50,563 nt of DNA from Chloroflexaceae bacterium (GTDB lineage: Bacteria; Chloroflexota; Chloroflexia; Chloroflexales; Chloroflexaceae): contig JAAUTZ010000015.1 of the NCBI GenBank assembly GCA_012031225.1, positions 1 through 50,563 on the forward strand. The letters run 5' to 3'. The translations under genes were made by a program, and so were the position numbers. Numbering within the stretch: position 1 is the first letter of the stretch; each line of letters opens with the position of its first letter. A model generated the notes under the pieces. That model saw only the letters and a list, made by a program, of their open reading frames with translations. It was not told the origin of the DNA and made no database searches. This document shows positions 1 through 50,563 of the stretch, in pieces.

Positions 1-1
1 A

Positions 2-1048
2 TCTGCCCGTGTGCTTGCCAGCATCCTAGTATGTGCCCTATTGCTGACCGCGTGTGGCGGCCCAGCCGCCCCACCCGCCGCGCCCGCCACCGATGCCCCA
101 CCCGCCGCGCCTGAGATTATCCGGCTAGGCTATGTCCCTGTGATGATTTATGCCCCGCTCTTTATCGCCCAAGAGCGGGGCTACTTCGCCGAAGAAGGCC
201 TGCAAGTTGAACTGACCCCGCTTCAGGGCGGGAGCGATTCCGTTGTGCAACTGGCGGCGGGCAACTTCGATGTTGCCGTTGGCGGTGCAGGAGCCGGGCT
301 GTTTAATGCAGCCCAACGCGGCGTGGAATTTACGATTGTGGCCCCGATGCACAGCGAACGCCCACCGCTCACTAGCCCGCTCGTGATCAGTGCCAGCCGT
401 GCCGATGAACTGACCAGCGTAGCCGATCTGAAGGGCAAGCGGGTGGCGATCAATGCCACCGGAGCCGCAACCGAATACTGGCTCGCGCAAGCCCTCGCTC
501 AGAATGGGCTGACCCTCAACGATATTCAACTTGAAGTCGTAGCGTTCCGCGACGTTGGGGCAGCATTGGAAAGTGGCAGCCTCGATGCCTCCATTCTCGG
601 TGAGCCACTCGTTACCATCAACGCCGATCAGGGCTTGGTGCAGGTGCTTGCCGATGATTTCATTGATGGCTTCACCGCCACCTACCTGTACATGGGTGCG
701 CCGATCCTCAACGAACGCCCGCAGGCCGCACGGGCATTCTTGCGCGCCTACCTGCGAGCAACCCGTGATTTGCAGGGCGACTATATGAATGCGGAAGTTG
801 CCCAGATTATTGAGCAGTACACCCAAGTGCCCGCCGACGTGATCCTGCGGGCATCGCCCGCCCAGTATGATCCCGATGGAGCCGTGCCGATCAATGATCT
901 CCAGACCTTGCAGGCCTACTTCATGGAGCGCGGCGATCTGGAATACACCGAACTCCTCGACGTGACCACGTTTGTCAATACGCAGCTCGCCGCCGATGTT
1001 GCCGCCGATCTGGACGCATCCAGCACGGCTCCTGCATCCGGCTCCTGA
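2..1048 (+). CDS. ABC transporter substrate-binding lipoprotein (NMT1/SsuA-like), 5' partial
   Basis: Binds a small solute outside the membrane and delivers it to the ABC importer encoded next. The N-terminus has a hydrophobic stretch ending in a lipobox (LLTAC-G), then a Pro/Ala linker, then the fold typical of nitrate/sulfonate/taurine/thiamine-precursor binders: 'GYVPVMIYAPLFIAQERGYF' near the start of the mature part and 'LGEPLVTINADQG' in the middle. A GTG at 11 could start it, but the frame is open to the window edge and a positively charged n-region is missing, so the true start probably lies upstream. The ATPase gene follows after 12 bp. A clear paralogue lies at 27255-28270 on the other strand. 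The substrate cannot be told from sequence. Confidence 0.85.
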   Translation, partial: SARVLASILVCALLLTACGGPAAPPAAPATDAPPAAPEIIRLGYVPVMIYAPLFIAQERGYFAEEGLQVELTPLQGGSDSVVQLAAGNFDVAVGGAGAGLFNAAQRGVEFTIVAPMHSERPPLTSPLVISASRADELTSVADLKGKRVAINATGAATEYWLAQALAQNGLTLNDIQLEVVAFRDVGAALESGSLDASILGEPLVTINADQGLVQVLADDFIDGFTATYLYMGAPILNERPQAARAFLRAYLRATRDLQGDYMNAEVAQIIEQYTQVPADVILRASPAQYDPDGAVPINDLQTLQAYFMERGDLEYTELLDVTTFVNTQLAADVAADLDASSTAPASGS

Positions 1049-1060
1049 GAGGAACGACAT

Positions 1061-1855
1061 ATGGCAACGATCACTGCTGAGCACCTCACAATGACCTACG
1101 CCGGACGCACTGCACAGGATCCCATCACCGCCCTAGACGGGATCTCCTTGCAGGTTGCGGAAGGCGAACTCGTCAGCCTCGTAGGGCCTAGTGGCTGCGG
1201 CAAAACCACCCTGCTCCGCATTCTGGCAGGGCTAGAACAACCGACGAGCGGGCACTACCAGATTCGTCAGCGCGATCCTGACCGCCCGCCGGTTGCGATG
1301 GTGTTTCAGCAGGCGGGGCTATTCCCATGGCTCACCGTCACCCAGAACATCACCTACGGGCTACGCCTGCGCGGGCTAGCGGCAGCCGAACAAGCCGCCC
1401 TCGCGCAACGCTGGCTCGCCGCAATGAGCCTTGAACGCTTTGCCCACAGCTACCCCGCGCAGCTTTCGGGCGGCATGCAGCAGCGCGTCGGCTTGGCGCG
1501 AGCCTTTGCCTACAACGGCGAGGTGCTCTTGATGGATGAACCGTTCGGCGCACTCGATGCCCAGACGCGCCTGCTGTTGCAGCAGACCTTGCTCGAGACG
1601 GTGGCCCAGACGCGCCAGACGCTCGTGTTAGTAACCCACAGTATCGAAGAAGCCTTGACCTTGAGTGACCGCGTGCTGATAATGTCAGCCCGCCCGGGGC
1701 GGCTGATCGGCGAGATTGGGGTGCCCTTTGCCCGCCCGCGAGATGCCATCACGTTGCGCGCAGAACCGGCATTCAGTGCGCTCGTGGCGGAGATCTGGGG
1801 CAGTTTGCGGGCAGAGATAGAACAGGCGCGGCAAGCCGAATTGCACGCCGCCTAA
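1061..1855 (+). CDS. ABC transporter ATP-binding protein (SsuB/TauB-like)
   Basis: Cytoplasmic ATPase (264 aa) that powers the importer formed with the flanking binding protein and permease. It has Walker A GPSGCGKTT near residue 43, a Q-loop in 'AMVFQQAGLFPWLTV', the signature LSGGMQQR, Walker B 'VLLMDEPFGALD' and a switch histidine in 'LVTHSIEEA'. The 'LFPWLTV' segment after the Q-loop is typical of the nitrate/sulfonate/taurine class. The ATG follows a GAGGAAC ribosome-binding site, and the permease ORF begins immediately at the stop codon, so the three genes look like one operon. Confidence 0.93.
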   Translation: MATITAEHLTMTYAGRTAQDPITALDGISLQVAEGELVSLVGPSGCGKTTLLRILAGLEQPTSGHYQIRQRDPDRPPVAMVFQQAGLFPWLTVTQNITYGLRLRGLAAAEQAALAQRWLAAMSLERFAHSYPAQLSGGMQQRVGLARAFAYNGEVLLMDEPFGALDAQTRLLLQQTLLETVAQTRQTLVLVTHSIEEALTLSDRVLIMSARPGRLIGEIGVPFARPRDAITLRAEPAFSALVAEIWGSLRAEIEQARQAELHAA

Positions 1856-1876
1856 GTGCGAGAGGAGCCGCACACG

Positions 1877-3574
1877 ATGAATCGGAACCGTTGGTTAAAC
1901 CTGTTATCGCCGTTGCTACTGTTGCTGCTGTGGGAGCTTGCCGTACAGCTTGGCTGGCTCAATCGCATCTTCTTCCCGCCCCCCTCAGAAGTGCTCGTGA
2001 CGCTCTGGAACAACCTCACCTCTGGGCAGTTGCTCTACCACATGGGCATGAGCCTGATGCGGATTATGGCGGGCTTCCTGATCGGTGGCATCCCTGCGAT
2101 TGCGCTCGGCGTGCTGATGGGCATCAGCCCTACCGTGCGGGCCTTGGCCCACCCGCTCGCCGCCGCAATCTATCCCATCCCGAAGATTGCCCTGCTACCG
2201 CTTGTGATTGTGGTACTCGGCTTGGGTGAAGCGAGCAAGATCGCTACACTGGCGATCAGCGTCTTTTTCCTCGTCGTGCTGAATGTTGCCGCCAGCGTCC
2301 TGCAAGTAGACCCGCGCCACTTCGAGGTTGCCCGTAGCTTCGGCGCACAGCAGCGCGATCTGTTCTGGACCGTTGCGCTCCCGGCCAGCTTGCCGGGGAT
2401 CTTCACCAGCATCAAATTAGGCATGGGCTTCGCCCTCACCTTGATTGTCGGCGTAGAGTTTGTGGGAGCCAATGAAGGCATTGGCTGGTTTATTTGGCGG
2501 GCATACGAGCTGTATGCAATTGATCGCATGCTCGCCGGGCTGATCGCCGTGGCCCTTATGGGCTGGGCACTGACGACACTGCTAGATGAGCTAGAACGGC
2601 GTATGTTGCCGTGGCAAACGACGCGGACACCGCGCACACCGCGCACCGCACAGAAGAAGGGGACACATCTCATGGAGACCATCCGCAAGTGGTATCGGCT
2701 ATCCCGCCCGTGGAGCTACACCGCCGCCATTATTCCGGTGGCACTCGGCACGATAGTCGCGGCGTATCATGGCGCATTCAGCCTGTGGCTGTTTGCCCTG
2801 ACGCTAGCCGGAACAATCCTGTTGCAGGCAGGCACCAACTTTTTCAACGATTACTATGATTATGTCAAAGGCACCGACAACAACGAATCACTCGGCACTG
2901 GTGGGGGCATTTTTCAGGGTGGTGTCCCACCCCACCACACCCTCATCGCCGGGATGATCTGCTTTGTAGTCGGCTCGCTCATCGGGCTGTACCTCGTTTC
3001 CGTCGCAGGTACAATGATCCTATGGATCGGCATTGTAGCCGTGCTGGTCGGCTTCTTCTACACTGCCGGGCCCTTTGCGCTGGCGTATGTGGGATTGGGT
3101 GAAGTAGCCGTGTTTATCTTTATGGGGCCGATGATTGTGATTGGCGCGTACTACGTGCAGATCCAGCAACTCTCGCTGCCCGTGCTGCTGATCTCGCTGC
3201 CAATTGGCTTCCTTGTAGCGGCGATCCTGCACGCCAACAACCTGCGCGATTTGGACAATGACCGCAAGGTAGGCAAACGCACACTTGCCACTGTGCTAGG
3301 GCGCACCGGCGCAAACATCGAATACTACGTGCTGATTATCGGGACGTACCTATCGCTCTTGGTGGTAGTGGTCTTGGGCATTGCGCCGTGGATCACCCTG
3401 ATTACCGTGCTAACGATCCCCACCGCTTTTCGCCTGATGCGAATTGTCTCCGCCGAAACCGAGCCGCACGCCTTGCAGCCGGTGCTGCGCCAAACTGCCA
3501 AGCTGCATATGCAATTCGGTACGCTGCTTGTAATGGGCTGGTTGATTGCATGGGTGCTGGAGCAAGTCATTTGA
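1877..3574 (+). CDS. ABC permease fused in frame to MenA-type prenyltransferase
   Basis: A single open frame encodes two proteins normally made separately. Residues 1 to about 250 are a binding-protein-dependent transport permease (SsuC/TauC class) with the coupling-helix region 'EVARSFGAQQRDLFWTVALP'. A short repetitive hydrophilic linker (TPRTPRTAQKKG) follows. The last 300 residues are a UbiA-family 1,4-dihydroxy-2-naphthoate polyprenyltransferase (menaquinone synthesis) with both Asp-rich motifs, 'NDYYDYVKGTDN' and 'NNLRDLDNDRKVGKRTL'. ATG 1877 is chosen because GAGAGGAG precedes it; a GTG at 1856 is an in-frame alternative. An internal ATG at 2672 has a purine-rich AAGAAGGGG about 11 nt upstream, so MenA may also, or only, be made from that start. 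Confidence 0.85.
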   Translation: MNRNRWLNLLSPLLLLLLWELAVQLGWLNRIFFPPPSEVLVTLWNNLTSGQLLYHMGMSLMRIMAGFLIGGIPAIALGVLMGISPTVRALAHPLAAAIYPIPKIALLPLVIVVLGLGEASKIATLAISVFFLVVLNVAASVLQVDPRHFEVARSFGAQQRDLFWTVALPASLPGIFTSIKLGMGFALTLIVGVEFVGANEGIGWFIWRAYELYAIDRMLAGLIAVALMGWALTTLLDELERRMLPWQTTRTPRTPRTAQKKGTHLMETIRKWYRLSRPWSYTAAIIPVALGTIVAAYHGAFSLWLFALTLAGTILLQAGTNFFNDYYDYVKGTDNNESLGTGGGIFQGGVPPHHTLIAGMICFVVGSLIGLYLVSVAGTMILWIGIVAVLVGFFYTAGPFALAYVGLGEVAVFIFMGPMIVIGAYYVQIQQLSLPVLLISLPIGFLVAAILHANNLRDLDNDRKVGKRTLATVLGRTGANIEYYVLIIGTYLSLLVVVVLGIAPWITLITVLTIPTAFRLMRIVSAETEPHALQPVLRQTAKLHMQFGTLLVMGWLIAWVLEQVI

Positions 3575-3628
3575 CGGCTTGTTTGATCCTAGTGCAGGCT
3601 GGTAAGCAGAGATTTGATTGATGGTTGG

Positions 3629-3651
3629 GCGGCGTTCGCTGTGAACGCCGC
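3629..3651 (+). terminator. hairpin after the permease-MenA gene
   Basis: GCGGCGTTC pairs with GAACGCCGC (9 bp, 5-nt loop) about 55 bp after the stop codon. Only a loose T-rich stretch (TGTGTTT) follows, so intrinsic termination is plausible but not strong. Confidence 0.4.
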
Positions 3652-3689
3652 TCGCTGTGTTTGCACCGCACACCTGCCCGCGCCCATGC

Positions 3690-3695
3690 TATAAT
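3690..3695 (+). promoter_or_regulatory. candidate -10 for the histidine kinase gene
   Basis: A perfect TATAAT lies 28 bp before the preferred GTG start at 3724. No -35 hexamer stands at 16-18 bp; the nearest TTGCAC is 23 bp away. The site overlaps the alternative ATG at 3694, which argues against that start if the promoter is real. Confidence 0.35.
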
Positions 3696-3723
3696 GGCTG
3701 TATATCATCCTGAGAGCTACCGT

Positions 3724-5727
3724 GTGAGTCTGGCAATGTATGAAGTAATCACCTCACAGCCTCCCGATCTGATTGATACGCTGCGTGAAACATGGCCACG
3801 CATGGCTGAGTTGTTGCTGGAGCTAGAGAGCGATCAGCCCGCTGAAACGCGCATCGGGCGGCTGCGGCATATCGGCGCACTGTGGTATGTACAGGGCGGT
3901 GCGGCGGAAGTGCTCGCAGAGGTGGGCATCGCCCTCTCGGAGCGGCTCCGGATTCCGCAGGGCCTGATCGTCAGTGAGCTGCTGCTTGCCTACGGAGCCG
4001 CCCAAGAAGAGGAGCGCACCCGCGAATGGGAAACACACCTGCTCAATCGGGTGGCTGAACTGGATGGCTTGCACCGCATCATCTGCGCCGCCAACTCAAC
4101 CCTCGATCTCTCCTCCTCACTGCAAGCTGTCACCGAGACCGTATCGCAGGTGATCGGCGTGGAAGTCTGCTCAATCTATCTGTATGAACAGCACCGCGAC
4201 GAACTGGTGCTGCGGGCCACGTTCGGCCTCGATCAAGCCGTCGTCGGGCGGGTCGTCACGCACTTGGGCGAGGGTGTGACAGGTTGGGCGGCACAGCTCG
4301 GCTATCCCGTCTCAATCCACGATATACTCTCCGACCCGCGCTTTGCAGCCGAGCCGCAGCTCGGCAGTGAGCCGTTCCGCTCAATCCTCGCGGTTCCCGT
4401 CGTGCTCTACAATACCGATCCGAGCCATTTGGGAACCGGCAAGCTACAGGGTGTCATCAACATTCAGACACAGGGCCCCCGCACGTTTGCCCAAGAGGAG
4501 ATCAACTTCGTTGAGGTGGTCTCCGGTGAATTAGCCTTCTTCATTGCCAATGCCCAACTGTACCAACAAACCGACGAACGCTTGCACCAAAAGATCCGCG
4601 AACTCTCCACATTGCAGCAGGTCTCCAAAAGTATCGCCGAGCAACTTGACCTGCACGTCGCGCTCTCATTGATTGCCGAGAAAGCCGTCGAACTCTCGAA
4701 GGCAGATCGTGCGGATATTTTCCAGATTGATGATCTGCGCGTGCTGCAACCAGTCGCCACCTGCGGCAAGACGGAACCGGTGCAGGTGCATAATTTCGTG
4801 TTGCAGACCTTTGCTGAGGGCAAGCCGCTTTCGGTGCTGGATGCGTTCCAAGACTCGCGCTTCCCCGACTTGCCCGCGATAGCCCACGCCGAAGGCTTCC
4901 ATTCGCTGTTCTGCATCCCCCTCCAAGCACGCGGCAATACGATTGGCTGCATCTGTCTGTACACCCGCCAACCGCACCACTTCGACTATGATCAGGTGCG
5001 CCTGCTGAATACATTCGCCGATGAAGCCGCGATTGCGATTGAGAATGCCCGCCTGTATGCCGAAAGCAAACGCGCCTTGACGGTCAAGTCTATGATGCTG
5101 CTGGAGATGCACCACCGCGTCCGCAACAATTTGCAAACCATCTCGGCGTTGCTGGCGATGCAACTGCGCCGCCTTGATCCCGATAACGTTGGCGCACGTG
5201 CCCTGCGCGAGAGTGCCGCCCGCATCCAGTCTATCGCCGCTGTGCATAATTTGCTGTGCCGTGAAGATATGGGCTACACAACGGTAGATGCGATTGCGCG
5301 GCAAGTAGTCGAAAGCACGGCGACGTTGCTATCGGTGCCGGGCCACCCGATTGAGATGGATGTGAGTGGCGAAGCGGCGAAGATTGGTTCGCGGGAAGCG
5401 ACGGTCCTCGCGCTGATTATCAACGAGTTGGTGAGTAATGCCTTCACGCACGGGCTGGCTGCCGAAGGTGGGCGCTTGCAGGTCGAGTCGCGTATTCAGA
5501 ATGAGCGCGTGATGGTTGAGGTGCGCGACGATGGCCCCCTGCACCCGACGGTACCGCGCCGTTCAGGAGGTAGCGGGCTAGGCTTGCAGATCATCGAGAC
5601 GCTCGCCCGCGAGGATATGAAAGGCGGGTTCGAGCTGCTTTCCGACGGCGAGTGGATGCGGGCGCGGGTCTACTTCCCGCAACGCTTCCAACCCTACAAC
5701 GATGAGGGCTTGGTGGCGAGTGTGTAG
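3724..5727 (+). CDS. GAF-domain sensor histidine kinase (HisKA_2/HWE type)
   Basis: Soluble signalling kinase that autophosphorylates a histidine and passes the phosphate to an unknown response regulator. Order of parts: an N-terminal helical region of about 100 residues resembling RsbRD-type sensor domains, a first GAF domain, a second GAF domain ending in 'ADEAAIAIENARLY', the dimerisation/phosphoacceptor box 'MLLEMHHRVRNNLQTISALL', and an ATPase domain with N box 'INELVSNAFTHG', G1 'VRDDGP' and G2 'GSGLGLQIIE'. The H-box form marks the HisKA_2 group. No transmembrane segment is visible. The frame is open from 3625, but GTG 3724, ATG 3736 and ATG 3694 are better starts; the TATAAT at 3690 favours 3724 or 3736. 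No response regulator is adjacent. Confidence 0.9.
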   Translation: MSLAMYEVITSQPPDLIDTLRETWPRMAELLLELESDQPAETRIGRLRHIGALWYVQGGAAEVLAEVGIALSERLRIPQGLIVSELLLAYGAAQEEERTREWETHLLNRVAELDGLHRIICAANSTLDLSSSLQAVTETVSQVIGVEVCSIYLYEQHRDELVLRATFGLDQAVVGRVVTHLGEGVTGWAAQLGYPVSIHDILSDPRFAAEPQLGSEPFRSILAVPVVLYNTDPSHLGTGKLQGVINIQTQGPRTFAQEEINFVEVVSGELAFFIANAQLYQQTDERLHQKIRELSTLQQVSKSIAEQLDLHVALSLIAEKAVELSKADRADIFQIDDLRVLQPVATCGKTEPVQVHNFVLQTFAEGKPLSVLDAFQDSRFPDLPAIAHAEGFHSLFCIPLQARGNTIGCICLYTRQPHHFDYDQVRLLNTFADEAAIAIENARLYAESKRALTVKSMMLLEMHHRVRNNLQTISALLAMQLRRLDPDNVGARALRESAARIQSIAAVHNLLCREDMGYTTVDAIARQVVESTATLLSVPGHPIEMDVSGEAAKIGSREATVLALIINELVSNAFTHGLAAEGGRLQVESRIQNERVMVEVRDDGPLHPTVPRRSGGSGLGLQIIETLAREDMKGGFELLSDGEWMRARVYFPQRFQPYNDEGLVASV

Positions 5728-5748
5728 GGCCGGGCTATAGCAAGCGCA

Positions 5749-5779
5749 GAGGCGTGCCAATGACACAATGACACGCCTC
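5749..5779. terminator. hairpin between convergent genes
   Basis: GAGGCGTG and CACGCCTC form an 8-bp stem with a 15-nt loop midway between the ends of the kinase gene and the transaldolase-isomerase gene. There is no T tract on either strand, so a shared terminator role is inferred from position only. Confidence 0.35.
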
Positions 5780-5835
5780 GTGACGTATATCCGAAATAGC
5801 GCGGCGGCGGCTCCCCTTCACCGCCACGCGCTCGC

Positions 5836-8637
5836 CTATCCGTGCCGGTGGCTGACGCGGATCGGGGCTTGCAGCCGCGCCAGTGCCGCTACCAGATCGC
5901 CGCGCACATGGAAGCGCACCACGCGCCGCCCATTGTCCAGCAATGCCTGCCGGTCGCCCAATACCTGCGAGATCACCAGCGTCCCGAACGACATCCCCGA
6001 CGTAGCTGCGCCCGCCTCATCGGGGATGGGCAGATCGTGTTCTGGCTCGTTGGTGATTTGGATGAATAAGCCATTGCCGCCATCGCCCTTGTGCAGCTGC
6101 CCTGTCGAGTGCAGAAAGCGTGGCCCAAAGCCGAGCGTCGTCGCGGTTTTGTAGGCATCGCGGATCCGGAGCCGTAGCTCTTGCAGGGCTGCAATGGTTG
6201 TGGCATTCATCGGCACATAGGCTTGAATTGCGACATAATCGCCAATGCCGACTTGTTCGAGGAACATTTGCAGCAGTTCAGGGGCAGTGTCCGCATCCAC
6301 ATCGGCATAGCCCAGTATGTCATCGTCAGTCACGGTCGGCGTAAGTTCGGGCAGCTTCCCCTCTTCTTGATACGTGACGAGCATCTTGCGGGCTTGCACC
6401 TTCGCCGATTCGACGTTGGGCTGATCGAAGGGGTTGATCGCAAGGCGTGCGCCCGCCACCACTGTCGCCATTTCCCACAGAAACATCTGCGCCCCTAGAT
6501 CATAGACATCATCTATGTGCATGTGGATCACCGGTTGCCCCACTGCATTCAGCCCCCGCACAGCGGCGGTGTATGTCTGCGCTGAGCGGCGGTGCAGGTA
6601 GACAAACAGGCGATCATCACCATAGACACTCGGCGCACCGATAGGCTCACCGACTACGGGCAATACGCCTTTGCCCAATTTACCCGTGCTTTCTGCCACG
6701 AGTTGCTCAATCCAATCACCGAGACTCTCGATGGCAGGGGAGAGAATCAACGTGAGCTTATCGCGCCCCACCAACGACAGCTCGCCCATTGCCACTCCCA
6801 GCTGTGCGCCATAGTTGATGCCGTTGGGATTGGCACAATTGGCAAGCATCACATCTGTGCGATCAAGCAGGGTAGTCAGGTCTACGCCGAGCAATGCCGC
6901 TGGCAACAACCCGAAGTAAGACAGCACCGAGTAGCGTCCGCCGATATTCGGATCGTTTAGGAACACGGCACGGAAGTTGAGCGACTGGGCCATCTTTTCG
7001 AGTGCGCTCCCCGGATCGGTGATGGCGATGAAGTGTGCGCCCGCCTGCTCAGCCCCGACTTGCTGCGCGACACGGTTGTAGAAGAATTTGAAGAACGAGA
7101 ACGTCTCAACGGTGCCGCCGGATTTGGTGGAAACAATGAACAGCGTGCGTTCCAGATCAAGCTGATCAACATAGGCCTGCACCGCGTCGGGGTGGGTGCT
7201 ATCCAGCACTCCCAGATCGAGATAGCCCTCCTGTACGCCAAACGTCTTGCGGAACACCTCCGGCGCAAGCGACGAGCCACCCATGCCCAGCAGCAGCGCG
7301 TAGGTGTAGCCGTCGTTCCGCACGGACTGCACCAGCGCATCAATCGCCGGAATGTGTTCGCGCATGGCTGTGGGGCTGTGCAGCCAGCCCAGCCGATTGC
7401 TGATCTCGGTTGGGTCATCACTCCAGACGGTATGATCAATCGCCCAGATGCGCGAGATCGTGCGCTGCTCGGCTAGCTCGGCTAGGGCCCCGTCTACGGT
7501 GCGCTGGTAATCGCCGAGCAGCAGCACGAATGATTGCTGCTCATCCAGCTGGATCTTGTGCCGTTTCGCCTCGATGCTTGCCATCAGGCTCTCGAACGAC
7601 TGCGCGAATGCGTCAAGTCCTTCAACCTGCAACTCCTCCGTCAGCGCATACAGGTCTACGCCTAGCTCTTGGAGCGTGGTAATCTCCTTACGGGCAGTGC
7701 TGATGTGGGCCTCTAGCGTGGGCGCAATGGTGGCGTAGTCGAGCGTGGCTTCGAGGGTGGCGGGCGGCATTGTATTGACCGTATGGGGGGCAATCAGGCT
7801 ATCCACATACAGCGTATCGGGATAATCAGGATTCTTTGTGCCTGTGCTAGCCCACAACACCCGTTGCACCTGTGCGCCTTTCGCCGCGAGTGCGTCCCAG
7901 CGTTCCCCATCGAAGACCTGCATAAACCGCTCATACGCCATTGCCGCATTCGCAATGGCAATCTTGCCCATCAGTCGTTCGCCGCCGGGGAGCTTGGCGA
8001 GGATCGCATCGAGCTTGGTATCTACGCGGCTAACGAAGAACGAGGCCACAGAGGCAACGTGGCGCAGATCGCCGCCCGCCGCGGCGCGTTTCTCTAGCCC
8101 ACTCACGTAGGCTTCAGCAACTGTTTCATAGTGGCTCATCGAGAACATCAAGGTCACATTCACACTGATCCCATCCGCGATCAAGGTCTCGATTGCAGCG
8201 ATGCACTCTGTTGTAGCAGGCACTTTAATCATCACGTTCGGGCGGTTGAGAAGGGCAAACAGCCGCCGCGCCTCTGCCACTGTGCCCGCCGCATCGTGGG
8301 CAAGGGTTGGGCTAACCTCAAGGCTGATGTAGCCATCGAGCCGTTCGCTCGCTTCGTAGAGTGGCAAGAGCAGATCGGCGGCTTGGGCAATATCAGCGAG
8401 GACGAGGGCTTCGTAAATCTCGCTCGCTGTTTTGCCCACGTGTACCAGTTCGTGCAGCGTTTCGTCGTAGTCGTCGCTGCCGCCAATCGCCTTTTCAAAG
8501 ATCGTCGGGTTAGAAGTCATTCCGCGCACGCCGAGATCAAGCAGGCGTTGCAAGTCGCCCGATGTCATCAACGAACGCCGGATGTAGTCATACCAAACCG
8601 CTTGTCCTATCGCTGCCAATTCGTGCAATTTTGTCAT
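5836..8637 (-). CDS. bifunctional transaldolase / glucose-6-phosphate isomerase
   Basis: A 933-residue fusion joining two enzymes of central sugar metabolism. Residues 1 to about 365 are transaldolase (sedoheptulose-7-phosphate + glyceraldehyde-3-phosphate to erythrose-4-phosphate + fructose-6-phosphate), with 'GMTSNPTIFEKAI' and the Schiff-base lysine in 'VMIKVPAT'. The rest is Pgi (glucose-6-phosphate to fructose-6-phosphate), with 'LLGMGGSSLAPEVF', 'FIVSTKSGGTVETFS' and 'GKGVLPVVGEPIG'. Such Tal-Pgi fusions are known in several bacterial groups. The ATG is preceded by AGAGGAG. The SLC13 gene lies 126 bp upstream on the same strand. Confidence 0.95.
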   Translation of the reverse strand: MTKLHELAAIGQAVWYDYIRRSLMTSGDLQRLLDLGVRGMTSNPTIFEKAIGGSDDYDETLHELVHVGKTASEIYEALVLADIAQAADLLLPLYEASERLDGYISLEVSPTLAHDAAGTVAEARRLFALLNRPNVMIKVPATTECIAAIETLIADGISVNVTLMFSMSHYETVAEAYVSGLEKRAAAGGDLRHVASVASFFVSRVDTKLDAILAKLPGGERLMGKIAIANAAMAYERFMQVFDGERWDALAAKGAQVQRVLWASTGTKNPDYPDTLYVDSLIAPHTVNTMPPATLEATLDYATIAPTLEAHISTARKEITTLQELGVDLYALTEELQVEGLDAFAQSFESLMASIEAKRHKIQLDEQQSFVLLLGDYQRTVDGALAELAEQRTISRIWAIDHTVWSDDPTEISNRLGWLHSPTAMREHIPAIDALVQSVRNDGYTYALLLGMGGSSLAPEVFRKTFGVQEGYLDLGVLDSTHPDAVQAYVDQLDLERTLFIVSTKSGGTVETFSFFKFFYNRVAQQVGAEQAGAHFIAITDPGSALEKMAQSLNFRAVFLNDPNIGGRYSVLSYFGLLPAALLGVDLTTLLDRTDVMLANCANPNGINYGAQLGVAMGELSLVGRDKLTLILSPAIESLGDWIEQLVAESTGKLGKGVLPVVGEPIGAPSVYGDDRLFVYLHRRSAQTYTAAVRGLNAVGQPVIHMHIDDVYDLGAQMFLWEMATVVAGARLAINPFDQPNVESAKVQARKMLVTYQEEGKLPELTPTVTDDDILGYADVDADTAPELLQMFLEQVGIGDYVAIQAYVPMNATTIAALQELRLRIRDAYKTATTLGFGPRFLHSTGQLHKGDGGNGLFIQITNEPEHDLPIPDEAGAATSGMSFGTLVISQVLGDRQALLDNGRRVVRFHVRGDLVAALARLQAPIRVSHRHG

Positions 8638-8763
8638 GGCTTTGCTCCTCTCTGTGGCTGGTTGTTTCCTTCTTAAGTGTACCGCAAACCGGCTACTTCT
8701 GGAATAGTGCAGGCGGTGCGCTTGACGTATGCTCGGGCCTGCGTAGCGTAATCCTTTCCGCCC

Positions 8764-10578
8764 CTACAACCGGATGCCCCAGAATAACCACAGCCCGCAG
8801 ATCAGCACCGCAAACCAGACGACGACTAAGCCGCCGCCAACGCGCAGGAAATCGGCTCCGGTGTAGCTGCCGGGTGTGACCATCAGCAGATTGACGGGGT
8901 GGGCAATGGGGGTGAGGAATGATGCAGAGCAGGCGATAGCGACGGCGACGGCGACAGGCACCGGATCAATCGCAGCCTGCGCCGCCGCCGTGAGCGCAAG
9001 GGGCCCGACTACGAGAGCCGTGACTTGCCCGCCAATCGCCTGCCCAATCAGCATGGCAAACAGAGCCAAGCCGCCGACGAGGGCAAGTTCGCCATAGGGT
9101 GCAGCCAGCTGCACAATCACGTTGCCGATCCGCTCGGCTAAGCCGGTGCTGAGGAACGCGCTGCTGAGGGGGGTCATACCTGCAACCAAGAAGATCACGC
9201 GCCAGTCAATCACGCGGTACATCTCCTGCATCGAGATGATCCCCGTGATGACGATCAACACCGCCCCCAGCAGCATGGCAATGGATGTGGGCAGCCAGCC
9301 TACCGCAGAGACCCCGATCACGGTGAGCGTGATGAGTGCGGCAAGGATCGCCTTGCGCGGATCGGGGTTGTAGCTACGCGGCATATCCAATACGATAAAG
9401 CCATCTTGATCAGCAAGGGCTTGGACAGCTTTAGGGTCGCCCTGTAGCAGCAGCGCATCGCCTGCTGCAAGCGGCATCTTGCCCACATCGGTGCGGTAGC
9501 TCCGGTTGCCCCGCCAGATCGCAATCACCTGAATGCCAGTACGGGTGCGAAACTGTAGCTCAGTCAGGGTCTGCCCCTCGAAGGGCGCACGCGGCGCAAC
9601 AATCACTTCAGCCGGATAGATTGCACGGGTTGCGACGTGGCGCGACGCTGCCCCCGATGGGAACACCTGCACCCCGTGTGCGGCGAGCGGCATGACCCGT
9701 TCCTCGCGCCCTAGAATGAGCAACGTATCGCCAGCGTGGATCACGTCCTCGTGCGTCGGCGCACTCATCAACTCCTGCCCGCGCTGGAGAGCTAGCACCG
9801 TTACGCCGTGCGTTGCCCCGATCTGGCTGGCATGCAGGGTGGTGCCGATGAGGGCCGATTCATCGGGCACGAATACATCCCACAGCCGCTCATCAAGTTG
9901 GTAGGTGGCGGCGAGGTCAGGTGGTGGATCGAACTGGCGCATGATGCTGGCTGGCGAGGCGCGGTTCGGCAGGAGATGTCGCCCGATCAAGGCGGTGTAG
10001 GCAATGCCCGCCACCGCCACCAGTCCGCCGGTTGGCAGGAAATCAAACAAGCCGAGCGCACGGTAGCCCTGCTGCACGAGCAGATCGCTGAGCAGGATGT
10101 TGGCAGTGGTGAAGATTGTAGCCATGCCACCGAGCAGGGTTCCAAAGGCAATCGGCATGAGCAAACGCGAGGGCAAGACATTGACGCGCCGCGCAATCTG
10201 CATCGTGGCGGGCAACAGCACCGCCCCAGCCGCGATGTTATTCATGATCAGTGAGAGCAATCCGCCCGCACTCATCACGACTGTCAGCAGGCGCACTTCG
10301 GAAGTGCCCGTAAATTGGGCTAGCCATACGGCACTGCGGGCAATCACCCCCGTGCGTTCGAGGGCGTTGGTGAGGACACTCAGCCCCAGAATGATAATCA
10401 CGGCAGAACTGCTAAAGCCCGCAACGGCTTCTTGGGGCGAGACGATGCCGGGCAGGGCGAGGGCAAGCAACACCAGCAAGCCCACCAGATCCGGGGCGGT
10501 GCGCCCGCGCAGAAACAGCATCAATGCCCCACCCACCACTAGCACCAGATAGAGTTCTGCCCCTGACATTCCGCCCAT
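8764..10578 (-). CDS. SLC13-family permease with two TrkA-C domains
   Basis: Inner-membrane transporter of 604 residues. It has hydrophobic helices at the N-terminus ('LYLVLVVGGALMLFL', 'VIIILGLSVLTNALERTG'), a soluble middle of about 170 residues holding two RCK/TrkA-C-like units ('ESALIGTTLHASQIGATHGVTVLAL' and 'EGQTLTELQFRTRTGIQVIAIWR'), and more helices at the C-terminus. This arrangement is usual for SLC13/CitT-like sodium-coupled carriers of dicarboxylates or sulfate; the substrate is unknown. AGGAG stands 8 nt before the ATG at 10578; a second ATG lies three codons on. A TATAAT (complement of 10614-10619) upstream may be its -10. Confidence 0.88.
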   Translation of the reverse strand: MGGMSGAELYLVLVVGGALMLFLRGRTAPDLVGLLVLLALALPGIVSPQEAVAGFSSSAVIIILGLSVLTNALERTGVIARSAVWLAQFTGTSEVRLLTVVMSAGGLLSLIMNNIAAGAVLLPATMQIARRVNVLPSRLLMPIAFGTLLGGMATIFTTANILLSDLLVQQGYRALGLFDFLPTGGLVAVAGIAYTALIGRHLLPNRASPASIMRQFDPPPDLAATYQLDERLWDVFVPDESALIGTTLHASQIGATHGVTVLALQRGQELMSAPTHEDVIHAGDTLLILGREERVMPLAAHGVQVFPSGAASRHVATRAIYPAEVIVAPRAPFEGQTLTELQFRTRTGIQVIAIWRGNRSYRTDVGKMPLAAGDALLLQGDPKAVQALADQDGFIVLDMPRSYNPDPRKAILAALITLTVIGVSAVGWLPTSIAMLLGAVLIVITGIISMQEMYRVIDWRVIFLVAGMTPLSSAFLSTGLAERIGNVIVQLAAPYGELALVGGLALFAMLIGQAIGGQVTALVVGPLALTAAAQAAIDPVPVAVAVAIACSASFLTPIAHPVNLLMVTPGSYTGADFLRVGGGLVVVWFAVLICGLWLFWGIRL

Positions 10579-10663
10579 GCCTGCTGCTCCTGTGTGGCTG
10601 CTTCCTCAGCCCCATTATACCGCGAGATTAAGGATGCGCGGCAGGGCCCGCACTATGCCACAC

Positions 10664-10692
10664 TTGACAGTCCGACCGGGCTGTGCTATAGT
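10664..10692 (+). promoter_or_regulatory. consensus sigma-70-type promoter of the aromatic leader
   Basis: TTGACA (10664-10669), a 17-bp spacer and TATAGT (10687-10692) give a near-ideal vegetative promoter. Transcription would start near 10699, about 270 nt before the chorismate mutase start, leaving room for the leader. Confidence 0.8.
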
Positions 10693-10735
10693 CGCAGGCA
10701 AGAAGTAATTTTACGAGTAGTCTGGTACTTTTCGT

Positions 10736-10825
10736 ATGCAACCTACCTTCAGTGTCTATTTTGCGGGCTTTTACTTTAGCTGGTCGAACTACATACCGAC
10801 TGGTTGCTTCCCGTTGCATTCGTAA
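10736..10825 (+). CDS. aromatic-rich leader peptide, 29 aa
   Basis: ATG to TAA short ORF with nine aromatic residues of 29 (five Phe, three Tyr, one Trp). The core, residues 5-19, is FSVYFAGFYFSWSNY. It lies between a consensus promoter and a terminator hairpin upstream of aromatic-biosynthesis genes, as expected for a leader peptide that senses charged Phe/Tyr/Trp tRNA. Weak points: no convincing ribosome-binding site (GAGTAG is about 15 nt upstream), and the overlapping +strand frame ending at 10779 is also Tyr/Phe/Trp-rich because the stretch is T-rich. Confidence 0.6.
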   Translation: MQPTFSVYFAGFYFSWSNYIPTGCFPLHS

Positions 10826-10851
10826 GTAGACACCTAAGACGAGCATAAATG

Positions 10852-10881
10852 GGCGTGAGGCAACCAAGCCTCACGCCTTTT
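10852..10881 (+). terminator. intrinsic terminator (attenuator) in the leader
   Basis: GGCGTGAGGC and GCCTCACGCC form a perfect 10-bp stem with loop AACCAA, followed by TTTT. It lies 88 bp before the chorismate mutase start and after the leader peptide stop, so it acts inside the transcription unit rather than at the end of a gene. Confidence 0.85.
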
Positions 10882-10968
10882 CAGTGTGTTCGGCGTGGGT
10901 GCGGCGGTTAGGCGGAACAGGACATAGCGGTGCAGATCACACAGCGACAACAGAAAGGGGTTATGCCA

Positions 10969-11373
10969 ATGAGTGTTTGGTGCCGTGGCGTGCGGGGAGC
11001 CACAACAGCGCGTGAGAATAGCCGCGAGGCAATACTGGATGCAACCCGCGACTTGCTCCAGCAGATGATTGCCACGAATGGTCTCCACGCAGATGATGTG
11101 GCGAGTGCCTTGTTCACCACCACCACCGACCTGAATGCTGAGTTTCCAGCGATTGCCGCCCGTCAATTGGGCTGGACGAATGTCGCATTGATGTGCGGGC
11201 ACGAGATGAATGTGCCGGGTAGCCTGCCCATGTGTATCCGCGTGCTGCTGCACTGGAATACCACTCGCACCGCCAGCGAGATTGTCCATATCTATACCAA
11301 TGGCGCAGAGGTATTGCGCCCCGAATTGGCCCAGCCCAGCCGGCCTGTGCCACCATCTAGCGAATCATTATAG
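10969..11373 (+). CDS. aroH: chorismate mutase, AroH type
   Basis: Converts chorismate to prephenate, the branch point to Phe and Tyr. The 134-residue protein matches the monofunctional trimeric AroH class (Bacillus subtilis type): '[23 protein letters not shown]' at the N-terminus, '[16 protein letters not shown]' and '[17 protein letters not shown]' with the conserved arginine. The frame is open from a GTG at 10930, but AGAAAGGGG (10952-10960) is 8 nt before ATG 10969 and only 2 nt before ATG 10963, so 10969 is preferred. DAHP synthase follows, so the first enzyme of the shikimate pathway and chorismate mutase are co-transcribed behind the attenuator. Confidence 0.92.
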
Positions 11374-11534
11374 TGCGCTTCAAGCTGCTGAGGCGCAACC
11401 TGTAGATCAAGGAGAACCTAGAGATGCTCGCGCATACGCTACAGACCCATTCCATACTGGTTGAGTCGCCCCAGCCGCAGAGTGCAGTGCTACCCTACCC
11501 ACAGTATCCCGTATTTCAGGAGGAGGATCGTTCA

Positions 11535-12578
11535 ATGGTTGTTGTGATGCGAACAGAAGCAACGGAAGCCCATATCGAGGGCGTATTGGAACGGCTGCAT
11601 GAACACGCCCTCAAAGGGCATCTGGTACGTGGTGAAGAACGCACGATCATCGGCGTAGTCGGGGCCATGATCCCGCCCACGCTGCGCGAGGAGATGGAAC
11701 ACTTTCCGGGTGTGGCCCACACGATCCGCATTACCCAACCCTACAAGCTCGCCGCACGCGAGTTCCGCCCGCACGATACCGTCGTGGATGTGCGCGGGAT
11801 TCCCGTCGGCGGCGGCGCGTGTGTTGTGATTGCCGGCCCTTGCACCGTCGAGAGTGAAGCCCAGATTGTGCAGACCGCGCACGCCGTGCGCGAGGCCGGC
11901 GCAACGATGCTACGTGGGGGCGCATTCAAGCCGCGCACCTCGCCGTATGCCTTTCGCGGCTTGGGCGAAGAAGGGCTACGCCTGCTAGCACTTGCCCGTA
12001 GCGAAACCGGCTTGCCCGTCGTAACCGAAGTGATGACCCCCACGGATGTTGATCTGGTTGCCCGTTACGCCGATGTGTTGCAGATTGGCGCACGCAATAT
12101 GCAGAACTACCAGCTACTCGAAGAAGTCGGGCGTACAGGCGTACCGGTGCTGCTCAAGCGCGGCATGTCGGCCACGATTGACGAGTGGCTGCTGAGTGCC
12201 GAATACATCATTGCTAAAGGCAACCCGAACGTGATCCTGTGCGAGCGCGGGATCCGCACCTTCGAGACAGCAACGCGCAACACGATGGACATTAACGCGA
12301 TTGCGGTGGTGAAGAAGCGGAGCCATCTGCCGATCATTGCCGATCCAAGTCACGGCACAGGCCAGTGGTATCTCGTGCCATCGGTGGCATTGGCCGCGAT
12401 TGCGGCGGGTGCGGATGGGCTAATCATCGAAGCGCATCCCGATCCAGATCGGGCTGTGAGCGACGGTGGGCAATCGCTGACGCTAGAGAACTTCGCCGCG
12501 CTGATGCCGAAGATCGCAGCTGTTGCCGCCGCCGTCGAGCGCAGCATCGCCGTGCCGCTGGAGTTGGAAGTCGCCTAG
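11535..12578 (+). CDS. aroF: 3-deoxy-7-phosphoheptulonate (DAHP) synthase
   Basis: First step of the shikimate pathway: phosphoenolpyruvate + erythrose-4-phosphate to DAHP. The 347-residue protein has an N-terminal ferredoxin-like/ACT-type regulatory domain of about 70 residues as in Thermotoga maritima DAHPS, then the class I TIM barrel with '[15 protein letters not shown]', '[17 protein letters not shown]', '[20 protein letters not shown]', '[11 protein letters not shown]' and '[10 protein letters not shown]'. Start 11535 is chosen because AGGAGGAGG precedes it and homologues begin at this point. An in-frame ATG at 11424 also has a good AAGGAG nine nt upstream and would add 37 residues (see findings). 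Feedback through the N-terminal domain is known for this type. Confidence 0.93.
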
Positions 12579-12600
12579 CTCCGGTAGCGGGTGGCCGGTA

Positions 12601-12628
12601 GCGGGTGGTAGGTGATCCTGCCACCCGC
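12601..12628 (+). terminator. hairpin after DAHP synthase
   Basis: GCGGGTGGTAGG pairs with CCTGCCACCCGC (12 bp with one T-G pair, 4-nt loop) 22 bp after the stop codon. Only TT follows, so it is a terminator-like structure without a full T tract. A second copy of CGGTAGCGGGTGG precedes it. Confidence 0.5.
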
Positions 12629-12637
12629 TTGACAGGT

Positions 12638-12668
12638 TTGACCCTTGCTTGTACCATTGCTCTATTAT
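12638..12668 (+). promoter_or_regulatory. weak promoter candidate for carbonic anhydrase
   Basis: TTGACC (12638-12643) and TATTAT (12663-12668) are separated by 19 bp, longer than ideal. A TTGACA also stands at 12629-12634. The position fits the start at 12699. Confidence 0.35.
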
Positions 12669-12698
12669 CGTGTTAACAATACAAGAAAGGGAAGGTCA

Positions 12699-13211
12699 AT
12701 GCCAGTCTATGATGAGGTGCAAGCTGCGAACGCCGCTTTTGCCGCCACCTTTACGGCGGGTGATCTGCCGATGCCGCCCGCCCGCCGGGTGGCTGTCGTG
12801 ACGTGTATGGATGCCCGCATCCACCCCGAGCGGCTACTCGGACTCAACATTGGCGACGCGCATGTGATCCGCAATGCAGGCGGGCGCGTGAGCGAGGATG
12901 CGATCCGTTCGCTGGTGATCTCGCAGCAGCTACTCGGAACCGGTGAGATCATCGTCATCCACCACACCGATTGCGGCATGCTCACCTTTAGCAATGCCGA
13001 TCTCGCGGCGACGATCAAGCGGAATTTGCAGGTGGATGTCGGCGAGCGCGACTTCCTGCCCTTCAGCGATCTGGAGCAGAGCGTGCGCGACGACGTAGCG
13101 ACCCTACGCCAATCGCCCCTGATTCGGGCCGATGTGCCGATCACCGGTGCAATTTACGATGTGACTAACGGGCGGGTGATCGAGGTGGTGCGTAGCCCCG
13201 CTGCTGCCTAG
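12699..13211 (+). CDS. beta-class carbonic anhydrase
   Basis: Interconverts CO2 and bicarbonate. The 170-residue protein has the zinc-binding set of the beta class: 'VVTCMDARIHPER' (Cys plus the Asp-Arg dyad), then 'VIHHTDCGML' (His and Cys), with 'IRNAGGRVSEDAIRSL' between them. The frame is open from 12645, but AAAGGGAAGG precedes ATG 12699, and homologous N-termini start close to this point. It faces the CCG-domain gene with only 46 bp between them. Confidence 0.92.
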   Translation: MPVYDEVQAANAAFAATFTAGDLPMPPARRVAVVTCMDARIHPERLLGLNIGDAHVIRNAGGRVSEDAIRSLVISQQLLGTGEIIVIHHTDCGMLTFSNADLAATIKRNLQVDVGERDFLPFSDLEQSVRDDVATLRQSPLIRADVPITGAIYDVTNGRVIEVVRSPAAA

Positions 13212-13257
13212 CCTACCCCTAAGCGGCAGCCTGCTTGCCCAAGCCCCAAGCCTTTGC

Positions 13258-14184
13258 TCACAGCAGCTCTGCCAGTAACTCTAGCGGGTGCTGGCAGATT
13301 GCATCCGTACTAGCCCTAAGCTGCATACGCCAGCGCAAATCAGGATGCACCACCCGATCATACGGAGCCGCCGCCACACACACCACCCCCGCACACTGGT
13401 GCAGCAGCGGAGCCAGTGTCAGTGCCGAAGCGGCATCCGCCAGATACACCCGCAGGGGCGGCTCTGGGCGGCGCAGGGGCAGGCGGTGGGCGTGGCGGGA
13501 CAGAAACGTGAGCAGGTCATCCGTCTGGCTGAGGACGTGGCGCGTATCGGAGGTGTTCAGCGGGGCATACGTCTGCACCGCATGGCGTAGCTGCTGCACA
13601 CAGCCCGCACTCACGCCTACGACAGGAATGCCGCGCCGGGTATACCACCCCAAGCGGTGCAGCGTGTGCTGAGCCATAGCCTGTGCCCCTGCCGTATCGC
13701 CGTAGCAGGCGTGCATGGCCCCGCAGCAGGCATGGCGCACAGTGAGCGGATTCCAGCCGCCTGCTTCGAGCAGTTGGATTGCCGCCACGCCTACCGCCAG
13801 ATCGCTATACTGCGCGGCACAGCCGAAAAACAGATACACCGCCTGCGCGGTGCGGGCGTGGACTTTATCGTGCGTGCGCTCTGGGACGCTTTTGTCGTGG
13901 CGGTCCCGCACCCAGCGGGTAAAGCGTTGGCGGGTGAGCGGGGGCAGGGGCAACGTGCGCGGGATGCCAAGCTGCCGCGCTAGGACGGCTCGCACGGGCG
14001 CAAGCGTGAGCAGCCAATTAATATGTGGCGCAGGCTTGCCCGTCAAAGCATGGATCAAGAATTGGTGGCGCGGCAGCAGGCGCAGCACAAGCGGCGTGGG
14101 AGTCAGGCGGTACGGGCAGGCGGAGCATGCGAGACAGGCGGGGCATGCTGGGTTGTCCGGTAGGGAGGTATGGCTATTGTTCAT
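13258..14184 (-). CDS. CCG-domain iron-sulfur-type protein, GlpC/HdrB-like, reduced
   Basis: A 308-residue protein with an N-terminal cysteine cluster C-x2-C-x2-C-x2-C-P ('CPACLACSACP'). A later cysteine-rich module has 'FFGCAAQY', 'CCGAMHACYGD' and 'SAGCVQQL', which follows the CCG-domain pattern of GlpC, glycolate oxidase GlcF and heterodisulfide reductase HdrB. Those proteins usually have two CCG modules; here the C-terminal half ('VYLADAASALTLAPLLHQC') keeps the layout but not the cysteines. Probably a cytoplasmic electron-transfer or redox subunit, but no dehydrogenase partner is adjacent and the function is unknown. Confidence 0.6.
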   Translation of the reverse strand: MNNSHTSLPDNPACPACLACSACPYRLTPTPLVLRLLPRHQFLIHALTGKPAPHINWLLTLAPVRAVLARQLGIPRTLPLPPLTRQRFTRWVRDRHDKSVPERTHDKVHARTAQAVYLFFGCAAQYSDLAVGVAAIQLLEAGGWNPLTVRHACCGAMHACYGDTAGAQAMAQHTLHRLGWYTRRGIPVVGVSAGCVQQLRHAVQTYAPLNTSDTRHVLSQTDDLLTFLSRHAHRLPLRRPEPPLRVYLADAASALTLAPLLHQCAGVVCVAAAPYDRVVHPDLRWRMQLRASTDAICQHPLELLAELL

Positions 14185-14206
14185 GGCGGCTAGTGTACCA
14201 TGTTTC

Positions 14207-14243
14207 GGGGTAGCCCCAAGCAGTCGCTTGAGGGGGCTACCCC
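14207..14243 (-). terminator. long hairpin downstream of the metallophosphoesterase
   Basis: GGGGTAGCCCCAAGC pairs with GCTTG plus GGGGCTACCCC (about 15 bp with a 2-nt bulge, 4-nt loop). It lies just after the stop of the phosphoesterase gene on the minus strand and before the CCG-protein start. There is no T tract. Confidence 0.5.
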
Positions 14244-14279
14244 ATGCCGCCTACAGGCAACGTACCCGCTTGCGGTGGG

Positions 14280-16445
14280 CTATTCGCCCAGCGTGAACTG
14301 GTCGAACAGGCGCACTTCGCCCGCCGGGTTGCGTGTATCAAAGACGTAGCTACTCACGACACCGGTGCCCGTGTCAAGGATGCTAAACGCCGTCAGGTTG
14401 TTGCTACTCAAGTAGGGCAGCGGGCGGTTGTTTTCGGCGAGCGGCTCTAGCTCAGCCATTGGGTTGAACTCGGTGGGGAAGATCGGCGCACGCCCATGCC
14501 CATCGCCGGTGCGCGGATAGTTGACCGGATTCCAGCGCGAGTTGGGCGACTCTAGCTCCGCCCAGAATGTTTCCACATAGTCGGCGCGTGCCGCCACAAT
14601 GCCCCCATCATCGGCGTAGTAGCCGCCAAAGCTATTACCCACGTTGGAGGTTTCGAGGTAGTGCATGGCTCCCACTTGGGCGCGGTTCCACAAGTGCGAG
14701 TGACCCGTCAGAACCAGATCAACCCCGCTCTCGACGAGCAGCGGTTCGATGTCGTTGCGCCACACATCATTCTCAAGCGGGTACTCATAGCGGATCTCGG
14801 TGATGCTGCCGAGCAACGGCATCACCGTCTCTTGCCACTGCTCCGGCGTAAAGGGGAGCGTGGCTTGCAACGTTTGGGTGATGCCGGCGGCATCCGTGTA
14901 GAAGATCGTGGCGACCGGATCAGCCATCACCGGAATGACGTTATCGCCCACCCCAAACGGACTCTGGTGAGCCATCACCACGCGGTAGCGGGCATTCTGG
15001 AAGGCTTCGCTAGTTAAGACTCCGCGCAGCCACTCGTATTGCTCCGATCCCTCATTAAATGTCTCAAACCACATATCGCCAAAGCCCCACGCATCCGGGT
15101 TGCCCAGTTCATCTTGGTGTTCGCTGAACTTGCCGCGTGAGTCAGGCTTGACTTCCCATGTGCGCCACACCCGCGAGACGTTCATCGAGATCAAGAACAC
15201 ATCCCCGATCTGATAGGCGTAATATGTTTCACCTTGCGGGCCTTCGTTGGGGTGGTTCCACATAGCCAGATAGTTACTATATTCGTAGGAGTTGTCTTGG
15301 ATCCACTGCTCCCGAATAGCCGGATCATTGTTGGGGTTGATCTCGGCTTGCTGCTGCTCATAGCGCATTTCGGCATACCAGCGCGGCTGCGGATCGTTGT
15401 CCATCTGGTTGATCGGGTTAGTCTCTGGCTTCCAGCGGCCCGGTACTTCGTGGTTGCCAATCGCGCCAAAGAGCGGCGCGTGTTGCAGAATCGCGCCCCC
15501 GTTGTAGGGAAACTCTGGGAATAGCTCTTGATAGTAGCCCTGCATTGAGGGGAAGAATGCCGGACGCGCACTGGCAAACGCACGCTGCCCCGCCTCGCCC
15601 GGCTGTTCGAGCCATGCCGGATCATAGCGATCAAACCACTCGGAGGCGCGGTTGGGGAAGTCTATGAAATCCCCTGCGAAGAAGACGGCATCTACCATAT
15701 CAACGGTCTCGACTACCTTCTGGAAGTTGGCGGCAGCCATTTGGCGATTCTGCTGGTCGGAGGTAAGCAGGATCTTAAGCGGCGTACCTGCCGTCGGGAG
15801 CGGTTGCAAGGTAAACTCAGCACTCGCCAGCACCGTGCCATCGCTGGTGGTGCTACTGACGGTATAGGGCACGCGGGTATCAGGTGCAAGCTCGGTGGCT
15901 TGAGCTTCGTGCCGCCAGACCTCACGTTCCGTCAGTTCGGTAAACGTCACCCCGCGCATACGCGAGTCGGCATCTTCGTAGAGGCGCGGCAAACGCGAAC
16001 TGCTTGCGGCGACGGTAACGGGGGTACCATCTTGGGGCGTGTAGGTCAATTGATGGTCACTCCCTTCAAAGCTGGTATACCACACCACAATCACGCTGTC
16101 GGTAGTGGGCAGTTGCAGCAGGGGTGCGCTGAGAAAGCGTTCGGCGGGGAGTGGTTCATCTGCACTTGTGACGGGAGCTTCGGTCGGGGCTTCCGTTGGC
16201 ACTTCGGTCGGAGCTTCGGTCGGAGCTTCCGTTGGCACTTCCGGCGGGGCTTCGGTCGGGGCTTCCGTTGGCACTTCCGGCGGGGCTTCCGCAATAGGTG
16301 CGGTGGTGGGTACATCTGTTGGGGCGGGCGGGCTTGCCTGTCCACACGCGGCAACAAGCAGGGTGAGCAGCGTGAACAGGGTGAACAGACGGAGACGTTG
16401 GGGCGCATAGAACAAAGGCTGTGATTTCAAGTTGCACCTCAGCAT
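14280..16445 (-). CDS. secreted metallophosphoesterase lipoprotein (purple acid phosphatase-like)
   Basis: Surface-anchored phosphoesterase of 721 residues. N-terminal signal 'LFTLFTLLTLLVAAC' with lipobox, a low-complexity linker of repeated PTEAP/PTEVP units (residues about 45-95), a fibronectin-like domain near 'IVVWYTSFEGSDHQ', then a calcineurin-type domain with 'ILLTSDQQN', 'FFAGDFIDF', 'GAIGNHEVPG', 'VVMAHQSPFG' and 'LVLTGHSHLW'. These give the metal ligands, although the first motif has D-x-Q instead of D-x-H. No ribosome-binding site precedes ATG 16445; a TTG at 16430 with GAGGTG four nt upstream is an alternative. A PHO-box-like promoter lies 38-70 nt upstream, suggesting induction by phosphate starvation. 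Confidence 0.88.
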   Translation of the reverse strand: MLRCNLKSQPLFYAPQRLRLFTLFTLLTLLVAACGQASPPAPTDVPTTAPIAEAPPEVPTEAPTEAPPEVPTEAPTEAPTEVPTEAPTEAPVTSADEPLPAERFLSAPLLQLPTTDSVIVVWYTSFEGSDHQLTYTPQDGTPVTVAASSSRLPRLYEDADSRMRGVTFTELTEREVWRHEAQATELAPDTRVPYTVSSTTSDGTVLASAEFTLQPLPTAGTPLKILLTSDQQNRQMAAANFQKVVETVDMVDAVFFAGDFIDFPNRASEWFDRYDPAWLEQPGEAGQRAFASARPAFFPSMQGYYQELFPEFPYNGGAILQHAPLFGAIGNHEVPGRWKPETNPINQMDNDPQPRWYAEMRYEQQQAEINPNNDPAIREQWIQDNSYEYSNYLAMWNHPNEGPQGETYYAYQIGDVFLISMNVSRVWRTWEVKPDSRGKFSEHQDELGNPDAWGFGDMWFETFNEGSEQYEWLRGVLTSEAFQNARYRVVMAHQSPFGVGDNVIPVMADPVATIFYTDAAGITQTLQATLPFTPEQWQETVMPLLGSITEIRYEYPLENDVWRNDIEPLLVESGVDLVLTGHSHLWNRAQVGAMHYLETSNVGNSFGGYYADDGGIVAARADYVETFWAELESPNSRWNPVNYPRTGDGHGRAPIFPTEFNPMAELEPLAENNRPLPYLSSNNLTAFSILDTGTGVVSSYVFDTRNPAGEVRLFDQFTLGE

Positions 16446-16482
16446 AGGTTGTTTTTGGCAAGATACACCTAACGTATCTGGC

Positions 16483-16515
16483 AGTATAAAGGGTTCGTGT
16501 TAAGGTATGATTAAG
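16483..16515 (-). promoter_or_regulatory. PHO-box-like repeats plus -10, metallophosphoesterase promoter
   Basis: On the minus strand CTTAAT (16515-16510) and CTTAAC (16504-16499) are direct repeats with an 11-bp period. Ten nt after the second lies TATACT (16488-16483), a good -10. There is no -35 hexamer, as in activator-dependent pho promoters, where the PHO box sits about 10 bp from the -10. The same CTTAACACG sequence and the same 10-nt gap occur upstream of the 5'-nucleotidase gene. Confidence 0.6.
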
Positions 16516-16559
16516 TCGAGGGGGGGAATTTTCCCCGTTGTGCAAGGAAACATGGAGCT

Positions 16560-18617
16560 TCAGTGCAGGTAGTTTACAATCTGTGTCACCCAGCGGATCA
16601 GCCCAAACACACTGATCGCCGCGAGGGTTGCACCGGCCACCACCCGCCCCGCACCGCCGCATCGCCAGAACCGGTGCAAGGCAATGCCTGACCCCAAACA
16701 CAGCGCAGGGTAGAGGAAATGCTCCCAGCGCACACCTTGCCGGGCAAACAGGAACAGCCCCAACGAGAGCAGCGTGCCGCCCCACCACGCCAACACCACC
16801 CACGCTAGCAATGGGCGTGGGGTGCGCCGCCAGAGCAGCACCACCCCCGCTAGGCCTACGCCAAGCAGCGGTGGGGAGAGAAAACTCCACGTTTGGAACA
16901 GATTGCCCCCGATGCCGAGCAGCTGCGCGAATGGCTCTTGGGGGGGGGTGCTGACCGCCGGATCGCCCTGTAGCCGTTGCGCGAAGATCTCCCCGAAGAG
17001 CGGCGCGGAGTAGTAGATCGCTACCGCCGCTAGCCCGCCTGCTGCTGCCGCCGAAATGAACACGGGCGGGCGGAGGAGCGTCTGCGGCGGTAGCCACCGC
17101 CCGCCAAGCACCCCAATTGCACCCGCCGCCGCGAGGAGCGCAGCGAACGAAATCGCTACGCCGAAGTGTCCTAGCAGCCCTAGCGCAATGAGGATTGCCA
17201 AGATCACAGCGGCGGTGTGGGTAGGGCGGGCAGTAGGATGGGGTGCGGCGAGGGCAAGCCACGCGAGCGCAGGCAGGGCAAGCACCTGCCCGCCCAGATT
17301 GGCGTATTCACCGATAGAGAAGGATGCCATCATCGGGGGGGGCACGAGGTACAGCGCGGCTCCCGCGAGAGCCGCCCCCTGCCCCACCCCCGCGCGGCGG
17401 AGCAAGCCCCACAGCAGCAGGATCACCGCGCTATCGAGCAGGGCTGTGCCCACCTGCACAATCTTGACGCGGGTGTCAATATCGCCGGGTAGCACCAGCA
17501 GCGCAGGCGCAAAGATCAGGTATGTGCCGGGCGGGTAGGGGGCTTGGCCCCCACCTGCGCGAGCGGGCAAGCCTTCAGTGATGAAGATCATCCCGATTGC
17601 CACCTCAAACAAGTTGTTGGCATTCAGGCGGTGATCGCTGAAGCGGGCGTGCGGGTGCAGCATACCGCCGGTGCGGATCACGAATGCCAGCAACACCAGT
17701 ACCACCACTGCACCACAGGCGCGGGTCGTGGCGAGTAGGCGCGTGGGCGGTGCGCCGGGCAAGTGCCAGCCCCACCGATTGTGGTGGCGCATGGGCCAGC
17801 CGCCAAGCAGCAGCCAGACCACGCCCGCCAAGAGATTAGCCCCCAGCAGGATCGCCAGTAGCTGCGGTAATACGAGCGTGAGGGCCATCCGCTGGGTGGC
17901 TAGCACAATCGCTAGCACAGCCACGCTGGCCACACACACGGCGCGGGCCACGCGGCGCGGCAGAGCCAGCCAGCGCAACGGCAGATAGCCCAGCGTTACG
18001 AGGGCGAGCATTGCCCCCACTACGCCCCACGCCGGCGCACGCAGCCGGGCCGCGGGCGGCGTGATCTCGACTGAGCGGAGGGTGAAGCCGAGATCACGCG
18101 GATCGTTGCTGGCCACATACGGTTGCGTCTGCATGATCAGACGTAGGTCGCCCTGTGCATCGGCAGGCACAACGAGCGTGTAGCGGCGCGGCGTGGCACT
18201 CACAGCCAGCGCATACGGCGGGCGTGGGCCAGCCTGCCACACACTCGCGGCGGGGAGACCATCGGCGTGTCCACTCGCCGCAAAGAGCGTCACCACCCAT
18301 TGCCCGCCGCCCGTGCCCGGTAGCCACAGCTCCGCATCACTAGTTGCCCAACGGTAGGCGTAGCCGGGCGGCAGCGTCCACCATTGCCACGTCGTGGTGC
18401 TAGCTGGCTCAGAGGCGTTGAAGCCGTGCAAGAAGGGCGCGTCATCTTCGCGGCGGTGGCTCACCGGATCGCCGCCTATCGCTACGGTTGTGCGAAAGGG
18501 GACTTGATATGCGAGCAACGTGAGCAGCAGCGTGGCAAGCAGCAGCCATAGCAGGGTGCGTAGCTCGGTAGCCCACGCTCGCCCCGTAGCGCGGGGGCCT
18601 AGAGCCATCTGTGCCAA
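16560..18617 (-). CDS. large polytopic membrane protein, possible lipid-linked glycosyltransferase
   Basis: A 685-residue integral membrane protein. One N-terminal helix ('LLWLLLATLLLTLLAY') is followed by an extracytoplasmic domain of about 170 residues, then about ten hydrophobic helices. 'PYPPGTYLIFAPALLVLPGD' and the helix pattern recall GT39/ArnT-like proteins of Chloroflexota, but I see no decisive catalytic motif. The start overlaps the end of the CorA gene by 19 bp, so the two are probably translationally coupled. A second ATG three codons downstream is an alternative start. Confidence 0.6.
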   Translation of the reverse strand: MAQMALGPRATGRAWATELRTLLWLLLATLLLTLLAYQVPFRTTVAIGGDPVSHRREDDAPFLHGFNASEPASTTTWQWWTLPPGYAYRWATSDAELWLPGTGGGQWVVTLFAASGHADGLPAASVWQAGPRPPYALAVSATPRRYTLVVPADAQGDLRLIMQTQPYVASNDPRDLGFTLRSVEITPPAARLRAPAWGVVGAMLALVTLGYLPLRWLALPRRVARAVCVASVAVLAIVLATQRMALTLVLPQLLAILLGANLLAGVVWLLLGGWPMRHHNRWGWHLPGAPPTRLLATTRACGAVVVLVLLAFVIRTGGMLHPHARFSDHRLNANNLFEVAIGMIFITEGLPARAGGGQAPYPPGTYLIFAPALLVLPGDIDTRVKIVQVGTALLDSAVILLLWGLLRRAGVGQGAALAGAALYLVPPPMMASFSIGEYANLGGQVLALPALAWLALAAPHPTARPTHTAAVILAILIALGLLGHFGVAISFAALLAAAGAIGVLGGRWLPPQTLLRPPVFISAAAAGGLAAVAIYYSAPLFGEIFAQRLQGDPAVSTPPQEPFAQLLGIGGNLFQTWSFLSPPLLGVGLAGVVLLWRRTPRPLLAWVVLAWWGGTLLSLGLFLFARQGVRWEHFLYPALCLGSGIALHRFWRCGGAGRVVAGATLAAISVFGLIRWVTQIVNYLH

Positions 18618-19582
18618 CGGATCAACACGAACTGGATCGTCACGAGGACGACGATAACCACCAACAATACCGCAAACCCGGTTGGGTTGCCATCACCGGG
18701 AATGCCGCCCAGATTCACGCCGAGCAAGCCCGTGATGAAGCCGAGCGGGAGGAAGATCACCGAGAGGATCGAGAGGACATACATGCGCCGATTGAGGTCT
18801 ACTGAAAGCTGATTGGCCAGCTCCTCACTAACAATCGTGGCACGGTCGCGGATGGCTTCCAAATCCCCGATATAGGCGGCCATATTGTCGCTAATCTGGG
18901 CCAGTTGGGTGAAATCATCCTCGCTGAGCCACCCAAAGCGCGAATGGCGGAGCTGATTGATGGCGGTGCGTTGTGGCTCCAAAAAGCGTTGCAGCACAAT
19001 CGCCGTGCGCCGCACCACCAGCAGCCGCTGGCGCATGGATTGGTAGTTGCCGTGTTCCATTTCGTCTTCCAGATCATCCACCGTGTCACGCATCCGGTTG
19101 ACCGTCTCATACAGAATCGTATTGACCCGCTCAACGGCCAGCAGCACAATCGCGGCCTGATCCTTAGGGCCAGTGCCTGCATTCAGGGCATAGCGCAACT
19201 GCAAGCCAGAGAGGATGCGGCGCATCCGGGTGATGATGATCCGCCCCGCATCTACCCACATCCGCAGCGAGATCGTGGCTTTAGGGTTGGTGTCAAGTTC
19301 GGGGCTGATCCCGCGCAACACCATCAATAAGCCCTCGTTGTAGATCTCGCAGCGCGGGCGGGCTTCGGGATCGAGCAGCTGATCGGTGATTGCACGCGGC
19401 AAGTTACTGCTATTCAGCAACCAGTTCCGCGCATCATAGCGTTCATAATCAATATACAAACAGAGGACTCCCTGTGAAACCTCCCACGCTTCAATTTCCT
19501 GCCAATCTACCTCTCTGCCGCCGCCGTGTCCATCCAAAATATACGCAAGAATCAGCCCACTAATCTGCACGTTGGTTATCAT
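18599..19582 (-). CDS. CorA-family divalent cation transporter, ZntB-like
   Basis: Inner-membrane cation channel/transporter of 327 residues: a long cytoplasmic N-terminal domain with predicted long helices ('ETVNRMRDTVDDLEDEME'), then two C-terminal transmembrane helices ('VLSILSVIFLPLGFITGLLGVN' region and 'FAVLLVVIVVLVTIQFVL'). The selectivity-loop motif is GVN followed by LGGIPG, not the GMN of magnesium CorA. GxN-GGxPG loops are typical of ZntB-type members, so zinc transport is as likely as magnesium. GAGGTGG precedes the ATG. Confidence 0.85.
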   Translation of the reverse strand: MITNVQISGLILAYILDGHGGGREVDWQEIEAWEVSQGVLCLYIDYERYDARNWLLNSSNLPRAITDQLLDPEARPRCEIYNEGLLMVLRGISPELDTNPKATISLRMWVDAGRIIITRMRRILSGLQLRYALNAGTGPKDQAAIVLLAVERVNTILYETVNRMRDTVDDLEDEMEHGNYQSMRQRLLVVRRTAIVLQRFLEPQRTAINQLRHSRFGWLSEDDFTQLAQISDNMAAYIGDLEAIRDRATIVSEELANQLSVDLNRRMYVLSILSVIFLPLGFITGLLGVNLGGIPGDGNPTGFAVLLVVIVVLVTIQFVLIRWHRWL

Positions 19583-19611
19583 GGCTGGTACGCCACCTCG
19601 ATTGGTTTGGG

Positions 19612-20256
19612 TTAGCTCCGTTGCAAAACATACACCCCGTAATCACAGATGCCGCTCCGCATCGGGTAGCTGCGAACCACCGTGTAGCCGCTCCCAAACA
19701 GGGTGCGATAATCAGCATCGCTGCGGATGTGCCCGCCACGATCAAGCCAGTGCATGGCATGGCCTGCAACATTCCACTGATCTGGCGGGGGCACATCTTC
19801 AATCACGAGCAGCGTTGCGCCTGCCCGCAACACGCGGTGCAATTCGGCAAGGGCCGCCCCGGCTACGTCGTCGGACAGGTGGTGCAACACGCCTAGCACA
19901 AGCGCGGCATCGAAGCTGGCGGGGGCGAACGGGAGCTGCTCACCGACGCTGGCAAGGTAGCTCCCGGTACGGGTGCGCCCCGCAAACTGGATGTAGACCG
20001 TTGCCGGATCAATGCCCACGTAGTGCTGCGCGGGGAAGCATGCCGCAAATGCCCCCGTACCGCAGCCGAAATCGAGGAACCGCCGCTTGCCCACATCGGC
20101 GAAGGGCGCAAGCTCACGGGCTATCACGGCCTTTTCGCCGCGATAGCCTGCCTCCACCAGCCACCGCAGGCTGTTCCACAGGTACGGGCTGTTGCTCAAG
20201 CCATCGAGAGCCTGCTGCACCGGAACCGGATTAGCCGTCATCGGTAGATCGCTCAC
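19612..20256 (-). CDS. class I SAM-dependent methyltransferase
   Basis: A 214-residue methyltransferase. Motif I is 'FLDFGCGTGAFAACF', an acidic residue follows in 'YVGIDPATVY', and 'ALVLGVLHHLSDD' matches the Methyltransf_11/25 fold. The start is a GTG overlapping the stop of the preceding methyltransferase (GTGA), with GAGGAGGTGA upstream; an ATG five codons on is an alternative. The tandem arrangement suggests both act in one pathway, but the substrates are unknown. Confidence 0.85.
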   Translation of the reverse strand: MSDLPMTANPVPVQQALDGLSNSPYLWNSLRWLVEAGYRGEKAVIARELAPFADVGKRRFLDFGCGTGAFAACFPAQHYVGIDPATVYIQFAGRTRTGSYLASVGEQLPFAPASFDAALVLGVLHHLSDDVAGAALAELHRVLRAGATLLVIEDVPPPDQWNVAGHAMHWLDRGGHIRSDADYRTLFGSGYTVVRSYPMRSGICDYGVYVLQRS

Positions 20257-21029
20257 AGCGTCACCTCCTCAAGTTTGCCACTATGCGCCAGACATAGCAC
20301 CGACAACCCGTAGGGCAAGCCCTGCCCTAGCTCTAGCCATACCGCCTCAAGTGCAAACGGTACACGCAATGCCGCATTGATTGGCGCGGCGGGCAGTGTC
20401 AGGTCGGATGTGGCGGGCGGTGGCTCGCTGGGCCGTGCTTCGAGCGTGCGTTGCAGCAGCGCAAACGGGAACAGCAGCGTATTCGCGTAGCTCCAGCGTT
20501 CGACAATGAAGCCCGCCGCCGCCAACATCTGCTGCACATCAGTGGCGCGGTAGCGACGGCGCGTATGCACCGCCAGATCGTGCTTGCCGCGCAGTCCATC
20601 GTAGGCGGGCAAGCGCAGCAGAATGCGCCCACCATGCCGCAGCACGCGGCGGGCCTCGCATAGGGCGGCGACTTCATCGGGCACCCCGCGATGGTACAGC
20701 ACATCGAAGGATGTGACCAGATCGAAGCTGTGATCGGCAAATGGTAACGCCAGCACCGAGCCTTGCAGCAGTGCGCCCATGTGCGGCGGCTGGGCTAGCT
20801 CCAGTGCGAGCCGCTCCCGATCTAGCCCCACCAGCCGGCCACCCTGATCGGTGTAGCGGTGCAAGAAGTGCAAGTTGCCGCCCGTGCCACACCCCGCATC
20901 GAGGATCGCCAGATCGCGGCGGTGCTGGTAGAGCGGCTCCAACATCGCCCGCGTGAGCGCACGCCTGCCGCCGTGCCACCAGTGGCGATGTTCGGTTTTG
21001 GCGAGCACCTCGTATTCGCTCCGTTCCAT
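20253..21029 (-). CDS. class I SAM-dependent methyltransferase
   Basis: A 258-residue methyltransferase with motif I 'LAILDAGCGTGGNLHFL', 'LVGLDRERLAL' and 'DLVTSFDVLYHRGVPDE'. GAGG precedes the ATG by a normal distance. The next methyltransferase overlaps its stop by 4 nt. The conserved start 'EYEVLAKTEHRHWWHGGRR' resembles methyltransferases found in glycan or lipid clusters, which agrees with the membrane and lipid genes nearby, but the substrate is not known. Confidence 0.85.
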   Translation of the reverse strand: MERSEYEVLAKTEHRHWWHGGRRALTRAMLEPLYQHRRDLAILDAGCGTGGNLHFLHRYTDQGGRLVGLDRERLALELAQPPHMGALLQGSVLALPFADHSFDLVTSFDVLYHRGVPDEVAALCEARRVLRHGGRILLRLPAYDGLRGKHDLAVHTRRRYRATDVQQMLAAAGFIVERWSYANTLLFPFALLQRTLEARPSEPPPATSDLTLPAAPINAALRVPFALEAVWLELGQGLPYGLSVLCLAHSGKLEEVTL

Positions 21030-21106
21030 ATGGTTGCCTCAGTAGGTCAGTGGCCCAATACCCGCATCACCTGATCCCCAACCCGACACTGAGCCGCGCA
21101 CCTGCT

Positions 21107-21739
21107 TCATGGCTGATACGGCGTGCGCTTCAGGTCAAACAGATCACGCACATAGCAATAGCTCAAGCCCGCTAGCCGCCCAATCGGTTGCAGCGCGTGA
21201 ATGTCAATGCGATAGCGATCATCAATGATGTCCTCGCGCACATGCACGAACTGCACCGTGCCCAGAACGAGGGTGGCACTGCCTGCACCCGTGCCTACTG
21301 GAACAGTTTGCAGCAGCGTGCATTCCAAGCTGATCGGCGACTCGGCTACCCGTGCCGGACGCACGCGCACACTCGGCGCACGGGTCAGTCCAATTTCGGC
21401 AAATTCATCTACGTGCGGGGGATACTCTGCCGCCGATTGATCCATCGCTGCGGCAGTTGCTTCGGTCGTGATATTGACGACAAATTCACCCAACTCAACA
21501 ATATTGCGGAGCGTGTCTTTGCGGCCTGCATCGCGCTGCGAATGGTAGGTAATCGAGATCGAGATCGTCGGCGGCTTGGCGCACACCACATTGAAGAAGC
21601 TGAACGGAGCCAGATTACCCACACCTGCGCGATCCATACTTGAGACCCACGCAATCGGGCGCGGCACAACACTGCCGATCAGCAGCTTGTGCATATCCGG
21701 CGAGCTAAGGTCATTCGGATTGATCTGTTTCCACTGCAT
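21107..21739 (-). CDS. flavin reductase family protein (FMN-binding split barrel)
   Basis: A 210-residue protein with 'LLIGSVVPRPIAWVSSMDRAG' and 'NLAPFSFFNVVCAKPPTISIS', the pattern of flavin reductase-like/FMN-binding split-barrel proteins, then 'LRNIVELGEFVVNI'. Likely binds FMN and acts as a flavin reductase or an FMN-dependent enzyme of unknown substrate. A GAGGG ribosome-binding site precedes the ATG. It follows the FAH-family gene by 16 bp. Confidence 0.87.
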   Translation of the reverse strand: MQWKQINPNDLSSPDMHKLLIGSVVPRPIAWVSSMDRAGVGNLAPFSFFNVVCAKPPTISISITYHSQRDAGRKDTLRNIVELGEFVVNITTEATAAAMDQSAAEYPPHVDEFAEIGLTRAPSVRVRPARVAESPISLECTLLQTVPVGTGAGSATLVLGTVQFVHVREDIIDDRYRIDIHALQPIGRLAGLSYCYVRDLFDLKRTPYQP

Positions 21740-21755
21740 ACACCCTCATTTAGCA

Positions 21756-22715
21756 TTATGCTACTGTTGCAACCGTACTTGTCAATGTGCCCATCCCAGT
21801 AATCTCCAACTCAACGTGATCGCCCGCATGCAGCATGATCGGTGCAGGCGGCTTGATCTCATACGTCAGCAACATATCCCCGGCGTGCAGCATCACCCCC
21901 CGACTGGCGTGCGCGATCATAATTGGCAGTGGGTAGCGTTGGCGCATCAGGTTGGCGTGCCAGCGTTCGACGGCATTGATGCGGATGGATACATCCATCG
22001 CCACATAGCCGTCGCTATCGGTGTAGATTTCCAGTTCATCTGGGGTGAAAAGATACGCCCCGCACGAGGTTGCGAAGTCGTAGGCTTTGGCGAGGCTGAT
22101 GCCGAGACTGCGGGCTTCCTCAACAATCAGGGGATTGTACCATTGCAGAGCCATGCCCAAAGCCGCAACATGTTCAAACGCATTATCGGCGTGAATATCC
22201 TTGCCGCGCTGCCCAATCACGCAAGTGAGCGCAGGCAAAACGGCAAGCGAGCCGCTATCGGGGGCGGGCAGGGGAACATCCGGCGCAAGGATCGCGTGGT
22301 GATTGCCAAACTGAAACACGGGCTGCCAATAGCCGTGCAGCGTATCAAATAGGCGCAGACTGGCAGGCTGGGGCAGCGGCGCATAAAGGGTGACTTGGCT
22401 GAGCGGGAGCAGCATCTCTGCCCCACCAATAGCAAGCGTGCCCGCCATGCCGTGATCGTAGCTGCCATTGCCGGATGGAGGGGCAGGGTCTGCATCGGTT
22501 CCCGCTGCTTCCAGCACCACCGCGACAATCTCGGCGGCGGTAGCCAGTGAGACTTCCGCCTGCTGCCCACAGAGCAGATCAAGCATGCCCCACGATAGCT
22601 GCTCCGTCTCCTCTAGCACCAGTGGTGCGGCGGCGGCAAGATCAATCACGGCATCCCCCACCACCACGCCCGCACGCGGGTTGCCATCGGGCGGCAGAAA
22701 CGTGACGAGTTTCAT
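21756..22715 (-). CDS. fumarylacetoacetate hydrolase family protein
   Basis: A 319-residue FAH-superfamily enzyme. These are metal-dependent and cleave or decarboxylate 2,4-dioxo acids or act on related oxo-acids. It starts 'MKLVTFLPPDGNPRAGVVVGD', as usual for the family, and has the metal-site region 'YTDSDGYVAMDVSIRINAVE' and a late 'HAGDMLLTY'. The frame is open further upstream, but the ATG at 22715 overlaps the TrpG stop as ATGA, which supports this start. The specific substrate is unknown. Confidence 0.85.
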   Translation of the reverse strand: MKLVTFLPPDGNPRAGVVVGDAVIDLAAAAPLVLEETEQLSWGMLDLLCGQQAEVSLATAAEIVAVVLEAAGTDADPAPPSGNGSYDHGMAGTLAIGGAEMLLPLSQVTLYAPLPQPASLRLFDTLHGYWQPVFQFGNHHAILAPDVPLPAPDSGSLAVLPALTCVIGQRGKDIHADNAFEHVAALGMALQWYNPLIVEEARSLGISLAKAYDFATSCGAYLFTPDELEIYTDSDGYVAMDVSIRINAVERWHANLMRQRYPLPIMIAHASRGVMLHAGDMLLTYEIKPPAPIMLHAGDHVELEITGMGTLTSTVATVA

Positions 22716-23284
22716 GCGGGCTGTTCCAGAAAGGTACGCAGTAAGGTTTTGCCGGCCGTTGTCATAATTGATTCGGGGTGGAACTGCACGCCATGCACGG
22801 GTAGCGCGCGGTGGCGCACGCCCATAATCACGCCGTCGTCCGTCCACGCATTGATCTGCAACACATCGGGGATACTCTCACGCTCGATGATTAACGAATG
22901 GTAGCGCGTAGCGGGGAAGGTTTCCGGCGCGGCGGCAAACACACCGCTGCCATCGTGATGGATCTGCGAGAGCTTGCCGTGCATAATCCGCGTCGCCCGC
23001 ACGACGTTGCCGCCGTAGGCTTCACCGATGGCTTGATGCCCGAGACACACGCCGAGGATCGGGAAGCGGCTGCCGAGTTCGCGGATGAGGCGAATGCTGA
23101 TCCCGGCTTCGGCGGGGGTGCAGGGGCCCGGGCTGATGACAATCCGATCCGGTTGGTGGTCGGCAATCTCAGCGACGCTGATCTGATCGTTGCGGGCTAC
23201 GGCTACAGCGGCTCCCAATTCGGCAAGGTACTGGTATAAGTTGTAGGTAAACGAGTCGTAGTTATCGAGCAAAAAGACCCGCAT
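22712..23284 (-). CDS. anthranilate/aminodeoxychorismate synthase glutamine amidotransferase
   Basis: Class I glutaminase subunit (190 aa, TrpG/PabA) that supplies ammonia to chorismate-using synthases for tryptophan or folate. It shows 'LLDNYDSFTYNLYQYL', 'VISPGPCTPAEAG', the nucleophile in 'GVCLGHQAIGEAYGG' and the His-Glu pair in 'HGVQFHPESI'. AAGGAG precedes the ATG. No TrpE/PabB partner is in the window, and its neighbours here are RpiA and a FAH-family gene, so TrpG versus PabA cannot be decided. Confidence 0.93.
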   Translation of the reverse strand: MRVFLLDNYDSFTYNLYQYLAELGAAVAVARNDQISVAEIADHQPDRIVISPGPCTPAEAGISIRLIRELGSRFPILGVCLGHQAIGEAYGGNVVRATRIMHGKLSQIHHDGSGVFAAAPETFPATRYHSLIIERESIPDVLQINAWTDDGVIMGVRHRALPVHGVQFHPESIMTTAGKTLLRTFLEQPA

Positions 23285-23305
23285 GGCACACGCTCCTTGT
23301 CTTGC

Positions 23306-24073
23306 TTACGGCTGTATTGTAGCACAACCTGTAGGGGGCGCGGGGGGCGTGGGGGCGCGGCTAGCCCGTTCGCGTCGCTGCACATGTGTGCCGCTGAGCG
23401 TGGCAATCAGGACGTGCGTAGCCATGCCCAGAAATAGCCCATGCTCTACTACCCCCACCCGCGCATCCAGCGTGGCAGCTAGGGCCGGAGCATCGTGGAT
23501 GCCATCGGGGAAGTGGCAATCAAGGATAAAGTTGCCATTATCGCTGAAGTAGGGCGTGTCATCGCTATGCAGGCGCAGGTGCGGCTCACAGCCCAATTGG
23601 GTGAGCGGGGCAAGGTGCGTGCGCCACCCGAACGGGAGCACCTCGACGGGCAGCGGGCTACAGCTCCCTAATTTCTGGACCTGCTTGCTCTCATCCACAA
23701 TCACCAGAAAGTGGGCCGAAGCCGCAGCAACCACCTTCTCGCGCAGCAACGCCCCCCCCAGCCCCTTGATCAGGTTCAAGTCTGGGTCTACTTCATCTGC
23801 GCCGTCAATCGTCAGGGCAAGCTGCGGGCTATCCTCTAGCGTAGTCAAGGGGATGCCCAACGCCCGCGCTGCGGTGGCCGTCGCTTCCGAAGTGGGCACG
23901 CCCAACACAGCATACAGCGTGCCCTCGTGCAGCCGTTGCGCGAGGGCCTCAAGCGCAAATTGCATTGTCGAGCCAGTGCCCAAGCCGATCACACTCTGGC
24001 TTTGGATGTAGGCAACGGCGGCTTCGGCCGCTTGACGTTTGAGCAGTTGCTGCACCCGCAGGCTGAGGATCAT
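23306..24073 (-). CDS. rpiA: ribose-5-phosphate isomerase A
   Basis: Interconverts ribose-5-phosphate and ribulose-5-phosphate in the pentose phosphate and Calvin-type pathways. The 255-residue protein has 'VIGLGTGSTMQFALEAL', 'LTIDGADEVDPDLNLIKGLGGALLREK' (catalytic Asp, Glu and Lys) and 'LVIVDESKQVQKLG'. The frame is open 154 codons further, but ATG 24073, with AAGGGG upstream and a 4-nt overlap with the hydrolase stop, is the start. The C-terminus has an extra Pro/Arg-rich tail of about 25 residues. Confidence 0.94.
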   Translation of the reverse strand: MILSLRVQQLLKRQAAEAAVAYIQSQSVIGLGTGSTMQFALEALAQRLHEGTLYAVLGVPTSEATATAARALGIPLTTLEDSPQLALTIDGADEVDPDLNLIKGLGGALLREKVVAAASAHFLVIVDESKQVQKLGSCSPLPVEVLPFGWRTHLAPLTQLGCEPHLRLHSDDTPYFSDNGNFILDCHFPDGIHDAPALAATLDARVGVVEHGLFLGMATHVLIATLSGTHVQRRERASRAPTPPAPPTGCATIQP

Positions 24074-24942
24074 ATACTGCGTCCCCTTCGCGTGCGGATT
24101 GGTGCGAGCCGCCGCGCCAGAAAGCGCACCGGACGCGGGCGGGCAAAGAAGAACGGGCGCGTGCGAAGGGTGGGGTAGGTCTGCTGTTCGCGCCCATCGG
24201 TTGCGCCGAGCAGAAACGGGATCGCTTCGCGGGCAATGCTGCGGGCGGCAAACAGAGGCGCATTGTGCGCGGCATCGAGCAGGCGATCTTGGGGCAGGAG
24301 CCGACGCGGGCGCGGCTGCACCAGATCGTAGCGGCCCCAGATGAACAGCGTGCGCTGATCGGGCAAGCCGACCTCGTGGCGTTTGTAGGCTGGAATATCC
24401 CGCAGGGTGTTCTTCAGTTCCGCTACCGATTGGGTGCTGATCTCGCCCAGCCAGTCGTGCAGGTAGGCTCCGCCGCGCCCATTGAAGCCGAGGATTTGCA
24501 CCATTGCCCGCAGCCGCCCCGCTCGCAGCATCCAATCGCCCCAGCGTGGGGCGCGCTGATCGAGGAAATCTACCACCTGCATATACACCGCCCGCCCGCC
24601 TTCGGGATAAACTGGACAGAGAAAGACCACCCGCTCGACGAGATGCGGGTAGCGCAACACGAGGGTTTCGGCGGCGCGGGTTCCCGTCGAGTAGGCAAAC
24701 ACGGACACTTGTTCATACCCCAGATAGTCAATCAATGCCGCGAGTTGATCGGCGCAGGCTTCGTAGTAGGGCTGATCGGGCGGCGACGGGGGCGACTGCC
24801 CAATGCCGGGCAGCACCACTTTAATCAGGGTGAAGTAGGGCTGGAGCAGGGGCCCAAGTACGCGCCAGATGTCATACGTTACGCCCCATCCGTGAACGAG
24901 GAGGAGGGGTGCGCCACGCCCTTCAAGCGAGTAGGCAAGCAC
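24070..24942 (-). CDS. alpha/beta hydrolase
   Basis: A 290-residue alpha/beta-hydrolase-fold enzyme. The oxyanion-hole motif is 'LLLVHGWGVTYDIW', the nucleophile elbow is 'VFAYSTGTRAAE' (A-Y-S-T-G in place of G-x-S-x-G), the acid is in 'FIWGRYDLVQP' and the histidine probably in 'DAAHNAPLFA'. The C-terminus is unusually Arg-rich. It starts at a GTG with AGGAG nine nt upstream, inside the end of the glycosyltransferase gene (64-nt overlap). The substrate is unknown. Confidence 0.82.
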   Translation of the reverse strand: MLAYSLEGRGAPLLLVHGWGVTYDIWRVLGPLLQPYFTLIKVVLPGIGQSPPSPPDQPYYEACADQLAALIDYLGYEQVSVFAYSTGTRAAETLVLRYPHLVERVVFLCPVYPEGGRAVYMQVVDFLDQRAPRWGDWMLRAGRLRAMVQILGFNGRGGAYLHDWLGEISTQSVAELKNTLRDIPAYKRHEVGLPDQRTLFIWGRYDLVQPRPRRLLPQDRLLDAAHNAPLFAARSIAREAIPFLLGATDGREQQTYPTLRTRPFFFARPRPVRFLARRLAPIRTRRGRSI

Positions 24943-26093
24943 TGGTATATCTCCTGTGTAAGCGCGGGGATCCGCCCCGCGTGCAGATCATTCCATCGGC
25001 GATAACTCGCAACCGTTGCCTGCAAGCCCGCCAAGATGCGCGGGCTATCAAGCAATGCCCGTACCTGTTGATACTGGGCGGCATGCGTCAGGGCTACCCC
25101 GCCGAGCCGATAGCGTTCAATAAAGGCGAGATTGCCCGCCTCTTGGCCCGGAATGTAGGTGGTTGCCAGAAACGGCTTGCCCAAGCTCACGCTCTCAAAC
25201 AGCGTATTCGGGCCCGCTTTGCCCATCACCAGATCAGCCGCCGCCATGTAGCGGGCAATCTCCGGCGTAAACTGCAACACGCGCAGCCCAGCAACCCCCG
25301 TGTAGCGTTCGATGAGGGCGGTATTCGTGCCCGCCGCAAGGATAATCTGAAGCGGCTGGCCAGCATCGCGGCCCGCCGCTTGGATGCTGTTGAGCGTATC
25401 CGCAAAGCCTGCGGCACCTTCGCCGCCGCCCTGCACAAAGATCGTCAGGTGTTCGGGGTGCAAGCCGAGTTCGGCACACACGGCAGCGCGGCTGTAGTCG
25501 GCAGCATGCCAGAACTGGGCCCGCACCGGCCAGCCGCTCAGGTGCAGGCGCGAAGCCTCAAAGCCCGCCTGTGCCGCCTGCTGCTGGACTTCGCGGGTGG
25601 GCGCGAAAGCCCACGCCTGCCGCGCACTGAGCCACGCCTGATGCACACGTTCAGGATCGGCAAAGAGCAGGATCAGCGGGGTCTGTTCGCCCCGTTCGCG
25701 CACAATCTGAGCCACCTCCCACGTCAGGAAGGGGTAGGTGGAGATAATCATGTGGGGGGCCACCGCATCGAGCAGGCGGTGCAGGCGCGAGCGACTGAGC
25801 AGGGTGTTGGTACGGTGCGCCAGCATGGCCAGCGCGGGGCGGTCTGTCAGGTTGTACTCCAGCGACCAGACCCAGCGTGCGTGGCGGCTGACGACACGGT
25901 AGTGCCAGCGTACCACTGCCGCAATCGGATCGGCGATAGTTACATCCATCGTGGGATGCAACCGATCCCGCAGAGCTTCGGCAAGGCTGACATGCCCGCC
26001 GCCGGTGCGTGCCATGAGAATAAGGACACGCGGGCGGGGCGGGGCTGCGCGGGTTGGCGTTTTGCCATTCGTTGAAACGTGTGCTACGTCCAT
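24879..26093 (-). CDS. MGDG-synthase-type glycosyltransferase (MurG-like)
   Basis: A 404-residue GT28-family glycosyltransferase. 'VLILMARTGGGHVSLAEALRDRL' near residue 25 matches the N-terminal domain of monogalactosyldiacylglycerol synthase and related diacylglycerol glucosyltransferases. The C-terminal nucleotide-sugar domain has 'LTIFVQGGGEGAAGF' and 'AADLVMGKAGPNTLFESVSLGKPFL'. It probably makes a membrane glycolipid at the cytoplasmic face. It is the first gene of the long minus-strand cluster, behind a candidate promoter at 26162-26192. Only a GAGG close to the ATG supports the start. Confidence 0.82.
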   Translation of the reverse strand: MDVAHVSTNGKTPTRAAPPRPRVLILMARTGGGHVSLAEALRDRLHPTMDVTIADPIAAVVRWHYRVVSRHARWVWSLEYNLTDRPALAMLAHRTNTLLSRSRLHRLLDAVAPHMIISTYPFLTWEVAQIVRERGEQTPLILLFADPERVHQAWLSARQAWAFAPTREVQQQAAQAGFEASRLHLSGWPVRAQFWHAADYSRAAVCAELGLHPEHLTIFVQGGGEGAAGFADTLNSIQAAGRDAGQPLQIILAAGTNTALIERYTGVAGLRVLQFTPEIARYMAAADLVMGKAGPNTLFESVSLGKPFLATTYIPGQEAGNLAFIERYRLGGVALTHAAQYQQVRALLDSPRILAGLQATVASYRRWNDLHAGRIPALTQEIYQCLPTRLKGVAHPSSSFTDGA

Positions 26094-26161
26094 GCGCCTC
26101 AGAAACTAGTTCGAGCTACAGCACGCCGCCCATCGGCGCACTGTTCATGCTCGTCTGTTTA

Positions 26162-26192
26162 TTTATACCACACTCACCCCAAAGGGTGTCAA
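26162..26192 (-). promoter_or_regulatory. promoter candidate for the ten-gene minus-strand cluster
   Basis: TTGACA (26192-26187) and TATAAA (26167-26162) on the minus strand are separated by 19 bp, slightly long. They overlap the last codons of the orphan recognition-domain gene and lie about 70 bp before the glycosyltransferase start. Confidence 0.45.
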
Positions 26193-27173
26193 GGTTTCGA
26201 TCTCGGTGATCTGGGCCGCAGTCACGCCATACAGGGCATACACGGCTTGATCGAGCGAGCGGCGCAGCATTGCAAGGCGCGTATTATGCTGTTGGTATGC
26301 CTCGCGTTGGGCGGCAAGCCACGCTCGCCATTCGGGGTGGAACGGCTCCGGCAAGGCTCCGTGAAAGGCAACCTGCACCTGCTCAACAAACGTCTCGAAA
26401 TCGAGTTCCCACCACTGCCAGAGGGCCCGGTTCAGGCGTGCGCCTGCGGGGCCAAGGTTCTTGCGGATGTGGGTGCGGGCGGCTTGCTCTAGCTCGCTGC
26501 GGGTGTGAGCCAGCGCACCGAGCTGCTGCGCGAGATCGCTCAGGGCGAGGTACTGCGCTGGGTCAGCCGCAGGGATCGGCAGCTGCATAATCAGATCGGC
26601 GGGCGATGCGGCGGGCAGGTAGGCTTGCACCGCACCGAGTAGGCGCGATTGGAGCAGGGCCAGCAGGATCGGGTTGTCATCGGGGATGAGGACGAGCGGG
26701 GCGGCTACGAGGGTCGGCGCACGCACGGGCGCAAAGCGTTGTGGTGCGGTGGGGCTGGCAAGGCTACCAGCAATACCCGTAACGACGTGCAGCAGCGGTG
26801 TAGCTAGCGCGGGGAGCTGCCATGCGTCGGGCGTAGTGAGGCCCTGCTCGTGCAGATGGCGGGCGAGGGCAGGGTGGGCTTGGGCGAGCGCGGCAACGTT
26901 GGCAAACTGTCTCGCCGCAAGGCAGATCTGCCACTGCTCTGGGGCAGGGTGATACCACGCCCGTGCATCCGCGATGGTGAGCAGCGGGCGAAGCATCGGT
27001 GCAAGGGCGGGATCGTGCATCAGCAAGCGGGTGCGCGTAGGAGCATCGAGCAGGAGCGCAGGCGATGCCGCTAGCCCTAGCACAGGCGTAGCCGCCAATT
27101 CGCCCGCAATCCGTCCGGCGTGTTGCATCAGGCCCGCAATGATCGGCGGCAGGTTCGGTTCAGGTGGATGCAT
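26163..27173 (-). pseudogene. orphan C-terminal/target-recognition domain of a type IIG (Eco57I-like) methyltransferase
   Basis: A 336-residue frame that looks like only the C-terminal part of a type IIG or PglX-like adenine methyltransferase. The DNA-recognition region has the usual landmarks: 'LAPMLRPLLTIADARAWY', 'HPALARHLHEQ', 'NPILLALLQSRLLGAVQAYL' and 'LPIPAADPAQYLALSDLAQQL'. The end 'LRRSLDQAVYALYGVTAAQITEIE' matches the 'D-x-x-V-Y-x-L-Y-G-L-T' ending of that family. The methylase motifs (NPPY, SAM-binding) are absent. It is either a decayed remnant or a stand-alone DNA-recognition protein; the frame is intact over 1 kb, which a random remnant would not need to be. Confidence 0.6.
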
Positions 27174-27190
27174 TCAGGTTTCCGGTTCAG

Positions 27191-27243
27191 TGTCAAGGAT
27201 CAGCCGCCCCACTCGGCCGAGTTGGTCTGGCTGACCCCTGACA
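27191..27243 (-). terminator. 15-bp stem-loop between the frameshifted binding protein and the recognition-domain gene
   Basis: 27191-27205 and 27229-27243 pair over 15 bp as minus-strand RNA, with two G-U pairs that would be mismatches on the plus strand. The 23-nt loop contains the palindrome ACTCGGCCGAGT (27211-27222). It lies just after the stop of the 27255-28270 gene. There is no T tract, so a terminator role is inferred. Confidence 0.4.
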
Positions 27244-27254
27244 CGCGCTATGTA

Positions 27255-28270
27255 CTATTCAGCCGCAACTTCTGCCCAGAGCGTCGTGTTGACGAAGGGT
27301 TGCAGATCGAGCGGCGCGGTGTATTCCAGCGATCCGCGCTCAAGGAAGAACTGCTGCAACGTCTCTAGATCAGCTACGGGTATTGTACCACTCGCATCGA
27401 AATAGGATAACGCGCTGCGCTCGATCACGGCGGCGGGCACTTGGGTGTACTGCTCAATGATCGCCGCAACTTCCGCGTTCATGTAGTCGCCCTGCAAATC
27501 GCGCACCGCCCGCAAGTAGGCTCGCAGGAAACGGCGCGTGACATCCTCGTTCTGCGCGAGCCAATCGCTATTCACAAAGACGTAGGTTGCGGTGAAGCCA
27601 TCCAGAAAATCATCTGAGAGAATCTCGACAAGGCCCTGATCGCGGTTGATCGTGACGAGCGGCTCAGACAGCACCGCGCCATCGAGGGTGCCGTTTTCGA
27701 GGGCGGCTCCCATCGCCGGAAACGGCACCGCTTGGATCGTCACTTCATCAATGCCAACCCCGCCCTGCGCCAGAGCCTGCGCCAGCCAATACTCAATCGC
27801 CGTGCCGTTGCCATTCACGCCAAGCGTCTTCCCGCGCAGGTCGGCGACACTCTGGATCTCGCCGGTGCGCTTGGAACTGATAATCAGGGGTGTGGCAAGC
27901 GGCGGGCTTTCGCGGTGCATCGGCGCAACCACCGTCAGGGCTAGTCCGCGTTGCAAGGCATTAAACACGCCTGCATTGCCACCCGCAATCGCCACCTCGA
28001 AGTTGCCCGCCCCAAGCTGCACCACCGCATCGTTGGTGCTTTGGAAGGGGGTTAGCTCGACGGTGATGTTCTCCTCTGCGAAGTAGCCCCGCTCGACGGC
28101 TACATACATCGGCGCAAAGATAATCACCGGGACATAGCCCATACGAATCGTGACTGGGGTGGCCGCCGCAGGGGCGGCAGCCGGCGGCGCGGCGGGCGGG
28201 CCGCGGTGGGGCTGGCACAGCTAGCCAGCAGCAGCAGAATGAGCAGCCCGACGGAAGTGATCCGGAGCAT
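27255..28270 (-). pseudogene. ABC substrate-binding lipoprotein, paralogue of the first gene, frameshifted
   Basis: The mature part (27255-28142) is clearly homologous along its whole length to the binding protein at 2-1048; both share 'SVADL-GK', 'EYWLAQALAQ', 'EPLVTIN-DQGLV' and 'RDLQGDYMNAEVA-IIEQYTQVPA'. The signal peptide and lipobox ('GLLILLLLASCASPTAA') start at ATG 28270 with AGAGAGG upstream but are in another frame. Adding one C to the CCC at 28200-28198 (minus strand) restores a continuous Pro/Ala-rich linker. No ATPase or permease is adjacent, so if functional it probably feeds the transporter of its paralogue. The break may be real or a sequencing error. Confidence 0.8.
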
Positions 28271-28472
28271 GGCGTAACCTCTCTTGGTATTCAGAATCGT
28301 TCCAAAGTAAACACGTTCACCAGTATACATTCAAGGGCAAAACAATGCAAGTGGCAGCATGCGCCTAGCTGATGGAGATCTGAATTGTGATACGAATCTC
28401 ATTCTGTTTGGGCTGCCTATGGTGTACAATAGAGCATATCAGAATACTATCAGGTAGTGGAGGCTCAGTAGC
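28271..28472. other. intergenic region between divergent genes
   Basis: AT-rich spacer between the frameshifted binding protein (minus) and the secreted peptidase (plus). TACAAT at 28425-28430 is a possible -10 for the peptidase, without a convincing -35. GTGGAGG (28456-28462) is the peptidase ribosome-binding site. I see no other clear element. Confidence 0.3.
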
Positions 28473-30335
28473 ATGATCAGTGGACGGTATCTGCTCCCGC
28501 TTGTGCCCCTCATTGGTATAGCCCTCGCACTTGCGCTCTACAGCGATCTGCTGCTAGAACAGACTGGCCACGCCCAAGACCGGGTGCGCTGCTTCGATGA
28601 GACCGGTTTCTGCCTGCGCGGAACCTTCCTCGATTACTGGGAACGCAACGGCGCAGAGCGCGTGTTTGGCTACCCGATCAGTGCAGTGCAACTTGCCACC
28701 AGCGAGGATACATGGACTGGGCAGGTGCAGTGGTTTGAGCGGGAACGGCTCGAAGATCACGGGCTGAGTGGCATAATGCGCGGGCGGCTGGGAGCCGATT
28801 TGCTCAACCTGCGCGGCGAGAATTGGTGGCTTCAGCCGCATCAGGGAACGATCCCCAACGGCTGCGAACGCTTTGAGCAGACGCGCCAAGTGCTGTGCGA
28901 GCCGCTCCTGAGCTACTGGCGCAGGAATGGCGACGTAGATCGGTTTGGCTTGCCGCTTACCGCCCTCCGCGAGGAGACGATTGAGGGCTGGACTGGGAAC
29001 GTGCAATACTTCGAGCGGGCCCGGCTAGAGCTGCACCCAGAAGCCCCAACCACCGCCCAAATTCAGATCGGGCGGATCGGCAGTGCCATCCTTGAAACCT
29101 ACGGTACACCCGGCACATGCCCGGTTGCCATCCACCCCGACTTGTACGACAGCTATGAGCGGCTGCCATTTCGCAGCAAGCTCGGCTGCCCGCAAGAGGT
29201 GCAAGACATTGCTAGCTCAATCTCGCAGCCCTTCGAGCGCGGGCAGATGGTTGGCTTCAGTAGCAGCACAGGCAACTACATCTATGCGTATACCACGCTC
29301 CCCACGCTCAACCAACGCCGCTATCTCGATACGTGGCGGGCGGGCGAGCCTGTCGTGCAGACGCTCCAGCCGCCGAGTGGCTACCTCGCGCCGCAGGTCA
29401 ATCTCGGCAAAGCGTGGTACGCCGATCCTGAACTGCTCCGCCTGATTGGGTGGGGCACCCAGCCCGCCCGCATCAGCCGTGCTACGGTGCAACGCTTCGA
29501 TTACGGCTGGCTCCTGTGGGAGCATGACACCAGCATGATCTATGCCTTCGGGGCGGCAGCCGATGCCGTTGCCGCCTTCCAACGCCCAACCCTGCTGGCC
29601 GATACCGGTGCGCTGGCTGGTGTGCCTGCCCCCCAGCTCGGTGGTGATCTCGTGGCCCAGACCGCGAGTGTGGATTTCTACCGCTTGCCGGGCGGCTTAT
29701 CGGCGGCTGACATCCGCACCTTGAGCAGTGCTGTCGAGGAGGCGATTGCCAGCGGCGCAACGATGCTCGGCACATCGCTACGCGGGCGGATGGCGATCCA
29801 ATTTGAGCCAGCCCAAACTGGCCCGTGCGCGATTCGCGGGCTGACGCTATCGGGCGAACGCACGATCCGTATGTTCTACGAGCCGGGCTTCGACCTGCGC
29901 CGCATACAGGTCATCCTCGCCCATGAGATCATCCACCAACTCCAGCACGATTACTACGGCGCACCCGCCCATCTCCAATCGGATGTCATCCTGCTGGAAG
30001 GAATGGCCGTGTGGGCGAGCAACCCATACTACCGCGACACGACCAATCGCCCCTACTACCACACCGCAGTCGAAGCCAAACGCGACACAAACGGGATGCT
30101 GCCACTTGCCCTCAGCCTCGAAGCTGACTGCCGCACAACAACCCGCGTTTCGATCTATGACCAGTGGGCATCCTTCACTGAGTACCTGCTGATCCGCTAT
30201 GGGCGTGAACGCTTCGATGCCGTCTACAGCGACTCAAGCGGGCGGCCAGCCGGCTCTGCCAACTATGCGGGCGTATATGGCAAGTCGCTCGCAGAGCTAG
30301 AAGCAGAATGGTTGACGTGGCTTAGTACGTACTAG
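28473..30335 (+). CDS. secreted zinc peptidase with N-terminal LGFP-like modules
   Basis: A 620-residue exported protein. An N-terminal hydrophobic segment ('LLPLVPLIGIALALALY') is followed by two repeats of the type seen in Chloroflexota surface proteins: 'CFDETGFCLRGTFLDYWERNGAERVFGYPIS' aligns with 'CERFEQTRQVLCEPLLSYWRRNGDVDRFGLPLT', each followed by a 'W-T-G-x-V-Q-x-F-E-R' motif. The C-terminal third holds a gluzincin active site, 'LAHEIIHQLQHDYY', with the third ligand in 'LLEGMAVWASNPYY'. It therefore looks like a surface peptidase tethered or targeted by the repeats. The peptide substrate is unknown. GTGGAGG precedes the ATG. Confidence 0.82.
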   Translation: MISGRYLLPLVPLIGIALALALYSDLLLEQTGHAQDRVRCFDETGFCLRGTFLDYWERNGAERVFGYPISAVQLATSEDTWTGQVQWFERERLEDHGLSGIMRGRLGADLLNLRGENWWLQPHQGTIPNGCERFEQTRQVLCEPLLSYWRRNGDVDRFGLPLTALREETIEGWTGNVQYFERARLELHPEAPTTAQIQIGRIGSAILETYGTPGTCPVAIHPDLYDSYERLPFRSKLGCPQEVQDIASSISQPFERGQMVGFSSSTGNYIYAYTTLPTLNQRRYLDTWRAGEPVVQTLQPPSGYLAPQVNLGKAWYADPELLRLIGWGTQPARISRATVQRFDYGWLLWEHDTSMIYAFGAAADAVAAFQRPTLLADTGALAGVPAPQLGGDLVAQTASVDFYRLPGGLSAADIRTLSSAVEEAIASGATMLGTSLRGRMAIQFEPAQTGPCAIRGLTLSGERTIRMFYEPGFDLRRIQVILAHEIIHQLQHDYYGAPAHLQSDVILLEGMAVWASNPYYRDTTNRPYYHTAVEAKRDTNGMLPLALSLEADCRTTTRVSIYDQWASFTEYLLIRYGRERFDAVYSDSSGRPAGSANYAGVYGKSLAELEAEWLTWLSTY

Positions 30336-30373
30336 GCTCGTCGCCGATTTCCAGCACTATGGCATTGAAATGC

Positions 30374-30401
30374 TTGCCGCGAGGGGTAACTCGCGTATAA
30401 T
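30374..30401 (+). promoter_or_regulatory. promoter of the S9 peptidase gene
   Basis: TTGCCG (30374-30379), a 16-bp spacer and a perfect TATAAT (30396-30401). Transcription would start near 30408, within an ATCGGTTGG repeat tract that runs to about 30455. Confidence 0.6.
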
Positions 30402-30485
30402 ACGGGTAATCGGTTGGATGATTTGGATCGGTTGGATCGGTTGGAACAGTTGGTGGTTTCACTGCAAAGCGAAAGGAATGGTTGT

Positions 30486-32807
30486 ATGCGCCACAGACGT
30501 GTTGTCCTGTTGACCCTGCTAACAGCGATGTTGGTGGGAATGTTGCCGTTTGCGACACCGGCCCGCGCCGATATTGTCTCGGTTCCTTATGTAGATGCAG
30601 GGCCTAATGAACTCCCGCCAGTGCTTTCCGAAGATGAGGCAGGCTACATCAAGTTTATGCAGCGTGCGGGCTACCGCTATCAGTTCCTCAGCCCGGCTAG
30701 CCCAGATGGATTGACCGTGTTGGTGGGGGCGTTTCAGATTGGCGGCGGTGGCGAAGCACCCATCGTAGGCTTCTTAAATACGCTTGATGGTTCGTTTGTA
30801 CCCGTACAAGGTGATGTCCTGAGCTACCTATTCTTTGGCTTCACCAACTTTGCGTGGTACGACAACAACACCCTCACCTCGATTGGCTTCGACATCAACG
30901 CCTATCTTGATGCGCTGTTCAATGGCGGCGACCCCGATGCGATTGGGTTTTCGCAGGTCGTTGTGGATCGCAACACCGGCGAGATTGGGAGCCAGCCTAT
31001 TGGAGCATTGCCCGGCTTCCCAGCGAGCCTCTCGCCGGATGGCCGCAAGGCGTTGCTGCTAGAGTTTCCTGAAGGAATGGATCTTGCCGTTGCCCAAGCC
31101 TTCCCAGTGAAGTACCAAGTCACGCCGCCAAAGGTGCATGGCTTCCGTACCCCCGGCGCACTGCCGACGCTTGCCTCGCAATTGCAGCAAGGCGTGTTGC
31201 AGGCTTCGGTATCTGAGATGGTGATCAGCTTTGTGGATCTTGAGACGGGGCTGTACCTGCCCCTGACGCGCCTGCCGGAAGGCACGATCCCGCTTGATCA
31301 GGCGTGGTCGCCCGATGGCTACCGCGTGGCAATCAGCTCGATGGGCTTCGATGCGGCTGCTCGCGGCAGCTATGCGCTCGGCTTGGTAGCCACGCAGGAT
31401 ACGCTCGGCAACCTGCCCCCCGAACGCAACCCGTTCTTCCAGAGCAATCAACTCCAAGCCTTCAGCATCAGCGAAGCCGGCATCCAACAGATGACCTTGC
31501 GGGCCGCTGATGGCAACGGTGATCTGTTTATGGGCGCGGCGTGGAGTCCCGATGGGCAAACGCTGATGACCACTATGGCCCAACCCCCGCGCCTGACCGG
31601 ACGACAGCACCCGATCTATACGCCACAATTTCTGGAACGTTACTACGCCCGCTTCTACGATGTGAACACGATGCAGCCAACGGGTGAGCTAAATGTTTCC
31701 ACAATTGAGGCTCCCTACAAGGCGCAGTTCATCACGCCCGATGAGGTGTTCTTCACGGCGGTAGCGGGACTAACGGAGCGGATCACCTACTTCAACCGTT
31801 CCTCAGGCGAGGTGCGGGATCTGACCCCAGCTGCCGGATCATTCAGCGATCCGATCATCTCGCTTACCGCGCCAATTGCGATCCCCGCCTTCCGCCAGCT
31901 GATGTTTGTTCACTCATCCTACGTCCAGCCGCACGAAATCTTCCGCATGAATTGGGATGGCGGCGATCTGACCCAGATCAGCTCCTTGAATGACGAACTG
32001 CGGGCCCTGAACGGGGTGCAAGCCAACGAGGTAAGTTTCACCCTAGCTGGCGGGCAGGTGCGGCAAGGCTACCTGATCCAGCCGGCTGGTGCGCCCTTCC
32101 CGCCGCAACAGGCGCGGATTGTGCTGTGGCAGGAGGGTGGCCCGACTGGCTCGATCTACAACAAGTGGGCAACAAATATCGAATCCCCATTCAACCTGCT
32201 GCCCAATCTGGGCATCTCGCTGCTCGTTATGCCGCTGCCCGGTCGCTACGGGTGGGGGGCAGAATTCAACAATGGGCTAGCCGATGGGCGCAACTTCGGG
32301 CAGATTGACATTGACGAATCAGCTGAGATTGCCCGCCAGTTGCTCACGCTGGGCTGGGCTGCGCCGGGCGGGGTCGGCATCACAGGCTGCTCGTATGGCG
32401 GCTACTTCACCTCGCAGAGCATCGGGCGATACCCCGATGTGTACTCCGCCGCGATCCCCCAGTGCAGCTTGCTCGATAACTATGTCGAGTGGCAGAGCGG
32501 CTTTCAAGGGCTGATGAGCTACTTAATCGGAGCAACACCGGCCCAAGAGCCGCTCGAATACGCGCAGGATTCGCCGCTCTACATTGCGAACAATGTGCGT
32601 ACCCCTACGCTGATCTTTCACGGGAGCGAGGACTTCCTGCCCATCAATATTGCCGAGACGTATCACGATGCGATACAGGAGACCGGTGCGCCCGTGCGGA
32701 TGTTCCGCTTCGAGTTTGAGGGGCACGGTCTGAGTGGGGCCGCCAATCAAGCCTATGGCGCACAGCTGATGGTGGATTGGTTCCGCACCTACCTGAACGG
32801 AGAATAG
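30486..32807 (+). CDS. secreted S9-family prolyl oligopeptidase
   Basis: A 773-residue exported serine peptidase. Signal peptide 'VVLLTLLTAMLVGMLPFATPARA', then a beta-propeller region with WD40-like 'AWSPDGYRVAIS' and 'AWSPDGQTLMTT' units, then a C-terminal alpha/beta-hydrolase domain with nucleophile 'GITGCSYGGYFTSQSI', acid 'LIFHGSEDFLPI' and histidine 'FEGHGLSGA'. It probably cleaves short peptides outside the cell. The frame is open from a TTG at 30414, but AAAGGAA before ATG 30486 and the signal peptide fix the start. A Trp-rich small frame overlaps the start (see findings). Confidence 0.9.
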   Translation: MRHRRVVLLTLLTAMLVGMLPFATPARADIVSVPYVDAGPNELPPVLSEDEAGYIKFMQRAGYRYQFLSPASPDGLTVLVGAFQIGGGGEAPIVGFLNTLDGSFVPVQGDVLSYLFFGFTNFAWYDNNTLTSIGFDINAYLDALFNGGDPDAIGFSQVVVDRNTGEIGSQPIGALPGFPASLSPDGRKALLLEFPEGMDLAVAQAFPVKYQVTPPKVHGFRTPGALPTLASQLQQGVLQASVSEMVISFVDLETGLYLPLTRLPEGTIPLDQAWSPDGYRVAISSMGFDAAARGSYALGLVATQDTLGNLPPERNPFFQSNQLQAFSISEAGIQQMTLRAADGNGDLFMGAAWSPDGQTLMTTMAQPPRLTGRQHPIYTPQFLERYYARFYDVNTMQPTGELNVSTIEAPYKAQFITPDEVFFTAVAGLTERITYFNRSSGEVRDLTPAAGSFSDPIISLTAPIAIPAFRQLMFVHSSYVQPHEIFRMNWDGGDLTQISSLNDELRALNGVQANEVSFTLAGGQVRQGYLIQPAGAPFPPQQARIVLWQEGGPTGSIYNKWATNIESPFNLLPNLGISLLVMPLPGRYGWGAEFNNGLADGRNFGQIDIDESAEIARQLLTLGWAAPGGVGITGCSYGGYFTSQSIGRYPDVYSAAIPQCSLLDNYVEWQSGFQGLMSYLIGATPAQEPLEYAQDSPLYIANNVRTPTLIFHGSEDFLPINIAETYHDAIQETGAPVRMFRFEFEGHGLSGAANQAYGAQLMVDWFRTYLNGE

Positions 32808-32820
32808 GCTTGCCGCGCTA

Positions 32821-32844
32821 GAGCCGTGTCAGGGGCATGGCTTT
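32821..32844 (+). terminator. weak terminator of the S9 peptidase gene
   Basis: AGCCGTG pairs with CATGGCT (7 bp, one G-T, 7-nt loop), followed by TT and an AT-richer stretch, 14 bp after the stop codon. Confidence 0.35.
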
Positions 32845-32879
32845 AGTGGCATTATGTTAACCCGTATTGCGTGGCAACC

Positions 32880-32907
32880 AAAAGCCGACTCCATGCAGGA
32901 GTCGGCT
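32880..32907 (-). terminator. intrinsic terminator of the winged-helix gene
   Basis: AGCCGACTCC and GGAGTCGGCT form a perfect 10-bp stem with a 5-nt loop. On the minus strand it is followed by TTTT, and it lies 36 bp after the stop of the winged-helix gene. Confidence 0.75.
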
Positions 32908-32942
32908 CTGTCATCGCAGTCAGGGGTGGTCTATCGGTACAC

Positions 32943-33323
32943 TTACCACACGTTGCTGACATGGCTTGCGCGGCGTACAGCCGTGTAGCCGGACATTTCG
33001 CGTAAGATGTGATGCATCATCGAGCGGGCAATCGGATCATCGTAGCTATTGATCAAGTCATTGATCGGGACGATGTATTCCGAGCGGGGCTGGAAGCGAT
33101 AGGCGGGGCTACTGCCAGCGATATTCAGCACTTCTAACAGGCCATCTTCAGCCATCTCGCGCAGGGCTTGCGATACACTCCACACATCCCGACAGAGCCG
33201 CTCAGAGAGCTGTTCTGCATTGATCCTTCCCTGCACTTGAATGTGCAATGTGAGCAGGATATGGAGCTTAACTGGTGAGTCAATAACCGACCGTAGTAAA
33301 TACTGTAACCGTGTGTCTAACAT
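32943..33323 (-). CDS. small winged-helix DNA-binding protein
   Basis: A 126-residue protein with a predicted winged helix-turn-helix: 'SPVKLHILLTLHIQVQGRINAEQLSERLCRDVWSVSQALREMAEDGLLEVL', where the recognition helix would be 'DVWSVSQALREMAEDGLL'. There is no ligand domain beyond a short C-terminal tail. AGAGGAG before ATG 33323 fixes the start. It has its own terminator and an upstream spacer with repeated TTGATCA, so it may regulate itself. Target genes are unknown. Confidence 0.7.
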   Translation of the reverse strand: MLDTRLQYLLRSVIDSPVKLHILLTLHIQVQGRINAEQLSERLCRDVWSVSQALREMAEDGLLEVLNIAGSSPAYRFQPRSEYIVPINDLINSYDDPIARSMMHHILREMSGYTAVRRASHVSNVW

Positions 33324-33342
33324 TGACGAATCTCCTCTTGTA

Positions 33343-33359
33343 TTGATCATCGTTGATCA
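33343..33359 (-). promoter_or_regulatory. candidate operator upstream of the winged-helix gene
   Basis: Two TTGATCA copies (33343-33349 and 33353-33359) repeat with a 10-bp period 20-36 nt upstream of the start codon; each contains the palindrome TGATCA. The spacing puts both on the same DNA face, which suggests autoregulation. Confidence 0.35.
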
Positions 33360-33560
33360 ACTATTCTCCGTGCTATACAGTTTGCGTCGTTGGGTCTCTG
33401 CTGTGCTCGCTCAGAGAAGAATTGGTGCGGGGTTACACTCAACTCGTGAATAATTATACAACATAAATCTAACTTTGTGGGGAAAGAAATGTAGGTATTT
33501 TGCATCTCAGATTATATGATTCTTTTCACACTCGCTTAGGCGAACCGCCCAATCGCCCAC

Positions 33561-33591
33561 AAAAAAGGGAGCAGGTGCAAGCCCTGCTCCC
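33561..33591 (-). terminator. intrinsic terminator of the 5'-nucleotidase gene
   Basis: GGGAGCAGG and CCTGCTCCC form a 9-bp stem with a 7-nt loop, followed on the minus strand by TTTTTT. It lies about 50 bp after the stop codon. Confidence 0.85.
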
Positions 33592-33597
33592 AATCTG

Positions 33598-33623
33598 CCC
33601 CCTGAGCAATGCCGCTCAGGGGG
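33598..33623 (-). terminator. second hairpin downstream of the 5'-nucleotidase gene
   Basis: CCCCCTGAGC pairs with GCTCAGGGGG (10 bp, 6-nt loop), immediately before the T-tract terminator, making a tandem pair. Confidence 0.5.
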
Positions 33624-33640
33624 TTCCGTTGCGGTAGTTC

Positions 33641-36600
33641 CTACTCCTCGATGCGAGCCGCCACCAGTGCCAACGGCTGGCTGGTAGCGGTCGGCACGGG
33701 CAGCAGGCTACTTACGCCAGTGAGCATTGTGCTGGTCATTTCCGGCGTAGCCGTCGGGGTCACGGTCTCCGTCACTGTCGGCATCATCGTGGGCATTATC
33801 GTCGGCGTGACGGTCGGGGTCTGCACTTGTGTCGCGGCTGGCCCAATCACGATGGGCAGGTACAGGCGCGGGGTGGGTGCGGCCAAGCCAAACAGGGTCA
33901 GGTGGTCAATCTTCACCACCAGCGTGTTCGCAGCCGGGCTGCTGCTGTTATCCCTGCGGCTCCCGTCGGTTGTCCACTGCTGCGTAGCGGGATCATAGGA
34001 CGGGAATTGCAGCAGCAGTTCGTTCACGGGCGTAACCGCACCTGTCGGTACAAGCACGCTATCGGCGTAGTCAATCGTTGCCGTGATCGCGGGCGTGAAG
34101 CGGATCGGGCTGATCACTTGACCGTTTTCGTCAAGCACCTCAATCTGCAAGAAGCGGTCGAGGCCCCCCGCTAGCACCGCCGACTCACTGACGATGCTGG
34201 TGCTGACAACAGGGGTCATCCGCAGGCGGGCGTTGGTCAGCGTCGGCACGGTGGTCGTGCCGGGCGCAAACAGCAGCGTCACCGTGATGCCCGCAATCGC
34301 TGGGAACTGCTCGCCCGAAATCGTTAGCGTGGTCAGTTGGCTCAGGTCAATCGGCGTTTCGACGAACTCCGGCGCGACGGGGGTAGCCTGCACGATGCGC
34401 CCTTCACCCTCCAGTTGGTAGCGTGGATCGTCCGCTTGCACCACCTGCAAGTCTTGCAGGTACTCGCGGAAGGCCTGCTCGTAGAGGATCTGCACGCCAT
34501 TGTCCAGCAGCGGCGTGTTGGGCTTGGCGGCAAACTCAACGTAGCCGTCGCCACCCTCAGCCGTGAAGTTCACCGTCACCACGTCCACGTTCGGCGCACC
34601 TGCGACCGGCGCACCATTCTCCACCAAAGCCTGCCCAGTGCTCCGCAGGCGCAAGCTCTGCACGCGGCTGCCTGCGGGCTGCTCAAGGTCATACGTGACC
34701 GTGATGCCAGAGACCTGCAAGAAGCCACCCGACTGACTGGGCAGTGCCGATCCAGAACGCTCGAAGGCGGCCTTCAGTTCAGCCGGAGTCATATCCTCAA
34801 CAACCACGAGGCGGTTATCGAAGGGCAGCACGTTCAGGGTGTCGAGGCGCGAAATGCCACCGACTTCCAGTTCGTCACCCGCGTTCTGGCGGATACCGCC
34901 ACCATTGGCAACGGCGATCACGTTGTTGGGCAGATTGCCCTGTGCCTGCTCATACTTGAACAGGTAGCTATCCGTTACGAGGTTGCCACCGTTAGCTTCG
35001 CGGGTGCGCACCGAGATGCGCGACACGTCAATCGTGATCTGGGTTGTCGCAACAATATCGGTGGCTAGCCCTTCCAGACAGGTGCTGATCGGGGTCACGA
35101 CACTGCTCTCGAGTGCCATGTTGCGCGAGACAACATCCGTCAGCCCCAGCGTGGCGGCTTCGGGTGACTCAGGGATGACCCGACGCGGGAAGCTGGTTTC
35201 GGTGATCACGCGGGCCACGTTGCCCATTGCGTCGAACTCGACATCAAGGCGGCCAAGGTAGCGGTAGTTGCCTTCCGATGTCACCAGCGGCACCTCGTTG
35301 CCGTCCTTGTCGGGCACGAGGCGCGGGTAGGGGCCTACGATCTTGTCTGCATCGCCGGGGATGACCACATCGGGCGTACCCAGCAGTTCATCGCCACCAC
35401 CAGCCACAGCGATGTCAATGTCGCTGACGAGGGCGATCAGTTGCTCATCGAAGCGCACGCCTTGTAGGTGGCCGACGAAGATGATCTTGTTCACGCCGAA
35501 GTCGGTTTGCAGGCGGTTGATCTCGCTCTGCACCAGATCCGCCGTCTCGGTGACATTGGCGGTTGTGACTAGCACCGTGTCGGGCGAGGAGATCGTGGGG
35601 AGCAGCTCGGTGGTTGCGGCCACCACGCCGAAGCGTGCGCCCGTCAGTTGGTCGGTGTGGATCATCGAGCGTGCTACCACATCGCCCTTCGTGCTGACCC
35701 CCACCACGACACCGCCTTCGCGGATCAGCCCATTGAATGCGGGGGTCTCGCTGAAGTCAAGGTTGGCACTCAGGAAGGGCTGCTGCAACACGCCGTTGAT
35801 CGCAAAGTTGCGGATGAAGCGGGCGAGGAAATTGGGCCCAAAGTCAAATTCGTGGTTGCCGATAATGTGGGCGGAGTAGGGCATCTGGCGTTGGGCAATG
35901 GCATCATACACTGGCTCGGTCGTGCCCGTCAGCGGGAAGCTACACTGGATCGCGGCACTTGCAAGGTAGGAGTCACCAGCATACACACCCAGCACCGCTT
36001 TGCCGCTGCTGCGGGCATCGCGCACTTCGCGGTCAAACACCGACTTGAAGGCGGACACACCTGCCACCGGTAGGCTCACCTCGCCGACCGGCTGCGACCC
36101 TTCGAGCAAGGCCGACTCGCCGTCGTTGTTGTGCATCAGCGACAAGGTGGCCGCCCCGTTCGGGTCGCCAATCTCATACACCGTAGTGGTGCCGCTGACT
36201 TCGTTCGCAACCACGACCAACGGCTGCCCGTTGGGGCTGTCTTCAGCCGAAATGAAGATGATTCCTTCTGGGCTGACATCCCCGACCGTGCCGTCTTCAA
36301 TCGTGCCCTCGAAGTCCGTGTTGTTCACATACTGCACGAAGGTCGGGGCGGTGGGCGTGGTGACATCGTAGACCATGATGCCGCCCTGCCGCTCCAAGCC
36401 CACGAAGGCGTAGGTGCGTCCAGCAATCACGCCGGTCGTCACGGCTTCTGGCTCAGGGCCTTTGTCGTCGCTGCGCTCATCGAAGCCGCCATAGCGACCT
36501 GCCTCAACGTCGAAGTTGGTGTTGAAGGCTTGGGGGAACATGGCCGCGGCGATCTGCTCAAAGTCGTTGCCGCTATCGTACACACGCTCACCGCTGCTGT

Positions 36601-38464
36601 TCCAGATCGTGAACGAGCGGGCACCAAAGCTGTACAGCTCGCTGAAGCGCAGTGGCTCCAGTGCAGCGGTGATGCTGACCAGCTGCCCAATCGCAAACAC
36701 GCTGTAGGCGATGTTGGCATTTAGCTCGGTGCCAAGCAGGTCAATGGCGACGGTATCCGTGCCCGCAACCCGCACCTGTAGGTCGTAGATGCCTTCCTCG
36801 ACTTGGAAGTCGTTGCTGGCATTCGGGAAGGCCAAGTCACTCACGAGCGTCACGTCATTGTTGGCAACGACATCTACGGCCGGGGCATCCGGCGAGAGGT
36901 GGTACACCCGCACTTTGGCGTTGTCGGGCTTCGTGCCAGCGATGTTGTCCACAAACACGCGAGCCGTGATGTTAGTCAGCACGTCAGTCGCAGCCAGTGT
37001 GTAGGCCGCGCCACCATCGAGCGTGACCGTGCCACTCAGCACGAGCGTGTTGGCATCGCCCGCAGGGGTGACCGCGTAGTTGTACGTACCCGGATTAACG
37101 CTGAGGTAGTTGCTCACGGTGAAGAAGGGTACGTCCGCCAGCACGCGGGTCTGGGTGTAGACGGCATCCGCAAAAGGCGTGAGGTATACGTCTACGTTGG
37201 GTGCATCGGGTGAGGCATGCACCACGCGGACCTTCGCCGTGCCCAAGAAGGCCGGCGTGTTGGTGAGGCGGAGCCGCCCAAGGTTTTCGTTATCGCGGAT
37301 GGTGCTATCGGGGAATACGGTGCTGTCGAGCATGATGTCGCGCACGCGCACTTCTTCGGTAAAGCCATCATAGTCGCGGGCATCGCCTTCGTTGGCAGTG
37401 GCGATGTAGGTTTCGCCGCCTACCGTGAAGGTGGCAATCGCATCCGGCTGGTAGATCCCGCGCACGGGCCAGTTGCGGATGTTGATCGTATCGTCGCGGT
37501 CGCTGGCATCCAGCTCGTTACCGGGCAGGCTGTGGTCCTTCGTACCCAAGCCGATCAGCGTGTCCACCGTTGCGGTGGCAATGTCAATGATGGCAAGGGT
37601 GTTGTTCTCTTGCATCGCAACATAGGCTTTGCTACTGTCGGCTGAGAGGGCGATGTACTCCGGCTCAAGGTCTTGAGCCACCGTCGAGGTGCCGGGGTTG
37701 GGCGTGCGGATGTTTGCGGCAACCGCTTCGGCGTGGCGCGGGCCACCCTTGTTGAAGTCGGTGAAGCTCACTTCGACCGTATTCAACACCGTTGCAGGCG
37801 TGATCGGGGTAGCGGGGATGTCAATAATCGTGACCGAGCCTTCGGGGTCAATCGTGAAGTCGGGGTTTGGCTCACCCTCGTTGGCAACCAGTGCCTTGTT
37901 GCCATCGGGCGTGAACGTGACCATATCAGGCAGTGCGCCGGCTTGCACCGCATTCAGCAGGGTGCCGTTGGTGTCGTAGAACAACACCGCGCCGGGATCC
38001 GTGCGAACCGCCCCGTTTTCAACGGCAATGGCGACCAAGCCATTCTTCACGGCCACACTGTTGGGCGTGCCGCCGTAGGGCGGCAGCTCCGTCGTGGTGG
38101 TGATGGCACTGATGAAGGTGAGGTTGGTCGGGTCGCTCGCATCCAGAATCTCGACGGAACCAGCCGCATTAACCACAAACAGCCGCTGGCTGTCCGTGTC
38201 AAACGCAACGATTTCCGCTCCCTGCCCTTTGTAGGTCCCAATCGGGCGCAGGGCAATGCTTGCCGTCGGGGTAATGGCCTTCGTCACACTTGCCTGCACC
38301 TCAGGTGCAAGATCCGTTTCGACGGGCGTGACTGCCTGCACGGGGGCGGGCAGGGTGGCGAGCGTAGCCGGGGCTGCTGTGGTTTGGGCAGTGGGGGCTA
38401 CAGTGGCAAAGGTGCTAAGCAGCAGGGCTACTAGCACAAACAGCGAAACAGGGCGTAAGGACAT
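33641..38464 (-). CDS. secreted multidomain 5'-nucleotidase with choice-of-anchor I and DUF4397 domains
   Basis: A 1607-residue exported protein. After a signal peptide comes a beta-propeller of the choice-of-anchor I type ('GALPDMVTFTPDGNKALVANEGEPN'). Two DUF4397 modules are inserted in it ('AKVRVVHASPDAPNVDVYL' and 'AKVRVYHLSPDAPAVDVV'). The propeller then resumes ('GPEPEAVTTGVIAGRTYAFVG'). A 5'-nucleotidase metallophosphatase domain follows ('LSLMHNNDGESALLEG', 'IIGNHEFDFGPNFLARFI'), then the 5'-nucleotidase C-terminal domain ('NVIAVANGGGIRQNAGD', 'TLNVLPFDNRLVVVEDMT'). The last 70 residues are a Thr/Pro/Val-rich tail without a recognisable anchor. Likely role: release of phosphate from extracellular nucleotides. 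AGGAGG precedes the ATG. PHO-box-like repeats lie upstream. Confidence 0.85.
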   Translation of the reverse strand: MSLRPVSLFVLVALLLSTFATVAPTAQTTAAPATLATLPAPVQAVTPVETDLAPEVQASVTKAITPTASIALRPIGTYKGQGAEIVAFDTDSQRLFVVNAAGSVEILDASDPTNLTFISAITTTTELPPYGGTPNSVAVKNGLVAIAVENGAVRTDPGAVLFYDTNGTLLNAVQAGALPDMVTFTPDGNKALVANEGEPNPDFTIDPEGSVTIIDIPATPITPATVLNTVEVSFTDFNKGGPRHAEAVAANIRTPNPGTSTVAQDLEPEYIALSADSSKAYVAMQENNTLAIIDIATATVDTLIGLGTKDHSLPGNELDASDRDDTINIRNWPVRGIYQPDAIATFTVGGETYIATANEGDARDYDGFTEEVRVRDIMLDSTVFPDSTIRDNENLGRLRLTNTPAFLGTAKVRVVHASPDAPNVDVYLTPFADAVYTQTRVLADVPFFTVSNYLSVNPGTYNYAVTPAGDANTLVLSGTVTLDGGAAYTLAATDVLTNITARVFVDNIAGTKPDNAKVRVYHLSPDAPAVDVVANNDVTLVSDLAFPNASNDFQVEEGIYDLQVRVAGTDTVAIDLLGTELNANIAYSVFAIGQLVSITAALEPLRFSELYSFGARSFTIWNSSGERVYDSGNDFEQIAAAMFPQAFNTNFDVEAGRYGGFDERSDDKGPEPEAVTTGVIAGRTYAFVGLERQGGIMVYDVTTPTAPTFVQYVNNTDFEGTIEDGTVGDVSPEGIIFISAEDSPNGQPLVVVANEVSGTTTVYEIGDPNGAATLSLMHNNDGESALLEGSQPVGEVSLPVAGVSAFKSVFDREVRDARSSGKAVLGVYAGDSYLASAAIQCSFPLTGTTEPVYDAIAQRQMPYSAHIIGNHEFDFGPNFLARFIRNFAINGVLQQPFLSANLDFSETPAFNGLIREGGVVVGVSTKGDVVARSMIHTDQLTGARFGVVAATTELLPTISSPDTVLVTTANVTETADLVQSEINRLQTDFGVNKIIFVGHLQGVRFDEQLIALVSDIDIAVAGGGDELLGTPDVVIPGDADKIVGPYPRLVPDKDGNEVPLVTSEGNYRYLGRLDVEFDAMGNVARVITETSFPRRVIPESPEAATLGLTDVVSRNMALESSVVTPISTCLEGLATDIVATTQITIDVSRISVRTREANGGNLVTDSYLFKYEQAQGNLPNNVIAVANGGGIRQNAGDELEVGGISRLDTLNVLPFDNRLVVVEDMTPAELKAAFERSGSALPSQSGGFLQVSGITVTYDLEQPAGSRVQSLRLRSTGQALVENGAPVAGAPNVDVVTVNFTAEGGDGYVEFAAKPNTPLLDNGVQILYEQAFREYLQDLQVVQADDPRYQLEGEGRIVQATPVAPEFVETPIDLSQLTTLTISGEQFPAIAGITVTLLFAPGTTTVPTLTNARLRMTPVVSTSIVSESAVLAGGLDRFLQIEVLDENGQVISPIRFTPAITATIDYADSVLVPTGAVTPVNELLLQFPSYDPATQQWTTDGSRRDNSSSPAANTLVVKIDHLTLFGLAAPTPRLYLPIVIGPAATQVQTPTVTPTIMPTMMPTVTETVTPTATPEMTSTMLTGVSSLLPVPTATSQPLALVAARIEE

Positions 38465-38576
38465 GTTTTCCTCCTAAGAACAATTCACATGTTTTCAGAC
38501 CGCAACTTTCGACCGTATGCCGCACTACAACGCATCATACCTGAGACAGGCACAAATTGCGCGTGAGACACGTAAG

Positions 38577-38611
38577 ACCAGAAGGGGTTCCCGGACAAGA
38601 CCCCTTCTGGT
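38577..38611. other. 12-bp inverted repeat upstream of the 5'-nucleotidase gene
   Basis: ACCAGAAGGGGT and ACCCCTTCTGGT form a perfect 12-bp stem with an 11-nt loop and no T tract on either strand. If transcription starts just downstream of the PHO-box promoter (near 38603), most of the hairpin would sit at the 5' end of the mRNA, a place where stems often stabilise transcripts. It could also be a protein-binding site. Confidence 0.5.
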
Positions 38612-38664
38612 GATACCATGCGCGTGTTAAGGATTGGTTAAGAATATGTTTACCCCATGTTAAG
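38610..38664 (-). promoter_or_regulatory. four PHO-box-like 11-bp repeats plus -10, 5'-nucleotidase promoter
   Basis: On the minus strand the hexamers at 38664-38659, 38653-38648, 38642-38637 and 38631-38626 read CTTAAC, GTAAAC, CTTAAC, CTTAAC, exactly 11 bp apart. Ten nt after the last lies TATCAC (38615-38610), a modest -10. No -35 is visible. The 11-bp direct-repeat layout is that of PhoB/PhoP/SphR sites; CTTAAC-type units are known from cyanobacterial PHO boxes. The mRNA leader would be about 140 nt. Confidence 0.6.
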
Positions 38665-38783
38665 ATTGTGTAATTCGTGAGTGCATGCGTGATGGGAGTT
38701 GGTGGGCCATACCAAGAAGAAGTGTGGTAGCTAGTGTTAATTATGTCATGTTACATAGGCAATGGTATTTCTATTGAATCAGC

Positions 38784-38812
38784 TTGACAAATTTCTATAT
38801 ATTTGCTATGCT
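38784..38812 (+). promoter_or_regulatory. promoter of the ferric-binding protein gene
   Basis: TTGACA (38784-38789), a 17-bp spacer and TATGCT (38807-38812). The start site would be near 38819, giving a leader of about 90 nt that contains a small AGCAC/GTGCT stem at about 38846-38865. Confidence 0.7.
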
Positions 38813-38909
38813 CCTAATGTAGTAAATACTAACAATCATCTTTAGCACCCTATATGGTGTGCTCCGTAAGTGTGGCGTGTGTGCCACTAGCAAGGACAAG
38901 GAAAGCTCC

Positions 38910-40072
38910 ATGATTACACCCCATCTCTGGCGTTGGGTAAGTGGTCTGCTCGTGATTGTGCTGCTTGCAGCGTGCGGTGGGCAAGCTCCGGCTCCCGCCC
39001 CCGCTGAGGCTCCCGCCCCCACTGAGGCTCCGGTCGCTGAAGCCCAACTGAGGCTCCCGCCCCAACCGAGGCTACCGCCCCCACTGAGGCTCCCACAGAT
39101 GAACCTGTCGCTGACACAGGTGGTCTGACTGGCAACTTGGTGGTGTACACCACCCGCAACGAAGCCCTCTTCAATCCGGTGATCGCCGCATTCCAAGCCG
39201 CCTACCCCGATGCACAGGTGACGGTGCTGAACGGGAGCAACAGCGAACTCGGCGCACGCCTGCTGGAAGAGCGCGTCAATCCGCAAGCTAACATTTTCAT
39301 CAATAGTGATACACTCTCGATGGAAGACCTGTACAACGAAGGCGTGTTTCAGCCGAACGACTCAGCCGCCGTCCTCGCTTTGCCGGAGCAGTACCGCGCC
39401 CCCGACGGCGGTTGGGCGGCCCTGACGCTCCGCGCACGGGTGATTATGTACAACACCGATTTGGTGGACGAAGCCGATTTGCCGACTTCGGTGACACAGC
39501 TTGCCGATCCGCAGTGGGCGGGCGGGCGAGTTGGCTCTGCCAATAGCACCAACGGAGCCATGCTGGGCAACATCGTTGCCGTGAACCGGCTGCTCGGCGA
39601 GGATGCAACCACGACATGGTTGCAAGGCTTGGTGGATAATGAGACCGCCTTCTTCGGCGGGCACACCGATGTCCGCAAGGCAGTTGGGTCTGGCGAGCTA
39701 GAGTTAGGGTTCGTCAACCATTATTACTACTTCCTTTCCCTTGCCGAGGGCGCACCGGTTGGGATCATCTGGCCCGATCAGGGCGAAGGCGAGATCGGGC
39801 TAGTGGTAAACTCAACCAACATCGGCATTGTGGATGGTACTGAAGGCGATACGTTGGAGCTTGCCAAAGCCTTCGTGGACTTCATGCTTTCGGAGGAAGG
39901 GCAGACGATCTATGCACAGGGCAACTACGAGTGGCCCATCGTGCCGGGCATTGCCCTAGCCGAGGGTGTCCCCTCCCCAGATGAATTTACGATTGCCGAT
40001 ATTGATCTAAAATCACTGGTAGATGGGCTGGAGACAGCCCGCGAACAGGTTCAGCTTACGGGTATGCCCTAG
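38910..40072 (+). pseudogene. ferric-iron-type ABC substrate-binding lipoprotein, frameshifted in the linker
   Basis: Starts at ATG 38910 (AAGGAAAG upstream) with a signal peptide and lipobox ('GLLVIVLLAACGG'), then a linker of PAPTEAP-like repeats. The mature part, in another frame and open from before 39137, is a FbpA/FutA-type protein: '[19 protein letters not shown]', '[17 protein letters not shown]' and the tyrosine-rich '[10 protein letters not shown]' near the metal site. Adding one C to CCC at 39043-39045 joins the two halves into a perfect run of A-P-T-E-A-P repeats. The permease follows after 13 bp. The break may be real, switchable, or a sequencing error. Confidence 0.82.
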
Positions 40073-40085
40073 GAATGTTATAGCA

Positions 40086-41828
40086 ATGAAGCGACCACCG
40101 TTGTTGCTGGCGGGCGCGGCCCTCACAGTTTGTCTGCTTGCCGCGCTGCCCCTGATGTATATTGCGCTTAATGCGCTCCGTGCCGATCCTGCGTTGTGGC
40201 AGCGGCTGTCGGCAGGGCAATACCCGCGCCTCGTCGGGAATACGGTTGCGCTACTCATCACGGTGATGAGTAGCGCAGCAATGATTGGGGTGGTGGCGGC
40301 GTGGCTAGTCGAGCGCACCGATCTGCCGGGGCGCGGGCTGTGGCGGTGGCTATTGGCTCTGCCGCTCGCTATTCCCGGCTACGTCTCGGTGGTGTGTTAC
40401 CTGTTCCTGCTGCGGCGCGGGGGCTGGGTAGATCAGATCGCTATGCAGCATTTTGGCTTCGGGCGCAATGAGTTCCCTTTGCCGCACCTGTTTAATCTAT
40501 GGGGCGTAACGGCCATCATTGCCCTGTACACCTACCCGTTTGTGTTTCTCGCCGTTGCAGCTGCACTGCGGACCCTCGATGCCACGCTCGATGAAGCCGC
40601 CCGCATGTCGGGGCGCGGGACGTGGGGCCTCTTCCGCACGCTCACCCTACCCCTCCTGACACCGGCGATTGCGGGCGGCAGTCTCCTCGTGGGGCTGTAT
40701 GTCCTCTCCGATTTCGGTGCCGTTGCGCTGCTCCGCTACCAGACCTTCACGACAGCCGTCTATCGCCAATTTGCGGGCGTAACAGGCCGCGAAGCCGCTT
40801 CGGTGGTGAGCATGGGCTTGATTGCCCTGAGCTTCATCCTGCTCTACGGCGATGCGTGGCTGCATCGCCGCGAACGGCACTACACCCGCTCAGCCAATTG
40901 GCGACCACGCCGCCTCATCCGGTTGGGCGCGTGGCGGTGGCTGGCTTTCGCAGTGATCCTCACTATCGCCACCCTGTCGCTGTTCCTGCCCCTAGCAGTG
41001 TTAATCAGCTTGACGTTACAGGGCATCTTCGCCCCCACCCAAGTAGATTTGGTGTGGAGTGTCGGTGCGGCAACGCTCTGGCAGCACGGGTGGAATAGCC
41101 TGCTCTTATCGGTTCTCGCCGCGACGCTCGCCTCACTGCTGGCGTTTGCGCCTGCATTTGCGGCGGTGCGCTATCGGGGGGCGTATGCGGTGCTGCTGAA
41201 TGTGAGCAAGATTGCCTTTGCCCTACCCGGCATCCTGATTGGCTTAGGCTTTCTCATGTTTTTCCTCCGCACGCCGCTCTACGCTACCGTTACGGCACTC
41301 GTCTTTGGGCTGGCTTTCCGCCTATTGCCAAAGACGATTACAAGCAGTGAGACGGCATTGGCGTTTGTGTCGCCCACGCTCGAGCAGGCATCGGCAACAA
41401 TGGGCGTAGGAACATGGGCAACCCTGCGCCGCGTCACCTTGCCACTGGCTGCACCGGGCGTGCTGGCGGGCTGGGCACTGGCATTTGTGACTGCGATGAA
41501 GGAGCTACCGCTACTCGTGATCCTGCGCCCGCCCGGCTTCGATACCCTCTCGATCCGCGTGTGGGAAGCCGCAAACGACTCGGTGTATACCCAAGCGGCA
41601 CCACCCGCCCTGCTCATGATTGGGCTGACGACGCTCACACTCGGTCTGGTCTACCGTGCTGGCCGCTTCGGGGTAGAGCGGGTAGTACGCGAACGTGACG
41701 ACCAACCCCGTATCACTGTGCCCCACACGCTACCGAGCGGCGTGCCTGCCGATGCACTGCCCCTGCCTGTGGCACGGGTACGGCCGAGTGGGTTGTTCGA
41801 TGTCACGGCGGAGCGGCTCAAAGATTAG
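40086..41828 (+). CDS. ferric-iron-type ABC transporter permease (FbpB-like)
   Basis: A 580-residue inner-membrane protein with about twelve helices in two homologous halves, as in FbpB/SfuB. Both halves carry the coupling-loop pattern: 'LDEAARMSGRGTWGLFRTLTLPLLTPAI' and 'LEQASATMGVGTWATLRRVTLPLAAPGV'. The frame is open from 40023 within the binding-protein gene, but ATG 40086, just after that gene's stop, gives a normal N-terminus ('MKRPPLLLAGAALTVCLLAAL'). No ATP-binding subunit follows; the next gene converges, with a 4-bp overlap of stop codons. Confidence 0.9.
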   Translation: MKRPPLLLAGAALTVCLLAALPLMYIALNALRADPALWQRLSAGQYPRLVGNTVALLITVMSSAAMIGVVAAWLVERTDLPGRGLWRWLLALPLAIPGYVSVVCYLFLLRRGGWVDQIAMQHFGFGRNEFPLPHLFNLWGVTAIIALYTYPFVFLAVAAALRTLDATLDEAARMSGRGTWGLFRTLTLPLLTPAIAGGSLLVGLYVLSDFGAVALLRYQTFTTAVYRQFAGVTGREAASVVSMGLIALSFILLYGDAWLHRRERHYTRSANWRPRRLIRLGAWRWLAFAVILTIATLSLFLPLAVLISLTLQGIFAPTQVDLVWSVGAATLWQHGWNSLLLSVLAATLASLLAFAPAFAAVRYRGAYAVLLNVSKIAFALPGILIGLGFLMFFLRTPLYATVTALVFGLAFRLLPKTITSSETALAFVSPTLEQASATMGVGTWATLRRVTLPLAAPGVLAGWALAFVTAMKELPLLVILRPPGFDTLSIRVWEAANDSVYTQAAPPALLMIGLTTLTLGLVYRAGRFGVERVVRERDDQPRITVPHTLPSGVPADALPLPVARVRPSGLFDVTAERLKD

Positions 41829-43714
41829 CGGTAGCCCTCCGCCTGCATGTTAAACAGGCGGGCATACGTCCCATCGCAAGCGAGCAGGTCGGCATGCGTG
41901 CCCATTTCGATGAGATGGCCATTCTCTAACACCACGATCCGATCCGCCATCCGCACCGTGCTGAAGCGGTGGCTAATCAGGATTGCAATGCGCCCGGCAG
42001 TCAACTCGCGGAAGCTCTGAAAGATCTCGTATTCGCGCTCGGCATCCAGCGCGGCAGTTGGCTCATCCAGCACCAACACCTCGCCTTCGCGCATGAATGC
42101 CCGCCCTAGCGCGATCTTCTGCCACTGCCCCCCGGATAACTCCTGCCCTTCGGTAAACCACTTGCCGAGCATCGTTGCGTAGCCATCCGGCAGCCCCGCA
42201 ATCACCGGCTCTGCGCCGCCGCGTATGGCGGCACTGCTGATCCGCTGCTGATCGCCGAGATGTTCAATCTGCCCGAAGCCGATGTTGTCACTGACGGTGG
42301 CGTGGTAATGCACAAAGTCCTGAAAGATTACGCCGATGGTACGGCGCAGATCGTCAAGGTCATACTCACGCAGGTCTACCCCATCGAGCAGGATCTGCCC
42401 TTCGGTCGGGTCATACAGGCGCGTCAGCAGCTTGATCAGCGTGGTTTTGCCGGCCCCGTTTGCACCCACCAGTGCCAGCTTCTCGTTGGGGCGAATGATG
42501 AGATTGATATGGCGCAGCGACCACTCCTCTTTATCTGGGTAGCGGAAGGACACATCCCGTAGCTCGATGCCGTGCTGCAACGGGCGCGGTACACGCTGCG
42601 GGTTGGCACTGATCGCCATGCGCGGCTGGAGCGCGAGGAAATCGAACAGATTGTTCAGGAAGAGGCCACTCTCGAATAGCCGCCCGAAGCTCCCGAAGAT
42701 GCCCTGCATGGTCATCTGGCTCTGCCGAAAGACAGTTAGGTAGAGTGTCATATCGCCGAGTGTGATGCGCTGGGCGATGGTCTCCCAGATAATCCACATG
42801 TAGGCGATGTAGTAACTTGCGGTTGCCAGCAAGCCCCATAGCACACTCATCAGGCTGCGCCGCTGGGCAAGGCGCACATCCTCGTTGTGGAAGTATTCAA
42901 ACGTCTCGCGGTAGCGTTGCAGCAGGGGATCGCTTAAGCCAAACAGCTTGACTTCTTTGATACTGCTATCTACGGTGAGCAGATATTCCCAATATGCCAT
43001 CTGCCGGAATTCGGGCGCACGCCACGTCAGCAGGCGGAAGTACAGCCCGCTATAGTGGGTTTGGGCAAGGAAGGATGGAATCGTCGCGCCGAATAGGATC
43101 AGGGCGATCAACGGGTTGAAGGCAAGTAATAGCACCGCAAACGAGGCGAGCGTGATCATACTCTGCACGAGGGTGAAGGTCGTCTCCACCGTGCCGAGTG
43201 CGCGGTAGTCGGCTTCGCGGCGGGCATTTTGCAGCTTGTCATAGAAATCGGCATGCTCGAAGTAGTACAGATCAAGCTGCTGCGCCTTCTGCATAATCTG
43301 CACATTGATCGCATGGGCCATGCGCCCATGCAGGATGTGATCAAGCAGGGTGCGCCCCTGACTTAGGACTGCGCCAAGCGTGAGCAAGCCGAATTCAAGC
43401 AGCAGGAAGGGCGCAACCTGCCGCACCCCCTGCTGCACACTCACGCCCGCATTGATCGCATCCACTACCCCATCTACGATCAGCTTGGCCACCCACGCCT
43501 GCGAGACGGGCAGCACCGCCGCCGTAAGCGTGAGGAGCGCCATGAAGATGGTGCTAGTGCGATCTGCCTGCCACACAAGGCTAAAGGCTCGCGGGATGTT
43601 GCGGTAGGCGGCGGTGAAGTCGCGCCGCCGCTCGGCCCATGTACGCGGTGATTGATCATACGGCTTGGCTTTCTTTGCGCCGCTCCGCCGTTTTGCTGGT
43701 TTTGTATTTACCAT
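41825..43714 (-). CDS. ABC exporter-type ATP-binding/permease protein
   Basis: A 629-residue half-transporter with a Lys/Arg-rich N-terminus, about six transmembrane helices (residues 50-330) and a C-terminal nucleotide-binding domain: Walker A 'LVGANGAGKTTLIKLLTRLYDP', signature 'LSGGQWQKIALGRAF', Walker B 'VLVLDEPTAALD' and switch His 'ILISHRFSTVRMADR'. It probably works as a homodimer and exports a lipid, peptide or drug-like compound; the substrate is unknown. It is not fused to a peptidase domain. Confidence 0.92.
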   Translation of the reverse strand: MVNTKPAKRRSGAKKAKPYDQSPRTWAERRRDFTAAYRNIPRAFSLVWQADRTSTIFMALLTLTAAVLPVSQAWVAKLIVDGVVDAINAGVSVQQGVRQVAPFLLLEFGLLTLGAVLSQGRTLLDHILHGRMAHAINVQIMQKAQQLDLYYFEHADFYDKLQNARREADYRALGTVETTFTLVQSMITLASFAVLLLAFNPLIALILFGATIPSFLAQTHYSGLYFRLLTWRAPEFRQMAYWEYLLTVDSSIKEVKLFGLSDPLLQRYRETFEYFHNEDVRLAQRRSLMSVLWGLLATASYYIAYMWIIWETIAQRITLGDMTLYLTVFRQSQMTMQGIFGSFGRLFESGLFLNNLFDFLALQPRMAISANPQRVPRPLQHGIELRDVSFRYPDKEEWSLRHINLIIRPNEKLALVGANGAGKTTLIKLLTRLYDPTEGQILLDGVDLREYDLDDLRRTIGVIFQDFVHYHATVSDNIGFGQIEHLGDQQRISSAAIRGGAEPVIAGLPDGYATMLGKWFTEGQELSGGQWQKIALGRAFMREGEVLVLDEPTAALDAEREYEIFQSFRELTAGRIAILISHRFSTVRMADRIVVLENGHLIEMGTHADLLACDGTYARLFNMQAEGYR

Positions 43715-43807
43715 ATGCTAATGTGCTTCTCCCCGTTTCAGCATGCCGAAAACCCCTGTGATGCAGTGTAGCACGCACAGCGGCAGAGCGCACTAGTCAT
43801 ACGGGCA

Positions 43808-43842
43808 GGGGGTATCTTCGGGGGTGGCGGGGGTGGCGGGGG
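43808..43842 (+). repeat. four G5 runs, G-quadruplex candidate
   Basis: Runs of five G at 43808-43812, 43820-43824, 43829-43833 and 43838-43842, separated by 7, 4 and 4 nt; the last three belong to a GGGGGTGGC tandem repeat. The plus strand fits the pattern of a very stable G-quadruplex. It is 95-130 bp upstream of the exporter start. Confidence 0.75.
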
Positions 43843-43982
43843 TGGCGGAACAGCCCCAGAACAGCACGCCTGACGGGTAGCCAGCACGTCTCGCAGCCTG
43901 ATCATTCCAGCTGCGAGCTGCTGCGAGCGAGCGGCGGGCAAGGGAACCAGTGTCCTAGCGTGTATGTCAGTCCAGAAATGGG

Positions 43983-44025
43983 CGGATGGTAGCCGGATGG
44001 TAGCCGGATGGTAGCCGGATGGTAG
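43983..44025 (+). repeat. 11-bp tandem repeat, about four copies
   Basis: CGGATGGTAGC repeats perfectly at 43983, 43994 and 44005, and nearly completely at 44016. The array ends in GGTAGGCTACC, a small inverted repeat. The period is one helical turn. Confidence 0.9.
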
Positions 44026-44119
44026 GCTACCCCTGTCGCAGATTGCATCAACAAAATGCACGGGGCAGGCATCGCTGCCCGCCCCCAAGATCGCTACGTA
44101 CCTAATGTCCTGCCCCCCG

Positions 44120-47100
44120 CTATGCCGGTTGCAGTTCGCGCCCGTTACGCGCCGCCGCCGCCGCGCTCGCTTCCGTTGCGCTTTCTTGCGCGGCTTTGAG
44201 CTTTGCCACCATCTCTTTCGGCATCACCCGCACGAACTGTCCGCGCACGAGATCCCAATCATTCAGCAGAGCTGTTGCGCGTGGGCTGCTGGTCAATTCG
44301 CTGTGGCGGCGGATCAGGCTCAGCACCCGCTCGGCATCGCTATCACTGAGCCGATCAAGCTGCACCAGTTCAGGGTTCAGGCGGGTTGCCAATGTGCCCG
44401 CGTGATCCCACACATAGGCTACCCCACCGGACATGCCTGCGCCGAAGTTGTAGCCGGTCTGCCCCAGAATCACCACCGTGCCGCCCGTCATATATTCGCA
44501 GCCGTGATCGCCCACGCCCTCAACCACTACCGTCGCGCCGCTATTCCGCACCGCGAAGCGTTCGCCCGCCGTGCCCGCCAGATACAGCTCGCCGCCCGTT
44601 GCGCCATACAGGATCGTATTACCCGCAACCACATTCTCGTGCCACGCATACGTGGTCGTATCCGATGGGCGCACCACCAGCGTGCCGCCCGCCATGCTCT
44701 TGCCCACGTAGTCGTTCGCTTCGCCCGTGAGCAGCAGCGTTACGCCGGCAATGTTGAATGCGCCGAAGCTCTGTCCGGCACTGCCCCGCAGATGCACCGT
44801 GACGGTATTCTCCGGCAGCCCCGCATCGCCGTAGCGTGCCCCAATCTCGCCCGATAGAGTCGCCCCGAAGGTGCGGTCACAGTTGCGGATGGGATAGTGT
44901 AGCTCAACCCGGGTACGGTTGACCAATGCCGGAGCCGCATCCTGCACGAGCTTCTGATTGAGCGTCGGCACGGGCGGCAGTGGGTTGCGGTTGCCCATAT
45001 GCCGGATCGCTACCGTTGGATCTTTCGGGTAGGCCAGTAGCGGCGATAGGTCAATCGAGTCGGCTTCGTAGATCCCGATCTTCTTCTGGCGCAACAGGTC
45101 GGTGCGGCCAATCGCCTCTTGCAGGCTACGGAAGCCCAACGCCGCAAGATGCTCGCGCACCTCTTGGGCAAGGAAGCGGAAGAAAGCCATCACCATTTCG
45201 GGCGTGCCCGGAAACTTCGCCCGCAGATCGAGGCGTTGCGTGGCAATCCCTACCGGACAGGTATTGGCGTGGCAGGCACGGGCCATCAAGCAGCCCTCTG
45301 CCACCAGTGCCGTTGTGCCAAATGAATACTCATCCGCACCGATCAACGCCGCAATCAGCACATCGCGGCCCGTCTGGAAGCCACCATCCGAGCGCACCCG
45401 CACCCGCCCGCGTAGCCCATTCAGGATCAGCGTTTGCTGTGTTTCGGCTAGCCCTAGCTCCCACGATACGCCCGCATTCTTGATGCTGCTGAGCGGCGAT
45501 GCGCCTGTGCCGCCCGCGTGCCCACTGATCAGGATCGCATCGGCGTAGCCTTTGGCCACACCCGCTGCAATCGTGCCCACGCCCGCCGTTGCTACCAACT
45601 TCACCGAGACGTAGGCTTGCGGGTTGACCTGCTTGAGGTCGTAGATCAACTGCGACAAGTCCTCGATGCTGTAAATATCGTGGTGCGGCGGCGGGCTGAT
45701 CAGCGATACGCCGGGCGTGGTGTGGCGGATGCGGGCAATCTCCTCGCTGACTTTGTGGCCCGGCAACTGCCCGCCCTCGCCGGGCTTGCTGCCCTGCGCC
45801 ATCTTGATCTGCAACTCGTGCGCGTGGGCGAGGTAGGCCGGTGTCACCCCGAACCGCCCCGATGCAACCTGCTTGATCTTGCTGTTGCGCTCATCCGTAA
45901 AGCGGGCTTGGTCCTCGCCACCTTCACCGCTATTGCTCATGCCGCCGAGCCGATTCATCGCAATGGCCAGCGTCTCGTGCGCTTCGGTGCTCGTGCTCCC
46001 CAAGCTCATCGCAGCCGTGCTGAAGCGGGCAAGGATCGCCTCAATTGGCTCAACCTCGTTGAGCGGCACGGGCGCACCGTCGGGCAGCACCTCCAGCAGG
46101 TCGCGTAGCTCCGTCGGCGAGCGGTCATCCACCAGCTTGGCATACTCGCGGTAAAACTCGTAGCCCATCAAAAATTCGGGCAGGCGGGTGTCCATCGAGT
46201 GGTATGTGCCGCCAGTCACGCCCGTTTCGTGGCGCACCGATTTGTGCAGCGCGTGGATCACGCTAGGGCTGTAGGTGTGAACCTCACCGTTCTTCTTGAA
46301 TTTGTACAAGCCCGGATGGGTGAGTTCGAGCTTCTCGCCTTCAGGCATGTGGAAAGCGCGGCGGTGGCGTTGGTTGACTTTACGGGACAGCAAGCCATAG
46401 CCTACCCCGCCCACCCGCGAGGGCGTGCCCGTGAAGCACTCATCAATTAAGCCCTGATCAAGCCCAACGGCCTCGAAGATCTGCGCCCCGCAGTAGCTAT
46501 CGAGGGGCGAGATGCCCATCTTCGACATAATCTTGAGCAGCCCCTTTTCTAGCGCATTGATGTAGTTCGTTTCTGCTTTGTGTTCTTCAGCAGGCACTTC
46601 AGGCAGTGCGCCGTGCCCGTTGCTTTGCTCAGGGCGGCGCACCTCTCCCAAGCCGAGCGCACGCACCGTTTCAAGGGCAAGGTAGGGGTTGATCGCTTCT
46701 GCACCGTAGCCAATCAAGCACGCCATATGATGCACTTCACGCGGCTCGGCACTCTCCACAATGATGCTAACGTGCGTGCGTAGGCCAGTGCGGATCAGGT
46801 GGTGATGCACCGCGCCAAGTGCCAGTAGCATCTGGATTGGGGCGTGCTCAGCATCTACCCCTTTATCACTCAGGATCAACAGGGTTGCCCCATCGCGCAC
46901 AGCTTGTTCGGCAGCAGCGCGGAGATCATCCAGAGCCGCCCGCAACACCCGCCGATGCACCAACGGATCATCACTGATTTGCACCCGTTGGAGCACCGGG
47001 ATGGTAACAACGGTGAAGCCGGGCTGACTGATAGATCGGATTGTCGCCAATTGCCGATCCGTCAGGAACGGCGAAGCGAGCCGCAGCATCCGGGCGTGAG

Positions 47101-48784
47101 CGGGCGTTTCCTTGAGCATATTCTCGCGCTTGCCGAGCGAGATGTTCAGCGACATCACAAACTCTTCCCGCAAGGGATCCATCGGCGGGTTGGTCACTTC
47201 GGCAAAGCGTTGCTTGAAGAACTGGTAGATCGGGCGGCCCGGATCAACCTGCGACAGCACCGCGAGCGGCGTATCATCGCCCATCGAGCCAACCGGTTCT
47301 TTGCCGTCGCGCTGCATCGGCTTGAGGATCACGCTGACTTCTTCGCTGGTGTAGCCAAACGCCATTTGCTGCACGAGCCGCGCCTGCCCATCGTGCCCAG
47401 CAACACTCTGATCGGCGGGCACGGGCAGATCGGCAAGGTGCAACATATTCTCGGCCAGCCACGCTGCGTAGGGCTGGCGGGTGGCGAGCGTGTGCTTGAT
47501 CTCGGCATTGGTGAAGAACTGCCCCGTCTGCGTATCCACCGCAAACATCTGGCCGGGGCCAAGCCGCCCACGCAGCTTCACCCGCGCATCATCAATATCA
47601 ACCACGCCCGCTTCGCTGCCACTCACCACCAAGCCATCGTGGGTGACGAGGAAGCGTGCTGGCCGCAAGCCGTTGCGATCCAGTGCCGACCCGACGATGC
47701 GCCCATCCGAGAAGGACAAGCCCGCCGGGCCATCCCACGGCTCACTCAGCCCCGCGTGGTACATATAGAAGGCCTGTAGGTTCGGGTCAATATCGGGGAT
47801 ATTCTCCCACGCTTCCGGCATCAGCATCGCCACCGCGTGGAGCAAACCCCGCCCCCCACGCACCAGCAACTCCAGCGCATTATCAAGCGCAGCCGAGTCG
47901 CTGCCGCGCTGGTCAATCACAGGGGCAACATCACCGGACAGATCGGCGGGCAAGCCATCGGTGGGGAAGTGCAAGATCTGCTCGCGGGCGGCCATCCAGT
48001 TCTTGTTGCCCTGCAACGTGTTGATCTCGCCATTGTGCGAGAGCATGCGGAAGGGCTGGGCCCGCTCCCACGTCGGGAAAGTATTGGTGGAGTAGCGTTC
48101 GTGGTATACCGCTAGCGCAGTCGTATAATCTGGGTCGCGCAGATCGAGGTAGAACTCGCCGAGGTTCTCGCCGATCAATAGCCCCTTGTAGACTACGGTG
48201 CGGATCGAAAGCGACGGGATGTAGGTGCTCAGGTCTGCTGCGAGAAACTGCTGCTCCATAGCTTTGCGGGCAAGGTAGAGGGCCCGCTCAAAGGTCGCTT
48301 CATCCATGCTGGCGGGGCGCGTGCAGATGACCTGCTGGATCAGCGGGCAGGTCTCGGCAGCCCGTTCGCCGAGCGCATTGAGGCTAACGGGCACGTCGCG
48401 CCACATCAGCACCGTTGCCCCGATCCGTTCCAGCTGGGCTTCAATAATCGCGTGGCTGGCTTCTACGCCGGTGCTATCCTGCGGCAAAAACACCATCCCT
48501 AGCGCAAGATCAGCCGCCTCTGCGTGTAGCCCTTTCTGTTTCAGGTCGCGCAGCAGCAGCGTGCGGGGCAGCTGGGTCAGAATGCCGGAACCATCGCCGG
48601 TTTTGGCATCAGCAGCTACAGCCCCACGGTGTTTCTGATTACCGAGTGCCGTGAGTGCCATGGTCAAAATCTCGTGTTCGGGGCGACCATTGATCTGCGC
48701 GACGAAGCCGATGCCGCATGCATCGTGTTCCATCTGAGGCAGGTAGAGCGATTGATCATACAAGCTCTGGGCAGGGTTTTGCAT
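44120..48784 (-). CDS. gltB: glutamate synthase large subunit
   Basis: Makes two glutamates from glutamine and 2-oxoglutarate; central to ammonia assimilation. The 1554-residue protein has all GltB parts: a 22-residue propeptide before the catalytic Cys in 'MEHDACGIGFVAQ', the class II amidotransferase domain, the central domain, the FMN/2-oxoglutarate synthase domain ('QIKMAQGSKPGEGGQLPG', 'ISGHAGGTGASPLSSIKNAG'), the 3Fe-4S cysteines in 'CLMARACHANTCPVGIATQ' and a C-terminal GXGXG helix ('GGTVVILGQTGYNFGAGMSGG'). AGAGAAGG lies 8 nt before the ATG. No GltD small subunit is adjacent, so the electron donor cannot be told from here. Confidence 0.96.
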   Translation of the reverse strand: MQNPAQSLYDQSLYLPQMEHDACGIGFVAQINGRPEHEILTMALTALGNQKHRGAVAADAKTGDGSGILTQLPRTLLLRDLKQKGLHAEAADLALGMVFLPQDSTGVEASHAIIEAQLERIGATVLMWRDVPVSLNALGERAAETCPLIQQVICTRPASMDEATFERALYLARKAMEQQFLAADLSTYIPSLSIRTVVYKGLLIGENLGEFYLDLRDPDYTTALAVYHERYSTNTFPTWERAQPFRMLSHNGEINTLQGNKNWMAAREQILHFPTDGLPADLSGDVAPVIDQRGSDSAALDNALELLVRGGRGLLHAVAMLMPEAWENIPDIDPNLQAFYMYHAGLSEPWDGPAGLSFSDGRIVGSALDRNGLRPARFLVTHDGLVVSGSEAGVVDIDDARVKLRGRLGPGQMFAVDTQTGQFFTNAEIKHTLATRQPYAAWLAENMLHLADLPVPADQSVAGHDGQARLVQQMAFGYTSEEVSVILKPMQRDGKEPVGSMGDDTPLAVLSQVDPGRPIYQFFKQRFAEVTNPPMDPLREEFVMSLNISLGKRENMLKETPAHARMLRLASPFLTDRQLATIRSISQPGFTVVTIPVLQRVQISDDPLVHRRVLRAALDDLRAAAEQAVRDGATLLILSDKGVDAEHAPIQMLLALGAVHHHLIRTGLRTHVSIIVESAEPREVHHMACLIGYGAEAINPYLALETVRALGLGEVRRPEQSNGHGALPEVPAEEHKAETNYINALEKGLLKIMSKMGISPLDSYCGAQIFEAVGLDQGLIDECFTGTPSRVGGVGYGLLSRKVNQRHRRAFHMPEGEKLELTHPGLYKFKKNGEVHTYSPSVIHALHKSVRHETGVTGGTYHSMDTRLPEFLMGYEFYREYAKLVDDRSPTELRDLLEVLPDGAPVPLNEVEPIEAILARFSTAAMSLGSTSTEAHETLAIAMNRLGGMSNSGEGGEDQARFTDERNSKIKQVASGRFGVTPAYLAHAHELQIKMAQGSKPGEGGQLPGHKVSEEIARIRHTTPGVSLISPPPHHDIYSIEDLSQLIYDLKQVNPQAYVSVKLVATAGVGTIAAGVAKGYADAILISGHAGGTGASPLSSIKNAGVSWELGLAETQQTLILNGLRGRVRVRSDGGFQTGRDVLIAALIGADEYSFGTTALVAEGCLMARACHANTCPVGIATQRLDLRAKFPGTPEMVMAFFRFLAQEVREHLAALGFRSLQEAIGRTDLLRQKKIGIYEADSIDLSPLLAYPKDPTVAIRHMGNRNPLPPVPTLNQKLVQDAAPALVNRTRVELHYPIRNCDRTFGATLSGEIGARYGDAGLPENTVTVHLRGSAGQSFGAFNIAGVTLLLTGEANDYVGKSMAGGTLVVRPSDTTTYAWHENVVAGNTILYGATGGELYLAGTAGERFAVRNSGATVVVEGVGDHGCEYMTGGTVVILGQTGYNFGAGMSGGVAYVWDHAGTLATRLNPELVQLDRLSDSDAERVLSLIRRHSELTSSPRATALLNDWDLVRGQFVRVMPKEMVAKLKAAQESATEASAAAAARNGRELQPA

Positions 48785-49299
48785 CGTTTGTACCTTCTCT
48801 TACGTTTATGACTTCTCCTGATACACACCAAGTATCGTGGCAAGCGCAAAAGGCAATCTGCCTACACGCTCGGAAGCAGTGCGCTAGATCCAGTCCGCAC
48901 GCTTCAGTGCGCTCGGCAGTTGAGCGGGGTGAACAGCATTGTTACCGCAAATTTCGGAGCGTCGCATGGGGCGTGTACGCCGGGTATAGTGTGCCTAAGC
49001 GACGGCAGACGTGACGGATACGACAGTGCCTACGGTGGGCCCTATGTGCGAGGGCGGAGCAGGTATACGCAGTGCGCTAGCCCCGTACTTTGAAGCGGGG
49101 CAGAGTGATAGATCACAGGCCACATTCAGCTACACTACTGTCGTTAGAGATGCAGGGGTCCGGGCTACACCGATTCGACCAACTGAAGTCGGTGCATTGA
49201 TCTGAGCTGATCTGGACGAAGCATCAATCTGAATATACAATGTTGCTATTGTTCTGTCAAGCAACGTTGCTGTATCAGCAACGATACACGGGGATCTGC
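48785..49299. other. intergenic region between divergent genes
   Basis: 515 bp between glutamate synthase (minus) and the glycosyltransferase (plus). I find no consensus promoter; TATACA near 49234 is a possible -10 for the plus gene. Close to that gene there are paired GTTGC/GCAAC elements (49240-49290), including TGTATC-6 nt-GATACA at 49271-49288. Small frames here have no recognisable product. Confidence 0.4.
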
Positions 49300-50563
49300 A
49301 TGCCACGGCTCGCTTTCTGTTCACCGTTTAATCCGGTGCCATCGGGGATTTCAGATTACAGCGAAGAACTGCTCACACACCTGTGGCAATACGCCGAGCT
49401 TGTGGTGTACTACAACAGCGACACCCCACCGACCAATCCGGTGCTGCGCGAACACTTCACGCTGCGCCCATTGCGCCGCCTAGCCCATGACCAGCGTCGC
49501 CGCCCATTCGATGGGGTGCTGTATCATCTGGGCAACAGCCCCGCCCACAGCGAAATCTGGCACACCGCGCAACGGGTGCCGGGCGTGATTGTGCTGCACG
49601 ATCTGGTGCTGCACCATTTTATGCTGCACTACTATGCGACCACCCTGCGCGATATACGCGGCTATGTGGCGATGATGGCCCAGAGCTACGGTGAGGCCGG
49701 AGCGCAGATCGCGGAACTGATGATTCGTGGCCGCTTCACCGATACGGCATTTGACTTCGCCTGCAACGCGCCCGTAATTACCGCCGCCCGGGCGATGATT
49801 GTGCATAGCCGCTACATCCAGCAGCACGTTGCGGCGGTGCGCCCCGATCTGCCACTTGCCGTCGTGCCGATGGGCGTACCGCTGCCACCCGCCTATCCGC
49901 GAGCGGCGGCGCGGGCGGCAGTGGGGCTGCCCACCGAGGCCCTGATCCTTGCCAGCTTTGGCCATATCAATGCCTACAAACGCCTAGAGCCAACCTTGCG
50001 GGCGGTGCAGCAGCTACGGGCCAGCGTGCCCCAGTTGCGCTATGTGCTGGTGGGCAGCGTCTCACCCAACTACAACATCACCGGCTTGATCGAGCGGCTC
50101 GGTTTGCAGGATGTTGTACAGGTTACAGGCTACGTCGAGCGGGCCACATTCGATGCCTACGTTGCCGCCGCCGATGTGTGTGTGAACCTGCGCCACCCAA
50201 CGGCGGGCGAAACGAGTGCCAGCCTGCTCCGCCTGCTAGGGGCTGGGCGGGCGACGCTGGTTAGCCGCACGGGAGCCTTTGCCGAACTACCGCCACACGT
50301 TGCTGTACAGATTGACACCGACGACAGCGAGCGTGAGCAGATCCTCGCCGCGTTGCACCTGCTGATCAGCCGCCCAGAGCTAGCAGCCAGCATCGGCGCA
50401 CACGCTCGCGCCTATGTATCCACGCAGCACACGCTCGCACAGGCGGCGGCAGGCTATGCGCGGCGGCTAGCTGGCTGGTATGGGTGGCAACAGGTGGTGC
50501 GTCTACGCCCGCCCTTGCCCCTCCCCACCGCCCTCGCGTCGCCACCCGCCGCCGCCGCTACGC
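49300..50563 (+). CDS. GT4-type glycosyltransferase, 3' partial
   Basis: The frame is open from ATG 49300 to the window edge (421 codons without a stop). The N-terminal domain starts 'MPRLAFCSPFNPVPSGISDYS', a beginning common in GT4 family sugar transferases, with 'VIVLHDLVLHHFML' next. The C-terminal nucleotide-sugar domain has 'ILASFGHINAYKRLEPTLRAV', 'QVTGYVERATFDAYVAAADVCVNLRHPTAGETSASLLRLLGAG' and ends in a Pro/Ala-rich stretch at the edge. 'PTAGETS' replaces the usual E-x7-E acidic site, as in a known subset. It probably builds surface polysaccharide or glycolipid; donor and acceptor are unknown. Confidence 0.85.
   Translation, partial: MPRLAFCSPFNPVPSGISDYSEELLTHLWQYAELVVYYNSDTPPTNPVLREHFTLRPLRRLAHDQRRRPFDGVLYHLGNSPAHSEIWHTAQRVPGVIVLHDLVLHHFMLHYYATTLRDIRGYVAMMAQSYGEAGAQIAELMIRGRFTDTAFDFACNAPVITAARAMIVHSRYIQQHVAAVRPDLPLAVVPMGVPLPPAYPRAAARAAVGLPTEALILASFGHINAYKRLEPTLRAVQQLRASVPQLRYVLVGSVSPNYNITGLIERLGLQDVVQVTGYVERATFDAYVAAADVCVNLRHPTAGETSASLLRLLGAGRATLVSRTGAFAELPPHVAVQIDTDDSEREQILAALHLLISRPELAASIGAHARAYVSTQHTLAQAAAGYARRLAGWYGWQQVVRLRPPLPLPTALASPPAAAAT

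Follow-up and report, generated by a model that had tools for sequence, protein, structure and literature searches.

A predicted leader-peptide transcription attenuator rich in phenylalanine and tyrosine codons upstream of aroH and DAHP synthase genes in Chloroflexota

The window, by which we mean the whole 50,563-nucleotide stretch of Chloroflexaceae DNA that was analysed, carries on its plus strand two adjacent genes of aromatic amino acid synthesis. The first encodes an aroH-type chorismate mutase (10963-11373; Pfam CM_1, PF07736, E 2.9e-45), with a start at 10963 or 10969 inferred from the upstream AGAAAGGGG. The second (11424-12578) encodes a DAHP synthase with a ferredoxin-like regulatory (FXD) domain (Pfam DAHP_synth_1, PF00793, E 3e-80; PF18152, E 4.7e-16). 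DAHP synthase carries out step one of the shikimate pathway. Ahead of the pair, the region 10664-10968 contains a promoter, a short leader open reading frame (ORF) and a GC-rich hairpin followed by TTTT, in that order. The Pfam matches bear out the gene pair named in an initial annotation of this DNA, made from the letters alone, and they place the target genes in the pathway of the amino acids that the leader would sense.

We considered whether the hairpin could be the terminator of the minus-strand neighbour, a gene of the CitMHS family (8764-10578), and rejected this because that gene is divergent and starts upstream, so that the hairpin does not lie at its end. Directly 3' of the DAHP synthase gene, in the interval 12629-13211, a promoter-like site (TTGACA-17-TACCAT) stands right before a carbonic anhydrase gene (Pro_CA). 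A second DAHP synthase gene, type I-alpha-like, is present elsewhere in the same genome (G000:C120:55410-56312), and the ORF scan used here found no aromatic leader before it or before trpE (G000:C56).

The promoter comprises a -35 element TTGACA (10664-10669), a 17-nt spacer and an extended -10 element TATAGT (10687-10692), just as the initial annotation had read it. It is of the sigma-70 type, with 11 of 12 consensus matches and TG before the -10, and one such site was found where shuffles of the region lead us to expect 0.2. A TATAGT- or TATATT-like -10 element is also found upstream of 47 of the 51 homologous leaders. The ORF that follows (10736-10825) has 29 codons, reads MQPTFSVYFAGFYFSWSNYIPTGCFPLHS and ends with TAA at 10823-10825. 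The nine Phe, Tyr and Trp codons previously counted in it are indeed there (F5, Y8, F9, F12, Y13, F14, W16, Y19 and F25). When the 1135 short ORFs from the two strands of the window are compared, it ranks top in aromatic density per ten codons, a density reached in 10 of 2000 shuffles of the region; these shuffles, together with the conservation described below, led us to reject a chance ORF. The main stall codons are predicted to be F12, Y13 and F14 and, after S15, W16 (10769-10783), where Tyr and Phe mark the conserved end of the aromatic run in the alignment. No clear Shine-Dalgarno sequence was seen before the leader ATG in the window copy; a match of at least 4 nt precedes 40 of 79 leaders.

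Three helices can be drawn in the leader RNA, and the parts and their mutually exclusive base pairing are plain from the sequence. In the minimum-energy fold, positions 10777-10786 pair with 10797-10806 to form a protector (1:2) helix, absent from the initial annotation, whose 3' arm overlaps the antiterminator strand. The antiterminator strand itself (10801-10815, TGGTTGCTTCCCGTT) lies in the 3' part of the leader ORF and is complementary to 10852-10866 over 15 positions with one mismatch; none of 5000 leader-strand shuffles was as good. The helix had been recognized before, with an extent of 10 bp (10801-10810 with 10857-10866) that proves too short. The intrinsic terminator, drawn as originally placed, has a stem of 10852-10861 with 10868-10877, a loop of 10862-10867 and TTTT at 10878-10881, and is supported by the fold and by covariation in 51 homologues. 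Its 5' arm and loop (10852-10866) double as the partner of the antiterminator strand. The U tract of the window copy is short, with four T only (TTTTC); a count over the 10 nt that start at the stem end also gives four T, against a mean of five.

The leader RNA, with its protector hairpin and terminator, folds better than its shuffles (z -3.3). A partial transcript, 10790-10867, that begins after the stall site and lacks the 3' arm of the terminator adopts the antiterminator fold at -23.7 kcal/mol. The full transcript favours the terminator at -30.9 kcal/mol, even with the 5' part of the leader blocked, and the antiterminator is not its minimum-energy state. Because the terminator is finally the more stable structure, antitermination would have to be kinetic, and attenuation of trp operons is likewise a kinetic choice. 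In the untranslated fold (10751-10835) we also see an outer helix, roughly 10752-10768 with 10816-10834 (GTGTCTATTTT with AAGTAGACAC), that encloses most of the leader; it is complementary by sequence in the copy from the same genus as well, and was not seen as a shared feature elsewhere.

Conservation of the element within the order Chloroflexales is extensive. The aroH gene was found in 75 of 82 genomes, and the element is kept by all of these apart from the two genomes of a single genus and one case at a contig end. A covariance model derived from the order recovers it in 72 of the 82 genomes, with one element per aroH. Nearly every aroH copy of the order has an upstream short ORF with four to nine aromatic residues in ten (for instance NSFYFYFYFTSRHKAWLLRVI, SRFYTYFFYFTSRKPDWSLRIS and SAYYFWFWYFASSPRDWLLRVG). 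The terminator after this ORF has a 5' arm complementary to the ORF's final part, and the next gene downstream of aroH is a DAHP synthase in nearly all relatives with a long enough stretch. The genus without leader and terminator (g27; L092 and L096 in G057 and G058) is the only such Chloroflexales genus with aroH, and is a natural loss of the element that is worth comparing. In one locus (L022, G023) the leader is present and the 5' part of the terminator is missing, with 59 nt to aroH rather than about 95; the hairpin has possibly collapsed in the assembly. For L116 (G081) and L118/L119 (G078), the leader with aroH, or with an aroH fragment, stands at two places in one genome, which are apparently duplicated or at contig ends.

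Codon and structure counts were made on 51 non-redundant Chloroflexales leaders. Orthologues that had lost the aromatic codons were to weigh against the initial annotation, and none of the 51 has lost them: the run is present in every one, and every run contains both Phe and Tyr. Trp occurs in 11 of 51, so that of the mixed Phe/Tyr/Trp signal first described, Phe and Tyr stand and Trp does not hold as a conserved signal. Aromatic codons account for 29% of codons in the leaders, compared with 4.5% in the genes behind them. Of the 376 aromatic codons, 180 encode Phe, which makes Phe the commonest of the three, and the less used Phe codon, TTT, is enriched (66% in leaders vs 28% in genes, p 7e-18). 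Close pairs differ 65 times at aromatic codons, and 46 of these differences leave an aromatic residue in place, 17 of the 46 through a swap of one aromatic residue for another; of the 45 possible single changes, 8 would do so. Given that the pairs overlap, the comparison serves as description and not as a test. The same-genus copy (L003) differs from the window leader by three synonymous changes and S29T in the last codon. From these patterns, the aromatic codons of the leader appear to be under selection.

The RNA structures were compared on the same alignment. For the terminator stem, 94% of cells are paired, and the compensatory changes sought in it are abundant, since double changes number 56 where shuffles give 20; RNAalifold finds the stem unaided, with 7 of 11 pairs backed by double changes. 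The antiterminator is 89% paired, compared with 35-61% for slid versions. Here the search for compensatory changes gave a divided answer: complementarity is kept, whereas the variation is mostly one-sided, of the G-C to G-U type, with few double changes. One-sided variation is expected if a single terminator arm has to serve two pairing partners. Antiterminator strands fit their own terminator (with the loop extension) better than the swapped partners of other species (23.6 vs 21.3; 0 of 5000 permutations), in a control that does not remove relatedness. The protector helix is weaker in relatives (78% paired, 12 double changes), and the aromatic run lies just upstream of it. In 50 of 51 leaders the antiterminator strand lies 12-22 nt before the leader stop, and in the remaining one (L095) it comes just after the stop. 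This placement of the control codons fits, by geometry alone, a stalled ribosome that frees the antiterminator strand and a finishing ribosome that covers it.

We propose that the element is a ribosome-mediated (leader-peptide) transcription attenuator, a prediction from anatomy and comparative evidence that we regard as very probably correct. Every sequence-level feature that defines leader-peptide attenuators is present. In this model, transcription would start near 10699, giving a transcript of about 183 nt from start to terminator, and a ribosome would follow RNA polymerase into the leader ORF. Poor charging of tRNA-Phe or tRNA-Tyr (here also tRNA-Trp) would make the ribosome stall at codons 8-16 and cover the 5' arm of the protector helix. 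Stalling would free 10801-10815, which would pair at once with the newly made 5' arm and loop of the terminator (10852-10866); the antiterminator would then exclude the terminator, and aroH and the DAHP synthase gene would be transcribed. When all the tRNAs are charged, the ribosome would reach the stop at 10823 and cover the antiterminator strand, and the terminator would form. Were the leader left untranslated, the protector hairpin would hold the antiterminator strand and the terminator would again form, so that the default state would be off. We infer that the promoter is used, that the ORF is translated and that stalling and termination take place, and likewise which amino acids matter. 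The chain is weakest at three points, namely the short tract of four T, the absence of a clear ribosome-binding site before the leader and the greater final stability of the terminator.

The layout has known counterparts, of which AroR-aroF of Corynebacterium glutamicum and the Acholeplasma motif uORFC-13-1 come nearest. In the enterobacterial trpL, pheL and pheM leaders, stall codons, protector, antiterminator and terminator come in the same order and the untranslated default is also termination, although these leaders use codons for single amino acids and control other target genes. The AroR-aroF attenuator of Corynebacterium glutamicum has a Phe-Tyr-Phe leader peptide before a DAHP synthase operon (Neshat et al. 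2014, via review PMC11802643), in which ribosome stalling raises transcription in response to Phe, not Tyr, limitation (PMC11802643). It resembles the Chloroflexota element in having a Phe/Tyr leader peptide before an operon that contains a DAHP synthase gene, a likeness of layout only. It differs in belonging to another phylum, while here an aroH-type chorismate mutase comes first and an FXD-type DAHP synthase after it, and aromatic codons extend over a much longer run (5-9 of 10 codons). The uORFC-13-1 motif upstream of aroF in Acholeplasma likewise combines a predicted uORF containing one or more Phe codons, a promoter and an intrinsic terminator before a DAHP synthase gene (PMC8632094). 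That motif comes from comparative analysis only, is restricted to Acholeplasma and unassigned environmental sequences, requires at least one Phe codon and is not associated with aroH.

According to a survey from 2010, leader-peptide systems had until then been demonstrated only in Proteobacteria and Actinobacteria; the survey itself extended them to Firmicutes (PMC2965389). Our search of the literature on attenuation or uORFs in Chloroflexi, which covered mainly open-licence papers and few subscription journals, found nothing relevant. The claim of novelty first attached to this locus therefore holds for the phylum, and has to be narrowed for attenuation of DAHP synthase itself, which was already known (AroR) or proposed (Acholeplasma). 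What is new here is the phylum, the pairing with aroH and the long mixed aromatic run; the mechanism is not. The spread over the phylum would surprise specialists, and the mechanism would not. Ribosome-mediated attenuation would thereby be added to a phylum for which we found no described case. In E. coli the DAHP synthases are controlled by the TyrR and TrpR repressors and not by attenuation (PMC11802643), so that in Chloroflexota one RNA switch would replace the repressor logic at the same step. The element is conserved widely enough to be studied in cultured relatives, and the analysis yields an alignment and a covariance model for a family missing from Rfam, together with about 80 leader peptides.

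Which amino acids the ribosome responds to is less certain than the mechanism. The best explanation of the codon content is that the attenuator senses the charging of tRNA-Phe and tRNA-Tyr, to which Trp is added in some leaders, and we give pooled sensing of the aromatic amino acids about an even chance. A fuller account, in which an old Chloroflexota attenuator family pools two or three aromatic tRNAs as an OR-gate on the shikimate entry enzyme, such that a shortage of Phe or Tyr (or Trp where present) opens the operon, seems to us slightly less than evenly balanced. We had also considered that a single DAHP synthase might force pooled sensing; this was rejected, given that the genome of the window has two and most relatives have two or three. 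The same attenuator could instead answer to one amino acid only, probably Phe, with the other aromatic codons tolerated, a reading that is somewhat doubtful and still deserves weight. The Phe-only response of AroR to its Phe-Tyr-Phe peptide, the predominance of Phe codons and the enrichment of TTT speak for it, whereas the presence of Tyr in all 51 runs, the interchange of F and Y among the 17 aromatic-to-aromatic changes and the mostly Tyr run of one genus (L103-type, TYYGYYFT) do not. Whether a mixed Phe/Tyr run reads either shortage is a testable question.

Mechanisms other than tRNA-dependent attenuation fare much worse. Many leaders end in a conserved-looking WLLRV or WSLRTV, as might be expected of a nascent peptide that, like TnaC, responds to a free aromatic amino acid or arrests inside the exit tunnel. 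However, relative to the ORF the antiterminator strand occupies frame 2 in 41 leaders, frame 0 in 7 and frame 1 in 3 (the window has frame 1), and in all three reading frames the 3' coding strand is complementary to the terminator 5' arm; therefore it is the RNA pairing that is conserved and not the C-terminus of the peptide. In leaders of the other frames (TGCFPLHS, SGCFALYQ, ELVASR, LRPVSSP) the C-terminus is gone and the nucleotide motif is kept, and the order, length and composition of the aromatic run differ from leader to leader. The likeliest reading of the WLLRV or WSLRTV ending is that it follows from the RNA constraint as a side effect, and, given that the frame of the 3' motif changes between genera, we rejected a TnaC-type arrest peptide, to which we assign a very low probability. 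A terminator before an amino acid gene is also the layout of a T-box, and a riboswitch, T-box or protein-binding leader with an incidental ORF would share it. Rfam covariance models run on the whole window gave no family above the gathering score, which led us to reject a known riboswitch or T-box; moreover, the conserved structure consists of just the terminator, the antiterminator and a small hairpin, and the aromatic codons appear selected, which makes any such leader most improbable. We think just as little of a constitutive or weak terminator beside a chance ORF, without regulation: the short U tract of the window copy would suit it, and yet the element, with its antiterminator strand and aromatic codons, is conserved in four families of the order and in several more beyond it.

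The reach of the element beyond the order was explored with a covariance model trained on Chloroflexales and run on 400 genomes drawn over the phylum. Eight further copies were found in other Chloroflexota families, all eight with an aromatic leader ORF and a terminator; the gene behind them is aroH in seven cases and another DAHP synthase in one (L161). At L161 (1608-1766, G318) the first gene is apparently a type I-alpha DAHP synthase, judging by its N-terminus, with an FXD-type one behind it, and no aroH was found in the fetched stretch. Among 60 further aroH upstream regions from other families, leader and terminator co-occur (9 with both, 1 with the leader only, 5 with the terminator only and 45 with neither; Fisher p 1e-6). 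Outside the order the antiterminator could be shown in some copies, and in a simple test of contiguous pairing its match frequently does not exceed chance. The element is thus patchy but wide in the phylum. At L217 and similar aroH loci outside the order that have no leader, the upstream frame reads like the C-terminus of TrpA, and aroH there seems to sit behind trp genes.

A further locus comes from Candidatus Neomarinimicrobiota (L065, JAIPJQ010000154.1, 201-410), where a leader ORF that contains six successive Tyr codons (ATYYYYYYSYC) lies upstream of aroH and a DAHP synthase gene. A strand within this ORF (ACTATCCCATGCTTT) is complementary to an arm of the terminator, which is followed by seven T, and the locus is likely a Tyr-type attenuator in another phylum.
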